A DNA stretch of 64,000 nucleotides from contig NZ_AP014879.1 of assembly GCF_002355735.1 (NCBI RefSeq), forward strand, positions 1,922,001 through 1,986,000, in the 5' to 3' direction. This DNA comes from Sulfuricaulis limicola (lineage in GTDB: Bacteria > Pseudomonadota > Gammaproteobacteria > Acidiferrobacterales > Sulfurifustaceae). The translations under genes were made by a program, and so were the position numbers. Positions 1 through 64,000 of the stretch are shown piece after piece (the first letter of the stretch is position 1; the number at the start of each line of letters is the position of its first letter). The notes beneath the pieces were generated by a model. It saw nothing but the letters and a program-made list of their open reading frames with translations, did not search any database and was not told where the DNA came from.

Positions 1-800
1 CCCGGCACGGAGCGGAACAACTTGCGCGAATAGGGATGCTGCGGATCGGTGAAAAACTTTTTGCGCGGCGCCAGTTCGACGATCTGGCCCGCATACATCA
101 CCGCCACCCGGTCCGCCATCTCGGCCACCACGCCGAGATCGTGCGTGATGAGCAGCATCGCCATGCCGGTCTTTTTCTGCAGCTCCTTGAGCAGGGCCAG
201 GATTTGCGCCTGGATCGTGACATCGAGCGCCGTGGTCGGCTCGTCCGCGATCAGCAGGTCAGGCTGCGTGGCCAGCGCCATGGCGATCATGACGCGTTGC
301 TTCATGCCGCCGGAAAGCTGGAACGGATATTCATCGTAGCGTCGCGCGGCATCGGCAATGCCGACTGCCTTGAGCAGTTCGGCGACGCGAGTGCGTTTGT
401 CCTGGCGCGAAAGCTTATCAGCCTGCGGAATCGCCTCGCTGATCTGCTCGCCCACCGTCAGCACCGGATTGAGCGACGTCTGCGGTTCCTGGAAGATCAT
501 GGCCATGCGCCTGCCGCGAATGGCGCGCATGTCGCGCTCGGGCAGCGCCAGCACATCCTGCCCGCGCAGCCGCGCGTGCCCGGCGGCGATGCGTCCCGCC
601 GGCTCCGGCACCAGTTGCAGCAGCGACAACGCGGAGACGGATTTGCCGCAGCCGGATTCACCGAGCAGCGCGAGCGTCTCGCCGGAAGCGATGTCGAAGT
701 CGATCCCGTCGACCGCGCGCACGGTACCTTCCGGCGTGTCGAACCAGGTTTTGAGGTTTTCGACCTGCAACAGTGTTTCGCGCATCCCGGTCTTTTTCAT
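1..800 (-). CDS. Oligopeptide/dipeptide ABC transporter ATP-binding protein (OppD/YejF type), partial
   Basis: This cytoplasmic ATPase should power the peptide importer encoded by the next three genes upstream. About 266 codons are visible and the frame runs off the left edge, so the C-terminus is missing. It begins [16 protein letters not shown]. All ABC motifs are present: Walker A GESGCGKS, signature LSGGMKQR, Walker B LLIADEPT and the H-loop ITHD. The text after the H-loop ([16 protein letters not shown], then HPYSRKLF) is typical of the OppD/DppD class. The start codon overlaps the upstream permease stop as ATGA, implying translational coupling. It could be a single OppD-like domain or the first half of a double-domain YejF; the missing part decides. 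Confidence 0.93.
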
Positions 801-2203
801 TTACGCAGCCTCGGGTCGAAGGCGTCCCGCACGGCGTCGGAAAACAGGTTGGCCGCCAGCACCAGCGCGAACATGAACACGAACGCGGCGGCCAGGCTCC
901 ACCACACCAGCGGGTCGCGCGCCATTTCCAGGCGCGCACTGACGATCATGTTGCCCCAGCTGTCCATGGTCGGGTCCACGCCGACGCCGACGTAGGACAG
1001 CACCGCCTCGGCCAGCACCAGCCCGCTGAAATCCAGCACCACCGTGATGAGAATGATGTGCATCACGTTGGGCAGGATATGGCGCACCATGACGGAAAGG
1101 TGGCTCGCGCCAAGGGCGCGCGCGGCCTGGATGTAGTCCACCTCGCGCAGCTTCAGCGTTTCGCCGCGTAACAGGCGGCACAGGCCGGTCCAGCTGGTGA
1201 CGCCCAGTATCAGACACAGGAACAAGAGCCGGGTATCGGCGCGTTCGGTGGCGCTGGCGAACGACTCGGGATGGGCTGCGATATACACCTGCAAGCTCAG
1301 GATGGCGGCGGCAATCAGGAGCACACCGGGAATCGAGCTCAGGGTGGTATAGACGTACTGGATCACGTCATCCACCCAGCCGCGGAAATACCCGGCCATG
1401 ATGCCGAACAGCGCCGCGAACGGCAGCATGACCAGTGTGGTCAGCGTACCGATCACCAGTCCGGTGCGGACGCTTTTGATGGATTTGTAAAACACGTCCT
1501 GCCCGACCTGATCGGTGCCGAAGATATGATAGTAGCGCGACAGGTACGCGGCATTCGCCGTCAGAACAATCAGAACGCCAACCGTGACCAGCACGGTGCG
1601 CCAGGGGAAATCGCCGTTGCCGCTCAACAAGCGACGCAGTGTCTGCAACCAGGGTTCGCTGCGCCGGTGCCAGAGCAGCAGGAAGCCGGCCACCAGCAAC
1701 AGCCACAGGACAAGCCCTGCCAGTGTGGCGGCGGCCGCACGCGACTGGATATCGCCGGCGCGTTCACCGGGGTCCGGCAAATGCGCGCCGCCGTGACGCA
1801 GGCGCGGATACTCGCGCACGTGCCGGCCGTCCGGGTATTCCACGGTTTCCATGGTGTGCGCCTGCATGGCAAACGGCGCGGAATAGGTTTTCTCCGTGCG
1901 GCTGCGCAATGGTTTGGCGAGGGTATCGAGCAGGCTCAGGACTTCGTTGGCGTAGACCGATTCGGTATCCGCGCCGCCGGACAGACGCGGCTTGTAGTGA
2001 ATCGAATCCATCAGCCCCACGGCGACATAAGCCAGCAACACGACCAGCGCCGCCATGGCCATGGGGCGCCGCGCCACCTGGCGCCACGGCACACGCAGAT
2101 GCTCGTGGCGCGCGGTATAGAAACCGAAGGCGATCAACGCCGCGAGCAGCACGTAGATCAATACGTCAGTCCAGAGAAATGCGGGTTGGAATGACATGTT
2201 CAT
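797..2203 (-). CDS. Peptide ABC transporter permease, OppC/YejE type, with large N-terminal insert
   Basis: Inner-membrane permease of the peptide importer. The C-terminal 250 or so residues form a normal binding-protein-dependent permease domain. The EAA loop ([14 protein letters not shown], then RHILPN) lies near residues 355-380 and docks to the ATPase. At 468 residues it is longer than a usual OppC (about 300). Two N-terminal membrane segments are followed by a polar stretch of about 90 residues and a third hydrophobic segment ([15 protein letters not shown]) before the conserved domain. It starts directly after the TAA of the OppB-like gene, and its stop overlaps the ATPase start by four bases. 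The substrate is unknown; the YejABEF layout suggests oligopeptides. Confidence 0.9.
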
Positions 2204-3181
2204 TTATTCCAGTCGCACGCGCGGATCCACCAGCGTGTAAGTGATGTCCGTCAGGACCAGGCCGGCGATATACAGCACCGAGCCCAGGAAAACCATGGAA
2301 CGCACAATGGCGAAATCCTGCGAGTGAATGGCGTCGATGGTATAGCTGCCGAGGCCGGGGATGGAGAAAAACGATTCGAGGATGAGGCTGCCGGTGAAAA
2401 GCAGCGGAATGACCACCACCACGCCGGTGAGAATGGGGATCATGGCGTTCTTGAGCACGTGACGGAACAGCACGCGCAGTTCGGACAGGCCCTTGGCGCG
2501 CGCGGTACGCACATAGTCCTTGTTGATCTCCTCCAGAAAAAACGTGCGATACAGCCGCGTGCTGGCGCCGATACCGCCCACCACGCCGACCATCACGGGC
2601 AATATCAGGAATTTGACGGCCTCGAATCCGCTGTCATAACCCGAGATCGGCACCAGCCGCAACAGCATGCTGATGAGATACTGCCCGCCGATGACGTAAA
2701 ACAGCGAGGAAATGGACATCATCACGACGCACAGCACCACGCCGGCGGTGTCGAGATAGCTGCCGCGGAAGAATGCCAGCATCATGGCGAAAGTCACGTG
2801 CACCAGGATACCGACCAGAAACACCGGGAGGGCGATGGCGAGACTCGGCCACATGCGCTGATAGATGTCGTAGCCGATGTCGCGGCCCTGATCGGAGCGG
2901 CCGAAACGGAATGCGAACAGACTTACCGAGTGTTTGAAAAAAATGGTGTCGGTGAGTTTTTCCGTGCCGGGCCTGGCGCCGTTGTACAGCATGGGCTTGT
3001 TGTAGCCGTGGTCTTCCTTCCACTTGACGATGGCCTCGGGCGTGACGCGCTTGCCGCCCAGATGCACGCGCGCCATGTCATCCGGGCTGTTGACGAAGAA
3101 AAACAGCGCGAAGGTGAGCAGGTTCACGCCGATCAGAATCGGGATGGCGTACAGCAGGCGGCGGATGATGTATCCGATCAT
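2204..3181 (-). CDS. Peptide ABC transporter permease, OppB/YejB type
   Basis: Second inner-membrane permease of the same importer, with the family's usual length (325 residues). The N-terminus MIGYIIRRLLYAIPILIGV is the characteristic first membrane helix of OppB/DppB/YejB proteins. The EAA loop (DYVRTARAKGLSELRV, then RHVLKNAMIPI) lies near residues 220-245, and the end LVDPRVRLE is also family-typical. Its ATG overlaps the stop codon of the upstream binding-protein gene (ATGA), and the OppC-like gene begins with no gap after its stop. The four genes are therefore one tightly coupled operon. Assignment to YejB rather than OppB is inference from the partner proteins. Confidence 0.93.
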   Translation of the reverse strand: MIGYIIRRLLYAIPILIGVNLLTFALFFFVNSPDDMARVHLGGKRVTPEAIVKWKEDHGYNKPMLYNGARPGTEKLTDTIFFKHSVSLFAFRFGRSDQGRDIGYDIYQRMWPSLAIALPVFLVGILVHVTFAMMLAFFRGSYLDTAGVVLCVVMMSISSLFYVIGGQYLISMLLRLVPISGYDSGFEAVKFLILPVMVGVVGGIGASTRLYRTFFLEEINKDYVRTARAKGLSELRVLFRHVLKNAMIPILTGVVVVIPLLFTGSLILESFFSIPGLGSYTIDAIHSQDFAIVRSMVFLGSVLYIAGLVLTDITYTLVDPRVRLE

Positions 3182-5352
3182 CTGCGCTTCTCACGCTCTC
3201 TTCTGCGGTAGGCAAGCACCGCCGGGACCATGCCTGCCATCAGCGTTCCCAGCAGCACCACCATGGGCCAGACCACCGGGCGGTTCCAGGCCAGGCGCAG
3301 CTCCGCCCGTTTTTCGGGATCGAGCCGGCTGTATTTGAGCGTATTGTTGGCCATGTTGTGCAGCTTGGTATTGGACATCCAGGCATGCTCGAGCAGGAAA
3401 TTCTTGGGGTGCATGCCCCAGATCCACGGAGAGTCACGTCGCGCGATGTCGAGCATCTGATCGATGATGCGCGCCCGCTCAGGCGTGCTCTCCATGTTTT
3501 TCATGCGCTCGAACAGGCGGTTGAACTCCGGGTTGTCGTAGTTCGAGGCATTCTCGCCGTCGTGCCCGACCTTCTTGTTCGGTCCGTAAAGCAGGAACAG
3601 AAAATTCTCCGGATCGGGGTAATCCGCGTTCCAGCCCCAGTCGTAGATCTGCGCGTCGCCCTTGCGCATCTTCTCCTGGAAGCGGTTGTAATCGGTGGCG
3701 CGCACCACCAGCTGGATGCCGAGCTTGCTGAACTGCTTGAGCATCCAGTCGAGTTGGGCCTTTCTTTCCGGTCCGATGGCCGGGGTTTCATAATTGATCG
3801 ACAGCGGCCGGCCCGACGCGGGGTCCGCACCGCCGGGATAACCTGCCTGCGCCAGCAACTGGCGGGCATATTCGATCGGCTTGCGCCGGGGCTTGCCATC
3901 CACCCAGTCGTACACGTACGGATTGATGCCGGCCTGCCCCTCGCGGTACCCGAAAATGCCCGGCGCCAGCGGTCCCTGCGCCGCGATGCCGCGACCGTTT
4001 TCGAAGATGGAAATCTGTTCCTCGAAATCCACGGCGATGGAAATCGCCTGACGCAGTTTGCGCGCGCGCTCGGTGTAACCGCCGACGACCGGGTCGAGCA
4101 TGTTGAAACCAAGATAATAGGTCGAGGCGGCGACGCTGGTCAGCAGGCGGATTCCCTTCTGCTTCATCGTGTCGCTGACCTCGGTGTCACCCTCGCCGGT
4201 GAAACGGATCGCCTGATCGAAACCTTCCGGCAATACCGCGGAGCGGTCGTAATAGCCCTGCAGGAACTTGTTCCAGCGCGGAATGCTTTCCTTGTCGAGA
4301 CTGAACACGACCTTGTCGACGAAAGGCAGGGGCTTGCCGGCGTCGGCCAGCAACCCGGCCGGGCCGTCCTCCGGCTCGCCCTCGGCGGGGTAAAGTTCTT
4401 CGTGGTAATTGGGATTGCGCTCGAGCACCATCTGGCGGTTGGGGTTGTTGACCGTCAGCATGTAGGCGCCGCTGCCGACGGGATACCAGTCAAGCGTGAG
4501 ATTCTTCTCCGCCATGCCCGGCTGCGAGAAAAACCGGTCAACTTCGGGCGGCATCGGAGCGAAAAACGGCATCGCCATCCAGTACAGCAGTTGCGGATAT
4601 TTGCCGTGAATTTTCACGCGGTAGGTGTAGCGATCCACCTCCTCGGCACCGGCGAACGGAAATTGCGTGAGATCGAGATACACACCGGTATCGCGCCCGT
4701 CCGCGATTTTTTCGTACTCCTTTTTCAGCGTGTCGGCATATTCCCGGATGCCCACGATGTACTCGTTCATGACGCTCAGGATCGGCGAATGCACCTTGGG
4801 ATGCGCCAGGCGCTTGATCTGGTACACGTAGTCGCTGGCCACCAGCTCGCGCGTGCCGGTCTGCGGGAAATCGCCAATGGCGTAAACCCTGGCGAGATCC
4901 TGCGGGCTCAGGGCATGGTACAGATACCGGCCTTCGGCATCGCGCGCGAACGCCGGGTGCGGTTGATAGTAAATACCGGGGCGGATGCGGATTTCATACA
5001 CGCTGTAGGCGATGCTGGCAGCCGGGGCGTTCGACGACAGCCGCCGCCCCTGCTTGTCGAGGTAACCTGGCGTCGGCACGGACACCGCGGTGAGCGGTAC
5101 CAGCGTGTACGGCCGCTTGAGATAGTGATACTGGAACGGAGGCTCGTAGATCTGCGCGATGAAGAGATATTCGTTGGAGCTGTAGGCGCGCGCGGGATCG
5201 AAGGTCTTGGGGCGCTCGCGGAAGGCGGAATACAGGATGTTCGCCTTTGCTTCCGACGCCGGATAGGGATTGTTCCAGGAGGCCGTAGCGCCAGCGGAGA
5301 AAAGAAGGGTAATCAGCCACAAGACTATCCGCATCGCGCCGAGGCATTTCAT
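3178..5352 (-). CDS. Peptide ABC transporter extracellular binding protein with C-terminal membrane anchor
   Basis: Extracytoplasmic binding protein that should deliver peptides to the permeases encoded just downstream. I chose the start MKCLGAMRIVLWLITLLF, which gives a signal peptide ending near GATASW; MRIVLW six codons later is also possible, while further upstream the frame is not protein-like. SBP family 5 features follow: RPKTFDPARAYSSNEY, PVGSGAYML, a long lobe with NPNYHEELYP, and DWGWNADYPDPENF. At about 724 residues it is longer than typical OppA (about 540) or YejA (about 600). Its last 34 residues contain a hydrophobic helix (WPMVVLLGTLMAGMVPAVL) followed by RRREREKRR, a stop-transfer anchor rarely seen in this family. 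Confidence 0.88.
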   Translation of the reverse strand: MKCLGAMRIVLWLITLLFSAGATASWNNPYPASEAKANILYSAFRERPKTFDPARAYSSNEYLFIAQIYEPPFQYHYLKRPYTLVPLTAVSVPTPGYLDKQGRRLSSNAPAASIAYSVYEIRIRPGIYYQPHPAFARDAEGRYLYHALSPQDLARVYAIGDFPQTGTRELVASDYVYQIKRLAHPKVHSPILSVMNEYIVGIREYADTLKKEYEKIADGRDTGVYLDLTQFPFAGAEEVDRYTYRVKIHGKYPQLLYWMAMPFFAPMPPEVDRFFSQPGMAEKNLTLDWYPVGSGAYMLTVNNPNRQMVLERNPNYHEELYPAEGEPEDGPAGLLADAGKPLPFVDKVVFSLDKESIPRWNKFLQGYYDRSAVLPEGFDQAIRFTGEGDTEVSDTMKQKGIRLLTSVAASTYYLGFNMLDPVVGGYTERARKLRQAISIAVDFEEQISIFENGRGIAAQGPLAPGIFGYREGQAGINPYVYDWVDGKPRRKPIEYARQLLAQAGYPGGADPASGRPLSINYETPAIGPERKAQLDWMLKQFSKLGIQLVVRATDYNRFQEKMRKGDAQIYDWGWNADYPDPENFLFLLYGPNKKVGHDGENASNYDNPEFNRLFERMKNMESTPERARIIDQMLDIARRDSPWIWGMHPKNFLLEHAWMSNTKLHNMANNTLKYSRLDPEKRAELRLAWNRPVVWPMVVLLGTLMAGMVPAVLAYRRREREKRR

Positions 5353-5551
5353 GCTTCCGTGTCTGTCTCCCAGAGATGTCCGTGGTGCAGGTGTGCCGTT
5401 TGCGCCGCCAATATACCAAATTCTCCTGCTCCGTCCCTCTTCCCGCGAACCTGAATTTTCGCTACTGTAGCGGCAAATATCATGCGGACGTGCATGCTGA
5501 CAGCATCCCGTTCGATCAAGGATTCGAAGCAACAAGAAGCGGAGGACGTTT

Positions 5552-6352
5552 ATGGGATTTTTGGCAGGCAAGCGGGCGCTGATCGTGGGTGTAGCCGGCG
5601 ACCGGTCCATCGCCTGGGGCATTGCCAAGGCCATGCACCGGGAAGGCGCCGAGCTCGCCTACACCTATCAGAACGACAAGCTGAAGGAGCGCGTCGAGAA
5701 ACTGGCGGCCCAGACCAAATCCGACATCCTGATCCCCTGCGACGTTTCCAGCGACGAGCAGATCGAGGCGGTATTCTCGCATCTCGACGACTACTGGGAC
5801 GGGCTCGACATCATCGTCCACTCTGTCGCCTTTGCGCTGCGCGAGCAGCTGTCCGGAAACTTCGTGGACGCGACCACGCGCGAAGGTTTCCGCATCGCGC
5901 ACGAAATCAGCTCCTACAGCATGACCGCGCTGGCCAAGGCCGGCCGCGCCATGATGCAGGGACGCCAGGCCGCCCTGCTGACGCTGTCCTATATCGGCGC
6001 CGAGCGCTCGGTGCCCAACTACAACATCATGGGGTTGGCCAAGGCGAGCCTGGAGGCCAATGTGCGCTATCTGGCCCAGGCGCTCGGGCCCGAAGGGATA
6101 CGCGTCAATGCGATTTCCGCCGGTCCGATCCGCACGCTGGCGGCCGCCGGTATCAGTGACTTCAAGAAATTGCTGGACTACAACGACAAGATGGCGCCGC
6201 TCGGGCGCGGCGTGACCATCGACGAGGTCGGAAACGTGGCGGCGTTTCTGTGTTCGGATCTCGCCTCCGGCATCACCGGGGAAATCACCTACGTGGATGG
6301 CGGCTTCAACACCGTGGCCATCGGCCTCGATTACGCCAAGCTGCTCGAGTAG
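5552..6352 (+). CDS. fabI: Enoyl-[acyl-carrier-protein] reductase (NADH)
   Basis: Catalyses the last reduction of each fatty-acid elongation cycle, trans-2-enoyl-ACP to acyl-ACP, in the cytoplasm. The 266-residue protein matches the gammaproteobacterial FabI pattern throughout. It has the NADH-binding start [20 protein letters not shown], the segment [16 protein letters not shown], and the catalytic Tyr-x6-Lys in [17 protein letters not shown]. The [10 protein letters not shown] substrate-loop region and the terminal VDGGFNT are also present. A GGAGG ribosome site lies six bases before the ATG. It is transcribed away from the peptide-transporter operon and ends opposite ppiD, with a long inverted repeat between the two. 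FabI is the triclosan target class; nothing here suggests a resistant form. Confidence 0.98.
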
Positions 6353-6372
6353 GCTGAATGGAAAGACAAGGC

Positions 6373-6471
6373 ATCCGCAGATGAGCGCGGATGATTATGA
6401 TGATAAACGCAGATCAGGAGTTATGTTTTTATCTGCGTTCATCTTAATAAAATCTGCGCTAATCTGCGGAT
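6373..6471. repeat. Long imperfect inverted repeat between fabI and ppiD
   Basis: Two arms of about 42 bases (6373-6414 and 6431-6471) are nearly complementary, separated by a 16-base loop. The arms begin ATCCGCAGATGAGCGC on the left and end GCGCTAATCTGCGGAT on the right. Several arm differences are G.T-compatible. It lies between two converging genes, so it may act as a bidirectional terminator or mRNA end. Its ATCTGCG-type motif also looks like a dispersed palindromic repeat family rather than a purpose-built terminator. Confidence 0.8.
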
Positions 6472-6497
6472 AAAAATATATTTGAAACGGTTTCTCG

Positions 6498-8384
6498 TCA
6501 AAGCTGGTCAGAATAGATCTTGATCTCGGCCTTCTGCCGCAACCCCTCGCGGTAATTGGCGTAATAATCAGCCCCGCGGCGGGTGCCGAGCAGCGCACGA
6601 ATCTGCTGTTGCGTGGCATTGTCCGCCTTGCCTGAGGCATCGCGCACGCCCTGCAATGCCAGCAAGGCATAACCCTGCTCTCCCAGATCCACCAGCTCAT
6701 GCACCGGTTTCCCGCCCTCCGGCCGCGGCGCGCGGAAGGCGGATTCGACGATGCGCGGGTCGATACCGCCGGTTTGCCGGCGGGTCAGCGTCCTAGACGG
6801 CACGTATTTAAAGCCGTGTTTCCTGGCGACCGCCTCCAGCGATGCTCCGGCACGCAGCTCCTGCAGCGCCGCTTCGCCCAGTGAATGCGCCTGTTCCAGC
6901 GCCCGCTGCTGTTTCAGGGTGCGCTCGATTCCGGGGCGCACTTCCGCCAATGGCTTGCGCCCCGCCGGGCGGCGTTCGGCCACGCGCACGGCAACGAGGG
7001 TGTCGGCGCTGATTTCGATGGCGTCGCTGTTGCGCGCCTGGCTCAGCACGTCCGGCTCGAAGGCCGCCTGCACCACCTTGGGATTGGCCGCGATGCCGGT
7101 GCCGCCGGCAGGCGAGAACCATTCGCTCTTGCGGATCTCGAGTCCCAGCGCCTTGGCGGCGGGCGCGAGACTGTCCGGTTGTTCGTAAACCAGATTCCTG
7201 AATTTTTCGGCCACGTCGAAAAAGCGCTCCTCGGCCTGACGACGACGTAACACTTCAACAAGATCCTTGCGTACCTCGGCAAACGCTTTGCGTTTCTCCG
7301 GCGTGTGGGCGGTCAACTTCACCAGATGATAGCCGAAGGGGCTGCGCACCGGCTGGCTGACCTCGCCGGACTTGAGCGCGAACACCGCGTCTTCCACTTC
7401 TTTCGGCAGCACCCCGCGCCGAACCTCGCCGAGATCGCCACCCTGCGCGGCCGTCACGCTGTCTGCCGAATATTTCTTCGCCAACCCTCCAAAATCGCCG
7501 CCGGCACGCGCCTGTCTGGCGATGTCCTGGATTTTGGCGAGCGCCGCCTTTGACTGGTCTTCACCGGGCTGGGCGGGAAGGGAAATCAGGATATGGCTGG
7601 CGCGGCGTTTCTCCGGAATCACGTAGCGGGCGGCCTCTTCGGCATAGGCCTTTTTCAGCTCCTCTTCCGTGGGCTGGAATCCCTGGTTCAGGTCACCGGC
7701 GGAAAGGCGCAGGTAGTCAACGCGCACCTGCTCGGGAAACTGGAACATTTCGGGATGCGCCGAATAATACTGCTCGATGTCCGCCCCGCTGACCGTGGCC
7801 TTCGGCATCAATGCTTCGGCGCTGATCATGGCCTGGGCCAGTTCCCGCTCCTGTGCCAGCAGGCGCGCCAGCGCCGCTATCTCGCCCTGGGTGACGACAA
7901 AACTTTCACTGATGCCGGCCTGCACCTGGGTAACCAGTATATCGTCGCGCACGCGCGTCTCGAATTCGCGCGGGCTCAGGCCTTCGCGGCGCAGCAGGGC
8001 CTCGTAAAGGGCCGGGTCGAACTTGCCATCGCGCTGGAATGACGGCTGATCCCGCAGAATCTGGGCCAGTTGCGCGTCGCTGATGCGGTAGCCCTGATTC
8101 TCGGCGTCGTGCGCCAGCAGCGTCTGACTGATCAGGCTGTCCAACACGGACTGCTTGAACCGGGGGTCGTTCATGGCCTTGGGTTCCACGCGGGCGCGCA
8201 GCCGGTCCAGCGTGCGGCGATATTCGTCCTGGCTGATTTTCATATCGCCAACCCTGGCGACGTTGATCTTGCCGCCGGTGTCGAAATAGGAGTTGACGCC
8301 CCACAGTGCGAACGGGACGCCGATCAGCACCAGAATGAAAGTGGCGATGATGCCCTGGGTTTTCTCGCGGATCTTGGTAAGCAT
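6498..8384 (-). CDS. ppiD: Peptidyl-prolyl cis-trans isomerase D, membrane-anchored periplasmic chaperone
   Basis: PpiD helps newly exported proteins fold as they leave the Sec translocon. The 628-residue length matches E. coli PpiD (623). It starts MLTKIREKTQGIIATFILVL, an N-terminal transmembrane anchor with a short cytoplasmic lead. A SurA_N-like chaperone region follows (residues about 40-230). A parvulin domain lies near residues 258-355, with RRASHILIS, FGGLAKKYSAD, GGDLGEVRRGVLPKEVEDAVF and SPFGYHLVKL. A second partial PPIase-like region follows. Its position downstream of lon and hupB with a tRNA in between is the classic gammaproteobacterial order. Confidence 0.96.
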   Translation of the reverse strand: MLTKIREKTQGIIATFILVLIGVPFALWGVNSYFDTGGKINVARVGDMKISQDEYRRTLDRLRARVEPKAMNDPRFKQSVLDSLISQTLLAHDAENQGYRISDAQLAQILRDQPSFQRDGKFDPALYEALLRREGLSPREFETRVRDDILVTQVQAGISESFVVTQGEIAALARLLAQERELAQAMISAEALMPKATVSGADIEQYYSAHPEMFQFPEQVRVDYLRLSAGDLNQGFQPTEEELKKAYAEEAARYVIPEKRRASHILISLPAQPGEDQSKAALAKIQDIARQARAGGDFGGLAKKYSADSVTAAQGGDLGEVRRGVLPKEVEDAVFALKSGEVSQPVRSPFGYHLVKLTAHTPEKRKAFAEVRKDLVEVLRRRQAEERFFDVAEKFRNLVYEQPDSLAPAAKALGLEIRKSEWFSPAGGTGIAANPKVVQAAFEPDVLSQARNSDAIEISADTLVAVRVAERRPAGRKPLAEVRPGIERTLKQQRALEQAHSLGEAALQELRAGASLEAVARKHGFKYVPSRTLTRRQTGGIDPRIVESAFRAPRPEGGKPVHELVDLGEQGYALLALQGVRDASGKADNATQQQIRALLGTRRGADYYANYREGLRQKAEIKIYSDQL

Positions 8385-8482
8385 TATGGCGGTAATTTAA
8401 CGGGGCCAAGGCGCCGCATCAATGCGATGGCCGACCCAAACGAAAGGGCGAGGAATGACCCTCGCCCGGTATACGATTGTAG

Positions 8483-8559
8483 TGGCGGAGCGGACGGGAC
8501 TCGAACCCGCGACCCCCGGCGTGACAGGCCGGTATTCTAACCAACTGAACTACCGCTCC
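8483..8559 (-). tRNA. tRNA-Asp (GTC)
   Basis: The minus strand folds as a complete tRNA of 77 bases. The acceptor stem is GGAGCGG/CCGCTCC with discriminator G, the D-arm is GTTCAGTTGGTTAGAAT, the T-arm has GGTTCGAGTCC, and CCA is encoded. The anticodon loop CTGTCAC carries GTC, read as Asp. It lies nine bases downstream of tRNA-Val and is probably cotranscribed with it. Confidence 0.97.
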
Positions 8560-8567
8560 CGGTCTCT

Positions 8568-8643
8568 TGGTGGGTGCTGACGGGATCGAACCGCCGACAT
8601 TCGCCTTGTAAGGGCGACGCTCTACCAGCTGAGCTAAGCACCC
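8568..8643 (-). tRNA. tRNA-Val (TAC)
   Basis: Complete minus-strand cloverleaf of 76 bases. The acceptor stem is GGGTGCT/AGCACCC with discriminator A and an encoded CCA; the T-arm has GGTTCGATCC. The anticodon loop CTTACAA gives TAC (Val). It sits 28 bases after the hupB stop, so it is likely expressed from the hupB transcript or its own weak promoter, together with tRNA-Asp. Confidence 0.97.
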
Positions 8644-8671
8644 GGAGGCGAAAGACCCCCCAAAAGGGCGG

Positions 8672-8944
8672 CTAGTTTAAGGCATCCTTCAGGCCTTTGC
8701 CAGACTTGAATTTGGGCGCCTTCGAGGCCGGGATGGTGATCATCTCTCCGGTTCTTGGATTACGTCCGGTGCGCTGCGACCGATTGCTTACCGAGAACGT
8801 GCCGAATCCCGAAAGCGTCACGGAATCGCCCTGGCGCAGCGTGCTGGCAATGGTGTCCAGCACCGCTTCCACGGCGCGCGCGGCGGAGGCCTTGTTGAGG
8901 TCGGTGGTTACAGCAACTTTATCGATCAGATCGGTTTTATTCAC
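8672..8944 (-). CDS. hupB: DNA-binding protein HU-beta
   Basis: Small nucleoid protein that bends and compacts DNA as a dimer. The 90-residue protein begins (V/M)NKTDLIDKVA, contains SVTLSGFGTFSV and the beta-arm region RTGRNPRTGEMITIPASK, and ends FKSGKGLKDALN; all are diagnostic HU features. The start is a GTG: the codon before NKTD is GTG, preceded at a good distance by AAGGAGC. The longer frame upstream of it has no HU-like residues. It lies between lon and tRNA-Val, the usual hupB location in gammaproteobacteria. Confidence 0.97.
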   Translation of the reverse strand: MNKTDLIDKVAVTTDLNKASAARAVEAVLDTIASTLRQGDSVTLSGFGTFSVSNRSQRTGRNPRTGEMITIPASKAPKFKSGKGLKDALN

Positions 8945-9176
8945 GTTAGCTCCTTGCTCGATGTGGTGAATGGATACCCGAAAAGCCATTGCTGGTAAGA
9001 CCAAACGGCGCGCCGGGGAAAAACCAAGACGCGTCGCAGGTTTTATACAAGTGTGGAAAAACCTTGTCAAGAAAGATATACACGGCGCGGTTTATCAAAA
9101 CACCGCGTCGCGGACATCAGAGACAACAGGTACATGACCCTCGATCGAGGGCGATGGGCAATTCCCGCGGCGCCGG

Positions 9177-11606
<2,430 letters not shown>

Positions 11607-11644
11607 TGGCGCCTGTAATCAGTTAATGGATGGGTTTCTTCAAG

Positions 11645-11671
11645 TTTGGGGGCTAAACCCCCTGATTTCAA
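11645..11671 (-). promoter_or_regulatory. Possible sigma-32-like promoter upstream of lon
   Basis: On the minus strand, TTGAAA is followed after 13 bases by CCCCCAAA, about 40 bases before the lon ATG. This resembles the heat-shock pattern CTTGAAA-N(11-16)-CCCCATNT, and lon is a heat-shock gene in relatives. The GGGGG/CCCCC pair within the spacer also forms a small hairpin, so chance similarity is possible. Confidence 0.35.
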
Positions 11672-11760
11672 TCATTCGACGGGAAATTTTTTCGGTAATT
11701 TCCCGGCTTCGTTCATGCCTGCGACAAATGGCGCATATGGCCTTACAAACTGCTCATAAA

Positions 11761-11794
11761 AAAGAAACCCCGCGTTGGCGGGGTTTCTTTTTTT
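11761..11794 (-). terminator. Rho-independent terminator after clpX
   Basis: A 13-bp perfect stem (AAAGAAACCCCGC/GCGGGGTTTCTTT) with a GTTG loop lies 17 bases past the clpX stop. Both flanks are A/T runs, so it can act in either direction. It probably separates clpX transcription from lon, which has its own promoter region. Confidence 0.88.
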
Positions 11795-11810
11795 GGGTCT
11801 GTCGTTGCAT

Positions 11811-13112
11811 TTACTGGCTGACCGATGCCCGCCGCTTTTCCTGCTCGTCGTTATCGGCGTAGATCACCAGCGGCTTGGTGCCGTCCGTGATGACGCCCGC
11901 CTCGATGACCACCTTTTTCACGTTCTCGTTGGAAGGCAGGTCGAACATGACATCCAGCAAGGCGCGCTCGAGGATGGAGCGCAGGCCGCGCGCGCCGGTT
12001 TTGCGCTCCATGGCGCGCTTGGCCACGGCCAGCAGCGCGTCCTCGCGAATTTCCAGCTCGACGCCTTCCAGCTTGAGGAGTTTGTGGTATTGCTTGGCCA
12101 GGGCGTTCTTGGGTTCCGTCAGGATCTGGATCAGCGCCCGCTCGTCGAGTTCGTCCAGGATCGCCACCACCGGCAGGCGGCCAACGAATTCCGGAATCAG
12201 GCCGTACTTGATCAGGTCCTCCGGCTCCACCGCGCGCAGCACTTCGCCGGCTTTTTTGGCGTTGGCCTTGCTGCGGATTTCGGCATTGAAGCCGATACCG
12301 GTCCGTTCGCTGCGGCTCTGAATAACCTTCTCCAGTCCCGAGAACGCACCACCGCAGATAAACAGTATATTGCGCGTGTCTACCTGCAGGAATTCCTGCT
12401 GCGGATGCTTGCGTCCGCCCTGCGGCGGCACCGAAGCGATCGTGCCTTCGATGAGCTTGAGCAGCGCCTGCTGCACGCCCTCGCCCGATACGTCGCGCGT
12501 GATCGAGGGATTCTCGGACTTGCGGGAAATCTTGTCGATCTCGTCGATGTAGACGATGCCCTTCTGCGCCTTCTCGACGTCGTAGTCGCACTTCTGCAGC
12601 AGCTTCTGGATGATGTTCTCGACGTCCTCGCCGACATAACCCGCTTCGGTGAGCGTGGTGGCGTCGGCGATGGTGAACGGCACGTTGAGCAGTCGCGCCA
12701 GCGTCTCGGCCAGCAGCGTCTTGCCCGAGCCGGTCGGCCCGATCATCAGGATGTTGCTCTTGGAAAGCTCGACCTCGCCGATCTTGCCTTCGTTCTCGAT
12801 GCGCTTGTAGTGATTGTAGACCGCGACCGACAATACCTTCTTGGCGTCGCTTTGTCCGATCACGTACTCGTCGAGAATCTGGTGGATCTCGCGCGGGGTG
12901 GGGAATTTTTTCTTGGCGTTGGCGGCGTTTTTCTCTTCCTGAACCTCTTCGCGGATGATGTCGTTGCACAACTCGACGCATTCATCACAAACGAATACGG
13001 AAGGACCGGCAATCAGCTTGCGCACCTCGTGCTGGCTCTTGCCGCAGAACGAGCAATACAGGAGCTTTTCGCCCTTGCCATCGCCCCTGCCCGTGTGGTT
13101 GTTGTCTGCCAT
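11811..13112 (-). CDS. clpX: ATP-dependent Clp protease ATP-binding subunit ClpX
   Basis: AAA+ unfoldase that feeds substrates to ClpP in the cytoplasm. The 433-residue protein has the N-terminal zinc-binding domain (LYCSFCGKS and [10 protein letters not shown]), Walker [12 protein letters not shown], Walker [11 protein letters not shown], and the [10 protein letters not shown] segment that follows in ClpX. It also has the sensor/arginine-finger region ending [12 protein letters not shown]. The 156 bases between clpP and clpX contain no gene; clpP-clpX is the conserved operon order. Only the tail ([14 protein letters not shown]) varies, as is usual. Confidence 0.98.
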
Positions 13113-13268
13113 CCTTAAACCTCGCTATCGATTAAGGATCTTTATGCCGCAAAGAATGCGGGTTTCCGCCACCCTTTGCAAGTAATAATCGCCTGCAATA
13201 CTCATCTACTTTACCAATATTATACCTTAAATCTATAGCATATCCCGCGGAAAGTGCACCTGTTTTTT

Positions 13269-13901
13269 CTAAGTGCGCTTTTCGATAACCGAGTCAATAA
13301 GGCCGAAACCCTTGGCCTCCTCGCCGTCCATGAAGTAATCGCGGTCGGTATCTTCCTTGATCTGGTCCATGGTGCGACCGGTATGTTTGACCATGATCTG
13401 GTTCAGCCGTTCGCGTATGCGCAGGATCTCGCGCGCGTGGATGTCAAAGTCGGTCGCCTGGCCCTGAAAACCGCCCATGGGCTGATGCACCATCATGCGG
13501 GAATGCGGCAGGGCGAAGCGTTTGCCGGCGGCACCGCCGGTGAGGATCAGCGCGCCCATGCTGGCGGCCTGGCCGATGCACACCGTGCTCACATCCGGCT
13601 TGATGAATTGCATGGTGTCGTAGATCGCCAGACCCGCGTTTACGGCGCCGCCCGGCGAGTTGATATAAAGGTGTATGTCCTTGTCCGGGTTTTCGGACTC
13701 AAGGAACAGCAGCTGGGCCACGACCAGGTTCGCCATATGGTCCTCGACGGGTCCCACGAGAAACACCACGCGCTCCTTGAGCATGCGCGAGTAAATATCG
13801 TAGGCGCGCTCGCCTCGTCCCGTGGTCTCGATAACCATGGGAACCAGGCCCAGGGCCTGGGGATTCAGCGCTCCGCCGTATTGTCCGGTATCTTTCATCA
13901 T
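13269..13901 (-). CDS. clpP: ATP-dependent Clp protease proteolytic subunit ClpP
   Basis: Forms the double-heptameric proteolytic chamber that works with ClpX or ClpA. The 210-residue protein carries the full Ser-His-Asp triad: Ser in [11 protein letters not shown], His in [11 protein letters not shown] and Asp in DTDRDYFM. The hydrophobic-pocket and handle regions (RIIFLVGPV-like [22 protein letters not shown]) are normal. The first ten residues ([10 protein letters not shown]) are probably a propeptide-like leader, and the second Met is an equally possible start. It is flanked by tig upstream and clpX downstream. Confidence 0.97.
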
Positions 13902-13958
13902 TCAGTTCCTTGCATTATGCCAGAATCGGTTATCTCGGGTGGATATTAGCCATTCGAG

Positions 13959-15248
13959 CTATTGAACAACAGTCTCGATCTTCAGCAGTTCCTGGAAACT
14001 CACCGGCTTGTCGCTGATATCGGCGGAAACCAGCAGGTCTTCGACGACTTTTTCCTCCATGACCAGGCCTTCAATCTCGCTCAAACGCTCCGGCTTTTCA
14101 TAATGCCACTGGATGAACTCCTGGGGAGACTCGTAATCGGCAGCCATTTCCTCGATCTTGGCGCGCACCCGCGCCGGGTCAGGCGTAAGCCCGCGATTGC
14201 GAATAAACTCGCCCAGAATCAGTCCCAGCGCCACACGGCTGCGTGCCCGCACTGAATAAGCCGCTTCGTCCTTCGCGCCCAGACCACCGGCCACGTCGCT
14301 GTTCTTCAGGCGTTGTGCCTCCGCGTCCAGCAGACTCTGGGGCACTTCGATTGGATTCGCGTCCAGCAACAGTTTGAGCGTGCGTGCGCGCACCACGGCG
14401 CGGGCGCGGCCGGCCGCTTCGCGCTCCAGGTTGTTCCGGATGTCGGACCGCAGTTTGTCCAGACTTCCGTCGGCCACGCCGAGATCGCGAGCAAAGCCTT
14501 CGTTCAGCTCCGGTAATACCGGTTCGGCGATTTCGTTGATCTTCACCTCGAAATCCGCCGTCTGCCCCGCCAGCACGGAATGCCGGTAGTCCGCCGGGAA
14601 CCTGGCCGGGATTTGGCGCATGTCACCGGTTTTGGCACCGAGCAGCCCCTGCTCCATGTCCTCGATCAGCGTGCCGCTGCCCAGTGTTAGCTGAAAACCA
14701 TTGGCCTTGCCGCCATCGAACTCCTTGCCGTTGAGGCGCCCGATGAAATCGATGCTGAGCCGGTCTCCCTGGCGTGCCTCGCGCTCCACCGGCTTCCAGG
14801 TGGCGCGCTGCTTGCGAATGGTCTCGAGCGTACGGTTCACGTCTTCTTCGCTCACCGTCACCACCGGCCGCTCGATGCGGCTGCCCGCCAGATCGAAACG
14901 CTTTACTTCCGGGAAGATTTCAAACTCGACGGTGTATTCGAGTTGCTCGCCACGCACCGCCGGCTTGCGCTGGATGCGCGGATCGCCCGCCGGACGCAAA
15001 CCCTGGCTGCCAATGGCCTCGTACAATGTGGTCTGGATCAGCTCCCCCGCCACTTCGTCCATCAGCCGTCCGCCATACTGGGCCTCGACCATCTTGAGCG
15101 GCACTTTGCCCGGCCGAAAGCCGGGCAGCTTCACCTGTTTCGACAGGCGCTGCAGCCTGACATTGAATTCTTTCTCCACCTGATCCGCCGGCACCGCCAC
15201 TTTCAGGCGCCTCCCGAGCGTGCCGATGGTTTCAACCGAAACTTGCAT
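13959..15248 (-). CDS. tig: Trigger factor, ribosome-associated chaperone
   Basis: Binds the ribosome exit tunnel and protects nascent chains. The 429-residue protein has the ribosome-docking signature GFRPGKVPLKMVEAQYG near residues 43-60 and an FKBP-type PPIase domain near residues 150-235 (GDRLSIDFIGRLNGKEFDGG, then GSGTLIEDMEQGLLG). A long helical C-terminal chaperone region follows. It heads the tig-clpP-clpX block on the minus strand and starts 118 bases after the tRNA-Leu gene, so read-through from the tRNA operon is possible. Confidence 0.98.
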   Translation of the reverse strand: MQVSVETIGTLGRRLKVAVPADQVEKEFNVRLQRLSKQVKLPGFRPGKVPLKMVEAQYGGRLMDEVAGELIQTTLYEAIGSQGLRPAGDPRIQRKPAVRGEQLEYTVEFEIFPEVKRFDLAGSRIERPVVTVSEEDVNRTLETIRKQRATWKPVEREARQGDRLSIDFIGRLNGKEFDGGKANGFQLTLGSGTLIEDMEQGLLGAKTGDMRQIPARFPADYRHSVLAGQTADFEVKINEIAEPVLPELNEGFARDLGVADGSLDKLRSDIRNNLEREAAGRARAVVRARTLKLLLDANPIEVPQSLLDAEAQRLKNSDVAGGLGAKDEAAYSVRARSRVALGLILGEFIRNRGLTPDPARVRAKIEEMAADYESPQEFIQWHYEKPERLSEIEGLVMEEKVVEDLLVSADISDKPVSFQELLKIETVVQ

Positions 15249-15366
15249 TGGAAAACCCCATAATCAATGAACGATAAAATATTGAACCGGCTGTATTTTG
15301 GAGAGGAATCATACCGATTTGCCGCGGGCAGGCCAACAATAATGGCTTTCAGGCATAAAAAAGAGG

Positions 15367-15451
15367 TGGTGCGAATGGAGGGACTCGAACCCCCACGGGT
15401 TACCCCACTGGAACCTAAATCCAGCGCGTCTACCAGTTCCGCCACATTCGC
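15367..15451 (-). tRNA. tRNA-Leu (TAG)
   Basis: Class II tRNA of 85 bases with a variable arm (TGGGGTAACCCG). The acceptor stem is GCGAATG/CATTCGC, the T-arm has GGTTCGAGTCC, and CCA is encoded. The anticodon loop TTTAGGT gives TAG, decoding CUA/CUN leucine. It is the last gene of the five-tRNA cluster in transcription order. Confidence 0.96.
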
Positions 15452-15595
15452 AGCAATAATCGGACACAGTATAGCGCCAAGCTGCCTGACGCCGGCCAGA
15501 CAGGCTCACCGCAAGATCAGGGAACGAAAGCGGGCGGAATCGCCGGGAGAGAAACAGCCTTCTCTCCTCCAAAAATACCCGGCGGTGCAAAAAAA

Positions 15596-15671
<76 letters not shown>

Positions 15672-15684
15672 GGGTCAAAAAAAA

Positions 15685-15762
15685 TGGGGTGAGCGATGGG
15701 ACTCGAACCCACGACAACCGGAATCACAATCCGGGACTCTAACCAACTGAGCTACGCTCACC
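15685..15762 (-). tRNA. tRNA-His (GTG)
   Basis: The 78-base gene has the extra 5-prime G (G-1) opposite discriminator C73 that identifies histidine tRNAs, with stem GTGAGCG/CGCTCAC and encoded CCA. The anticodon loop TTGTGAT gives GTG. It lies 13 bases from tRNA-Lys in the same direction. Confidence 0.97.
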
Positions 15763-15827
15763 ATATGGTGATCTACGTCGCCGGATATTATACCTGCGAA
15801 GAAACATCATACTCCACTCGGGGAGAC

Positions 15828-15879
15828 GCGGAGCCTTCGCAAACGTCTAGTGGACGTTTGCGCCGCCGAACGCCCGGCC
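15828..15879. repeat. Two-hairpin dispersed repeat, copy A (truncated)
   Basis: GCGGAG is followed by TT and a hairpin with a 10-bp stem (CGCAAACGTC/GACGTTTGCG, 15838-15862), then the conserved link CCGCCGAACG. The second hairpin found in copies B (37.75 kb) and C (52.45 kb) is missing or degenerate here. It sits between tRNA-Arg and tRNA-His. The stem sequence differs from the other copies but is perfectly paired. Confidence 0.6.
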
Positions 15880-15893
15880 ATGGATGGCTTGTA

Positions 15894-15970
15894 TGGCGCG
15901 CCCGGCAGGAGTCGAACCTGCGACCACCAGCTTAGAAGGCTGGTGCTCTATCCACCTGAGCTACGGGCGC
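15894..15970 (-). tRNA. tRNA-Arg (TCT)
   Basis: Complete 77-base cloverleaf with acceptor stem GCGCCCG/CGGGCGC, encoded CCA and T-arm GGTTCGACTCC. The anticodon loop CTTCTAA gives TCT, decoding AGA/AGG arginine codons. It lies second in the cluster, after tRNA-Pro. Confidence 0.96.
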
Positions 15971-16019
15971 TCTAACGCCCATTACAGCCGATGCACACCC
16001 AACACGCAATTTCTGAATA

Positions 16020-16096
<77 letters not shown>

Positions 16097-16183
16097 AGCG
16101 GTACTCACGCCAGGCGCCGCTTCCGCGAACCGCCGCGGCGAACGCATGCAAAATCGGCTTGGCCCGGTCGGCGCGAGGCCGGA

Positions 16184-16212
16184 ACTATACGCACCGCCCT
16201 CGGGACCGTCAA
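16184..16212 (-). promoter_or_regulatory. Sigma-70 promoter of the tRNA cluster
   Basis: TTGACG, a 17-base spacer and TATAGT lie on the minus strand about 90 bases before tRNA-Pro. The spacing is ideal and both hexamers are near consensus. A GC-rich stretch (TCCGGCC) follows the -10, as in the discriminator of stringently controlled stable-RNA promoters. Confidence 0.75.
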
Positions 16213-16355
16213 TCTGGCGTGCCTGAATTATAGGCTAAAAGTCAGGCAAAAATGCGATGGCTGCGCTTGGCGCGCCGCCGTAGCGCGTGCGATGATGCGC
16301 CGGGCGCATACTTCCGCGCCGCGGTTGGTAAACACTCGGATATGCCGGGTCAATC

Positions 16356-17216
16356 ATGAGCGCACGCATCCTCGACGGAAAGAAAATCGCACAAGAACTG
16401 CGCGCTGAAATCAAACAGCGGGTGGACCGCCGCCTCGTGTCGGGCAAACGGCCGCCCGGTCTCGCCGTGCTCAAGGTCGGCCACGAGGCCGCCTCCGAGG
16501 TTTACGTGCGCAACAAGCGCGAGGCCTGTGCCGCTGCCGGCTTCATGTCCTTCGATTACGACCTGCCGCTGGACACCCCTCAGGAGAAACTCCTGTCCCA
16601 TATCGACCAGCTGAATTCCGACCCGAATGTGGACGGCATCCTGGTACAGCTGCCGTTGCCCAGGCACATAGATCAGACCATCGTCATTGAGCGCATCAGT
16701 CCGACCAAGGACGTGGACGGATTTCATCCCTACAACATCGGCCGGCTGGCGCAGCGCATTCCGCGCCTGCGCCCGTGCACGCCCTACGGCGTCATGCGCC
16801 TGCTACAGACCACCGGCGAGGCGCTGGCAGGCAAGGAGGCCGTCGTGGTCGGTGCGTCCAACATCGTCGGACGTCCCATGTCGCTCGAACTGCTGCTGGC
16901 CGGCTGCACCGTCACCACCTGCCATCGCTATACCCGGGACCTGCCCGGGCATGTCGCCCGCGCCGAGGTGCTGGTGGTCGCGGTCGGCAAGCCCGGCATG
17001 GTCAAGGGCGAGTGGATCAGGCCCGGCGCGATTGTCATCGACGTCGGCATTAACCGCCTGCCGAACGGAAAACTGGTCGGCGACGTGGAATTCGAAACCG
17101 CCAAACAGCGCGCCGGCTGGATCACGCCAGTGCCGGGCGGCGTCGGGCCAATGACCGTGGCCACGCTGCTGCTGAACACGCTGGAGGCCGCGGAGCAGCG
17201 CGACAACAAAGAATGA
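16356..17216 (+). CDS. folD: Bifunctional methylenetetrahydrofolate dehydrogenase / methenyltetrahydrofolate cyclohydrolase
   Basis: Interconverts 5,10-methylene-THF, 5,10-methenyl-THF and 10-formyl-THF in the cytoplasm, supplying one-carbon units. The 286-residue protein begins [16 protein letters not shown]. It carries the catalytic Lys region [14 protein letters not shown], the conserved [16 protein letters not shown] and [13 protein letters not shown], the NADP-site [11 protein letters not shown] and the [15 protein letters not shown] end. It is complete and of normal length. It starts a plus-strand run and lies four bases before pgi. ThyA and FolA, which use the same cofactor pool, are encoded 4 kb downstream. 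Confidence 0.98.
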
Positions 17217-17220
17217 TAGT

Positions 17221-18621
17221 ATGGCGTCAATCCTGACGCAGACGAAACAACCCGTGGCCCCACCCGGCAAAAATTCACCCGCTTCCTCCCCGCCGCCGTT
17301 GCTGCAGATCGACACCGCGCGCCTGTATCGGGACGGCGTCGGCGTCGAAGGCGTTGACCGCACCGAGGTCGAGGCGCTGGCGCCGGAATTGCGGCGCGTG
17401 CATCAGGCGCTCGTCGATAAATCCGCGGGCGGACTGAATGCCGAGTTCGCCTGCCTGACCCTGCACGACAGCATGCCGGCAACGCTGCCGGCGATCGAAA
17501 CGGCGGCGGAGCAACTGCGCCGTTTCGAGGATATCGCCGTCATCGGCATCGGTGGATCCAGCCTCGGCGCCAAGGCCGTGCACCAGGCGCTTGTCGACGA
17601 GCCCGGCGCCCATCGCCCACGGCTGCATTTCCTGGAAAACATCGATCCCCGCAACCTGGATGTGTTCGTTCGCAACCGCTCCGCCGAAAAGTCGGCGGTG
17701 ATTTGCATCAGCAAGTCCGGCGGGACCATTGAAACGGGCATCCAGTACCTGATCCTGCGCGAGTGGCTGGAGCAGCAACTGGGCAAGGACAAGGCGCGCC
17801 GACATCAATACTTGATCACCGATCCGGCGCAGGGATGGCTGCGCGATTTGGCCACGCGCGAGGACCTGGCGTCGCTGCCGGTGCCGCCGCGGGTGGGCGG
17901 GCGTTATTCGGTGCTGACCGCCGTGGGGCTGTTGCCGCTGGCCGCGGTGGGCGTGGACATCCGCGCCCTGCTGGCCGGCAGCGCGGCCAATGCGGCGCGC
18001 TGTGTCTCGGATAACCCTTCGGGCAACCCGGCGCTGGAACTGGCGGCCCTGTTCTTCCTGCTCGACACCCGCCGCCACAAGCGCGTCTCGATCATGATGC
18101 CCTACGCCGATCCGTTGCAGCTCTTCGGCGACTGGTACCGCCAGCTGTGGGCGGAATCCCTCGGCAAGCGCCGCGGCGCGCGCGCGGACGATCCGCCGGC
18201 CGGCACGCTGCCGGTCACGGCGCTGGGCACGGTGGACCAGCACAGCCAGTTGCAGATGTATCTGGAGTCGCGGCGTGACAAGATTTTCAGCTTCCTGGCG
18301 ATCGACCAGCGCGAGTCCAATCGGCGCATCCCGCTGACAGAACATGACCGGAAATATTTTCCCTATCTCGACGGCAAGCACATGCAGGACGTGCTCGAGG
18401 CGGAGCTCCAGGCCACGCGCCAGGTGATCACCGAAACCGGCCACCCGAACATGACCCTGCGCCTGTCCCGGCTCGATGCCCACGCGCTGGGCCAGCTGAT
18501 CGATCTCTATCAGCGCGCCACGGTCTACGCCGGCCTGCTCTACGGCATCAACCCGCTGGACCAGCCGGCCGTGGAAAAAGGCAAACAACTGGCGATCCGG
18601 TTGCTCGGCGGTGGCCGCTAA
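17221..18621 (+). CDS. pgi: Glucose-6-phosphate isomerase (compact form)
   Basis: Interconverts glucose 6-phosphate and fructose 6-phosphate. Signature regions are IGIGGSSLGAKAVH, ISKSGGTIET, GGRYSVLTAVGLLPLA, a TVDQHSQLQMYLE stretch and GINPLDQPAVEKGK near the end. At 466 residues it is shorter than the E. coli enzyme (549) and belongs to the compact bacterial type. The first 40 or so residues are low-complexity (PPGKNSPASSPPP) and the true start could be slightly later, but no better ribosome site is obvious. It follows folD by four bases and overlaps the start of mtfA. Confidence 0.95.
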   Translation: MASILTQTKQPVAPPGKNSPASSPPPLLQIDTARLYRDGVGVEGVDRTEVEALAPELRRVHQALVDKSAGGLNAEFACLTLHDSMPATLPAIETAAEQLRRFEDIAVIGIGGSSLGAKAVHQALVDEPGAHRPRLHFLENIDPRNLDVFVRNRSAEKSAVICISKSGGTIETGIQYLILREWLEQQLGKDKARRHQYLITDPAQGWLRDLATREDLASLPVPPRVGGRYSVLTAVGLLPLAAVGVDIRALLAGSAANAARCVSDNPSGNPALELAALFFLLDTRRHKRVSIMMPYADPLQLFGDWYRQLWAESLGKRRGARADDPPAGTLPVTALGTVDQHSQLQMYLESRRDKIFSFLAIDQRESNRRIPLTEHDRKYFPYLDGKHMQDVLEAELQATRQVITETGHPNMTLRLSRLDAHALGQLIDLYQRATVYAGLLYGINPLDQPAVEKGKQLAIRLLGGGR

Positions 18622-19429
18622 ACGGAAACCCTCGCCGCGCCGCGGCGCCCGCGCCGGTGTCCTGAGGAACCTTTATCGCCGCTGGCGCTCCCGAAGCAAT
18701 GCCCTGTCCAATGCGCTGTGGGCGGAAACCCTGTACAGCTGCGCCTACGCGCGCGCCCTGCCACCAGACGACCGCGCGCAACTGCGCGAGCTCACGGCGC
18801 AGGTTCTGCGCGCCAAAGCCTTCGAGGGCGCGGCGGGGTTCAAGGTTACCGAACCGGCGCGCGCCCGCATCGCGCTGCATGCCGTGATCCCCATTCTCCA
18901 TCTCGGGCTCGATTATTACGCCGACTGGAGCTCGATCGTGATCTATCCGGGTGATTTCCGCGTGCAAGATGAGTACATGGACGAACACGGCATTGTGCAT
19001 CGCGAGATCATGGACCTCTGCGGCCAGTCCATGTCCCAGGGTCCGATCGTGCTGTCCTGGGAGGCGATGCGCGCGGAAAACGAAACGCCCGGCGATTACG
19101 ATCTCGTGATCCACGAATGCGCGCACAAGCTGGATCTGCTCAACGGCGAGGCCAACGGCTTCCCGCCGCTGCATGCAGACATGGACGCGCGCGCCTGGGC
19201 GCGCGATTTCCACGCCGCCTACCGGAAACTGTGCACCGAAGTGGACGACAACGCCGAGCATAGCCGCATCGATCCCTATGCCGCCGAGGACCCGGCAGAG
19301 TTTTTCGCCGTAATGAGCGAGACCTTCTTCACCAATCCACACCTCGTTTACGAGGCTTATCCGTCAGTGTATAAACAGTTGCAACACTTCTACCGCCAGG
19401 ATCCGCGCCAGTTCATGAAGCAAGCCTGA
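18611..19429 (+). CDS. mtfA: MtfA-type zinc aminopeptidase-like protein
   Basis: MtfA of E. coli is a cytoplasmic zinc peptidase that binds the glucose repressor Mlc and so affects ptsG. The 272-residue protein has the MtfA zinc motif HECAHKLD and a downstream Glu in EDPAEFFAVMSETFF. It also has the conserved core VIYPGDFRVQ and GPIVLSWEA. The start is probably the GTG overlapping the last codons of pgi by 11 bases, giving a very basic N-terminus (MAAKRKPSPRRG). Whether it regulates sugar uptake here is unknown, because no Mlc or PTS gene is visible. Confidence 0.9.
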   Translation: MAAKRKPSPRRGARAGVLRNLYRRWRSRSNALSNALWAETLYSCAYARALPPDDRAQLRELTAQVLRAKAFEGAAGFKVTEPARARIALHAVIPILHLGLDYYADWSSIVIYPGDFRVQDEYMDEHGIVHREIMDLCGQSMSQGPIVLSWEAMRAENETPGDYDLVIHECAHKLDLLNGEANGFPPLHADMDARAWARDFHAAYRKLCTEVDDNAEHSRIDPYAAEDPAEFFAVMSETFFTNPHLVYEAYPSVYKQLQHFYRQDPRQFMKQA

Positions 19430-19432
19430 CCG

Positions 19433-20128
19433 ATGATCCCGCTGCACGACGACAATCCCACGACCATCACACCGTTGCTGACGATAGCCTTTATCATCGC
19501 CTGTGTGCTGGTTTTCCTGTGGCAGCTGTCGCTTGGCGCACAGGGTTTCGAAGCCGCCGTCTTCCGTCTTGGCGTGATCCCGGCCACGCTGCTGGGCGGC
19601 AAAACCCTGCCGCCGGAACTGGCGCTGGTGCCGCCATCCGTGACGGTGTTCAGCTCCATGTTCCTGCACGGCGGCTGGATGCATCTGATCGGCAACATGC
19701 TCTATCTCTGGATCTTCGGCAACAACATCGAGGACGCCATGGGTCACGTGCGTTTCGTGATTTTCTATCTGTTGTGCGGGGTCGCCGCCGTGTTCGCGCA
19801 GGCCCTGCCGGATACGAATTCCACGATACCCATGATCGGCGCCAGCGGCGCGATTTCCGGCGTGCTCGGCGCCTACCTGCTGCTCTATCCGCGCGCGCAC
19901 GTGCTGGTGCTGATACCGCTGGGCGTTTACATGCGCACCATGCGCCTGCCGGCCATGGTGGTGCTGGGTTTCTGGTTCGTGCTGCAACTGGTCAGCTCGG
20001 CGCTCGCCGATCCCGCCCAGGGCGGCGTCGCCTTCGGCGCACACATCGGCGGCTTCGTCGCCGGCATGGTGCTGCTGCCGCTGTTCAAGCACCGCAACGT
20101 GCGGCTGTTCGCGCCGCCGCGGCACTGA
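19433..20128 (+). CDS. Rhomboid-family intramembrane serine protease
   Basis: Polytopic inner-membrane protease that cuts helices within the bilayer. The catalytic Ser is in GASGAISGVLGAYL and the His partner in FGAHIGGFVAGM. The N-terminal helix and the HGGWMHLIGNMLYLWIFG signature are all present within 231 residues. A loop between the first two helices (LGGKTLPPELALVPPSVTV) is typical of the bacterial group with a longer L1. It begins three bases after the mtfA stop and is probably coexpressed with it. The substrate is unknown. Confidence 0.93.
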   Translation: MIPLHDDNPTTITPLLTIAFIIACVLVFLWQLSLGAQGFEAAVFRLGVIPATLLGGKTLPPELALVPPSVTVFSSMFLHGGWMHLIGNMLYLWIFGNNIEDAMGHVRFVIFYLLCGVAAVFAQALPDTNSTIPMIGASGAISGVLGAYLLLYPRAHVLVLIPLGVYMRTMRLPAMVVLGFWFVLQLVSSALADPAQGGVAFGAHIGGFVAGMVLLPLFKHRNVRLFAPPRH

Positions 20129-20204
20129 GCGGCTGCGCGCTTTGGCGTGAGCGGATATAATCGTCGGCGCGTTGTTCGACAAGTCGGCAAACGGAGGCAA
20201 ACGC

Positions 20205-20999
<795 letters not shown>

Positions 21000-21000
21000 A

Positions 21001-21076
21001 CAGTGAAAAGTGTAAAGTGCAAAGTGAATAGTGTTTTGTCATTCAACTTTTCACTTTTCATTTTTCACTTTTAACT
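21001..21076. repeat. AT-rich inverted repeat between thyA and folA
   Basis: The interval contains tandem GTGAAAAGTG/GTAAAGTGCAAAGTG units followed by their near-complement (CTTTTCACTTTTCATTTTTCACTTTT). RNA from it can form a long A/U-rich hairpin. It is unlike the neighbouring coding sequence and resembles an AAAGTG-type dispersed repeat. It leaves no room for a separate folA promoter except inside the repeat. Confidence 0.6.
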
Positions 21077-21082
21077 TGCGTT

Positions 21083-21577
21083 ATGCGTGTTTCGCTCATC
21101 GCCGCCATGGCGGAAAACCGCGTGATCGGCGTCAACAACGCGCTCCCGTGGCGACTGCCGGCGGATCTGCGGCATTTCCGGCAACTCACCACCGGCCATC
21201 ATGTGATCATGGGGCGGCGCAATTACGAATCCATCGGCAAACCCCTGCCCGACCGCACCAATATCGTGATCACGCGCAACCCCGGTTACCACGCGCCGGG
21301 CTGTCAGGTGAAGCATTCACTCGCGGAGGCGCTGCGGGACATCCAGGACGACCCGGAGATCTTTATCATCGGCGGCGCGGAAATTTATCGTCAAACCATC
21401 GGTGACGCCGACCGGATTTATCTGACGCTGGTGCATGCCGACATCCCTGGCGACACCTGGTTTCCGGAGTTCGATGCCAGCGAATGGCACGAGACCAGCC
21501 GTACGCGCCACGAGGCGGATGAAAAAAACCCCTATGCTTACAGCTTCGTGACTTACGACAGGAAAAACCGCGAATGA
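21083..21577 (+). CDS. folA: Dihydrofolate reductase
   Basis: Reduces dihydrofolate to tetrahydrofolate with NADPH, closing the thymidylate cycle with ThyA. The 164-residue chromosomal-type enzyme begins MRVSLIAAMAENRVIGVNNALPW. It has the substrate Asp in RLPADLRHFRQLT, the NADPH region HHVIMGRRNYESIG and FIIGGAEIYRQTI near the end. The stop overlaps the start of the next gene (ATGA), indicating translational coupling to an outer-membrane protein with no evident folate role. Confidence 0.97.
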   Translation: MRVSLIAAMAENRVIGVNNALPWRLPADLRHFRQLTTGHHVIMGRRNYESIGKPLPDRTNIVITRNPGYHAPGCQVKHSLAEALRDIQDDPEIFIIGGAEIYRQTIGDADRIYLTLVHADIPGDTWFPEFDASEWHETSRTRHEADEKNPYAYSFVTYDRKNRE

Positions 21578-22257
21578 GACGTCTGACAGGCTTGTTGCTG
21601 ATATTCATTCTGCCCGCCGTGGCCGAGGCCGCCGGCCCGCTGGTGCCGGCGGACAACAACGCTTCGAACCTGGACTTTTCGCTGCGCTTTGCGCGCGCCA
21701 AAATGCCGCTCGACTACGCCGGCCGGACCCAGGACGGCACCAGCAGCTGGCTGGGCGTCAGCCTGCGCGAGCAGGTGAGCCGCCGCGTGACCTTGGGCAT
21801 GTATGGCGGCTATGCCTGGCTCACCCAGACCAACAACCCCGTGACCGCCGGAATCGAGCTGGACGGGTTTCATGCGGGGTTCTCGTTGCACGCCGTTCTG
21901 CTGGAGGGTCAGCGCGCCTCCCTGTATGGCACGCTCGATTACGGCTACCAGAAGACGGATCACAAAAGTGATGCCCAGACGGTCGTAATCGATTGGGTGC
22001 AACCGCAGGCGCAGCTCGGCGCCACGCTGACGCTGGCGCGGAATTGGCGGCTCTACGGTGGCGGCAACTACGGCAAGATTGACGGCGAGGAACGCGCCAC
22101 CGGTTCCATCAATCACACGCTGTCGTTCGAGCGCGGCGCGCAGTCAGGAGGATTTCTCGGCCTCGACCTGAACGTGGAAACGGATGGCTATATAGGCATC
22201 GAAGCCCGGTCGGGCCTGATGCGCGGCGTGGATATTTATTTCAAACGACGCTTCTGA
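21574..22257 (+). CDS. Predicted outer-membrane beta-barrel protein, unknown function
   Basis: The 227-residue protein starts with a signal peptide (MRRLTGLLLIFILPAVAEAA, cleavage after AEA). The rest is rich in alternating polar/hydrophobic strands with Gly and aromatic residues (VTLGMYGGYAWLTQ, NWRLYGGGNYGKID). It ends DIYFKRRF, a C-terminal aromatic residue typical of barrels handled by BAM. I recognise no named family with confidence. It shares a four-base overlap with folA, so its expression is tied to folA. A strong terminator follows 14 bases after its stop. Confidence 0.75.
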   Translation: MRRLTGLLLIFILPAVAEAAGPLVPADNNASNLDFSLRFARAKMPLDYAGRTQDGTSSWLGVSLREQVSRRVTLGMYGGYAWLTQTNNPVTAGIELDGFHAGFSLHAVLLEGQRASLYGTLDYGYQKTDHKSDAQTVVIDWVQPQAQLGATLTLARNWRLYGGGNYGKIDGEERATGSINHTLSFERGAQSGGFLGLDLNVETDGYIGIEARSGLMRGVDIYFKRRF

Positions 22258-22270
22258 AAACACAAAAAAC

Positions 22271-22299
22271 AAAAAAGGCGGGCCAAGCCCGCCTTTTTT
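22271..22299. terminator. Bidirectional rho-independent terminator
   Basis: A perfect 13-bp stem (AAAAAAGGCGGGC/GCCCGCCTTTTTT) with a CAA loop lies between the convergent outer-membrane protein gene and fimV. The A-run and T-run on either side allow termination in both directions. Confidence 0.92.
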
Positions 22300-22321
22300 G
22301 TTACGAATCACGGATTACGGC

Positions 22322-25174
22322 TTACGCGATCTGGGACGAAAGTTCCTGCGCCTGCTTCTTCTGCGCCTCGCTGCCTTCCGCCATCACTTCCTGCAGAATG
22401 CTGCGCGCGCCTTCGGCGTCGCCCATGTCGATGTAGGCCTTGGCCAGGTCGAGCTTGGTCGCCGCTTCATCCCACTGCGCCGAGCCCTCGCCATTGCCCG
22501 CCGGAGCGGCGGCTGCTTCCAGATCCATCTCGGCTCCCGCGGCAGGCGCCGCCGGTTCCCATTTGATTTCATTTCCAGCGGGCGCGCCCGGCGCTTCTCC
22601 GCCGCCGACATCGAAATCAAGCCCGCTGTCCGCCGCACCGCCCAGTTCGAGCGATTCAAGACTGGTCTCTTCCTTGGCCCTGGACGGAGTCTCCGGCATC
22701 ATCACCGAGAAGTCATCGCCGCCGGCAGCTGTTTTGTTCGACTCCGGTGCAGGTGACTCGATATCAAAATCGAAGTCACCGGCCAGTTCCGTTTTTGCCG
22801 TTTCGGTGGAAGCGGCCGGAAAATTAACGCCGGATGGTGCGGTGGCTGCCGGCTTGGTGACAGCCTCGGGCCTGGCCGGAGCCGCGCCCGCCGGAGCTTT
22901 GCCCGGAGCGCCGCCACGGAACATCGGGTTGCCCGGATTGAGCTTGCGCCCCATCTCTTCCACTTTGTCCCAGACTTTGCCACCACGCCCGCCTTGTGCG
23001 GCGTAGAGTTCCTCGGCGAGCGTTTCGAACGCGGAAACGTCATTGCGCTGGTGATAAATCTCGAGCAGCTTGAGCTTGATCTCCTGGCGGTCCGGGTTCT
23101 TGACCATGGCCTCCTTGAGAATCTCCTCGGCCGTTTCGTCGCGTCCGTAGGCCAGGTAAACCTCGGCCTCGGCAATCGGATCGACCTCGTCGGTGTGGAT
23201 GTTGCCCATGCCGCCCTGGCTGAAATCGCTGAGGAACGAGGTATCGCCACCGGTGGTCGCGGCCGCCGACTGCTGGCCAACGACAGTGCCGGTGGTCGCC
23301 GGCGATTCGGTGCTGATGGCGTCGGCCGAGAGAATGCTTTCCTCGAATTCCGCGATGGACTTCTGGCGCCGGCGGAAATAGACCAGCGCGATGCCGCCGC
23401 TGAGCAGCACCACGATGCCGATCACGACTGGCACCAGCAGATCGCTCTGCACCGCCTCCAGCACCGTGGCGAGGAAGTCCTTCTCCGGCGGCGGTGCGGG
23501 CGGCGCCGGCGTCTTTTTAGGCGCCACGCGCGCGGGCTTGGCCGGCGGCAGCGGCTCGGCCTTGGCCTGAGCCTGCGGCGCAGGTGCCGTAACAGGTTCC
23601 GCGGGCTTGGGGGCCGGTTCCGCGGGCTTGGCGGCGGGTTCGACCGGTTTGGCTTCGGCCGGCTTTGGCTGTTGCGCCAGGCTCTGGCTTTCCAGATCGA
23701 TCAGGCGCGATTCCTTGCTGAGTTGCGAGCGCACCACGCCGACCTTCTCGCTCAGCTCCTTGTTTTCAAGGCGTTTGGATTCAAGGGATTCCTCCAGCGT
23801 GGCGGCACGGTCCGCCAGCGCCTGCTGCTCACGCGTGGCCGTTTCCTGGGCGGATTCCTTCTCGGCTACCTTCTGGTCCGGCGTGCTCTTTTCCCGCTGC
23901 AGCGTGCTGCGCACGATCTTGAGCAGTTCTTCCTGCCGGTTCTTGTCCACCACGGCCGGAGCCGGTTTCGCCGGCTTGGCCACTTCCTTTGCCGGCACGG
24001 GTGCGGGTGCCGGAACGGGCGCTTCCAACGCAGCTTCTGTCGGTTCCGGAACCTTAACGGCACCACTGGCGCTCGCCAGTTTCAGTTTGTATTCCTGCCA
24101 GGCGCTGTATTGCGCGCGGAATTCCCGGCGCGCCTCGGAGGTCGTGGTCGCTTCCACTGCCTCGCGTTCGGGCATCTTGAGAATCTTGCCCGCCTTCAGG
24201 TTGTTGACGTTGTTGCCGAAAAAAGCGTCCTGGTTGGTGCGGTAGATCGCGAGGATCATCTGCTCGATGCTCACGTCACGATTATCCGCGCGTGCCTGCT
24301 CGGCGATGCGCCACAGCGTGTCGCCACGCTGCACGTTGTACTCCGCCATCTGCGCCTGTGCTGGCACGGCTTCCGGCGCTGCCGGCGGCGGCGCTTCCGG
24401 TGCGGGTTCTGCAGTCGGTGCCGCTTCCAGTGGTTCAACTTTTGGCGCGCCGGGTTCTTCCGGCGGCACGCCCTGAGCCATCTCAGGCGGTCCCAGCTTC
24501 TGCTCTGCCGGCACCGTCTCCGGTGGCGGAACTTGCTGCGCAACTTCTTCCTTGGGAGGTGCTGCTTCGGCTTTGGGTTCTTCGGGTGCTTTCTGTGTTT
24601 CCGGGGCGGCGGCGACGGGCGGAATTTCTTCCTTCATCATGTCCATCGGCGGCGCTTCCGCCACCGGTGCGGGTGGCGCCGGCTGCGTCTCGGGCATTGG
24701 TGCCGGCGCCGGCGGAGTCACCACGGGTGTTTCGACGGGCGCGGCCTTGCCGGCGATTTTATAAGGCGGGTCGATCAGCGCGGTGTACTCGCGCACCAGA
24801 CGACCTCCCGGCCATTCGACTTGCAGCAAAAAATGCAGGAAAGGTTCGTCAATCTGCTGATCGGTGCGAAGCTGGAGGAAATGACGGCCATCGGGTCTCT
24901 GGTCGACCACGAATTTGACTTGCGACAGAAACGGGAGCCGCTCGACACCGGCGGCTTCGAAATCGGCGCGCGAGGCCAGTGCCACGCTGAGCCCCTTCAG
25001 TTCCTTGTCGTTGACGGAAGTGAATTCAATCTCGGCATTGAGCGGTTCGTTCAGAGCGGAGAGAACTTTCAGTTTGCCCAATGCCAGCGCATGACCAACG
25101 GCCGGGAACAGCGCCATGATGCCGACCAGCATCCATCGTGAGAACAGCGCTATTCCCCTCCTGTTCCGAAACAT
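22322..25174 (-). CDS. fimV: FimV/HubP-family polar motility and pilus assembly protein
   Basis: FimV-type proteins organise the cell pole and support type IV pilus assembly through peptidoglycan binding. I chose ATG at MFRNRRGIALFSRW; a TTG eight codons earlier is possible. A signal/anchor is followed by the FimV N-terminal domain (LGKLKVLSALNEPLNAEIEF). A long Pro/Ala/Glu-rich segment follows, then a LysM domain (YNVQRGDTLWRIAEQA, then NVNNLKAGKILKMP) near residues 300-360. Next come a second low-complexity coiled-coil region, a transmembrane helix (LLVPVVIGIVVLLSGGIALVYF) and a cytoplasmic tail. The tail carries the EAEVYLAYGRDETAEEIL TPR unit and the C-terminal FimV motif (KLDLAKAYIDMGDAEGAR). 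The gene is complete. Confidence 0.93.
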   Translation of the reverse strand: MFRNRRGIALFSRWMLVGIMALFPAVGHALALGKLKVLSALNEPLNAEIEFTSVNDKELKGLSVALASRADFEAAGVERLPFLSQVKFVVDQRPDGRHFLQLRTDQQIDEPFLHFLLQVEWPGGRLVREYTALIDPPYKIAGKAAPVETPVVTPPAPAPMPETQPAPPAPVAEAPPMDMMKEEIPPVAAAPETQKAPEEPKAEAAPPKEEVAQQVPPPETVPAEQKLGPPEMAQGVPPEEPGAPKVEPLEAAPTAEPAPEAPPPAAPEAVPAQAQMAEYNVQRGDTLWRIAEQARADNRDVSIEQMILAIYRTNQDAFFGNNVNNLKAGKILKMPEREAVEATTTSEARREFRAQYSAWQEYKLKLASASGAVKVPEPTEAALEAPVPAPAPVPAKEVAKPAKPAPAVVDKNRQEELLKIVRSTLQREKSTPDQKVAEKESAQETATREQQALADRAATLEESLESKRLENKELSEKVGVVRSQLSKESRLIDLESQSLAQQPKPAEAKPVEPAAKPAEPAPKPAEPVTAPAPQAQAKAEPLPPAKPARVAPKKTPAPPAPPPEKDFLATVLEAVQSDLLVPVVIGIVVLLSGGIALVYFRRRQKSIAEFEESILSADAISTESPATTGTVVGQQSAAATTGGDTSFLSDFSQGGMGNIHTDEVDPIAEAEVYLAYGRDETAEEILKEAMVKNPDRQEIKLKLLEIYHQRNDVSAFETLAEELYAAQGGRGGKVWDKVEEMGRKLNPGNPMFRGGAPGKAPAGAAPARPEAVTKPAATAPSGVNFPAASTETAKTELAGDFDFDIESPAPESNKTAAGGDDFSVMMPETPSRAKEETSLESLELGGAADSGLDFDVGGGEAPGAPAGNEIKWEPAAPAAGAEMDLEAAAAPAGNGEGSAQWDEAATKLDLAKAYIDMGDAEGARSILQEVMAEGSEAQKKQAQELSSQIA

Positions 25175-25516
25175 CCTGTACACCCCTCTTGTAGTCAACG
25201 GGTTTCCTTGTCCAAAGGCCTTATAAGACCGGGAGTTAGGTCAATAAATAGCAATACTTTTTACAAACCTCAACTAACTATAGCGTACAGATGTATTTTT
25301 ACCAGACATCTGGCGGCCGGCAAACTGCCGTACACCCCTGAATTTGGCTGGAAAATGAGGCTACCCACCCGTTTGGCGGCCACGCGTATGCGAAGTCAGG
25401 TTTCGGCCGGTTTTCTGCGCGTGGTCCGCTTTCTTTTTTTATAGTCGCGCTGCCGGCCGACGGCAAATGTGCCGCCAGGCCCGCATTTCAAGCGGTAAAA
25501 CCGGGAATTTCTGGAG
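25175..25516. other. Non-coding interval between asd and fimV
   Basis: The 342 bases hold no convincing gene. The fimV-proximal half is A/T-rich, including TTGACC and TATAAG on the minus strand, but with only 13 bases between them. It presumably carries the fimV promoter, though I cannot place it. I see no clear terminator hairpin with a U-run after asd. Confidence 0.5.
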
Positions 25517-26632
25517 TTACCGGCTCTCCAGCAGGATGCGCAGCATGCGCCGCAGCGGCTCGGCCGCGCCCCACAGGAGCTGGTCGCCGACCGTGAAGGC
25601 GCCCAGGTAATCCATGCCCATGTTCAGCTTGCGCAGGCGACCCACCGGCACCGTCAGCGTGCCCGTCACCGCCGCCGGGGTGAGCTCGCGCATGCTCTTG
25701 TCGCGGTCGTTCGGCACCACCTTCACCCACGCGTTGTGCGCGGCCAGCATGGCATTGATCTCGTCCATCGGCACGTCGCGCTTGAGCTTGATGGTGAACG
25801 CCTGGCTGTGGCAGCGCATGGCGCCGACGCGCACGCAGATGCCGTCGATCGGGATTGGCTGCCCGGAACGACCGAGGATCTTGTTGGTCTCGGCCTGGCC
25901 CTTCCATTCCTCTTTCGATTGTCCGCTGTCGAGTTGCTTATCTATATAAGGAATGATCGAGCCGGCGAGAGGAACGCCGAAGAATTCCTTCGGGTACTTG
26001 TCACCGCGGATATGATCGGCAACCGCACGGTCGATATCCAGAATCGCCGACGCCGGGTCGTCGAGTTTATCCTTCACGGCCGCATGGATGCTGCCCATCT
26101 GTTTCACCAGCTCGCGCATGTTGTTGGCGCCGGCACCGGAGGCGGCCTGGTAGGTCATGGAGGTCATCCACTCGATGAGTCCGGCCTTGAACAACCCGCC
26201 GAGCGCCATGAGCATGAGCGACACCGTGCAGTTGCCGCCGATGTAATTCAACACGTCGTTTTTGAGTCCGGCCTTGATGACATCCAAGTTGACCGGATCG
26301 AGGATGATGATCGCATCCTTGTCCATGCGCAGGCTCGAAGCCGCGTCGATCCAGTAACCCTTCCAGCCGGCGGCGCGCAGTTTGGGAAATATCTCGGAGG
26401 TGTACTCGCCGCCCTGACAGGTGATGATGACGTCCATCGCCTTCAGTTCATTGATGCTCTTCGCGTCCTTGAGCGGCGGCACGTCCTTGCCGATCGCGGG
26501 GCCCTTGCCGCCGACGTTCGACGTGGTGAAGAACACCGGCTCGATGAGATCGAAATCCTTCTCCGCCTGCATGCGGCCCATGAGCACCGAACCCACCATG
26601 CCGCGCCAACCTACCAGACCTACCCGCTTCAT
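25517..26632 (-). CDS. asd: Aspartate-semialdehyde dehydrogenase
   Basis: Reduces aspartyl phosphate to aspartate semialdehyde, the branch point to lysine/diaminopimelate, methionine and threonine. The start [18 protein letters not shown] is supported by a GAGG eight bases upstream; a Met two codons earlier leaves too little spacing. The catalytic Cys is in [11 protein letters not shown]. The Gln/Gly loop is [17 protein letters not shown] and the hydride-relay His region [11 protein letters not shown]. The 371-residue length and sequence match the gammaproteobacterial Asd class. It follows leuB in the leuC-leuD-leuB-asd order common in these bacteria. Confidence 0.97.
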
Positions 26633-26657
26633 CGTCATATCCTCGTCAAATTATTCG

Positions 26658-27731
26658 TTAAAGCGCCGCCGCCACGGCGTCGCCCATTTCTTTCGTTCCG
26701 GCTTTCTGCGTGCCTACGGTGTGAATGTCGCCCGTACGCAAGCCCTGGTCGAGTACTTTAGACACCGCTTGTTCGATCTTGTCAGCGAGCCTGGGCTCGT
26801 TGAGCGTGTAGCGCAGCATCATCGCGGCTGAAAGTATGGTCGCGAGCGGATTGGCCACGCCCTTCCCCGCGATGTCCGGGGCCGAGCCGTGGATCGGCTC
26901 GTACATGCCCTTGTTGGCGCTGTCCAGCGAGGCCGACGGCAGCATGCCGATGGAACCCGTGAGCATGGCCGCCTCGTCCGACAGGATATCGCCGAAGATA
27001 TTGCCGGTCACAATGACGTCGAACTGCTTGGGCGCGCGCACCAGCTGCATCGCGGCGTTGTCCACGTACATGTGCGAAAGCTCGATATCCGGATAATCCT
27101 TCGCCACCCGCAGCACCACCTCGCGCCACAAGCCGGAGGTCTCCAACACGTTGGCCTTCTCCACCGAGCAGAGCTTCTTGTGGCGCTTGCGCGCGGCCTC
27201 GAACGCCACCCGCGCTACGCGCTCCACCTCGTGCTCGGAGTACACCATGGTGTTGAATCCCTGGCGCTCGCCGTTGGCCAGCGTACGTACCCCGCGCGGC
27301 TCGCCGAAATAAATGTCGCCAGTCAGCTCGCGCACGATCAGCAGGTCGAGCCCCGCAACGACCTCGGGCTTCAGTGTCGAGGCCGAGGCCAGCTGCGGAT
27401 AGAGTATCGCCGGACGCAGGTTGGCGAACAGTTTCAACTCCGCGCGCAGGCCCAGCAGGGCCTTTTCCGGGCGCAACTCGCGCGGCAGCGTATCCCACTG
27501 AGTGCCGCCCACGGCGCCGAGCAGCACGGCATCCGCCTGTTTTGCCAGTTTCAGCGTGGCATCCGGCAGCGGATGCTTGTGCATGTCATAGGCGGTGCCG
27601 CCCACCGGGGCGGTCTCCATTTCGATCTTGAGGCCGAAACCCCGGCGCAGGCGCTCCAACACCTTGACCGCTTCGGCTACTACTTCCGGCCCAATCCCGT
27701 CGCCGGGCAATACCGCAATCTTCTTGGTCAT
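26658..27731 (-). CDS. leuB: 3-isopropylmalate dehydrogenase
   Basis: Oxidatively decarboxylates 3-isopropylmalate in leucine synthesis. The start [21 protein letters not shown] gives 357 residues; codons further upstream are not protein-like. Substrate and metal residues are in [28 protein letters not shown] and the Asp cluster [15 protein letters not shown]. The NAD site [15 protein letters not shown] is intact. It lies ten bases after leuD. Confidence 0.98.
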
Positions 27732-27741
27732 CGTATGTTTC

Positions 27742-28383
27742 CTATTTGGCGAAAAGCCACGGCGCTTCCTGCCGGCGCCGCGCTTCGTAAGCCCTGATCT
27801 CGTCCACATGCTGCAGGGTGAGACCGATGTCATCGAGCCCGTTCAGCAGGCAGTGCTTGCGGAAGGCATCGATATCAAATTTGAACTGCTTGCCCGAGGG
27901 TGTTGCGACGGTCTGCGCGGCAAGATTGACGGTCAGACGATAACCCGGCGTGGCTTCAGTCTCGCGGAACAGCTGGTCCACGACAGCACGATCGAGCACG
28001 ATCGGCAACAATCCGTTCTTGAAACTGTTGTTGTAAAAAATATCGGCGTAGCTCGGCGCGATGATGGCACGGAAGCCGTAGTCCATCAGCGCCCACGGTG
28101 CGTGCTCGCGCGAGGAACCGCAGCCGAAGTTGTCACGCGCCAGCAAAACCTGCGCGCCTTGGTAGCGCGACTGGTTCAATACGAAGTCCGGATTGAGGCG
28201 GCGCTTGCCGTGGTCCATGCCCGGCTCGCCCGGATCGAGGTAACGCCAGTCGTCGAACAGGGTCGGTCCGAAGCCGGTGCGCTTGATCGATTTCAGGTAT
28301 TGCTTCGGGATGATCGCGTCCGTGTCCACGTTGGCGCGGTCGAGCGGCATCGCGAGACCATTGAGTTTTTCAAACTTTTGCAT
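27742..28383 (-). CDS. leuD: 3-isopropylmalate dehydratase small subunit
   Basis: Partners LeuC in isomerising 2- to 3-isopropylmalate. The 213-residue protein begins [20 protein letters not shown]. It has [13 protein letters not shown], the swivelling-domain motif [14 protein letters not shown] and [13 protein letters not shown]. The start codon overlaps the leuC stop by one base (TGATG), ensuring coupled production of the two subunits. Confidence 0.98.
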
Positions 28384-29789
28384 CAGTGAAATTCTCGTAC
28401 GTCCACAAAATGCCCGGCGATCGCCGCGGCCGCGGCCATGGCGGGGCTGACCAGATGCGTGCGCCCGCCGGCGCCCTGGCGGCCTTCAAAATTGCGGTTC
28501 GAGGTCGAAGCGCAGCGCTCGCCCGGTTCGAGCCGGTCGGCGTTCATGGCGAGGCACATGGAACAGCCCGGCTCGCGCCACTCGAATCCTGCATCGCGGA
28601 AAATTTTATCCAGGCCTTCCTTCTCGGCCTGCGTCTTCACCAGGCCTGAGCCCGGCACCACCATCGCGAGCTTGATGTTGTGCGCCACTTTCTTTCCTTT
28701 CACCACATTTGCCGCAGCGCGCAAATCCTCGATGCGCGAGTTGGTGCACGAACCGATGAAAATCTTGTCGAGCGTAATGGCGTGCATCGGCGTGCCCGGC
28801 TGGAGACCCATGTACTTGAGCGCCTGTTGCATGCTGCCACGCTTGACGGTGTCGGACTCTTTCTCCGGATCGGGCACGGCGCCGTCCACCGGCACCACCA
28901 TCTCGGGCGAGGTGCCCCAGGTCACCTGTGGCTTGATGTCGGCGGCATTGAGCACGACTTCCTTATCGAACTTCGCGTCCGGATCGCTGTGCAGTTCACG
29001 CCAAGCTTTCGCTGCCTGTTCCCACATCGCACCCTTGGGCGCGTAGGGCCGGCCGCGGAAATATTCGACGGTCTTGTCATCCACCGCGATCATTCCGGCG
29101 CGCGCACCAGCCTCGATGGCCATGTTGCACACCGTCATGCGGCCCTCGACCGAAAGCTGTCCGATGGCTTCACCGGCGAATTCGATGGCGTGGCCGGTGC
29201 CGCCGGCGGTGCCGATCCTGCCGATGATCGCGAGCACGATGTCCTTGGCGGTGATGCCGGGCGGAAGCTTGCCCTCGACCCGTACGCGCATGTTTTTCGC
29301 CTTCTTCAAAATCAGGCATTGCGTGGCGAGCACATGCTCCACCTCGGAGGTGCCGATGCCGAAGGCAAGCGCGCCGAAGGCGCCGTGGGTCGAGGTGTGT
29401 GAATCGCCGCACACCACGGTCATGCCCGGCAGGGTCGCGCCCTGCTCCGGACCGATCACATGCACGATCCCCTGGCGGGCGTCGTGCATGCCGAATTCGG
29501 TGATGCCGTAATCGTGGCAGTTCTGGTCAAGGGTCTCGACTTGCAGGCGCGACACCGGGTCGGCGATGCCACTGGCGCGGTCCGTGGTCGGGACGTTGTG
29601 ATCCGCGGTGGCGAGATTGGCATCGATGCGCCAGACCTTGCGTGAGGCCAGGCGAAGGCCCTCAAACGCCTGCGGACTGGTCACTTCGTGAACCAGGTGG
29701 CGATCGATATAGATGAGCGCGGTGCCGTCATCGTTATGACGCACCACATGCGCATCCCAAAGCTTGTCGTAGAGAGTCTTTCCGGCCAT
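28383..29789 (-). CDS. leuC: 3-isopropylmalate dehydratase large subunit
   Basis: Iron-sulfur hydro-lyase of the leucine pathway. The start [16 protein letters not shown] is chosen over a TTG ten codons upstream because it matches the family N-terminus and length (468 residues). Cluster ligands are the Cys in [14 protein letters not shown] and the pair in [35 protein letters not shown] is the substrate/cluster region. It is the first gene of leuC-leuD-leuB-asd, divergent from a LysR regulator gene only 94 bases away. Confidence 0.98.
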
Positions 29790-29883
29790 GGCAGCCAACA
29801 AGGGTGAAGAATTGGGCAAATTCTAGGCGCGGGGAACTAATAACACAAATTCATGTTTATCATGTAATATATTCTATTAAGTT
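29790..29883. promoter_or_regulatory. Shared regulatory region between leuC and lysR
   Basis: Ninety-four mostly A/T-rich bases separate divergent starts, the standard arrangement for LysR control of a neighbouring operon. The segment TTCATGTTTATCATGTAATATATTC contains a direct CATG repeat and loose T-N11-A-like symmetry near 29851-29870, a candidate operator. No firm -10/-35 pair can be fixed for either side. Confidence 0.5.
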
Positions 29884-30759
29884 ATGGATATATCCGCCTT
29901 GCAAGCCTTCCTAGCCGTGGCCGAATCCGGGTCGTTTTCCCGCGCGGCTGAACGCATTTACCTGACCCAGCCCGCCATCAGCAAGCGCATTGCCGCGCTG
30001 GAAAAGGAGATCGGGGCACGCCTGTTCGACCGCATCGGCCGCGGCATTCACCTGACCCCTGCCGGGGAAGCGCTGCTGGGCCGGGCCCGCAACGTGCTGA
30101 AGGAGCTGGAGGACGTCAAACGCGGCATTACCAATCTTTCCGGCAACATTTCCGGCGAACTCCTGCTGGCCACCAGCCACCATATCGGCCTGCACCGGCT
30201 ACCGGGGCTGCTCAAGCGTTTTCACGAAACCTATACGCAGGTGCACCTGAATCTGCAGTTCATGGACTCGGAAAAGGCCTGCCAGGGTGTAGCCCGCGGC
30301 GATCTGGAGCTGGCCGTGGTCACCCTGCCGCCCGAAACCGCCGCGCCCCTGAAAACCGAGAAAATCTGGGACGATCCGCTGGATATCGTGGTCAGCCCCG
30401 GGCATCCGTTGGCGCGGGAATTGCACGTTACTTTGAACAGATTGCTGGATTACCCGGCCATTCTGCCGGGTCCCGGGACTTATACCCGGGAGATCATCCT
30501 GAATGCCTTCGGCCGCCTGCGCGACCGGATTCAGGTCGGGATGGCCACCAATTATCTGGAAGTGCTGAAAATGCTGGCGACGATCGGTCTCGGGTGGAGT
30601 GCGCTTCCACGGACTATGATTGATGCAGGGCTGAACGTGGTCCGGATTGAAAAGGTGGAGATACGGCGTGAACTGGGCATTGTTACCCATGAGAAACGCA
30701 CTCTCTCCAACGCCGGTCAGGCGATGATACGAATAATTCGGGAAAACAAAACAAAATGA
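29884..30759 (+). CDS. LysR-family transcriptional regulator
   Basis: DNA-binding regulator of 291 residues. The N-terminal winged helix-turn-helix (LQAFLAVAESGSFSRAAERI, then LTQPAISKRIAALEKEIG and LFDRIGRGIHLTPAG) is canonical. The effector domain from about residue 90 has the usual two-lobe pattern. The gene is divergent from leuC, so control of the leucine genes is a reasonable inference; the effector may be a leucine-pathway intermediate, but nothing in the sequence proves it. Its stop overlaps the next gene by four bases, coupling the two. Confidence 0.93.
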   Translation: MDISALQAFLAVAESGSFSRAAERIYLTQPAISKRIAALEKEIGARLFDRIGRGIHLTPAGEALLGRARNVLKELEDVKRGITNLSGNISGELLLATSHHIGLHRLPGLLKRFHETYTQVHLNLQFMDSEKACQGVARGDLELAVVTLPPETAAPLKTEKIWDDPLDIVVSPGHPLARELHVTLNRLLDYPAILPGPGTYTREIILNAFGRLRDRIQVGMATNYLEVLKMLATIGLGWSALPRTMIDAGLNVVRIEKVEIRRELGIVTHEKRTLSNAGQAMIRIIRENKTK

Positions 30760-31175
30760 ATTTTAAAGAGTTGCTGGAACAGCTGGAAGAACACCTGGGC
30801 TTTCACCAGTTCCCGGTGAATCCGGCCGCGACCAACATCAAGGACGTGTTCGAGGGCACCCCGCTGCACCACGACCTGATGACGCGCCTGGTGCGCGCGA
30901 TTTATGTCTCAAATGCCTGCCGCGTCCTGACCGATCCGGTGAAGCTGGACAAAACCTTTCAGGCGCTCACGCCGATCCGCCAGGAGATCCTGCGCGCCGC
31001 GCGCACCGACGTGGACCTCTACCGCGTGCTCGACGAGCTCGGCGCCGCGCTGAATCAGATCTTCGCCGAGAGCATGGTAGCGAAGAAAATGGCCGGGCCC
31101 GTGGTACGACGCACCGCCGAAATCATCCCGCTCTCCGCCTACCGCCACCTGCGCAAGCTCAAGACCTCGGCTTAG
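30756..31175 (+). CDS. Conserved hypothetical protein coupled to lysR
   Basis: The 139-residue protein is predicted to be soluble and mostly helical, with no signal peptide or membrane segment. It begins MNFKELLEQLEEHLGFHQFP and ends in a basic helix (YRHLRKLKTSA). The ATG overlaps the lysR stop (ATGA), so it is translated from the same mRNA. I do not recognise a family. The context suggests an accessory to the regulator or a neighbour sharing its promoter. Confidence 0.75.
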   Translation: MNFKELLEQLEEHLGFHQFPVNPAATNIKDVFEGTPLHHDLMTRLVRAIYVSNACRVLTDPVKLDKTFQALTPIRQEILRAARTDVDLYRVLDELGAALNQIFAESMVAKKMAGPVVRRTAEIIPLSAYRHLRKLKTSA

Positions 31176-31186
31176 AAATCTCCAAT

Positions 31187-31221
31187 TCCGTTCGTACTGA
31201 GCTTGTCGAAGTACGAACGGA
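31187..31221. repeat. Dispersed palindrome (TCCGTTCGTACTGAGC type)
   Basis: A stem of TCCGTTCGTAC/GTACGAACGGA with a GAGCTTGTCGAA-like loop follows the hypothetical gene after lysR. Sequences of this type, with TGAGCTTGTCGAAG at the loop, recur in many proteobacterial genomes. It may end the upstream transcript, though there is no U-run. Confidence 0.7.
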
Positions 31222-31245
31222 CTCACAACAAATTTTCAACTTTTT

Positions 31246-31286
31246 CATGTAGGTTGGGGTGAGCGAAGCGAACCCCAACCTACATG
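31246..31286. repeat. Dispersed palindrome (CATGTAGGTTGGGGTGAGC), short copy
   Basis: The 41-base near-perfect palindrome has arms CATGTAGGTTGGGGT and ACCCCAACCTACATG-like around GAGCGAAGCGA. A longer member of the same family, with an insert in the loop, lies at 63,076-63,165. It sits between two convergent genes. Confidence 0.8.
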
Positions 31287-31296
31287 ATTGCGATAT

Positions 31297-32445
31297 TCAC
31301 GCCTTCGGTTTGATAAACAACCACGCAACCAGAAACGCCGCGCCCGCGGCTCCAGCCGCGATGTTGAAACTCACCGTCGGGCCCAGCGTGGCCCAGGCGT
31401 GACCGCTGTACAAGCTCCCCACCGCCCCGCCGATCCCGAAGCTGAGACTGCCATAAATCGCCTGACCGCGATGCTGATGTCTGCCCGTGAAAAACCGGTG
31501 TACCAGCTGCATGGCCGTGGCGTGAAAACTGCCGAACGTGGCCGCGTGCAGCGCCTGCGCCAGCGCCAGCACTAGAATATTCTCCGGATAATGGCCGATG
31601 AGCAGCCAGCGTATTGCCGCGAGCAGGAAACTGGCAACCAGCACCGCGCGCAGCGATACGCGCGTCAACAGGCGCTGCATCAGCAGGAACACGCCGATCT
31701 CGCACACCACGGCGAAGGCCCACAACATCCCGATCACGGTCTTGGAGTAGCCGTAGCCTTCGAGATAAATGGAATAAAAGGTGTAGTACGGCCCGTGACT
31801 GATCTGCATCAGCAAACAGGCCAGCAGGAACGCGAACACCTCGGGTCGCAGTAATGCCTCGCGAAACCGCCCGGCGTGCTCCACCGCGCCTTTCATTTCC
31901 GACTCCGGCAGCGTCAGGCTGAACAGCCAGATGCCGAACATCAGCGACAACAGTGACGGCAACACCCACCACGGGCCGTGGACGTCGATCACCGGACCCA
32001 GCAGCAGCACCGACACGATGAAGCCGATCGAACCCCACAGGCGCACGCGCCCGTAGGCGCCCGGCTGCGTTGCCGTATGCCGCATGACGAATACTTCGAG
32101 CAGCGGCAGCGAGGCGTGCCAGAAAAAACTGAACAGCAGCATGACCGCGGCCAGCCACCAGAACGACGCGCCGAAAAAGACGCCGCCGAAGGCCACGACC
32201 GTAAGCAGCGACGCCAGCCGCACCACCGCCATGCGCTGCTCGCGATGATCCGCGATCCAGCCCCACACCACCGGCGCCACGATGCGCGAGAACATGAGAA
32301 TGGCGACGAGGTTGCCGATGTCCACCGGCGCGAAACCGGCGGACTGGAGATACAGGCTCCAGTACGGCACCAGCACGCCGAGCGTGGCAAAATAGAAAAA
32401 ATAAAAACCGGAGAGGCGCCAGTAAGGCATGGAATTACGATCCAA
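31297..32445 (-). CDS. MFS transporter, 3-phenylpropionate permease (HcaT)-like family
   Basis: Inner-membrane secondary transporter of 382 residues with about twelve hydrophobic segments. The start region YWRLSGFYFFYFATLGVLVPYWSLYL, the loop GWIADHREQRMAV, the motif GRVRLWGSIGFIV and SHGPYYTFYSIYLEGYGYS match the HcaT/LacY-like MFS subgroup. The substrate cannot be read from sequence, and no aromatic-catabolism genes are nearby. A second Met five codons in (MPYWRL) is an alternative start. It converges on the repeat-containing interval after lysR. Confidence 0.88.
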   Translation of the reverse strand: MDRNSMPYWRLSGFYFFYFATLGVLVPYWSLYLQSAGFAPVDIGNLVAILMFSRIVAPVVWGWIADHREQRMAVVRLASLLTVVAFGGVFFGASFWWLAAVMLLFSFFWHASLPLLEVFVMRHTATQPGAYGRVRLWGSIGFIVSVLLLGPVIDVHGPWWVLPSLLSLMFGIWLFSLTLPESEMKGAVEHAGRFREALLRPEVFAFLLACLLMQISHGPYYTFYSIYLEGYGYSKTVIGMLWAFAVVCEIGVFLLMQRLLTRVSLRAVLVASFLLAAIRWLLIGHYPENILVLALAQALHAATFGSFHATAMQLVHRFFTGRHQHRGQAIYGSLSFGIGGAVGSLYSGHAWATLGPTVSFNIAAGAAGAAFLVAWLFIKPKA

Positions 32446-32524
32446 GGTCAGAGCACTTGAAATCGAAAGGCAATTTTACTTCTTAACTACTCTGATGCCT
32501 TGATCACAATACATAGTTTGGATG

Positions 32525-33169
32525 TCAATGTTTTATTGGGGCTCCAGGAATAAAAAAAGGCGCCAAATTAAAATAGACGCTGCTAGCTCCTCCGATGTCT
32601 TCTTTCCTTAGCCCCAGATCCACGCCCCGGTAAATATCAGCCATGGCGAGCTTCGGATACAACCGGTGCAACACTTTGATATCTTCATCAAATGCGTCAG
32701 CAAAGTCGACTTTGGTTGCAGTAACGGTAGCCGCAAGCTTATTGGTTACAGTAAAAATGAATGAGCCGATATACGTCGCTTTTCCGGGCTCAATTTTGAA
32801 CTTAATGCTAAAAGGGGTTGTTTGGCTGAGATGTGCCACTCCACTTTGAACAGCCCAACCATATATTTCGTAATTACCTGGAATTAACTCAGTAACTTGT
32901 AATTTACCCCCTACATCAGGAAAGTCATAGCGTGTGGAGAATAAGGAAACAGCATTACTTGAGCCTGCTTCAAAGTAGCCTTTCTCATTATTGTTCAATC
33001 CCTTGAAATAAACTCTATAGCCAGAGACAGGGCCAAGATATTTTACAGATCCGATTAGCAGGCCGGATTTCGAATCCGGTGACAAAGAAAAATCTTTCGA
33101 AACATCTGAAGTAGCGCAACCCACCAAGATCAAACATATAGCTGCGACCAGCATAATATTTGATTTCAT
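32525..33169 (-). CDS. Predicted lipoprotein, unknown function, low-GC
   Basis: The start MKSNIMLVAAICLILVGCATS gives a lipoprotein signal with lipobox LVGC. The mature part (about 195 residues) looks beta-rich, with LLIGSVKYLGPVSGYRVYFK and a carboxypeptidase-regulatory-like pattern in ELIPGNYEIYGWAV. Base composition is much more A/T-rich than in the flanking aroC and MFS genes, suggesting recent acquisition. No family is recognised. Confidence 0.78.
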   Translation of the reverse strand: MKSNIMLVAAICLILVGCATSDVSKDFSLSPDSKSGLLIGSVKYLGPVSGYRVYFKGLNNNEKGYFEAGSSNAVSLFSTRYDFPDVGGKLQVTELIPGNYEIYGWAVQSGVAHLSQTTPFSIKFKIEPGKATYIGSFIFTVTNKLAATVTATKVDFADAFDEDIKVLHRLYPKLAMADIYRGVDLGLRKEDIGGASSVYFNLAPFFIPGAPIKH

Positions 33170-33331
33170 GAAAGCTGTGGTGATGGTTGAATGTGTAGCG
33201 GCTGCCCAACGAGCGCGAAATTTCATGGTATTTTTTTCCTAAAGCCAATGGGGCCAAGCACAATTTAATTTCCCGATTTGCCATCAGCTGCGTCAAGAAA
33301 TATTCTTCGAGCAGCCCATAATTAACCAGCG

Positions 33332-34429
33332 TCAGACGCTACCAGGGATCACCGGCACGGGGCTTTTGACGTCGGCGTTCTGCGCGCGGTGGCGCAGCGC
33401 GTGGTCCATCAGCACGATCGCCAGCATGGCCTCGGCGATCGGCGTGGCGCGGATGCCGACGCAGGGATCGTGGCGCCCGGTGGTAGCGACCTCGACGGCC
33501 TCACCTTTCACGTTCACGGTGCGGCCGGGCTGCGGGATACTGGAGGTCGGCTTGAGGGCGATACTGACCGTGATGTCCTGACCGGTGGAGATGCCGCCGA
33601 GCGTGCCGCCGGCGTTGTTGGACAGAAAACCCTTGGGCGTGATCTCGTCGCGGTGCTCGGTGCCCTTCTGCGCTACCGACCGGAAGCCGGCGCCGATCTC
33701 GACGCCCTTCACGGCATTGATGTTCATCATGGCGTAGGCGATGTCGGCATCGAGGCGGTCGAACACCGGCTCACCCAGCCCCACTGGCACATTCGAGGCG
33801 ACGACGTTCACGCGCGCGCCAATTGAGTCGCGAGCGGCGCGGATGTCGTCCATGTATTTTTCCAACTCCGCAATCCTGGCGGCATCCGGGGAGAAGAAGT
33901 CGTTGTTCTCGACCTCGTTCCAGTCCTTCAGCTCCAGCACGATCGGCCCGAGCTGCGCGAGGTAGCCGCGGATCACGGTGCCGTATTTTTCCTTGAGCCA
34001 CTTCTTGGCGATGGCCCCGGCGGCCACGCGCATCGCCGTCTCGCGCGCCGACGAGCGCCCGCCGCCGCGATAGTCGCGCAGGCCGTATTTCTGCTGGTAG
34101 GTGTAGTCGGCATGGCCCGGCCGGAAGCGGTCCAGGATCTTGGAATAATCCTGCGAGCGCTGGTCGGTGTTCTGGATCAGCAGGCCGATGGGCGTGCCGG
34201 TGGTCTTACCCTCGAACACGCCCGAGAGAATTTTCACTTCGTCGGATTCGCGCCGCTGGGTGGTGTGGCGCGACTTGCCGGGCTTGCGCCGATCAAGGTC
34301 GGGCTGGATGTCGGCCTCGCTGAGCGTCATGCCCGGCGGGCAACCATCAATAATCGCGACATAGGCCGCCCCGTGGGATTCACCCGCGGTGGTGACGGTG
34401 AAGAGCTTGCCGATGGAATTTCCGGACAT
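33332..34429 (-). CDS. aroC: Chorismate synthase
   Basis: Makes chorismate, the last shared step of aromatic amino-acid synthesis, with reduced FMN as cofactor. The 365-residue protein has all three family signatures: [18 protein letters not shown], the [18 protein letters not shown] region and the late [17 protein letters not shown]. It starts [20 protein letters not shown] and is complete. It is the last gene of a minus-strand group after a small hypothetical gene and a MipA-like gene. Confidence 0.98.
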
Positions 34430-34468
34430 AGTGCGATGTTACCGGCAAATAAGCGAAGTCACAAACCG

Positions 34469-34783
34469 TCAACCCGGCAGGCCTTGCTTGTTCACGGCGT
34501 TGAGCGTCGCGAACAGATTATAGATTGGCAGTCGCTCCTTCCACTTGTTCACCAGCGGCATGAACGGCAGGTCGCGGTCTCCGCCGAAGGCGTGCCGGCC
34601 CTGCATGACCTCGGCGTGCAGCTGCTTGAGATCGCCCGTCAACTGCTCGTACACCGGCAACAGATCGGAGAACACGGAATCCTCGGGATCGCCCTCGTCC
34701 TGCGCGCACATCAGCACCTCTTCCATCTCGAAGATCAGCTGGTCCACCAGGTCCAGGAATTCGTCGCGCGTTTTCGGTGTCAT
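34469..34783 (-). CDS. Small conserved hypothetical protein (104 aa)
   Basis: An acidic, soluble protein beginning MTPKTRDEFLDLVDQLIFEM and ending NLFATLNAVNKQGLPG. It has no signal peptide, membrane segment or recognised domain. It lies five bases after the MipA-like gene and 39 bases before aroC on the same strand, so it is probably cotranscribed with both. The function is unknown. Confidence 0.75.
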   Translation of the reverse strand: MTPKTRDEFLDLVDQLIFEMEEVLMCAQDEGDPEDSVFSDLLPVYEQLTGDLKQLHAEVMQGRHAFGGDRDLPFMPLVNKWKERLPIYNLFATLNAVNKQGLPG

Positions 34784-34788
34784 GACTG

Positions 34789-35586
34789 TTACGGTTTCTT
34801 CGCCTCCGCCAGTACCCAGGCAATGCCCACCCCGGCCATGAAAGAGGATTTTTTCTTCACCAGCGGGCTGTCCTCGAAGGCCGCGCCGGAAAGGCGATCA
34901 TAACGCGCGAACGCCCCGACCCAGAAATCCGGGAAGCGCCGGCTGGCGGTGAAGGTCAGGCGGCTGCCGCTGTAACCGCCCGGCGCGTCGTAGGCCGGGC
35001 GCACGGCGGTGGCGAAAGCCGGCGCGACTTCATAATAGTAATCGTGATACTGCTCCGAGGCGTACAGCGGGCCGACCGCGATGCCGCCACCCCAGCCATT
35101 GTTGTTACGCAGGCGGTAATTGAGGCTGGGCGCGAACACCCAGCCGATGCCTTCTGCATGCGTGAGATCGGTCGCGATGACCGTACGCAGGGGCAGCTCC
35201 AGCTGCCACGCACGGTCGTCCGTCAGATAAATCTCCAGTGAGGGGCCTACCTCCACGGTCGGGTCGATGTCCGGCATGTCGCGTCGGGCCGCGTTGTCAT
35301 CGCTGCGGGCCGGCGGGCCGGCCGCGGCGCTCAGCTCCAGCCGGACGCGCTCCGAGCTGAACAGCTTGCCGTGCGCGCCCTCGCGGTCGATCTGAAAAAT
35401 CTCGCCCCGGTACTGCACGTAGGGCAGGGGCAGAAGATAACCGCTCTGTTCATCCGAGCCCCGGTAGTCGGGGATGCTCAAACCGGCCAGGCCCAGCCCC
35501 AGCTCCCAACGCGGCAAGTCGGCGGCACGCGCGGCGGACACGAGCAGGCAAGCCGCCATGAATGAAGGAATAAGTATTTGGCGCAT
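34789..35586 (-). CDS. MipA/OmpV-family outer-membrane protein
   Basis: MipA-type proteins are outer-membrane scaffolds linked to murein-modifying complexes. The start MRQILIPSFMAACLLVSAARA gives a signal peptide cleaved near ARA; a TAGGA lies nine bases upstream. The mature protein has the family opening WELGLGLAGLSIPDYRGSD and LLPLPYVQYRGEIFQIDREG, and repeated beta strands to the end. At 265 residues it matches the family. Overlap with the divergent TraB/GumN gene is avoided with this start. Confidence 0.88.
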   Translation of the reverse strand: MRQILIPSFMAACLLVSAARAADLPRWELGLGLAGLSIPDYRGSDEQSGYLLPLPYVQYRGEIFQIDREGAHGKLFSSERVRLELSAAAGPPARSDDNAARRDMPDIDPTVEVGPSLEIYLTDDRAWQLELPLRTVIATDLTHAEGIGWVFAPSLNYRLRNNNGWGGGIAVGPLYASEQYHDYYYEVAPAFATAVRPAYDAPGGYSGSRLTFTASRRFPDFWVGAFARYDRLSGAAFEDSPLVKKKSSFMAGVGIAWVLAEAKKP

Positions 35587-35650
35587 CGGCATTCCTAATA
35601 TATTCTTGGGTACATGGTAATCGGGCCCTCTTCCTGAAGCCATCCGCTCC

Positions 35651-36610
35651 ATGCGACGACATTTCGCCATCCGCCCGGCGTCATTCATGACGGGTTTCTA
35701 TTCCTTTATAAGACTTCTCCTTGCCGTCCTTTTTGTCCTGCCGCTCTGGACCGGCGCGGTGGCGGCCACCGCCACCGCGAAAAACAGCGTCAGCGCCGCC
35801 GGGCCGGCGGTACGCAACACCAAGGGTCTGCTGTGGAAAATCGAATCCCCGGGCGCCGCGGCCAATTATCTGTTCGGCACCATCCACTCCGATGACCCGC
35901 GCATTACCGCACTCCCCGACGCCGTCACCCGCACGCTGGACGCCTCCACTCGCTTCGTCATGGAAGCGATCATCGACGGCGAAAGCCTGATGCGCATGGC
36001 CGAGGTCATGTTCTTCAACGATGAGCGCACCCTGGAGCAGGTCGTCGGCCGGAAACTCTACGCGGAATCGGTAAAGGCATTGAGCGCGCGTGGCATGCCG
36101 ACACTGGGTGTCGAGAAACAAAAACCCTGGGCGGTAATGATGGCGCTGTCCATGCCGCCGCCCCGGACCGGCGAATTCCTCGATCTCGTGTTGCAGGCGC
36201 GCGCCGCGCAACAGAACAAACCCGTGTCCGGGCTGGAAACCGTCGCCGAGCAGCTGGCGATATTCGACGAGCTGCCCCTGCGCGACCAGGTGGCGCTGCT
36301 GGAAGACACCGTGCGCCTGCAGCCGGAGCTCGACCGGGAATTCGAGGCGCTGCACAAGGCCTGGCTCGCGCGTGACCTGGCCGCGATCATCGCGATCAGC
36401 GAAAAGCACAAGCCGACCGATGAACGCCTGTACCAAGAGGGCATGGACCGGTTGATCGTCCAGCGCAACCGGCGCATGGCTGAGCGCATGACGCCGATGC
36501 TCAAACAGGGCGGCGCCTTCATCGCCGTGGGGGCGGCGCATCTGCCGGGTGAAACCGGCCTGTTGCAGCTGATCGAGAAGGCCGGGTATCGTGTCACCGC
36601 GATCTATTAA
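35651..36610 (+). CDS. TraB/GumN-family protein, probable secreted hydrolase
   Basis: The 319-residue protein has an N-terminal signal or anchor (FYSFIRLLLAVLFVLPLWTGAVA). A TraB/GumN (TIKI-like) domain follows, with the signature YLFGTIHSDDPRI, the central VSGLETVAEQLAIFD and the terminal FIAVGAAHLPGETGLLQLIEKAGY. Related TIKI proteins are metalloproteases that use the GxxH and GAxH motifs seen here; activity in bacteria is mostly untested. Met13 (MTGFYSF) is an alternative start. It is divergent from the MipA-like gene. Confidence 0.87.
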   Translation: MRRHFAIRPASFMTGFYSFIRLLLAVLFVLPLWTGAVAATATAKNSVSAAGPAVRNTKGLLWKIESPGAAANYLFGTIHSDDPRITALPDAVTRTLDASTRFVMEAIIDGESLMRMAEVMFFNDERTLEQVVGRKLYAESVKALSARGMPTLGVEKQKPWAVMMALSMPPPRTGEFLDLVLQARAAQQNKPVSGLETVAEQLAIFDELPLRDQVALLEDTVRLQPELDREFEALHKAWLARDLAAIIAISEKHKPTDERLYQEGMDRLIVQRNRRMAERMTPMLKQGGAFIAVGAAHLPGETGLLQLIEKAGYRVTAIY

Positions 36611-36707
36611 TACTGAAGAATAAACAAAGGAGACAGACATCTCTTCCAAAAAAACGAAAAACCGCAGGAAACCGCGCCGGAAAAAACCCGCCCGGCGTCC
36701 CACGATC

Positions 36708-37712
36708 ATGTCCTGGACGCGCAAGTCGGACGAGAATCTGCTCGACACCCGGCTGTGCGACCTCGGCCTCACGCTCGAAGGTGGCAAGATGCAGAAAGAG
36801 GTCGAGCTGCTGTGGCGCGAGCTCGTCAACCGCGGTTTCGCCTTCCGCCCGCACGTGTGGCTGTCGGACTGCTGGTTCTGTCCGGACGGCGTGCCCGGCT
36901 TCGCCATCCCGTTCTACCTCGTGCACCCGCGGCTGATGCGCCTGGAAAAGGCTCAGATGCTCGAATTCGACGGCAACACCTCGGAATCGCGCATGAAGCT
37001 GCTGCGCCACGAGACCGCGCACGCGCTGGCCAACGCCTACCGCCTGCACCTGAAACAGAGCTGGCGCCGCCGCTTCGGTCGCCACAGCAAAATCTATCCC
37101 GAGAGCTACCTGCCGCGGCCTTACAGCCGTAATTACGTGCTGCACCTCGACAACTGGTACGCACAGAGCCACCCGGCCGAGGACTGGGCCGAGACCTTCT
37201 CGGTGTGGCTCGACCCCAATTCACGCTGGCGCGAGCGCTATCGCGACTGGCCGGCGCTCAAGAAACTCAATTACGTGGATGCGCTGATGAAGGAAATCGT
37301 CGGCCACGCGCCGCCGGTGCGCACCAAGAAACAGGTGGATTCGCTCAACACTCTGCGCATCACCCTGCGCGAATATTTCGCCGAGAAGCAGACACGCCTG
37401 CAACAGGACCTGCCGTACTTTCACGAAGAGCAGCTGCGCCAGATCTTTCCCGCCTCGGTCAGCCACAAGAACGAGCGCGCGGCGCATTTCATACGCCGGC
37501 TGCGCCGCGAGGCCATCAACACCGTCGCCCGCTGGACCTCCGAGTCCCGCTACCGCATCAACCTGACCATCGAGGACATGATCCATCGCTGTGAGGAGAT
37601 GAACCTGCACGCCGCGCGCGACAAGGACGAAACCAAGATCGCGCTCATTTCCTCGCTCGTCATGCTCTACATGGGCTCGCTGCGCAGCGGCATGTCGCGC
37701 CTCGCCATATGA
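36708..37712 (+). CDS. Putative zinc metallopeptidase, possibly starting at an AUC codon
   Basis: The zinc signature HETAH (residues 101-105 from this ATG) and a downstream Glu in HPAEDWAETFSVW (about 158-162) identify a gluzincin-like protein. The N-terminal CWFCPDG pair may bind another metal. The ATG has no clear ribosome site. An excellent one (AAAGGAGA) lies 82 bases upstream, followed at 36,639 by ATC TCT TCC in frame. This would add 23 very basic residues (KKTKNRRKPRRKKPARRP). No standard start exists in that extension, so AUC initiation is possible. It precedes an ATP-grasp gene, suggesting a make-and-cleave peptide system. Confidence 0.8.
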   Translation: MSWTRKSDENLLDTRLCDLGLTLEGGKMQKEVELLWRELVNRGFAFRPHVWLSDCWFCPDGVPGFAIPFYLVHPRLMRLEKAQMLEFDGNTSESRMKLLRHETAHALANAYRLHLKQSWRRRFGRHSKIYPESYLPRPYSRNYVLHLDNWYAQSHPAEDWAETFSVWLDPNSRWRERYRDWPALKKLNYVDALMKEIVGHAPPVRTKKQVDSLNTLRITLREYFAEKQTRLQQDLPYFHEEQLRQIFPASVSHKNERAAHFIRRLRREAINTVARWTSESRYRINLTIEDMIHRCEEMNLHAARDKDETKIALISSLVMLYMGSLRSGMSRLAI

Positions 37713-37923
37713 ACATATTTCTCAATCCCTCTCCCCTCCGGGGGCGAGGCGGAAACGGGAAAAGGTCCGGTGGACCTTTTCCCCGCCGAGCGGGTGCGCC
37801 CGATTCTGGCGCACCCCGGGCGAGAAGAGGTAGGGAGAGGGGCGCAATACCGCGCTATGGCACAACCTCTCACCCTCTCCCCCGCCCTCTCCCTCAAGGG
37901 AGAGGGGGTTATGAGGCAAAATC
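37713..37923. repeat. Repeat-filled gap with two-hairpin repeat copy B
   Basis: Copy B spans about 37,749-37,831. Hairpin 1 has a 12-bp stem (GGGAAAAGGTCC/GGACCTTTTCCC, 37,757-37,783), followed by the link CGCCGAGC. Hairpin 2 has a 9-bp stem (GGGTGCGCC/GGCGCACCC, 37,792-37,816), then CCGGGCGAGAAGAGG. A separate CCCTCTCCCT/AGGGAGAGGG hairpin lies at 37,885-37,906, immediately before the ATP-grasp gene. The gap interrupts an otherwise compact gene pair. Confidence 0.75.
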
Positions 37924-38943
37924 ATGAAAAAGCTGCGCGTCATGCTGGTGGTGCACTACACGCTGGTGCCGCCGGACGACCTGCACGACAAGAACGACCC
38001 GCGGATGGAGAAGTTCCGCACCGAGTACGACGTCAAGACCGCGCTGCTGAACATCGGCCATGAAGTCCAGGTCGTGGGCGTCTACGACGACCTGGCGCCG
38101 ATCCGCAAGGTCATCGAGGAATGGAAACCGCACATCGCCTTCAACCTGCTGGAGGACTTCGCCGGCAACAGCGCCTTCGATTACTACGTCGTCAGCTATT
38201 TCAAGATGATGCGCATCCCGCACACCGGCTGCAATCCGCGCGGCCTGCTGCTGGCGCGCGACAAGGCGCTGACCAAGATGATCCTCACCTATCACCGCAT
38301 CAGCGTGCCGGACTTCGACGTGTTTCCGCTGCGCAAGAAAATCAGCAAACGCCGCAAGTTCACCTGGCCGCTGATCGTCAAATCGCTGACGGAGGAAGGC
38401 TCGGTTGGCATCGCCAAGGCCTCGTACGTGGAAAATGAAACCCAGTTGCGCGAGCGTGTCGCGCTGATTCACGAAAAGCTCAACGGCGACGCCATCGCCG
38501 AGCAGTTCATCGAAGGGCGCGAGTTCTACGTCACCGTGCTGGGCAACACCAAGCTCGAAGTGCTGCCGATCCGCGAGCTGGTGTTCGGCAACGCCGAACC
38601 GGGCACACCGCACATGGCGACCTACAAGGTGAAATGGGACGACAAGTACCGCGAGCGCTGGGGCATCGAATACCAGTTCGCGCGCAACCTGCCGAACGGC
38701 ACGGAAGAGCGCATCAGCAACCTGTGCAAGCGTGTGTATCACCTGCTTGACATGGACGGCTACGGCCGCATCGACCTGCGCATGGCAGCGGACGGCGAGC
38801 TGTACGTGCTGGAGGCGAACCCCAATCCCGGCATCGCGCGCGACGAGGACTGCACCCTGTCCGCCATCAAGTCCGGATTGAGTTACGAAGACTTCATCCA
38901 GCGCATCCTCCACTTGGGGCTGACGGCGCGCTCCATCGAGTAA
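37924..38943 (+). CDS. ATP-grasp ligase related to D-alanine-D-alanine ligase
   Basis: A 339-residue cytoplasmic ATP-grasp enzyme predicted to join a carboxylate to an amine through an acyl phosphate. It resembles Ddl: N-terminal LRVMLVVHYTLVPPDD, central WPLIVKSLTEEGSVGIAKAS (ATP lid and Lys), AEQFIEGREFYVTVLGN and the Mg2+ site VLEANPNPGIARDEDC. The N-terminal substrate half differs from true Ddl, and the gene is far from murein genes, so the substrate is probably different. GAGG lies seven bases before the ATG. It follows the metallopeptidase gene across a repeat-filled gap. Confidence 0.88.
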   Translation: MKKLRVMLVVHYTLVPPDDLHDKNDPRMEKFRTEYDVKTALLNIGHEVQVVGVYDDLAPIRKVIEEWKPHIAFNLLEDFAGNSAFDYYVVSYFKMMRIPHTGCNPRGLLLARDKALTKMILTYHRISVPDFDVFPLRKKISKRRKFTWPLIVKSLTEEGSVGIAKASYVENETQLRERVALIHEKLNGDAIAEQFIEGREFYVTVLGNTKLEVLPIRELVFGNAEPGTPHMATYKVKWDDKYRERWGIEYQFARNLPNGTEERISNLCKRVYHLLDMDGYGRIDLRMAADGELYVLEANPNPGIARDEDCTLSAIKSGLSYEDFIQRILHLGLTARSIE

Positions 38944-39050
38944 CCCCGACGGGATATTCCGACCCCCAGGTCGGGATACGCCACGCATGAATGGCCTGCC
39001 TCTTGCACCCTTGAAACCCTGAACTTTTGTACCCATATTGTTGACTAATT

Positions 39051-39080
39051 CAGTAAGGAATTGGTAAAAGGGAGTTGGTT
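39051..39080 (+). promoter_or_regulatory. Possible promoter for the 152-aa gene
   Basis: TTGACT and TAAAAG with an 18-base spacer lie about 60 bases before the next start codon. The -35 is good and the -10 weak. It lies in an A/T-richer interval after the ATP-grasp stop, so the 152-residue protein may be expressed independently. Confidence 0.4.
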
Positions 39081-39139
39081 AATCCTGAAACAGAACGCGG
39101 GCCGCAAGGCCCGGATCTTGTAAAACGGAGGTAATCGTT

Positions 39140-39598
39140 ATGGCAGAACTCATCAATGGCTTCCCCTCTGACGGCATCGTCACGATCAACCGCGTGCTGC
39201 TCAAACCCCAGTACACGGTGGACGACCTGCAGGAACGTGTCGCGGTACTGTGCGAGAACGTGAAGACCTACCACTCCGACACCGGCTTCGTCGGCGGTTT
39301 CGTGGCGCTCAACAGCGGCGCCATTTCCAACGAAGGCTCGACCATCGGGCAGGCGGTGAAAAGTCCGCTCAAGGACAAGGAGGCGCTGATCGTGACGTTC
39401 TGGCGTTCCTTCGAGGAACATGAACAGTCGCACCGCAGCGACACCTTCCAGCCGCTGTTCAAGCAGGTGCTGGAGTTGTGCGAGAACGGCAACGAGGAAA
39501 TCGCCTACTCCATGCTCTGGTCCGGCCGTGCCTACTCCCCCGAGGAGGCTAAAGAGGCGCGCAAGGCCAAGGCCAAGTACGGCAGCAAGGCGGCGTAA
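39140..39598 (+). CDS. Conserved hypothetical protein (152 aa)
   Basis: Begins MAELINGFPSDGIVTINRVL after a strong GGAGG site. It is soluble, of mixed alpha/beta pattern, with a central EEHEQSHRSDTFQPLFKQVLELC helix and a basic tail (EAKEARKAKAKYGSKAA). The middle (VAVLCENVKTYHSDTGFVGGFVALN) hints at a dimeric ferredoxin-like monooxygenase fold, but this is only an impression. It follows the metallopeptidase and ATP-grasp genes in the same direction and is closed by a terminator. Confidence 0.75.
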   Translation: MAELINGFPSDGIVTINRVLLKPQYTVDDLQERVAVLCENVKTYHSDTGFVGGFVALNSGAISNEGSTIGQAVKSPLKDKEALIVTFWRSFEEHEQSHRSDTFQPLFKQVLELCENGNEEIAYSMLWSGRAYSPEEAKEARKAKAKYGSKAA

Positions 39599-39630
39599 CG
39601 GGCCGCCGGTTTCATCCGTTGGTTGTTCGA

Positions 39631-39660
39631 CAACCCCGCCGAGAGGCGGGGTTGTTGTTT
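39631..39660 (+). terminator. Rho-independent terminator after the 152-aa gene
   Basis: A perfect 10-bp stem CAACCCCGCC/GGCGGGGTTG with a GAGA loop is followed by TTGTTT. It lies 32 bases past the stop codon and ends the metallopeptidase/ATP-grasp/152-aa transcript. Confidence 0.9.
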
Positions 39661-39666
39661 GGGGGA

Positions 39667-39797
39667 TGTCATTCCCGCGAAAGCGGGAATCCAACCCATC
39701 CGTCATGCCGGCGGAAGCCGGCATCCAGTTCTTTATTCAGTCGCGCGCAAAGCGCGCGAACCATTTAATGCCTGGACCCCGGTTTTCGCCGCGGTGA
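39667..39797. repeat. Dispersed palindromic repeats, copy 1 of a composite element
   Basis: First comes a hairpin ATTCCCGC-GAAA-GCGGGAAT (39,667-39,693). A composite of about 97 bases (39,701-39,797) follows: CGTCATGCCGGCGGAAGCCGGCATCCAG, an inner TCGCGCGCAAAGCGCGCGA hairpin, then a partner arm GCCTGGACCCCGGTTTTCGCC ending GTGAC. A second, better preserved copy lies at 60,248-60,349. It fills the gap before metH; no metH riboswitch is evident. Confidence 0.8.
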
Positions 39798-39887
39798 CAG
39801 AGAGCTTGCAAAGAGGTTGATGAAAGCAATTCCCCAGGCTTTCCGGTAAACTCCCGAAGCTCTTATAGAGCCAGAACCTGAAGAAGA

Positions 39888-43613
<3,726 letters not shown>

Positions 43614-43802
43614 CCCCACGCCGTGATTCACGCGCCGACACTGCATTTTCCGGTGCCGGCGCCGGTTGCAATTTGATCTTTCGCAAGTCCTCCCGGCGCG
43701 AGGAGTGCTAGGGTAATACGCTGTATTCTTTCCACTGAAGCCATGCTGTAGCTGGACCGGATACCTGTGTCATCGCAAGCCATCGCTTGCTGAATAGCGG
43801 GG

Positions 43803-46193
43803 GTGATTTCTGTGAGTCTGCCACAATGGCTATCCCTGGATCGCTTCATGCGCCCGCACGGCATTGCCTGGTTCGTGCTCGCGGTCACGCTGCTGCTTTC
43901 GACCCTGCTCGCCTGGAACATCCAGCGCAATATCGATCTTCAGGAACGCCGACGCTTTGACGACGCGGTGTTGCAAACCCTGACGGCGATCGAGCAGCGC
44001 ATGGCAGCCTACGCCGACACCCTGGGCGGCGTCAGCGCCCTGTTTTATGCCAGCGAGCACGTCACCCGGCGCGAGTTCCAGACCTACGTCAACACCCTGC
44101 GCGTCCCGGAACGCTATCCCGGCATGCAAAGCCTGGGTTTCATCCGCCGCGTGCAGGAGTTCGAGAAACAGACTCTCGCGCAACAGATCCTCGAAGAACA
44201 CCGCAACAATCCCTGCGGCTATCCCGACTTCCCGATATTCCCGGCGCGCACCAGCACCGAGTACTTTCTGGTGGTGTTCGTCGAACCGATTGCCCAGAAT
44301 CGCGCACTTTTCGGCCGCGATGCGTTGACCGAGCCGGCCTGCCGTGCCCCCATGGAACGGGCGCGCGACACCGGTGAAATGTCGGCCAGCGAGCGCATCA
44401 TGCTCAGGCACGGAAACATGGACAAACCCGGCTTCGTGCTGATGCTGCCGCTGTACGAACCGGGCGCCGCGCTCCACAACATGGAGAAACGGCGCCGCGC
44501 GCTCATCGGCTACGTGTTCGGCAACTTTCTCGTTAACGACCTGTTCCAGGGCATCTTCGGCAAGCGCGTGGTGTCCAATCTCGGCATCGATCTGGAAGTA
44601 TTCGACGGCCGCCAGCTCACGCGCGAGCAACTGCTATACGACGATGACACGGTGCTGCACAGCGGCGAGGCAGAGCCCTCCAGCCCGTACCATCAAGTGG
44701 CCGAGATCAACGTCGGCGGACGCGTCTGGAGCCTGTCGTTCACGGCGTTGCCGGCATTTCACGACAAATTCAGCAGCAAACTTCCGATGTTGTTCTTCAT
44801 CGCCGGTTCCCTGCTGAGTTTCCTGCTCTACCGTGTGATCCTGACGCGCGCCGTCCACGCCAGCGAGCGGCGCCAGTACACCGAGATGCTGGAACGCCAG
44901 GCACGGCATGACTCGCTCACCAACCTTCCCAATCGCAGCTTCCTGCTCGAACAACTCAAGGAGAAGCTGCAGAAGAACCCCGGCAACCCGGGGAACATGG
45001 CCTTGCTGCTGATCGATCTCAACGGCTTCAAGGAAATCAACGATACCCTCGGGCATCAGAGCGGCGACACGCTGTTGCAGCAGATCGGCCCGCGCCTGCA
45101 GAAACTGCTGCGCCCGACCGACGCGCTGTCGCGGCTCGGCGGCGACGAGTTCGGACTGATGCTCACGCCGCTGCGCGGAGTGGAAGAAGCGGAGATCTGG
45201 GCCAAGCGGGTGATCGATGAAATCCACAGGCCGTTCGAACTGGACGGCATCACGGTGCAGATCGACGCCAGTGTCGGCATTGCCCTGCATCCGCTGCATG
45301 GCGCGGACGGCAGCACGCTCATGCGCTGCGCCGACGTGGCCATGTATGTCGCCAAGAAAAGCCACCATGGCTATGCCGTCTACCAGCCGGAGCTGGACAT
45401 GCACAGCCCGCGCCAGCTGTCGCTCATGAGCCAGATCGAGGAAGCCATGCAACTGGAGCAGCTGGCGCTGTACTTCCAGCCCAAGATCCGGCTTCAGGAC
45501 GGAAACGTCATCGGCGTCGAGGCGCTGATCCGCTGGCATCATCCCGGGGAAGGACTGATACCGCCCGGCGAGTTCATCCCGCAGGTCGAGCGCAGCACCC
45601 TGATCCGGCCGTTCACGCTGTGGGTGATCGAACATGCCCTGATGCAATGCCGGCAATGGCAGGACCTGGGCCTGCCGACCAAGGTGGCGGTCAATATATC
45701 CGCGCGCAACCTGCTCGACAGCGAACTCCCGGACGACGTGGAAAAACTGCTCGTCAAACATCGCGTGACGCCGGATTATCTCGAACTCGAAATCACCGAG
45801 AGTGCCATCGTCGCCGACCCGGGGCGCGCGCTGGACATCCTGACCAAGCTGCACGATCGCGGCGTGCACATTTCCATCGACGATTTCGGCACCGGTTATT
45901 CCTCGCTGGCGCACCTGAAGAAGCTGCCGGTGTCGAGCCTGAAGATCGACGCCTCGTTCGTGAGCGACATGACCGAAGATGAAAACGACGCCATCATCGT
46001 CCGCTCCACCGTCGATCTGGCACACAACCTCGGAATGAACGTCATCGCCGAGGGCGTGGAAGACCGGGAAACGCTGGATATCCTCAAGGTCCTCGACTGC
46101 GACTACGCGCAGGGATTTTTCATCTGCCGGCCGATCCCCGCGGCCGATGTCACCGAATGGCTGCGCCAGCACACGCCTCAATCACACCACTGA
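43803..46193 (+). CDS. CHASE-GGDEF-EAL membrane protein, cyclic-di-GMP turnover
   Basis: Predicted inner-membrane sensor that makes or degrades cyclic-di-GMP. An N-terminal helix (IAWFVLAVTLLLSTLLAW) is followed by a periplasmic CHASE domain (DTLGGVSALFYASEHVTRREF) and a second helix (LPMLFFIAGSLLSFLLYRVIL, about residue 330). The GGDEF domain has an intact RLGGDEFG (about 445) and an RxxD inhibitory site (RPTD). The EAL domain has VEALIRW (about 570), ITESAI and DDFGTGYSSL. Both active sites look functional, so the net activity is uncertain. The start is probably a GTG; a second GTG three codons on is equally possible. Confidence 0.92.
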   Translation: MISVSLPQWLSLDRFMRPHGIAWFVLAVTLLLSTLLAWNIQRNIDLQERRRFDDAVLQTLTAIEQRMAAYADTLGGVSALFYASEHVTRREFQTYVNTLRVPERYPGMQSLGFIRRVQEFEKQTLAQQILEEHRNNPCGYPDFPIFPARTSTEYFLVVFVEPIAQNRALFGRDALTEPACRAPMERARDTGEMSASERIMLRHGNMDKPGFVLMLPLYEPGAALHNMEKRRRALIGYVFGNFLVNDLFQGIFGKRVVSNLGIDLEVFDGRQLTREQLLYDDDTVLHSGEAEPSSPYHQVAEINVGGRVWSLSFTALPAFHDKFSSKLPMLFFIAGSLLSFLLYRVILTRAVHASERRQYTEMLERQARHDSLTNLPNRSFLLEQLKEKLQKNPGNPGNMALLLIDLNGFKEINDTLGHQSGDTLLQQIGPRLQKLLRPTDALSRLGGDEFGLMLTPLRGVEEAEIWAKRVIDEIHRPFELDGITVQIDASVGIALHPLHGADGSTLMRCADVAMYVAKKSHHGYAVYQPELDMHSPRQLSLMSQIEEAMQLEQLALYFQPKIRLQDGNVIGVEALIRWHHPGEGLIPPGEFIPQVERSTLIRPFTLWVIEHALMQCRQWQDLGLPTKVAVNISARNLLDSELPDDVEKLLVKHRVTPDYLELEITESAIVADPGRALDILTKLHDRGVHISIDDFGTGYSSLAHLKKLPVSSLKIDASFVSDMTEDENDAIIVRSTVDLAHNLGMNVIAEGVEDRETLDILKVLDCDYAQGFFICRPIPAADVTEWLRQHTPQSHH

Positions 46194-46206
46194 CCTCAGC
46201 CGCGGA

Positions 46207-46632
46207 TCACACGGCCCGCGCCGGCTCGGGCGGCAGCCCCTGAAGAATGCTGCCGCGCGTGGGCGGTGCCAAAATCGTGCGCATCACCAGCGACCGGCTG
46301 AAGGGTTCGCTCCGGTTCCAGGGCATGAGCGACATGAAGCGCGCCAGCGGACAATAGCCGAACAGCACCATGGCCGAGGTGCCGATGAGCTGGATGTAAT
46401 AGATGAAATAGAGCGGCTCCCACTGCCCGAGCAGCAACAGGCCGAGATAGCCCATCCGCACCTGAACCGGAAACGACACCGCGTTGCGATCGCGCAGCGC
46501 GAAGTGAATCCACTGCACCACGGTCAGCCCCATCGCCCAGTAAAACGCCTCATTGCGGCCCGAGAGTCCGGCAATCAACAGCGGGACGGTGGCGAGCCAG
46601 TACCACCAGCTGGCATGACGATATTGAAACAT
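46207..46632 (-). CDS. Small polytopic membrane protein in the mddA cluster
   Basis: The start MFQYRHASWWYWLATVPLLI is supported by GGAGGATC upstream and gives 141 residues with about four hydrophobic segments (WAMGLTVVQWIHFAL, MGYLGLLLLG, PLYFIYYIQLIGTSAMVLFGY). The C-terminus is soluble (RTILAPPTRGSILQGLPPEP). No family is recognised. It is the last gene of a minus-strand cluster of four closely spaced genes that includes mddA, and is probably cotranscribed. Confidence 0.75.
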   Translation of the reverse strand: MFQYRHASWWYWLATVPLLIAGLSGRNEAFYWAMGLTVVQWIHFALRDRNAVSFPVQVRMGYLGLLLLGQWEPLYFIYYIQLIGTSAMVLFGYCPLARFMSLMPWNRSEPFSRSLVMRTILAPPTRGSILQGLPPEPARAV

Positions 46633-46704
46633 GTTTGATCCTCCATCAGGGTCGAGATACGGGTTATACGTTCTTTTATTTGTACACAAAAAAACACCGC
46701 GTCG

Positions 46705-46842
46705 CTAATCTGCGATGCCCATCAGATACATAATGACCGGCACGGCCAGCCACAGCAGGCCCTTCACCAGGAAAAACGCGAAACCGGCCATACCCAGACG
46801 TTTCCAGAAGCGATTTTCGATATTGCCTGTCAGCGTGCTCAT
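46705..46842 (-). CDS. 45-residue single-pass membrane protein in the mddA cluster
   Basis: A short frame begins MSTLTGNIENRFWKRLGMAG and ends VIMYLMGIAD, preceded by an ideal AGGAGG at seven bases. One long hydrophobic helix (GFAFFLVKGLLWLAVPVIMYL) spans most of it. It lies between mddA and the 141-residue membrane protein on the same strand. Small alanine/leucine-rich membrane peptides of this kind often stabilise partner membrane enzymes; that role is inferred. Confidence 0.72.
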   Translation of the reverse strand: MSTLTGNIENRFWKRLGMAGFAFFLVKGLLWLAVPVIMYLMGIAD

Positions 46843-46894
46843 GTCATTTCCTCCTGGTCATGGGTGGCGCGGCACGGGCCGCGCCACCCGGTTT

Positions 46895-47653
46895 TCAGGC
46901 CGCCTCCGAATCGATCCCGGACGGACGTCCGCCGAGACGCGGTACCAGCATCGGCACCTGTTTGCGGTACTCGACGTAACGCGCACCGTGCTCGGCCACC
47001 AGATCGCGCTCTTCGAGGCGGATGGCGATCAGAATGTAGACCGTCGTCATCAGCGCGAAGAACAGGTGCGCCGCGGTCATGGTCGGCGTGGCCCAGAAGG
47101 CGAAGATGAAGCCGACATAGAGTGGATGGCGCACGATCTTGTACAGGGCCGGAGTGCCGAAATTGACCGGACGATATTCCTTGCCGCGCAGATAGAGCCA
47201 CACCTGACGCAGTCCGAACAGATCGAAGTGATTGATCAGGTAGGTCGCCACCAGTACCAGCCCCCAGCCGAAGGCGCAGAGTCCGTAGAGGACATCCCGG
47301 CCGACCGGGTTCTGCACGTCCCAGATCACCCCGCCGATGGGCTGCCAGTGCGCGAACAGCGCGATCAGCGCCAGGCTCGAAAACAACACATAGGTGCTGC
47401 GCTCGACCGGCTTTGGCACGAAGCGCGTCCACCAGCGCTTGAAGGCCGGGCGCGCCATGACGCTGTGCTGCACCGCGAACAGCCCGAGCAGCAGCGCGTT
47501 GATCAACAGTGCCTCGCCCAAGGGGCCCGCCGGCGTCGAGTCGATGGACTTCGGCACGATGAAATTGCCGACGAAGCCGACGGCGTACAGGAAGGTTCCG
47601 AAGAAAATGGCGTAACAGATCACGCCGTAAGTGAATGCCGCGATTCTTTTCAT
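46895..47653 (-). CDS. mddA: Methanethiol S-methyltransferase (MddA family)
   Basis: MddA methylates methanethiol with S-adenosylmethionine to give dimethyl sulfide. The 252-residue integral membrane protein begins MKRIAAFTYGVICYAIFFGT after GGAGAC. It has the family patterns FIVPKSIDSTPAGPLG, FAVQHSVMARPAFKRWWTRF, ERSTYVLFSSLALI, INHFDLFGLRQVWLYLRG, TPALYKIVRHPLYVGFIFAFW and IAIRLEERDLVAEHG. These match MddA closely within the wider NnrU/isoprenylcysteine-methyltransferase fold. It lies between a small metal-binding-like protein and a 45-residue membrane peptide. A sulfur-cycling role would fit; the substrate is family-based inference. Confidence 0.85.
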   Translation of the reverse strand: MKRIAAFTYGVICYAIFFGTFLYAVGFVGNFIVPKSIDSTPAGPLGEALLINALLLGLFAVQHSVMARPAFKRWWTRFVPKPVERSTYVLFSSLALIALFAHWQPIGGVIWDVQNPVGRDVLYGLCAFGWGLVLVATYLINHFDLFGLRQVWLYLRGKEYRPVNFGTPALYKIVRHPLYVGFIFAFWATPTMTAAHLFFALMTTVYILIAIRLEERDLVAEHGARYVEYRKQVPMLVPRLGGRPSGIDSEAA

Positions 47654-47720
47654 GACTATTGTCTCCTCAATGGATGGTTGATGGTCCACCCGGACGCGCG
47701 ACGCGCGTCCGGGTGCCGTG

Positions 47721-47954
47721 CTACATGCCGATCAGGCGCGCATCGAATCCGTGGCGCACGACGGTGCCGAGAATCTTCTGCGAGTTGACCGTCTCCGGGT
47801 CGTAGTCCACCAGCACCAGACGGCGCGCCCGCTGGCTCACCCGCGCCCGGCTCACGCCGCGGATGCCGCCGAGCTCGCTTTCCAGCTCGCTGCCGTGCCG
47901 ACGGCTGATCGCCTGTTTCAAATCCACCACTACATTGGCCTTGTTCGTTTGCAT
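47721..47954 (-). CDS. Heavy-metal-associated-like small protein lacking CxxC
   Basis: The 77-residue protein (MQTNKANVVVDLKQAISRRH... ending GFDARLIGM) follows the HMA ferredoxin-like strand/helix pattern, with GIRGVSRARVSQRARRLVLVDYDPE and ILGTVVRHGF. The metal-binding Cys-x-x-Cys expected in the first loop is absent. An AGGAGACGAG-type site precedes the ATG. It is the first gene of the mddA cluster, divergent from a response-regulator gene. It may be a non-metal variant or a regulatory partner. Confidence 0.75.
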   Translation of the reverse strand: MQTNKANVVVDLKQAISRRHGSELESELGGIRGVSRARVSQRARRLVLVDYDPETVNSQKILGTVVRHGFDARLIGM

Positions 47955-48152
47955 GACACTCGTCTCCTGTTTCGATTGAGGTTTGATTCGGGTCGCTCGT
48001 CCGTCACCGGCTGAACCGCCCGCCCGGCAGCGCCGTCCCTGGTTTCGTCTCCGCATGGACCGCCTCTGCACGATCCGAACTCTAGGCCCGGCATGTATCG
48101 GCATGATTTCGCGCAAGCGGATTTTTGTTGCCGGTTTGTATCAGCGTGTTGC

Positions 48153-48158
48153 TATAAT
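48153..48158 (+). promoter_or_regulatory. Extended -10 element of the response-regulator gene
   Basis: A perfect TATAAT with TGC before it (TGnTATAAT) lies 35 bases before the GTG start. A TTGCCG 19 bases upstream is a weak -35. Transcription would begin near 48,165. Confidence 0.6.
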
Positions 48159-48192
48159 CCCGGCGTTGCTCAGGCCGGACCCGGGAGAAAGC

Positions 48193-48918
48193 GTGGAGAA
48201 AAAACAGCGCGTTCTGGTGGTCGACGACGAAGCCGCCATCCGCGAAATGCTGTCCGAATACCTCGACTCCCACGGATTCGAGGTCATGGCGGCGGACAGC
48301 GGCGAGACCATGCGCGAGCTGCTGGCGAAAAACGTGCCGGACGTGGTGCTGCTGGACGTGAACCTGCCGGGCGAGGACGGGCTGACGCTGGCGCGCTACG
48401 TGCGCGAGCGCTTCGATCTCCCGATCATCATGGTGACCGCCGCCGACGAGGTCGTGGACCGCGTGGTCGGACTCGAGGTCGGCGCCGACGACTACCTCAC
48501 CAAACCCTTCGATCCGCGCGAGCTGCGCGCCCGCATCAAGACCGTGCTGCGCCGCTACCAGCGCCCGGGCACGGCCCCGGTGACCCCGGCCGCGGGCCAG
48601 GCGACACAGCGCGTCCCCTTCGGACGTTGCACGCTCGATCTCGACCGGCGCCAATTGCTCGACGCCGACAACCGTGAAATCCCGCTCACCAGCATGGAAT
48701 TCGACCTGCTCAAGGTGTTCGCCGAGCGCCCCAACCGGGTGCTGACCCGCGACCAGATCCTGAATCTCACGCGCAACCGTGACTGGGACCCCTTCGACCG
48801 CAGCATCGACATCCGCATCGCGCGCCTGCGCAAGAAAATCGAGGCCGACCCGGACAAGCCCGCCACCCTCAAAACCGTGCGCGGCTCGGGCTACATGTTC
48901 GTGCCCAGCCCCGGCTGA
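48193..48918 (+). CDS. OmpR/PhoB-family response regulator
   Basis: Cytoplasmic two-component regulator of 241 residues. The start is a GTG (VEKKQRVLVVDDE), with GGGAGA seven bases upstream; the frame further upstream is not protein-like. The receiver domain has acidic-pocket DDE, phospho-acceptor Asp in VVLLDVNLPGEDG, Thr in IIMVTAADE and Lys in YLTKPFDP. The winged-helix domain has LTSMEFDLLKVFAERPNRVLTRDQIL and DIRIARLRKKIE. A hybrid kinase lies downstream but has its own receiver, so pairing is uncertain. The divergent mddA cluster is a candidate target. Confidence 0.95.
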   Translation: MEKKQRVLVVDDEAAIREMLSEYLDSHGFEVMAADSGETMRELLAKNVPDVVLLDVNLPGEDGLTLARYVRERFDLPIIMVTAADEVVDRVVGLEVGADDYLTKPFDPRELRARIKTVLRRYQRPGTAPVTPAAGQATQRVPFGRCTLDLDRRQLLDADNREIPLTSMEFDLLKVFAERPNRVLTRDQILNLTRNRDWDPFDRSIDIRIARLRKKIEADPDKPATLKTVRGSGYMFVPSPG

Positions 48919-49022
48919 GCCCGGCGTTTCATTTCAATTGTTTCAATTTTGTAACTCCGCTTGGCAGTCGCCGGGGCGCGGGTACACTAGCAACCTAGGT
49001 CAACACTTCGCCAAACATCATT

Positions 49023-49053
49023 CCCCTCTCCCCCACGTTGTGGGGGAGAGGGG
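49023..49053. repeat. Strong GC-rich hairpin (CCCCTCTCCCCCAC type)
   Basis: A 14-bp perfect stem CCCCTCTCCCCCAC/GTGGGGGAGAGGGG lies between the response regulator and the hybrid kinase, 105 bases after the regulator stop. It has no U-run. Similar CCCTCTCCC palindromes occur at 37.9, 52.6 and 60.2 kb, so it is likely a dispersed repeat that may also stabilise mRNA ends. Confidence 0.7.
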
Positions 49054-49101
49054 ATCTTCGATGCGAACTGCTGCCTCAGGACACTGGCTTCAGATAAATA
49101 C

Positions 49102-51069
49102 ATGACCACGCAACCCGAATCCTTGATGCCGCCGATGGCACGCGACGCGGACAGCGTCCCCGTCCTGCAGCAGATTCTCGACCACGCCACCGCCGTGGTA
49201 TACGTCAAGGATCGTGACGGCCGTTATCAATTCGCCAACCGCCTGTTCCTGGACCTGTTCCGCCGGAACGCGAGCGAGGTCATCGGTCGCACCGACGCGG
49301 AAATTTTCCCGCCCGAGATCACCGCCAACCTGCACCGCAACGATGCGCTCGTGTTCGAGCGCAATGCACCGGTTGAGTTCGAGGAGCAGGTGCCGCAACA
49401 GGACGGTACGCATACCTATCTCTCGCTAAAATTCCCGCTGTACAACAGCCGCAATGAGACTTATGCGGTATGCGGCATCTCCACTGACATCACCGAGCGC
49501 AAGACCGCTGAAGAGGCGCTACGCGCGAGCGAAGAGCGCTATCACACCACCTTCAACGCCTCCGTCGACGGGCTCGCCCTGTGCACCCCCGACGGGCGCA
49601 TCATGGACGCGAACCCGGCGTTCTGCCGCCTGCACGGTTACACGCGCGAGGAGTTGCTGGCGGCCGAGTCGTTCCAGTTCGTGCACCCGGACAGCCATCT
49701 GCGCTGCTGGGCGTTCTTCGAGGCCGCGAGCGCCGGTCACAGCCTGAAGTCCGAGGCCAGGGCCAAGCGCAAGGACGGCACGATCTTCGATGCCGAGGCC
49801 CACGGCGTGCCGGTGCACTATGGCGACGAACCGCACCTGCTGCTGATCATGCGCGATATCTCCGAACGCAAGCAGGCCGAGGCCGAGCGCATCCGGCTCG
49901 AGGCGCAGTTGCGCCAGGCGCAAAAGATGGAGGCCATTGGCCATCTCACCGGCGGCGTGGCGCACGACTTCAACAACATCCTTACCGCCGTCATGGGCTA
50001 CGTCGCCATGGCGCAGGAGCGCGTCGCGGCGCAAGGTGACGAAAAACTCGACAAGTATCTCGAGCGCGCGTTGCGCTCGGGCCGCCAGGCGCGCGACCTG
50101 ATCCAGCAGATGCTCACGTTCTCGCGCGGCCAGCGCGGTGAGCCGCGCGCGTTGCAATTGCCGCCGCTGGTGAAGGAGTCGGTGAAGCTCATGCGTTCCA
50201 CGCTTCCTTCCAGCATCGAATTCAATACATCGCTCGACGCCACGCTGCCGGCGGTGCTGCTCGATCCGGTGCAACTGGAACAGGTACTGATGAACCTGTG
50301 CATCAACGCGCGCGATGCCATGCAGGGCGCCGGCCAGCTGCACATCGCGCTGGAGAAAATCGCGCACCGCGACGGCGTGTGCACTTCCTGTCACCAACCG
50401 GTGCGCGGCGATTATGTCGAGCTTATCGTGCGCGACACCGGCTCCGGCATCGCGCCCGAGGTGGTGGAACGCATGTTCGAGCCGTTCTTCAGCACCAAGG
50501 AGGTCGGCAAGGGCAGTGGCATGGGGCTCTCGACCGTGCACGGCATCGTGCACGAGCATGGCGGGCATATCCTTGTCGAAACCCGGCCGGGCACGGGCGC
50601 CACTTTTCGCGTGCTGTTCCGGCCGATGTCGCAGGCCGAAGGCAAGAGCGGCAGCGAAGCGACGGAATCATCCACCAACGCCGCCGAAGTACGCCAGCTC
50701 AACGGCCGCGTGCTGGTGGTGGACGACGAACCCGCCGTCGGCGAGTTCATGGGCGAGCTGCTGCAAAGCTGGGGGCTGGAAGTTGTCGTGAAACCCAACG
50801 GCGCCGATGCCGAGGCCCTGTTCGCGGAAAACCCGCAGCACTTCGATCTGGTGGTAACCGACCAGACCATGCCGAGAATGACCGGCATCGAACTCGCCCA
50901 GCGGCTCATGGCCAGACGCCCCGGGTTGCCGGTGATTCTCTACACCGGCTACACCGAGCGCCTCACCGACGAACAGACGCGCCGTTCCGGCATCCGTGCG
51001 CTCGTGACCAAGCCGGTGGATATCGGTGCCTTCTTCGGCCTGGTGCGCGACATCCTGAAGCCACGCTGA
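49102..51069 (+). CDS. Hybrid PAS histidine kinase with C-terminal receiver
   Basis: A 655-residue sensor kinase without membrane segments, so probably cytoplasmic. Two PAS domains (residues about 20-130, QILDHATAVVYVKDRDGRY, and about 145-260, TTFNASVDGLALCTPDGRI) precede the dimerisation/phosphorylation box GGVAHDFNNILTAV (His about 293). The ATPase has NLCINARDAM, DTGSGIAPEVVERMFEPFFSTK and GSGMGLSTVHGI. An insert with a CTSC motif (GVCTSCHQP, about residue 433) lies inside the ATPase. A receiver domain closes the protein (VVDDEPAVGEF, Asp in DLVVTDQTMP). Ligands are unknown. Confidence 0.94.
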   Translation: MTTQPESLMPPMARDADSVPVLQQILDHATAVVYVKDRDGRYQFANRLFLDLFRRNASEVIGRTDAEIFPPEITANLHRNDALVFERNAPVEFEEQVPQQDGTHTYLSLKFPLYNSRNETYAVCGISTDITERKTAEEALRASEERYHTTFNASVDGLALCTPDGRIMDANPAFCRLHGYTREELLAAESFQFVHPDSHLRCWAFFEAASAGHSLKSEARAKRKDGTIFDAEAHGVPVHYGDEPHLLLIMRDISERKQAEAERIRLEAQLRQAQKMEAIGHLTGGVAHDFNNILTAVMGYVAMAQERVAAQGDEKLDKYLERALRSGRQARDLIQQMLTFSRGQRGEPRALQLPPLVKESVKLMRSTLPSSIEFNTSLDATLPAVLLDPVQLEQVLMNLCINARDAMQGAGQLHIALEKIAHRDGVCTSCHQPVRGDYVELIVRDTGSGIAPEVVERMFEPFFSTKEVGKGSGMGLSTVHGIVHEHGGHILVETRPGTGATFRVLFRPMSQAEGKSGSEATESSTNAAEVRQLNGRVLVVDDEPAVGEFMGELLQSWGLEVVVKPNGADAEALFAENPQHFDLVVTDQTMPRMTGIELAQRLMARRPGLPVILYTGYTERLTDEQTRRSGIRALVTKPVDIGAFFGLVRDILKPR

Positions 51070-51240
51070 GCAGCCGCCGGCGGCGCGCGCCTCCCGGATT
51101 GGCCATCAAATAACTCAAGTTTCAGGCCCGCCGACATGCGGCCAAAACCTCATGACGGCCAGACTGTCCAAGGCGGTATCTTTTGGCGGACTTGCAGTAG
51201 AATCCGCGCCCAGCAGTTCGAATTTCAACAGGAGAGAACC

Positions 51241-51765
51241 ATGGCACTCAGCACCCTGCAAATAGCCGCGATCGCTTCGGCCGCGATCGCCGTCGGCGGC
51301 GTCACCGCGGTCAAGACCGGCGTCGTCCCCAACCCGTTCCAGACGGCCAGCCAAACGGAATCCACATCGCCCGCCGCCGCCGGCAAAACCACTGCGACCA
51401 AAGCCAAAGTAGCCAAGGCGAAGCCCGCCGTGTGCCATGAATGCGGCACGGTCGCCGCCATCGAAAGCTTCACCGAAAAGGGACAGGCCTCCGGCGGCGG
51501 CGCGGTCGCGGGCGGCGTGGTCGGCGCCATCATCGGGCACCAGATCGGCGGCGGCCGCGGCAAGGACCTCGCCACGGTGGCGGGCGCCGTCGGCGGCGCC
51601 ATTGCCGGCAACGAGATCGAAAAGAACGTGAAGAAGGTCACGCGCTACCGCATCACCCTGAACATGGACGACGGCACGCAGCAGACGCTCACGCTCGACG
51701 CCGCCAATGGCGTGAACGTGGGTGACAAGGTCAAGATCGAGAACGGGACGCTCGTCCGCAACTGA
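51241..51765 (+). CDS. Glycine-zipper 2TM (SlyB-like) envelope protein
   Basis: The start MALSTLQIAAIASAAIAVGG follows a good CAGGAGAG site and gives 174 residues. A single N-terminal hydrophobic segment is followed by a Ala/Lys/Thr-rich linker. A motif (AVCHECGTVAAIESFTEKGQ) leads to the glycine-zipper hairpin GAVAGGVVGAIIGHQIGGGRG plus VAGAVGGAIAGNEIEKN. The C-terminal beta part is YRITLNMDDGTQQTLTL. Related SlyB/17-kDa antigen proteins sit in the outer membrane. Here the N-terminus looks like an uncleaved anchor rather than a lipoprotein signal. A terminator follows. Confidence 0.87.
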   Translation: MALSTLQIAAIASAAIAVGGVTAVKTGVVPNPFQTASQTESTSPAAAGKTTATKAKVAKAKPAVCHECGTVAAIESFTEKGQASGGGAVAGGVVGAIIGHQIGGGRGKDLATVAGAVGGAIAGNEIEKNVKKVTRYRITLNMDDGTQQTLTLDAANGVNVGDKVKIENGTLVRN

Positions 51766-51788
51766 TCAGCAGTTCAGGTTGTCAAAAA

Positions 51789-51818
51789 ATATGCCCGCGC
51801 AAGCGGGCATATTTTTTT
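51789..51818 (+). terminator. Rho-independent terminator after the glycine-zipper gene
   Basis: A perfect 10-bp stem ATATGCCCGC/GCGGGCATAT with a GCAA loop is followed by seven T residues. It lies 23 bases past the stop and ends the glycine-zipper transcript. Confidence 0.93.
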
Positions 51819-51857
51819 CAGGGAACGCTACAGCGTCTTATGGCGGACGGAGAAACT

Positions 51858-52166
51858 TTAATCCCTCCGTCCCCTTTCATTAGCTTCCGTCAACAGCACC
51901 GGTGACCTCGCGCCACTGTTCCCGGCTTGGTCTGCGGCGGCGCGATGATCGGTGATCGCCATGCTGGCCGGATTCGCGATAACGGCTTCTGTTGCGCTCA
52001 CGGCTTCCGCTTTCGCTTCCAGCTGCATGGCGGGTTCGTCAGCGCCGGGCTTGGTGGTAAACACGCCAGGGATCAGGCCGCTGATCAGTCCGACGGCAAC
52101 AAGCCCGGATACGATCAGAGAAAGCGAGATAATGTTATAAAGAGACGACTGCGGTGCGGAAGACAT
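51858..52166 (-). CDS. Small single-pass membrane protein, unknown function
   Basis: The ATG start MSSAPQSSLYNIISLSLIVSG gives about 102 residues with one N-terminal helix (LSLIVSGLVAVGLISGLIPGVF) and a polar, Ala/Glu-rich tail (LEAKAEAVSATEAVIANPAS). GGATGA lies seven bases upstream. It converges on the glycine-zipper gene. The composition is ordinary for the region and no family is recognised, so this is a moderate call. Confidence 0.55.
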   Translation of the reverse strand: MSSAPQSSLYNIISLSLIVSGLVAVGLISGLIPGVFTTKPGADEPAMQLEAKAEAVSATEAVIANPASMAITDHRAAADQAGNSGARSPVLLTEANERGRRD

Positions 52167-52328
52167 GTGAATTTCATCCAAATAGATGGGATTTGCCGAT
52201 CAATCCCTGAGACAACAAGATAACGCCATTGCGCGTTAACCGTATCTCCCATTTGTCGGGCACTCGATGCGCCCGGTCGGATGGCGGCAAGCGTCTTTTG
52301 CTTGCCACCGTGAGGAACAACAAGCTCC

Positions 52329-52408
52329 GTAGGGCGCAATAGGCGGAGCCGTATTGCGCCGGATGAAGGCTACATACGGCGGAATACGCTATCGCTATTC
52401 CGCCCTAC
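52329..52408. repeat. Dispersed palindrome (GTAGGGCG...CGCCCTAC)
   Basis: An 80-base imperfect palindrome has GTAGGGCGCAATAGGCGGAG and TACGCTATCGCTATTCCGCC as outer halves and CGTATTGCGCC/GGCTACATACGGCGG inside. The surrounding CTCCGTAGGG/CCCTACGAGC continues the symmetry. It is the first of several repeats filling the gap between 52.2 and 52.6 kb, which contains no gene. Confidence 0.7.
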
Positions 52409-52449
52409 GAGCTCTAACAGTCTCGTCATTCCGGCGAAAGCTGGGTGGG

Positions 52450-52532
52450 GCGGAGTTTTCGTGAACACACTTAACGTGTGTTCACGCCGCCGAACGGGTG
52501 CAACGAATTTTGTTGCACCCCGGGCAGCAACA
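52450..52532. repeat. Two-hairpin dispersed repeat, copy C
   Basis: GCGGAGTTTT precedes hairpin 1 (10-bp core stem GTGAACACAC/GTGTGTTCAC, 52,460-52,486). The link CGCCGAAC follows, then hairpin 2 (9-bp stem GGGTGCAAC/GTTGCACCC, 52,496-52,520) and CCGGGCAGCAACAGG. Copy B has the same links and architecture with different stem sequences. A terminator-like AAAGCCGCCC/GGGCGGC-TTTT hairpin (52,541-52,564) and a CCCTCTCCCCT palindrome (52,581-52,604) follow directly. Confidence 0.75.
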
Positions 52533-52621
52533 GGAATAACAAAGCCGCCCGCCGGGCGGCTTTTCTTTTTCTCCCCTCTCCCCTCTCCCCTTTAGGGGAG
52601 AGGGCTAGGGAGAGGGGTAAA

Positions 52622-53005
52622 TTACGAAGCATACTGCGCCACGCCGTTCCCGAACGACCAGTTTTCTTTCTTGACCTCGACCAGGCTGATGAACACGTCC
52701 TGTGGCTTGAGGCCGATCGCCTTCTGCAATCCCTCGGCAATGGCTTTGTACAGCGCCTTCTTCAGTTCGACTGTGCGGCCTTCGTTCAGCGTGATCTGAA
52801 TTATTACCAGGTCGTCGGTGTGCGGGATATCCAGATACACCGGTGCGTAGAGAAAATTTCCCCTGGCGTGTTCGTGGGTCACCTGAAACCGGTCCTGCGG
52901 CGGGCAGTTGATCGTCTCCACCATCGCCTGATGCACGACATCACCGATTTTATGCCGGTATTCGGCGTTCTTGCCTTCCATCAGGGAAATTCGCACGAGG
53001 GGCAT
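52622..53005 (-). CDS. Tautomerase-family protein
   Basis: The 127-residue protein begins MPLVRISLMEGKNAEYRHKIG. Removal of Met would leave the catalytic N-terminal Pro1 of the 4-oxalocrotonate tautomerase superfamily. The later half (DDLVIIQITLNEGRTVELKKALY, then LKPQDVFISLVEVKKENWSFGNG) fits the longer Tautomerase_2-type members. The substrate is unknown. It starts 19 bases beyond the last attC of the cassette array. It may be the flanking chromosomal gene or a final cassette whose attC is lost, since no attC follows it. Confidence 0.87.
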   Translation of the reverse strand: MPLVRISLMEGKNAEYRHKIGDVVHQAMVETINCPPQDRFQVTHEHARGNFLYAPVYLDIPHTDDLVIIQITLNEGRTVELKKALYKAIAEGLQKAIGLKPQDVFISLVEVKKENWSFGNGVAQYAS

Positions 53006-53023
53006 GAAACCTCCGGTGAGTTT

Positions 53024-53097
53024 TAGTAACGCTGAGTTGAGGGGCCGAGGGACCCGCGCCAGCGGGACCCGAGGTCAGCTCAACGCACTTGTTGGGC
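53024..53097 (-). other. attC site 8 (distal end, degenerate)
   Basis: On the minus strand, GCCCAAC begins the site and arms (GTGCGTTGAGC/CTCAACTCAGC) flank a GGGTCCCGCTGG-CGCGGGTCCC hairpin. The far core reads GTTACTA instead of GTTRRRY. That mismatch suggests that the array ends here at a non-canonical junction. It follows the disrupted lipoprotein cassette. Confidence 0.8.
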
Positions 53098-53329
53098 TGA
53101 CTTTAATCAGCAATTTATCGGATATATCCCGAATTTCTTTTCCTTCACGAATTTAATTTCCGGAATCTTAAACACTTTGCCGTCGACGGTAATCAACGGT
53201 AAGGTAATGAATATTTCATGTTCAATCGGCGTCTCTATTTCTGCCGATAGCAAAAATATTCTCCTGTGAACCTCCCCCGATTTCGTGGACACCCCGTTAA
53301 GGTGGACAATACCGAAATCGGAGGACCCT

Positions 53330-53626
53330 ATGTCAGCACAAAAACGACGTCAATACACCGAGGAGTTCAAGACCGAGGCCGTGCGCCTGGTGCAGGAAAG
53401 TGGTAAACCCGTGGCCGAGATCGCACGGGAGCTCGGCATCGCGGAGAATCTGCTGTACCGCTGGCGAACCGAGGAACATAACGCACGTCGCCTCGGGACC
53501 ACGCGGACGAACCTCAAGGCCGAGCACGAAGAGCTGACGTGTCTTCGCCGCGAGCTCGACACCGTGAGAAAGGAGCGTGATTTTTTAAAGCGTGCGGCGG
53601 CGTTCTTCGCGAGGGAGCGGTCATGA
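53330..53626 (+). CDS. IS3-family transposase OrfA
   Basis: A 98-residue DNA-binding protein. The start MSAQKRRQYTEEFKTEAVRL follows CGGAGG. The helix-turn-helix is KPVAEIARELGIAENLLYRW, and a leucine-rich coiled coil (EELTCLRRELDTVRKERDFL) allows OrfA/OrfB multimerisation. It ends ARERS, with its stop overlapping the OrfB ATG (ATGA). Coupled initiation or -1 frameshifting at TTTTTTAAAG could link the two frames. Confidence 0.95.
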   Translation: MSAQKRRQYTEEFKTEAVRLVQESGKPVAEIARELGIAENLLYRWRTEEHNARRLGTTRTNLKAEHEELTCLRRELDTVRKERDFLKRAAAFFARERS

Positions 53627-54486
53627 GATACCGCGCCATCCGGGAGAACGTCCGCCGCTTCCCCGTGCGCCTGATGTGCCGGGCCCTGAAGGTCTCGGCG
53701 GCCGGCTACTACGCCTGGCACACCCGGCCGGAGAGCCAACGCGCGGTGCATAACCGGGCGTTGTTGGTCTCGATTCGGGCGATCCACGCCGGGAGCCGCT
53801 GCACCTATGGCAGCCCCAGCATCTGCGATGCACTGCAGAAACGCGGGCACCGGATCGGCGAAAATCGCGTGGCGCGGCTGATGCGCCTCCACGGCATCCG
53901 GGCCAAAACGGTGAAAAAGTGGAAGGCCACGACCGATTCCGGCCATAAACTGCCGGTGGCCGCCAACACACTCGATCGGCGGTTTGCGGTCGACGAACCG
54001 AACCGGGTGTGGGCCGGTGACATCACCTACGTCTGGACGCGGGAAGGCTGGCTGTATCTCGCCGTGGTGCTCGATCTCTACTCGCGGGCCGTGATCGGCT
54101 GGGCGATGGGGCCGCGGCTCACCGCCGATCTCGCCACCCAGGCACTGACCATGGCGCTGTGGCGGCGCAAACCGGCCAAGGGGCTGCTGCATCACTCCGA
54201 TCGCGGCGTGCAGTATGCGAGCGGCGATTACCAGGGACTGCTCGGCCGCGCCGGCATGACGTGTTCGATGAGCCGCAAGGCGAACTGCTGGGACAACGCC
54301 TGCGTCGAGAGTTTCTTCGGCACGCTCAAGAAGGAGCTGATCCACGACCGGCGCTATCTCACGCGGGAAGAAGCGAAACAGGACATCTTCGAATACATCG
54401 AAGTGTTCTACAATCGGCAACGTCGTCATTCGACCCTCGGCTACCGTTCACCGGCCGAGTTCGAGGCGATGAACCAAGTTGCTTGA
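53623..54486 (+). CDS. IS3-family transposase OrfB (DDE integrase)
   Basis: The 287-residue catalytic subunit carries the DDE triad: Asp in VWAGDITYVWT, Asp in LLHHSDRGVQYAS and Glu in NACVESFFGTLKKEL. The start is the ATG overlapping OrfA's stop. The C-terminal QRRHSTLGYRSPAEFEAMN is typical of the IS3 subgroup. No internal stop or frameshift is seen, so the element may still be active. Confidence 0.96.
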   Translation: MRYRAIRENVRRFPVRLMCRALKVSAAGYYAWHTRPESQRAVHNRALLVSIRAIHAGSRCTYGSPSICDALQKRGHRIGENRVARLMRLHGIRAKTVKKWKATTDSGHKLPVAANTLDRRFAVDEPNRVWAGDITYVWTREGWLYLAVVLDLYSRAVIGWAMGPRLTADLATQALTMALWRRKPAKGLLHHSDRGVQYASGDYQGLLGRAGMTCSMSRKANCWDNACVESFFGTLKKELIHDRRYLTREEAKQDIFEYIEVFYNRQRRHSTLGYRSPAEFEAMNQVA

Positions 54487-54957
54487 GCCGGTGTCCATGA
54501 ATTTGGGGGAAGTCCACCTGCCTTCAAATAACCCGAATTCATCCTCCGTATCTCCTTTAAACACTGTCGACTCAAGTTTCTCCAATTCTTTCTTGAATGT
54601 TCCCCTGAATAGATGGAGCTTCATAAATTCCAGGTTCTGGTGCTTCGGGTTCGTTACTGTTCGCATCGAAACTTTTTTACTCTGTAGTGAAACTTCCATA
54701 CCGACTGGGACAAAAAGTCTTAACATGAATTCTCCCGGCGGTTTGTCGAGGGCGTCTTCGCCGACGGTCGCCTCTAGCGTTACTCGGTCCATTTCATGTC
54801 GCCATATATTCTTAGGAGCGTTTATGGCTCCGCAGGCCTTTGAAATAGCTTGACCGCCTGGCGCTTCTGGCTTGTAGTAATCCACCGACATGGGCACACA
54901 AGCTACTAGTGCCATGCACCACAACAGTGCCAAAGTTAATCCATTTTTCATGTTGTG

Positions 54958-55015
54958 GCCCAACGATAGAACTCAGCCGCGCGGTTTCTGCGTCGGCTGA
55001 AGTGATTTGTTAGGC
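54958..55015 (-). other. attC site 7
   Basis: The minus strand reads GCCTAAC, AAATCACTTCAGCC, a short GACGCAGAAACCGCGCGG centre, then GGCTGAGTTCTATC and GTTGGGC. Arms pair with the single extra base expected in attC. It lies between the 173-residue lipoprotein cassette and the IS-split cassette. Confidence 0.88.
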
Positions 55016-55494
55016 TCCTTAAATTCAATCATTGCCCCATCACCGAAAGCTTCTTCGATTGCGGATTTAAGGCTCGCTTGAAGTTCAGCCTCTCTTTTGC
55101 CTTTACTCCAACGACCAAAATCATAAAATACAACCCGTATTTTGTGATACTGACGATCAATCAGTAGCGTTACTTGCAAGTTTTTCGATGCACATGAAAT
55201 CAATCCGCAAATCGCGTAGGTCGCTTCGTATGCTTCACAAGGCTGCGTGTAACTGTTAATTCCCTGATCTGCATCACATCTGATAGTTTTTAGTTGTTCT
55301 GATCTTGCCCATTTTCTGAAGATAACGAGCACTTCTTCAAACTTTTTTTGCTCTTCACCTCTAATTCCATCTGTGCTGGAGATATCAAGCTCTGGTCGTA
55401 AAACGTAGTTGTCAAACCGCCAACAACTAAAGCCCATAAGCGGCATCACTGACAACACAATTACAATTCTGAAACGCAATCCCACTTTTCGCAT
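54973..55494 (-). CDS. Cassette-encoded predicted lipoprotein (173 aa)
   Basis: Begins MRKVGLRFRIVIVLSVMPLM, with a lipobox-like GFSC cysteine soon after. The mature region has two short Cys pairs (CDADQGINSYTQPC and CGLISC) and a helical C-terminal half (KREAELQASLKSAIEEAFGDG). The last residues (NKSLQPTQKPRG) are read from attC site 7. No family is recognised. A/T-rich composition matches the array, not the chromosome. Confidence 0.75.
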   Translation of the reverse strand: MRKVGLRFRIVIVLSVMPLMGFSCWRFDNYVLRPELDISSTDGIRGEEQKKFEEVLVIFRKWARSEQLKTIRCDADQGINSYTQPCEAYEATYAICGLISCASKNLQVTLLIDRQYHKIRVVFYDFGRWSKGKREAELQASLKSAIEEAFGDGAMIEFKEPNKSLQPTQKPRG

Positions 55495-55501
55495 ATTTGG
55501 A

Positions 55502-55562
55502 GCCTAACGCAGAGTTCACCGGCGCGCCGTCTTTGCGCGTCCGGTGGAACGACGTGTTAGCC
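55502..55562 (-). other. attC site 6
   Basis: The minus strand reads GGCTAAC, ACGTCGTTCCACCGG, a GCGCAAAGACGGCGC centre, CCGGTGAACTCT and GCGTTAGGC. The arms CCACCGG/CCGGTGAA pair as required. It closes the BrnT/BrnA cassette. Confidence 0.92.
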
Positions 55563-55812
55563 GCGATTTCTCTGGAAGCTCTTCTCGGATAATTTGACGC
55601 AATAAGGCCGCAGTGACGGGTTGTTCGTTCTTTTCCAAGAAGGCTTTCAATGCTTCGTTCATCATCGTTTGATATCCAATACCGGCACGTTCGGCACGGG
55701 ACCGGAATTCATCCAGTATGGAATCATTGATATAAATCGTAATACGAGTCTTGCCCTTTGCAGGAATCAGAGCGCCTCGTTTCCCTTTCGAAAAATCGTA
55801 TTCAGTTCTCAT
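55516..55812 (-). CDS. brnA: BrnA-type antitoxin
   Basis: BrnA neutralises the BrnT RNase toxin and represses the shared promoter through a C-terminal ribbon-helix-helix. The protein begins MRTEYDFSKGKRGALIPAKG and has KTRITIYINDSILDEFRSRA and GIGYQTMMNEALKAFL, the family pattern. The final basic residues (LTRRSTGRAKTARR) come from attC site 6 and are unlikely to be functional. Its start overlaps the BrnT stop, coupling the two. Confidence 0.86.
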   Translation of the reverse strand: MRTEYDFSKGKRGALIPAKGKTRITIYINDSILDEFRSRAERAGIGYQTMMNEALKAFLEKNEQPVTAALLRQIIREELPEKSRLTRRSTGRAKTARR

Positions 55813-56098
55813 AGCTTTTCACCTCATGTCGCGTGGCATGACGAGCCGATATGATTCGGATTTCCTCGTCACGAAGTGTGTAGATAACAACCAGGATTTC
55901 TCCAGCGCTGCCCATACCAACTGCAACAAACCGTTCTTCATCAATGGAGTCCGGTTCCAGCCGATGGATCGCCAGCGGGTCATAAAACACACCTTCGGCG
56001 TCCGCAAAGGAAACCCCGTGCTTTCTCAGATTACTTACGGCTTTTGCAGGATCGTATTGGAAGCGCACTGATTCAGTATATGCACTATATGCATACAC
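55802..56098 (-). CDS. brnT: BrnT-type ribonuclease toxin
   Basis: BrnT is a small RelE-fold toxin that cleaves mRNA when not bound by BrnA. The 98-residue protein has the motifs VRFQYDPAKAVSNLRKHGVSF, FYDPLAIHRLEPDS, ERFVAVGMGSAGEILVVIYT and RIISARHATRHEVKSYE, all diagnostic. It is the first gene of its cassette, only about 25 bases after the previous attC, so the cassette carries little space for its own promoter. Confidence 0.92.
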   Translation of the reverse strand: MYAYSAYTESVRFQYDPAKAVSNLRKHGVSFADAEGVFYDPLAIHRLEPDSIDEERFVAVGMGSAGEILVVIYTLRDEEIRIISARHATRHEVKSYEN

Positions 56099-56120
56099 CG
56101 CAAGTAAATGGATTTTTGGC

Positions 56121-56187
56121 GGCTAACGTTTGAATTCACCGGCCTGCGGGGCTTTTCGCGCAGGTCCGGTGGAATGAATTGTTAGGT
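56121..56187 (-). other. attC site 5
   Basis: The minus strand reads ACCTAAC, AATTCATTCCACCGG, a CCTGCGCGAAAAGCCCCGCAGG centre, CCGGTGAATTCAAAC and GTTAGCC. The arms CCACCGG/CCGGTGAA match those of site 6, indicating a shared subfamily. Confidence 0.92.
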
Positions 56188-56707
56188 CACTTTGGGCATT
56201 CTTGGAAAGAAACTCAAGCATCGGCCGTTCGAGCGGCAAAGCGTTGTGGGCCGGATTGATTACAACTCCGTCGTACGTGCTCCCTTGCAGCGCAAAAGAC
56301 CAAGCGTCATGAGCAGGCAGGACCCAGCCCGTAACCTCTAACTTGGTGTATGCCTTCAGCGCCTTCCAATCGGAGAACAGCACGAGGTAGTTCTTCCCGT
56401 CTTTCCCCGCTGACAACACACCAAAGTGAGTGCCTTTCTTTAGAACTGTTCGGCCCGGCTTAATACCGATAGATGGCTTTTCGCCATCGGGAAGCATGGC
56501 AGCCAAATAGTTGGCGCGTTGTAACTCGAGAAGCAACAGGTCCTTTGCCGCGGTAGAGTTTTCGGAAACCACTCGGTCCATAGCATGGACAAGGGAAGGA
56601 TTCTCTACCGCCGTATTCAGGTCCACCGGAGGAGCGCCACTCCCAGCGTTGGCACCCGCGCCAAACGCCAGAAGAGAAGTGAATGCGAGCCGCAACTTTT
56701 GCAACAT
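56123..56707 (-). CDS. Exported SseB-like cassette protein
   Basis: The start MLQKLRLAFTSLLAFGAGAN gives a signal peptide ending near ANAGS. The mature part resembles the SseB N-terminal domain: LLLLELQRANYLAAMLPDGE, GTHFGVLSAGKDGKNYLVLFSDWKALKAY, HDAWSFALQGSTYDGVVINPA and ERPMLEFL. SseB-domain proteins occur near type VII and other secretion genes, but their role is unclear. The last residues (TGPARKAPQAGEFKR) are read through attC site 5. The assignment rests on pattern only. Confidence 0.7.
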   Translation of the reverse strand: MLQKLRLAFTSLLAFGAGANAGSGAPPVDLNTAVENPSLVHAMDRVVSENSTAAKDLLLLELQRANYLAAMLPDGEKPSIGIKPGRTVLKKGTHFGVLSAGKDGKNYLVLFSDWKALKAYTKLEVTGWVLPAHDAWSFALQGSTYDGVVINPAHNALPLERPMLEFLSKNAQSDLTIHSTGPARKAPQAGEFKR

Positions 56708-56715
56708 GGTGAGTG

Positions 56716-56780
56716 ACCTAACGCCGCGCTTGAGCGGCGCGCCGCTGTATGGCGCGTCCGCCTCGAAGCGCTTGTTGGGC
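56716..56780 (-). other. attC site 4
   Basis: The minus strand reads GCCCAAC, AAGCGCTTCGAGGCGG, an ACGCGCCATACAGCGGCGC centre, GCCGCTCAAGCGCGGC and GTTAGGT. Inner arms pair fully. Confidence 0.92.
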
Positions 56781-56788
56781 ATGAATGT

Positions 56789-57106
56789 TCATTGTTTGAG
56801 GATAGACGAAACAACAATACTGAGACCGAAGACAACCGCCACCACAACAAACGCGAGCGCTACTCGCAGCCACGAAAACTGTTTCGTTGAGATTTCTTTG
56901 CCGTGCTTCTCGGAGAAGAGCCACCCAAAAAACCCTTCACCCGCGACATAAGCGGGAGGACCAACTACAACTAGAAGAAACCACCCAAGATCGGTTTTCG
57001 GTAGGTCGGGCCACAGTTGCAGGATGAGCAGGGCCGCCACAACAAGCCAAACTGCCGCAAGGCCAAAAAGAAACTGAAGACGCTTGGTGGGTTTCTCTCG
57101 CTGCAT
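56789..57106 (-). CDS. Cassette-encoded small membrane protein (105 aa)
   Basis: The start MQREKPTKRLQFLFGLAAVW gives three predicted helices (FGLAAVWLVVAALLILQL, GWFLLVVVGPPAYVAGEGFFGWLF, WLRVALAFVVVAVVFGLSIVV). The N-terminus is positively charged. No family is recognised. It ends just before attC site 4, as a normal cassette gene should. Confidence 0.72.
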   Translation of the reverse strand: MQREKPTKRLQFLFGLAAVWLVVAALLILQLWPDLPKTDLGWFLLVVVGPPAYVAGEGFFGWLFSEKHGKEISTKQFSWLRVALAFVVVAVVFGLSIVVSSILKQ

Positions 57107-57115
57107 TCTGGTTAT

Positions 57116-57202
57116 GCCCAACGCCGTGTTGAGCCGCGCGGGGTACGACTGCCAAACCCTGCGCCAGCGTTACACCGCGTCGGCTCGAATAAGAAGTTAG
57201 GC
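57116..57202 (-). other. attC site 3
   Basis: At 87 bases, a longer attC. The minus strand reads GCCTAAC, TTCTTATTCGAGCCGA, an extended centre with GTAACGCTGG, then GCCGCGCGGCTCAACACGGC and GTTGGGC. The outer arms GAGCC/GGCTC pair. Confidence 0.87.
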
Positions 57203-57484
57203 ATTGAATGCTCCAACTTTCCACGCTATTCCGAACGCGACGACCAGCAAAAGGAAAACAGAGCCGAATATAGTAGCGACTTCGGACTGAACAATAATGC
57301 GACCATCGGGCGCACGCGCAAAACCGTGCCACGGAAATTTCATTTTGTCGTCTTCGGGTCTTTGGCCTTGTACTGCTCCCAGAGAAAGAATTGCAATGAG
57401 GGTGTAACCCACCATACCGCCTATGGCTTCCCAAAAGGGAAGAAGAAAGATCGTGGATAACAAGTAAACAATCTGTGGTTTCAT
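57197..57484 (-). CDS. Cassette-encoded small membrane protein (95 aa)
   Basis: Begins MKPQIVYLLSTIFLLPFWEA and has two helical segments, one at the start and one at the end (TIFGSVFLLLVVAFGIAWKV), with a polar middle (QGQRPEDDKMKFPWHGFARA). The stop codon lies within the first core of attC site 3, a classic cassette arrangement. No family is recognised. Confidence 0.72.
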   Translation of the reverse strand: MKPQIVYLLSTIFLLPFWEAIGGMVGYTLIAILSLGAVQGQRPEDDKMKFPWHGFARAPDGRIIVQSEVATIFGSVFLLLVVAFGIAWKVGAFNA

Positions 57485-57488
57485 CGAT

Positions 57489-57551
57489 GCCTAACGCTTC
57501 GGTTGAGCGGCGTGCCGTTTTTGCGCGTCCGCCTCGAACCGATTGTTAGGC
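57489..57551 (-). other. attC site 2
   Basis: The minus strand reads GCCTAAC, AATCGGTTCGAGGCGG, an ACGCGCAAAAACGGC centre, ACGCCGCTCAACCGAAGC and GTTAGGC. It is very close in structure to classical 60-bp attC sites. Confidence 0.94.
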
Positions 57552-58210
57552 CGCCTTAGAGCGCTTGGCCAATCGCGGCCGAATCGCGTGATCCCAATTG
57601 CCACGCAAGCAAAGGCAAACAACACAATGCTAATGAAGGCAACAACGAAGACAAATACATATGGATCACTATTCCAGGAGATGTAAGGATTATCTAGTAC
57701 GAATATGTTTGGTATCTGGCCCATCACGAGTTTCGAGATAAAGAAAATTGTTGCAGCGATGACGATGGGTAGCATGACGAAAAGTCCGAGCCAACGCTCG
57801 CGGCGTTCTTGTAAACGCCTCGGTTCTAGCTCAACCAGCAAGCGCTCAAGCTCTTGTTCCCCCCGTTCGAGTTCTGTTATTGCAGCCAACGCTTGTGCAC
57901 GGTCTGCGGAGTCCGTCAGTGCTTCGGCTTGTCGGCGCAAGGCACCGAGATCGACCCGATTGCGCTCCTGAGCGAGACCTCCGTTTTTTATTGACTCGAT
58001 AGGGCTAGTTGGGCGGGTTGAACCGTCGATTCCCCTGGGTGTTGTGAAGGGCTCCTTCGCCTTCTGTTTTATTTCAGCAAGTTTGATGCGAAGCGCACTG
58101 CTAGGTTTGCGGGTGATCGCTGACTCTAGAATTGAGATCGCTTCCGAAAAGCGCCCATAAGCCGCATAGACTTCAGCTTCTTTAATCACGTCATCGGTTT
58201 TGGTTTGCAT
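57491..58210 (-). CDS. Cassette protein with FimV-like N-terminal repeat and two membrane helices
   Basis: The start MQTKTDDVIKEAEVYAAYGR gives 239 residues. Residues about 9-50 (KEAEVYAAYGRFSEAISILE and SALRIKLAEIKQK) strongly resemble the TPR unit of the FimV C-terminal region at 23.1 kb. A charged linker and coiled coil (ITELERGEQELERLLVELEP) lead to two helices (WLGLFVMLPIVIAATIFFI and YVFVFVVAFISIVLFAFAC). The last 20 or so residues are read from attC site 2. Function is unknown; an interaction with FimV-type polar complexes is speculative. Confidence 0.77.
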   Translation of the reverse strand: MQTKTDDVIKEAEVYAAYGRFSEAISILESAITRKPSSALRIKLAEIKQKAKEPFTTPRGIDGSTRPTSPIESIKNGGLAQERNRVDLGALRRQAEALTDSADRAQALAAITELERGEQELERLLVELEPRRLQERRERWLGLFVMLPIVIAATIFFISKLVMGQIPNIFVLDNPYISWNSDPYVFVFVVAFISIVLFAFACVAIGITRFGRDWPSALRRPNNRFEADAQKRHAAQPKR

Positions 58211-58215
58211 AGCTG

Positions 58216-58296
58216 GCCTAACGCCCCGGTTGAGCGGCCGAGGACCCGCGAGCAAAGCGAGCGGGAACTCGGTTCGCCTCGAACCGGATGTTAGGG
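58216..58296 (-). other. attC site 1
   Basis: The minus strand reads CCCTAAC, ATCCGGTTCGAGGCG, an imperfect GAGTTCCCGCTCGC-TTTGCTCGCGGGTCC hairpin centre, then GCCGCTCAACCGGGGC and GTTAGGC. CCCTAAC matches by complement the GTTAGGG at the array's proximal end, confirming the first cassette's boundaries. Confidence 0.9.
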
Positions 58297-58923
58297 GCCC
58301 GCAAACGGGAACCAAGAACCATGAGAAATGCCCTTAAAATTTATCTGTGGTGCTGAGAGTAGCTGCTCTTTTCTATGAACCCCCGCAATTCTGATTGCAA
58401 ACGGTTGTTTAGGGTCCGGAGTCATCACCGGATACGCCAGTATGTAGCTTCCTCGCCGAATTTGAACTGGTTTTGATAAATCGTTTGTTGTGAGGTCCTG
58501 TTCTTGATAAGTACATTTCGTGTGACGAGCTTCGTCAGCTGCGCAAGGGAACGGGCCCCCTGCAGCAGTTGGTGACAGAGTTTTGCCGTCAATATCAAGC
58601 ATTATGCCACTGGGAGTAAGAGTGAACTCTTCGCTTTGTGGGTAGAAGTAAAGTGCGACGTGGAAACTTTGACCAGAACGGTCAAGATTGCGGCAACACA
58701 TGATTGGGATTAATGGGAGAACTGGACCGACAGCATCTATTCCCGGTTTGTAGTTTAGAGGTATTACCCTGTACACGATTCCGTCTGCATAGAATGTGCC
58801 GTCTGCATCGAGCCGGTGTTCGGATGTTTCAGTGATATAGGGTTCACTTACGGAATAGGTGCCGCCCATCGCGCAGCCGTTTAGCGCAACAGCTACAAGT
58901 ACCACTATGACAGCGCTCTTCAT
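58291..58923 (-). CDS. Cassette-encoded predicted lipoprotein (210 aa)
   Basis: Begins MKSAVIVVLVAVALNGCAMG with a clear lipobox (LNGC). The mature part has two Cys sites (MCCRNLDRSG and GPFPCAADEARHTKCTYQ) and beta-type segments. It is the promoter-proximal cassette, directly after the lone core site, so it would be best expressed if an upstream promoter exists. The stop lies in attC site 1. No family is recognised. Confidence 0.77.
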   Translation of the reverse strand: MKSAVIVVLVAVALNGCAMGGTYSVSEPYITETSEHRLDADGTFYADGIVYRVIPLNYKPGIDAVGPVLPLIPIMCCRNLDRSGQSFHVALYFYPQSEEFTLTPSGIMLDIDGKTLSPTAAGGPFPCAADEARHTKCTYQEQDLTTNDLSKPVQIRRGSYILAYPVMTPDPKQPFAIRIAGVHRKEQLLSAPQINFKGISHGSWFPFAGP

Positions 58924-59116
58924 AGTTGAGGGCCCCCTAACTAAAAGTAGACGGCCTAAATGTCGTTTTATAAAGCGACATAATACTGTATATCCATGCT
59001 GTATAGTTTTTATATCTTTGTTATTTCAGTCAGTTACGAATTTTTATCACGACAATATTTAAAACTGCAAACACGACATAGGGGTAACGAGCGGCGCCCC
59101 TCTTTTTTTCGATTAC
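58924..59116. other. Array-proximal boundary region
   Basis: The interval between the first cassette and the Vgb-like gene contains the GTTAGGG core (58,935-58,941) and an almost perfect 20-base palindrome TGTCGTTTTATAAAGCGACA (58,961-58,980). The rest is strongly A/T-rich. In a complete integron, attI and the cassette promoter would lie here. No integrase remnant is detectable; the rest may hold an unmapped promoter. Confidence 0.55.
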
Positions 59117-60082
59117 TCACTCCCGAATCACCGCCAACTTATCCACTCCCGACAAAGGCAACCACACCTCGCCGGGCCGGCCGAGAATCTGGCGCACGGC
59201 ACTGCCGTGGCTGGGCAGCGGAATCACTTTGAATTGTTCGGTCCTGGGATCGAAGCGCACCATGGCGTTGGCACCGAAATCGGACAGCCAGACAATGTCC
59301 CGGCTGTCCACGTACACCGCGTAAGTCTGCGGGTTGTCGCCGGGAAGTTTCCACTCGCGCCACTGGTTCGTTTTCGGGTCGTACACCGAGACCTGGCCTG
59401 AGTTCCATTCGCTCACCCAGATGCGGCTTTGGGAATCGGCCCACACGCGCCGCGCGCCCTGTTTGGGCGTGGGCGGTTCGAGCACCGTGGTCTGTCCGGT
59501 TTTGGTGTCGATGCGCGCGATGTGCGAGCCGGCGAGCGAGGCGTAGTACACGCTCCCGTCGGGCGCGGTACAGATGCCGTACGGTCCACGCCAGCGCGGG
59601 GCATTGAACATTTCCACCTTGCCGGTTTTGGGATCGAGCCGGCCGTAATAGCCGGTCTGGCCGGTAAACCAGAGGACGCCCTTTCTATCGAAGGTCGCGG
59701 TGTTGAGATTGGCGTTGGGCATGTCCTTCGGCAACGGAAAAACTTGCGCCTTTTCGGTCTTGGGGTCCACGCGCACGATGGCGTTGAGACCGCTGTCGGT
59801 GATCCAGGGCGCGCCGTCGGGCCCGACGATCACGCCATGCGGCGCGGAATCCCGGCCGAGCGGGATGTGTTTGGTAAATCCGGAAACGGTATCGAGCCAG
59901 CCGAGCTCACCCAGGGCCTGCGCGGTGTACCACACGCCGCCGTCACGCGCCGGCGCGACGTCATGCGGGTGCGAGCCTTTGGGAACGTCATATTCCCTGA
60001 TGATCGGCTCGGCGGCATGCGCCGGGGCCGCGCATGAAAACGCGGCCGCCGCGACAGCGAACAGGAAAACTCTCCTGCGCAT
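59117..60082 (-). CDS. Virginiamycin B lyase-like beta-propeller protein (exported)
   Basis: The start MRRRVFLFAVAAAAFSCAAP gives a signal peptide cut near AHAAEP, leaving about 300 residues. Repeated blades have the pattern DGxxWxTxxxxxxIxRxDPKT (for example GPDGAPWITDSGLNAIVRVD and SVYYASLAGSHIARIDTKTG). This is the Vgb/NHL six- or seven-bladed family. True streptogramin B lyases are cytoplasmic; an exported relative more likely has another lyase or binding role. It lies next to the cassette array but has chromosomal codon use. Confidence 0.83.
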   Translation of the reverse strand: MRRRVFLFAVAAAAFSCAAPAHAAEPIIREYDVPKGSHPHDVAPARDGGVWYTAQALGELGWLDTVSGFTKHIPLGRDSAPHGVIVGPDGAPWITDSGLNAIVRVDPKTEKAQVFPLPKDMPNANLNTATFDRKGVLWFTGQTGYYGRLDPKTGKVEMFNAPRWRGPYGICTAPDGSVYYASLAGSHIARIDTKTGQTTVLEPPTPKQGARRVWADSQSRIWVSEWNSGQVSVYDPKTNQWREWKLPGDNPQTYAVYVDSRDIVWLSDFGANAMVRFDPRTEQFKVIPLPSHGSAVRQILGRPGEVWLPLSGVDKLAVIRE

Positions 60083-60466
60083 GCTTTTCTCCCTGGTCCG
60101 GCCAGACAGGGAGATATTACGCCTGCTTGCGGAATGGGCAAAATGGGGCTGTCGGCGATAGCCGATGGACGTCACCCTCTCCCCTTCCTCTCTCCCTCAA
60201 GGGAGAGAGGAAATATGTCCGGCGCGCGGGACGCGCCCTGCATCCGCCGTCATTCCGGCGGAAGCCGGAATCCAGTGCCGTTTATGTCATCGCGCGCAAC
60301 GCGCGCGATACCATTCAAAGCCTGGATGCCGGCTTTCGCCGGCATGACGGCATATATGGAAGGCATGCGGCAGAAAAGCATTCGGCGGGTTACGCGCCTG
60401 CGGCGCTAACCCGCCCTACATTTGATTAGCCGGCAATGTATGGCGTGCAGATTGCGCGATGCATTT
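60083..60466. repeat. Repeat-filled gap with composite palindrome copy 2
   Basis: No gene is seen in 384 bases. A CCTCTCTCCCT/AGGGAGAGAGG hairpin lies at 60,187-60,210. The composite palindrome at 60,248-60,349 has outer arms CGTCATTCCGGCGGAAGCCG and CGGCTTTCGCCGGCATGACG and an inner TCGCGCGCAACGCGCGCGA hairpin; it is related to copy 1 at 39.7 kb. A GGCGGGTTACGCGCC-type palindrome follows near 60,385-60,418. Confidence 0.8.
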
Positions 60467-61168
60467 TCAAGCCGGAACCCCCGCCATCTCGCGCACCGGC
60501 TGGTGGCCGGCAGCCGGGGCCGCGGCAAGCTCTGCGATCAACTCCTTCTGGCGCTCTTCCAGCATCCGGCACAACCGGACGTAGTCGGCACCGACGGCTT
60601 CGAACAGGTCGCGCACGGAAAAACCGAAACCGTGGAAGGTGTCCGTCAGCGCTTCGATGCGCACCGGCAGGCGCTCAATAAATGCCTGGCGTTCGGTTTC
60701 GGAAATCTTCCCCAGTTCCTGTTTCAGCCGCGCGACGCCGAAAGCAACGTGATCAATTTCATCGGTGAGCGGAACGCGCAGCGATTCGCGCGTGCCGGGG
60801 TCAGCCAGCGGTACGATGCGCTCCACCGCCTCGCTGCCGAGCGCCTCGACGCAGATATAGAGATCGGCCAGGAAATCGATCCACGGCAGCGTGCGGAAAT
60901 GCGCGCGGATCATTTGTTCCTGTTCCGGCGTGATGACCGGCATCGGCTGCGTGCCGAAATCGCGCATCCACTGGCGCTGGATGGAAACATGGCGGCTCTC
61001 GTCGCCGACCTGCTTGGCCAGCGACAGCTCGGCGTCTTCGTCGGGCGCCTGCGTCAGGCGTTCGGCGCAGATTTCCATGATGAGGCGGTCAACCTGGGTG
61101 TAGAGCATGAGCAACTGGCCCATGGACTGGCGATAGTCGGAGGAATTGGAAACAGGCTCCGTGTTCAT
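60467..61168 (-). CDS. Ferritin-like diiron protein, unknown function
   Basis: The 233-residue, mostly helical protein has two ExxH motifs in helices: VGDESRHVSIQRQWM (about residue 57) and TDEIDHVAFGVARL (about 138). Acidic residues in QVDRLIMEICAERL and CVEALGSEAVERIV complete a likely four-helix diiron site. Ferritin-like proteins of this type include tRNA hydroxylases, rubrerythrin-like proteins and N-oxygenases; I cannot choose among them. It has no signal peptide. Confidence 0.8.
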   Translation of the reverse strand: MNTEPVSNSSDYRQSMGQLLMLYTQVDRLIMEICAERLTQAPDEDAELSLAKQVGDESRHVSIQRQWMRDFGTQPMPVITPEQEQMIRAHFRTLPWIDFLADLYICVEALGSEAVERIVPLADPGTRESLRVPLTDEIDHVAFGVARLKQELGKISETERQAFIERLPVRIEALTDTFHGFGFSVRDLFEAVGADYVRLCRMLEERQKELIAELAAAPAAGHQPVREMAGVPA

Positions 61169-61281
61169 TGGCGTCTCCTTGTCAGATGAAGGGCGGGATG
61201 TCCGGCGTCTTGTGGCGGGCTCCGGTACGGAAAACTGTGACAGGCGGACAGCGCGGCCGGTTCCGGCCTTTTGTCGGCGGA

Positions 61282-61683
61282 TCAGCCGGCGGCGGCGCGA
61301 TGCAGACTTTGTTCGAGATTCGCGGTATCGATGGGAAACGGCAGGGTTTCGTGGATGGGATACTGGTTGGTGAGGCGAGTGAGCTGGTGCGCGTGTTCTT
61401 TCTCGTAGAAAACAATGACTTTGGTTCTGGGCGTGCGCTGCACCACGGCCAGCAGTGATTCCAGGCTGCTGGTGCGGTCGCGGAAATCCGACTGGAAATT
61501 GAACTCGGCGACAATGACATCGGGGCTGAGTTTTTTCAGCAGGCCCAGGGCCTTGCGCACCGAGGCCGCCGATTCGACCTCATAACCGGCCTGGCGATAC
61601 AACGGCTTGAAATCGGGATAGCCACCGAGTTCGATGATGGAAAGCAGCAGGCGCTTGGGGGAATTCGCGGCGGGATGGGTCAT
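61282..61683 (-). CDS. Degenerate response-regulator receiver domain
   Basis: The 133-residue protein begins MTHPAANSPKRLLLSIIELG. The alpha/beta order is that of a receiver domain (YRQAGYEVESAASVRKALGLLKK, then SPDVIVAEFNFQSDF). At the phospho-acceptor position Glu replaces Asp (VIVAEFN). The switch Thr/Ser and the Lys in KPF are also replaced (VIVFYEKE, LPFPID). It is thus probably phosphorylation-independent. It has no output domain. It lies after the ferritin-like gene and before a diguanylate cyclase. Confidence 0.75.
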   Translation of the reverse strand: MTHPAANSPKRLLLSIIELGGYPDFKPLYRQAGYEVESAASVRKALGLLKKLSPDVIVAEFNFQSDFRDRTSSLESLLAVVQRTPRTKVIVFYEKEHAHQLTRLTNQYPIHETLPFPIDTANLEQSLHRAAAG

Positions 61684-62129
61684 GCTCGGCTCCGAGCCCG
61701 CATCTTCACCGTATCGGCGGGTTTTGGCAACGGCGCGGCGAAAACCGGGGCGGGCCACGGCAAGCGGCCGGCCCTACCGTTGGCAGCCCCGGCCGGAGGC
61801 TGGGACTGCATCTTTATTAATCAGCCGGTTTCCCGGTAGAATTCATGTCGCTGGAGAGCTTTCGCGGTACCCGCAGAACAATAAAAACTCCGTTTTTGCC
61901 GCAGCAAGCAAATCTGGGCGTCAAAACATGACGCTTTGGTGACCGGTTTCGTCCGGCAACCAGGGACTTTTTGGCTGCGCTGCGCCGTCTTCTCACGGGC
62001 GGAGCGCGTCAGCCGGATGTCCGGTCAGAATAAGAACAGAACCACAGGGGTATGAATCTTGCCTGGAATTAAAGGAACGCGACGGTACCAGTCCTGTCGG
62101 GGGCATTGCGTCGCGCCGGAGATTTTCCC
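61684..62129. other. Non-coding divergent interval
   Basis: The 446 bases between the receiver-domain gene and the diguanylate cyclase gene hold no convincing gene. A CAGCCCCGGCCGGAGGCTG hairpin lies near 61,784-61,802, and short A/T-rich tracts occur around 61,810-61,935. A cyclic-di-GMP riboswitch consensus was looked for and not found. Confidence 0.5.
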
Positions 62130-63056
62130 GTGAACACGTCGAAGCTTAACCCCCCGTCGGAACAGGATTTCCACCTCGCCCTGCTGCGCGCTTACATCGA
62201 CAGCGCCAACGACGGCATTTTCGTCGTGTGCGACGAAATGAAATTCCACGTGGCCAACCGCCTGCTCGCCAGGTGGCTGGGCGAAACGGAAAAATCCCTG
62301 ACGGCGCACAAGCAGCGCATACCCATCACCCGTTTCTTCGGCGACGAAGACAGCAGGAATCTTTTCAGGGAAAAATTCCAGGACGTGCTGAGCGGGAAGC
62401 CGGCGCGCTTCGAGTGCCACCTCGAGCCCAAGCTTGGTGAGCCGCGCTGGGTGGAAATCACCCTGAACAAGGTCGATCTCGAGGCCGGCGATCTCGTCAT
62501 CGGCGTGGTGCGCGACATCACCGAGCGCCGCGCGCTGCTGGCCGAGGCGCATCACCACGCGCGTCACGACGATCTCACCGGCCTGTTCAACCGGCGCGAG
62601 TTCGAGCGCCGACTGAAAGAACTGTTTCAGTCCGCGAAATCCGAGAACGCCCGACACGTCCTGCTCTATGTGGACCTGGACCAGTTCAAGATCGTCAACG
62701 ACAGCTGCGGCCACATGGCGGGCGATGAATTGCTGCGCCAGATCGCCGCCCGCACGCAAAACGAGGTGCGCAAGAACGATACCTTCGCGCGCCTCGGCGG
62801 CGACGAGTTCGGCGTGTTGCTGGAAAACTGCGAGATGGACCAGGCGCTGGAGATCGCGGAGAAGCTGCGCGAGAGCATCGCCGGTTACCGTTTCCGGTGG
62901 AATGACCGGGTGTTCGACGTCAGCGCCAGCATCGGCGTCTGCGCCATCACACAGGCAAGCGCCAGCCCGCTTGACGTTCTTGGCAACGCCGACGCCGCCT
63001 GTTACATCGCCAAGAACAAGGGACGCAACCGCGTGCAGCTGTTCGGCGGGAAATAA
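62130..63056 (+). CDS. PAS-GGDEF diguanylate cyclase
   Basis: A soluble 308-residue enzyme that makes cyclic-di-GMP from two GTP. The start is GTG (VNTSKLNPPSEQDF) with GGAG eight bases upstream; an earlier TTG is less likely. A PAS domain (residues about 20-140, YIDSANDGIFVVCDEMKFHV, then GVVRDITERRALL) precedes the GGDEF domain. The active site RLGGDEFGVLL is intact and an RxxD feedback site (RKND) sits five residues before it. The metal site is LYVDLDQFKIVNDSCGH. It complements the CHASE-GGDEF-EAL protein at 44 kb. Confidence 0.94.
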   Translation: MNTSKLNPPSEQDFHLALLRAYIDSANDGIFVVCDEMKFHVANRLLARWLGETEKSLTAHKQRIPITRFFGDEDSRNLFREKFQDVLSGKPARFECHLEPKLGEPRWVEITLNKVDLEAGDLVIGVVRDITERRALLAEAHHHARHDDLTGLFNRREFERRLKELFQSAKSENARHVLLYVDLDQFKIVNDSCGHMAGDELLRQIAARTQNEVRKNDTFARLGGDEFGVLLENCEMDQALEIAEKLRESIAGYRFRWNDRVFDVSASIGVCAITQASASPLDVLGNADAACYIAKNKGRNRVQLFGGK

Positions 63057-63075
63057 CCTCGTCTCAAAATGGTTT

Positions 63076-63165
63076 CATGTAGGTTGGGGTGATGCGCGCA
63101 GCGCCGAACCCCAACAATGTCTTTCGTTCGCGTTGGGGTTCGCTACGCTCACCCCAACCTACATG
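63076..63165. repeat. Dispersed palindrome (CATGTAGGTTGGGGTGA), long copy
   Basis: Outer arms CATGTAGGTTGGGGTGA and TCACCCCAACCTACATG-like are identical to those at 31,246-31,286. The loop contains an inner GTTGGGG/AACCCCAAC pair. It lies between the convergent cyclase and HrpB-like genes. Confidence 0.8.
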
Positions 63166-63189
63166 TTGCATCAGGAACAGCCGGCGACA

Positions 63190-64000
63190 TCAGCGATCTG
63201 TTCTCCGTCTGGCACGACGCGTCGGCGTGGCGGTCCATGGGTCGTCGGGCCATGGGTGTTTTGGATATTTCCCCTTTAATTCTTTTTTGACCTCCGGATA
63301 GGTCCGCTCCCAGAAACCGCGCAGGTCCTGCGTGACCTGGATCGGCCGCTGCGCCGGGGACAGCAGGTGCAATGTCACGGGAATTTTTCCCCAGGCCACG
63401 CGCGGCGTGTCCGCCAGACCGAACATTTCCTGCAATTTCACCCGGAGCACCGGGGATTCGCCCGGGAAGTATTCGAGGCGCAGGTGCGAGCCGCTCGGCA
63501 CTTCCACATGCGTCGGCGCGCCCTCTTCCAGTCGCCGGCCCCTGTCCCAATCCAGCCGCGACTTGAGAATGGTCAGCAGGTCCAACCGCGCCAGGTGATC
63601 GCGCCGCAACATGCCGTCGAGATACGGCCCGAGCCATTCCGCGAGCGTTTCGCTCAACGCCGCGTCCGAAACATCCGGCCAGTTCTCGTCCGGCAGCCAC
63701 TGGCGCAGCGACAGCACCCGCGTCTGCCACTCACGCGTCTCGCGCGTCCACGGCAACGTCTCGATGCCTAGTCGGCGGATGCCTTCGAGCATGGCCGCGC
63801 GGATCCTTTCCGGGTCGGCTTTGGCCAACGGCTTGCTGTCCAGCACCAGCGCGCCGAAGCGCTCCTCGCGCCGCGCGATCACCACCTGCTGCGGCGCGTC
63901 CCAGCGCACGATATCTTGCAGGAGGATATGCGCGGCGAGATGTTCACGCAGCGTATCCATATTGAGCGGGGCGGCGGAATAAATCAGGCCTTCCGTCTCG
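63190..64000 (-). CDS. hrpB: ATP-dependent helicase HrpB, C-terminal part
   Basis: HrpB is a DEAH/RHA-type RNA helicase of unclear cellular role. The visible 270 codons cover the HrpB-specific C-terminus. Characteristic stretches are WTRETREWQTRVLSLRQWLPD, LDGMLRRDHLARLDLLTIL, VPSGSHLRLEYFPGESPVL, MFGLADTPRVAWGKIPVTLHLLSPAQRP and QVTQDLRGFWERTYPEVKKE. The frame stays open to the right edge, so the helicase core lies beyond the window. The internal Met at 63,960 is not the start. Confidence 0.93.
   Translation of the reverse strand, partial: ETEGLIYSAAPLNMDTLREHLAAHILLQDIVRWDAPQQVVIARREERFGALVLDSKPLAKADPERIRAAMLEGIRRLGIETLPWTRETREWQTRVLSLRQWLPDENWPDVSDAALSETLAEWLGPYLDGMLRRDHLARLDLLTILKSRLDWDRGRRLEEGAPTHVEVPSGSHLRLEYFPGESPVLRVKLQEMFGLADTPRVAWGKIPVTLHLLSPAQRPIQVTQDLRGFWERTYPEVKKELKGKYPKHPWPDDPWTATPTRRARRRTDR

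Follow-up and report, generated by a model that had tools for sequence, protein, structure and literature searches.

A conserved two-gene module of a probable zincin peptidase and a Ddl-type ATP-grasp ligase in bacteria

VanA and VanX are the classic case in which a ligase of the Ddl family is paired with a zinc dipeptidase, and tubulin tyrosine ligase with its carboxypeptidases is the precedent for reversible end modification. For other branches of ATP-grasp ligases, the passages of PMC8939145 that deal with them propose that peptidases feed the ligases peptides cut from other cellular proteins. The locus described here lies in a window of 64,000 nucleotides (G000:C1:1922001-1986000) of the Sulfuricaulis limicola genome, a single contig of 2.86 Mb, and consists of a gene for a probable zinc peptidase (PEP) followed by a gene for an ATP-grasp ligase (LIG). 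A search of titles and abstracts found no account of such a pair, and in no paper found did "putative zinc-binding metallopeptidase" or "Peptidase_Mx" stand together with "ATP-grasp"; the survey of amidoligases reportedly published by Iyer and Aravind in 2009 was outside this search.

Gene layout and the start of PEP

PEP (36639..37712) and LIG (37924..38943) are both on the plus strand. On the same strand, a TraB/PrgY/gumN gene (35651..36610; PF01963, E 2.4e-64) ends 28 bp before the ATC codon at 36639, and a MipA-like gene on the minus strand (34789-35688) is located two genes upstream of PEP. Downstream of LIG there are a 152-aa gene (39140-39598, plus strand), whose product weakly resembles sulfur oxygenase reductase in its N-terminal part, and, from the ORF list, a 1241-aa gene which we take to encode methionine synthase. 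Close relatives belong to a genus of sulfur oxidisers.

The start first given for PEP, at 36639, is an ATC codon with a Shine-Dalgarno sequence, AAGGAG (36627..36632, plus strand), 6 nt before it; an in-frame ATG is found at 36708. We compared the window with its close group (L002-L006 and L010). All seven genomes have, at the same place, AAGGAGAC, then ATC (six genomes, the window included) or ATT (one genome) 6 nt after GGAG, and then a Lys/Arg-rich stretch. Because AAGGAG precedes it and ATC or ATT stands at the same place in 7/7 genomes, the ATC at 36639 looks right as the true start. In L002, L005 and L006, there is no in-frame ATG, GTG or TTG between the upstream stop and a conserved SWT motif, and L004 offers just one in-frame alternative, a TTG upstream of its Shine-Dalgarno site. 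An ATG or GTG does stand at most 8 codons from SWT in the window, L003 and L010, for which a later start is possible. Codon counts in two groups of three equal-length tails, with L002 excluded, gave more synonymous differences in the tail frame than in both shifted frames in 6/6 pairs. Apart from infC and pcnB, few genes are known to start with AUC or AUU; initiation at such codons could well be studied on the conserved start of PEP.

The basic N-terminal tail that begins at 36639 (plus strand) has counterparts elsewhere. Across 67 loci, Lys and Arg make up 35% and Asp and Glu 2.7% of the tail residues, and the net charge of the tail is at least +4 in 24 loci and at most 0 in 18. These 67 are the loci to which a simple rule could assign a start in a set of 70 canonical ones, freed beforehand of duplicates and of four loci whose starts were broken, cut or unclear; the tail lengths are rough.

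PEP and LIG are separated by 211 bp in the window (37713..37923) and by 216 bp in L002, whereas in most relatives they overlap by 4 nt or have a short gap between them. Nearly all of the 211-bp stretch is a dispersed repeat, which we presume to be of the REP/MITE sort; with its own site counted, it has matches at 15 places in the genome, most of them partial. The stretch at the same site in L002 is like that of the window at both ends and different in the middle, which in each of the two, read by eye, is a hairpin. With this repeat goes CCCTCTCCC, present in 12 copies in the window against 0.55 expected and clustered also at 49024-49052 and 52574-52616.

Predicted activities of the two proteins

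The initial annotation described a zinc peptidase with HETAH, and this motif is present in PEP at 37008-37022 on the plus strand (residues 101-105 counted from 36708). An alignment of 29 rows has 45 invariant columns, which include H101, E102, H105, H146-Q153 (HLDNWYAQ), H155, P156, E158, D159 and E162. PEP thereby contains HExxH with a downstream Tyr and Glu of the gluzincin type, in a Y-x6-E pair (Tyr151 and Glu158 in the alignment, numbered from 36708, plus strand); in lethal factor and PPEP-1, the Tyr and Glu at such spacing are the oxyanion Tyr and the third zinc ligand. The CxxC-like N-terminus described along with HETAH is not a family trait, DCWFC being confined to 7 of the 29 rows, namely that of the window and the six nearest to it. 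The closest PEP found outside the window, at 90% identity, is from a Sulfuricaulis MAG.

At E <=1, the sole Pfam match of PEP was Peptidase_Mx (PF15887), which at 26 bits was just below the gathering cut-off of 27; M15 (VanX type) was not among the matches. The best listed matches of the structure model (pLDDT 84.6) were zincin proteases, with lethal factor at Z 8.2 and Pro-Pro endopeptidase at 7.5, and 4l7a, a solved putative zinc peptidase, was among the fold matches at Z 5.7. These are modest matches, confined to residues 1-205 with an rmsd of 3.4-5.2, and according to the tool's own warning a Z at this level may reflect a common arrangement only. About 125 further residues are helical in the model and hardly covered by the listed matches. 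In a weak sequence match (E 0.75), YAGSKPSED of 4l7a aligns with YAQSHPxED of PEP and shares Y-x6-E. A sequence search of solved structures as a route to the identity of PEP was unconvincing, giving four weak matches of which the best (E 0.023) was to a designed binder. The conserved residues and the model indicate that PEP is probably a zinc peptidase of the zincin fold.

LIG matches the C-terminal domain of D-ala D-ala ligase (PF07478, E 1.7e-28), as expected from its initial assignment to that superfamily, and its structure model (pLDDT 88.9) has the Ddl-type ATP-grasp fold (1ehi_A: Z 32.1, rmsd 2.8, 309 aligned). However, LIG was below the curated NCBIfam cut-offs for Ddl (129.2 vs 243 and 111.1 vs 245.65 bits) and for VanA (47.2 against 775 bits), and also below the RimK cut-off (15.6 against 21 bits). 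The Sulfuricaulis genome carries a separate ddl, flanked, by our own naming of the genes, by murB and ftsQ (murB-ddl-ftsQ). When seven LIG sequences were aligned with this Ddl, three Lys, three Glu, an Arg, an Asp and an Asn were common to all; we take them to be the ATP site. The N-terminal GG-x-S-A-ERE and the PGMTxHSL of Ddl, presumably its D-Ala-binding motifs, are replaced, and LIG has at the position of PGMTxHSL an invariant NPNP and then a near-invariant Asp. This is a reason against naming LIG a D-Ala-D-Ala ligase. A ligase acting simply as Ddl had been put forward as one finding that would undo the initial annotation, and the curated scores and the replaced D-Ala motifs speak against it. 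Judged by sequence, both genes keep their catalytic motifs and LIG is distinct from the genome's Ddl, and on this ground a murein link was set aside.

Conservation of the pair and its neighbours

We sampled 86 distinct loci by PEP similarity, having removed five duplicates and counted each place once. Pairs were counted with profiles because crude gene calling let antisense ORFs displace PEP or LIG in some loci. LIG was found directly downstream of PEP on the same strand in 71 of the 86. With starts inferred, the gap was at most 30 nt in 60 of the 71 paired loci, and in 39 the PEP stop and the LIG start overlapped by 4 nt. The 15 unpaired loci were 12 members of a divergent PEP subfamily, one locus at a contig end and two exceptions. 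An earlier scan of genome contigs for PEP only had given 29 loci with LIG directly downstream in 26, counting L028 (a broken copy) and L030 (cut by a contig end). At L017, the LIG is cut off at the PEP locus and a strong LIG is present on another contig of its genome; L012 and L022, which are draft genomes with a canonical PEP, had LIG neither beside PEP nor, as a strong match, elsewhere in the genome. The divergent subfamily is mostly unlinked, a LIG-like gene being nearby in 2 of its 12 loci, in one case on the other strand.

The pairing was reproduced within single groups. Among Gammaproteobacteria, PEP was present in 12 of 274 genomes, and LIG was next to it at 12/12 loci, one LIG being truncated by a contig end. 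In Planctomycetota (PEP in 49 of 199 genomes), the best-scoring 30 loci all had LIG, and in 20 further regions so did 8/8 canonical PEP, of which one (L117) is broken; the other 12 regions hold the divergent PEP loci. PEP loci were found in 15 of 117 Omnitrophota genomes; 14 of the 15 were paired and the last was cut by a contig end. This set overlaps the earlier sample, as G278 and G276 recur and a third locus scores as L016. Paired loci thus occur in five phyla (Pseudomonadota, Planctomycetota, Omnitrophota, Bdellovibrionota and Myxococcota), most of them on MAG contigs, for which some phylum labels may be wrong; a sixth, Acidobacteria, depends on the draft contigs L028 and L030. No fused PEP-LIG protein was seen; where open frames were long, as in G207, they ran from stop to stop. 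These results show that PEP and LIG form one conserved two-gene module.

The two genes also go together at the level of genomes. In the 274 gammaproteobacterial genomes, LIG scored at least 430 bits in 11, all of them with PEP; the twelfth LIG is the one cut by a contig end, and the next LIG-like score was only 191 bits (Fisher 9e-19, a test that scores the cut genome as a miss). In the 199 Planctomycetota genomes, a LIG-like gene (E <=1e-60) was found in 54; 48 had both genes, one had PEP only and six a LIG-like gene only (Fisher 3e-38). These p-values are a guide, because the genomes share ancestry and no more than the best candidates from a first look were scored in each search. When the Planctomycetota were split by PEP class, LIG-like genes were present in 39/39 genomes with a canonical PEP, 9/10 with a divergent PEP only and 6/150 without PEP. 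Strict thresholds (PEP 390, LIG 360 bits) left 38 genomes with both, one with PEP alone, which is the broken G464, and five with LIG alone, three of which carry a divergent PEP. Among the weaker LIG-like genes are members of a different ATP-grasp family that occurs in tandem (L157, L158, L160, L162 and L164-L167); with that family excluded, LIG-like genes remained in 7/10 divergent-PEP genomes (two near contig ends) and 2/150 genomes without PEP.

Several other arrangements of ATP-grasp genes came to light. A recurring cluster (L122:3599-9357, L162:2900-7114, L165:4059-6626 and L166:4514-8446) has two tandem Ddl-like ATP-grasps, with a lysine-2,3-aminomutase-like radical SAM gene in L122, L162 and L166 and a GNAT acetyltransferase gene in L122, L162 and L165; the GNAT of L122 is fused to a histone-deacetylase domain. 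At L159:4863-7996, a LIG-like ligase precedes a weak match to C39 peptidases (below the cut-off), after which comes a glycosyltransferase. In L129:4933-7592, a LIG-like gene and a gamma-glutamyltranspeptidase gene overlap by 4 nt, and G277:C105:613-2583 (L050, L056) is an open frame of 763 residues with seemingly two Ddl-like ATP-grasp domains.

We compared PEP and LIG trees (IQ-TREE quick, SH-aLRT only) built from 70 pairs with 67 different PEP rows; L012, L017, L022, L028, L030, L037 and L117, in which a partner was below threshold or broken, were excluded. The distance matrices correlated with r 0.82, a figure that still contains shared species history, and this r was reached by 0 of 2000 permutations; 36 of 67 splits were common to the two trees. 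Because the gammaproteobacterial loci L041 and L042 have planctomycetes as their nearest rows in both trees, the sequences suggest that the pair was transferred as a unit. The mean distance of window-clade PEP to other gammaproteobacterial rows was 1.23 versus 0.79 among those, and the same comparison for LIG gave 0.63 versus 0.66. By these distances PEP, unlike LIG, is fast-moving in the clade of the window.

Around the pair, no third gene (neighbour ORFs of at least 60 aa) was conserved outside close relatives. The TraB/PrgY/gumN gene is upstream in L002-L006, L010 and L036 and absent from the other loci within the flanks examined, and the 152-aa gene was found in L002, L004, L005, L006, L008 and L036; both are lineage neighbours outside the conserved unit. 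No shared theme emerged from Pfam scans of 10 neighbour proteins from 7 loci, 10 from 7 divergent-PEP loci, 3 proteins beside canonical gammaproteobacterial pairs and 10 beside unlinked LIG-like genes. As regards defence, PADLOC had no match at E <=0.01 for PEP, LIG or the 152-aa protein; as regards mobile elements, PEP in tblastn at 1e-5 had none in plasmid and phage collections.

The neighbourhood survey that the initial annotation called for thus found a conserved association (71/86 loci), and gene neighbourhood together with co-occurrence gives strong support to the functional link that it drew between the two enzymes. The 152-residue protein, which it had named after the ligase under 36639-38943, is real; its gene lies beyond that interval and was found only in some gammaproteobacterial loci. 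Its view that the genes are unconnected with murein genes is borne out for the conserved unit, though the window itself has the MipA-like gene two genes upstream.

Possible functions and comparison with known systems

The data suggest that the pair is an undescribed cut-and-join (or join-and-cut) system acting on a common cell peptide or protein. Our tentative preference, held at somewhat under even odds, is for a translationally coupled and probably cytosolic module in which PEP trims and LIG then joins. PEP, a zincin endopeptidase with an extra helical C-terminal part and often a basic tail, would cleave some peptide or protein shared by many bacteria and encoded away from the pair. LIG would use ATP to turn a carboxylate into an acyl phosphate and join an amine, such as an amino acid or the end of a peptide or protein, to the PEP product. 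Because PEP comes first and in many genomes LIG starts within the PEP stop, matched amounts and a hand-off between the two may be expected. Outside close relatives the pair has no further conserved neighbour, and the substrate is therefore likely to be made elsewhere and to be common, perhaps a single housekeeping one. Counting against this proposal are L012 and L022, which gave no strong LIG, the mostly unlinked divergent PEP, the five Planctomycetota genomes that under strict thresholds have LIG but no canonical PEP, the modest fold match of PEP, and the 211-bp stretch that in the window takes the place of the overlap.

Nearly as likely is a reversible modification, in which the amino acid or peptide that LIG adds to a protein or metabolite would be removed again by PEP. 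The genomics are the same for both: near-obligate pairing, coupled genes and the absence of a further conserved neighbour fit equally well. Against an opposed pair, the nearest listed fold relatives of PEP are endopeptidases, and constant co-translation of opposing enzymes would presumably be wasteful without separate control. Even so, such a pair remains a serious, if less than even, possibility.

Maturation of a RiPP-like product without a dedicated precursor seems unlikely. Here LIG would take a peptide freed by PEP from a host protein and modify it into an exported or signalling peptide. In the parts of PMC8939145 that describe them, branches 7 and 8 combine ATP-grasp ligases with peptidases in the absence of a precursor and branch 2 includes zincin and Tiki/TraB peptidases, and a TraB-family gene adjoins the pair in the window. 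However, that gene was found in the close lineage only, LIG is of the Ddl type and under the RimK cut-off (15.6 vs 21 bits), and no conserved transporter was found beside the pair. Among ORFs of at least 60 aa, none that might be a graspetide precursor was conserved beside the pair outside close relatives.

A more specific form of trimming and joining is comparably doubtful: PEP, held by its tail, would trim a conserved protein bound to ribosomes or nucleic acid, LIG would add a new end, and the AUC codon would tune expression in Sulfuricaulis. If true, this would be a horizontally moving two-gene cassette that rewrites the terminus of a housekeeping protein.

Remodelling of murein precursors in the manner of VanA and VanX, LIG making an alternative to D-Ala-D-Ala and PEP destroying the normal dipeptide, is improbable. 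The Ddl fold of LIG agrees with it, but LIG falls well short of the cut-offs for VanA and Ddl (47.2 vs 775 and 129.2 vs 243 bits) and has neither of the D-Ala motifs, the only Pfam match of PEP (E <=1) is to Peptidase_Mx and not to M15, and no further conserved gene was found beside the pair. That two functionally unrelated genes stay together by chance or hitch-hiking, as the two canonical PEP without LIG (L012 and L022) might hint, is hardly credible given that order, strand and overlap are conserved across five or six phyla and that PEP and LIG occur in the same genomes even when unlinked.

A fixed partnership of a peptidase and a ligase with overlapping genes in at least five phyla points to self-contained chemistry on a widely shared substrate, and PEP and LIG are small enough to be expressed as a whole two-gene system. 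When compared with known systems, LIG shares with Ddl (TIGR01205/PF07478) the fold (Z about 32), the PF07478 match and the ATP-site residues, but is under the NCBIfam cut-offs and has its D-Ala motifs replaced, with NPNP instead. PEP has HExxH, Y-x6-E and the general fold of its first 200 residues in common with Peptidase_Mx and the lethal factor and Pro-Pro endopeptidase zincins; it differs in some 125 extra residues and, in the canonical clade, in its fixed partner LIG. The vanHAX system likewise has a Ddl-fold ligase adjoining a zinc peptidase, but that peptidase is of another family than PEP, and LIG lacks the D-Ala motifs. Branches 7 and 8 of PMC8939145, as outlined in its account of them, resemble PEP-LIG in combining a ligase and a peptidase without an identifiable precursor, whereas their ligases fall in the graspetide ATP-grasp tree and their peptidases belong to several unrelated families; PEP-LIG, compared with the branches outlined there, is one peptidase family fixed to one Ddl-type ligase family.
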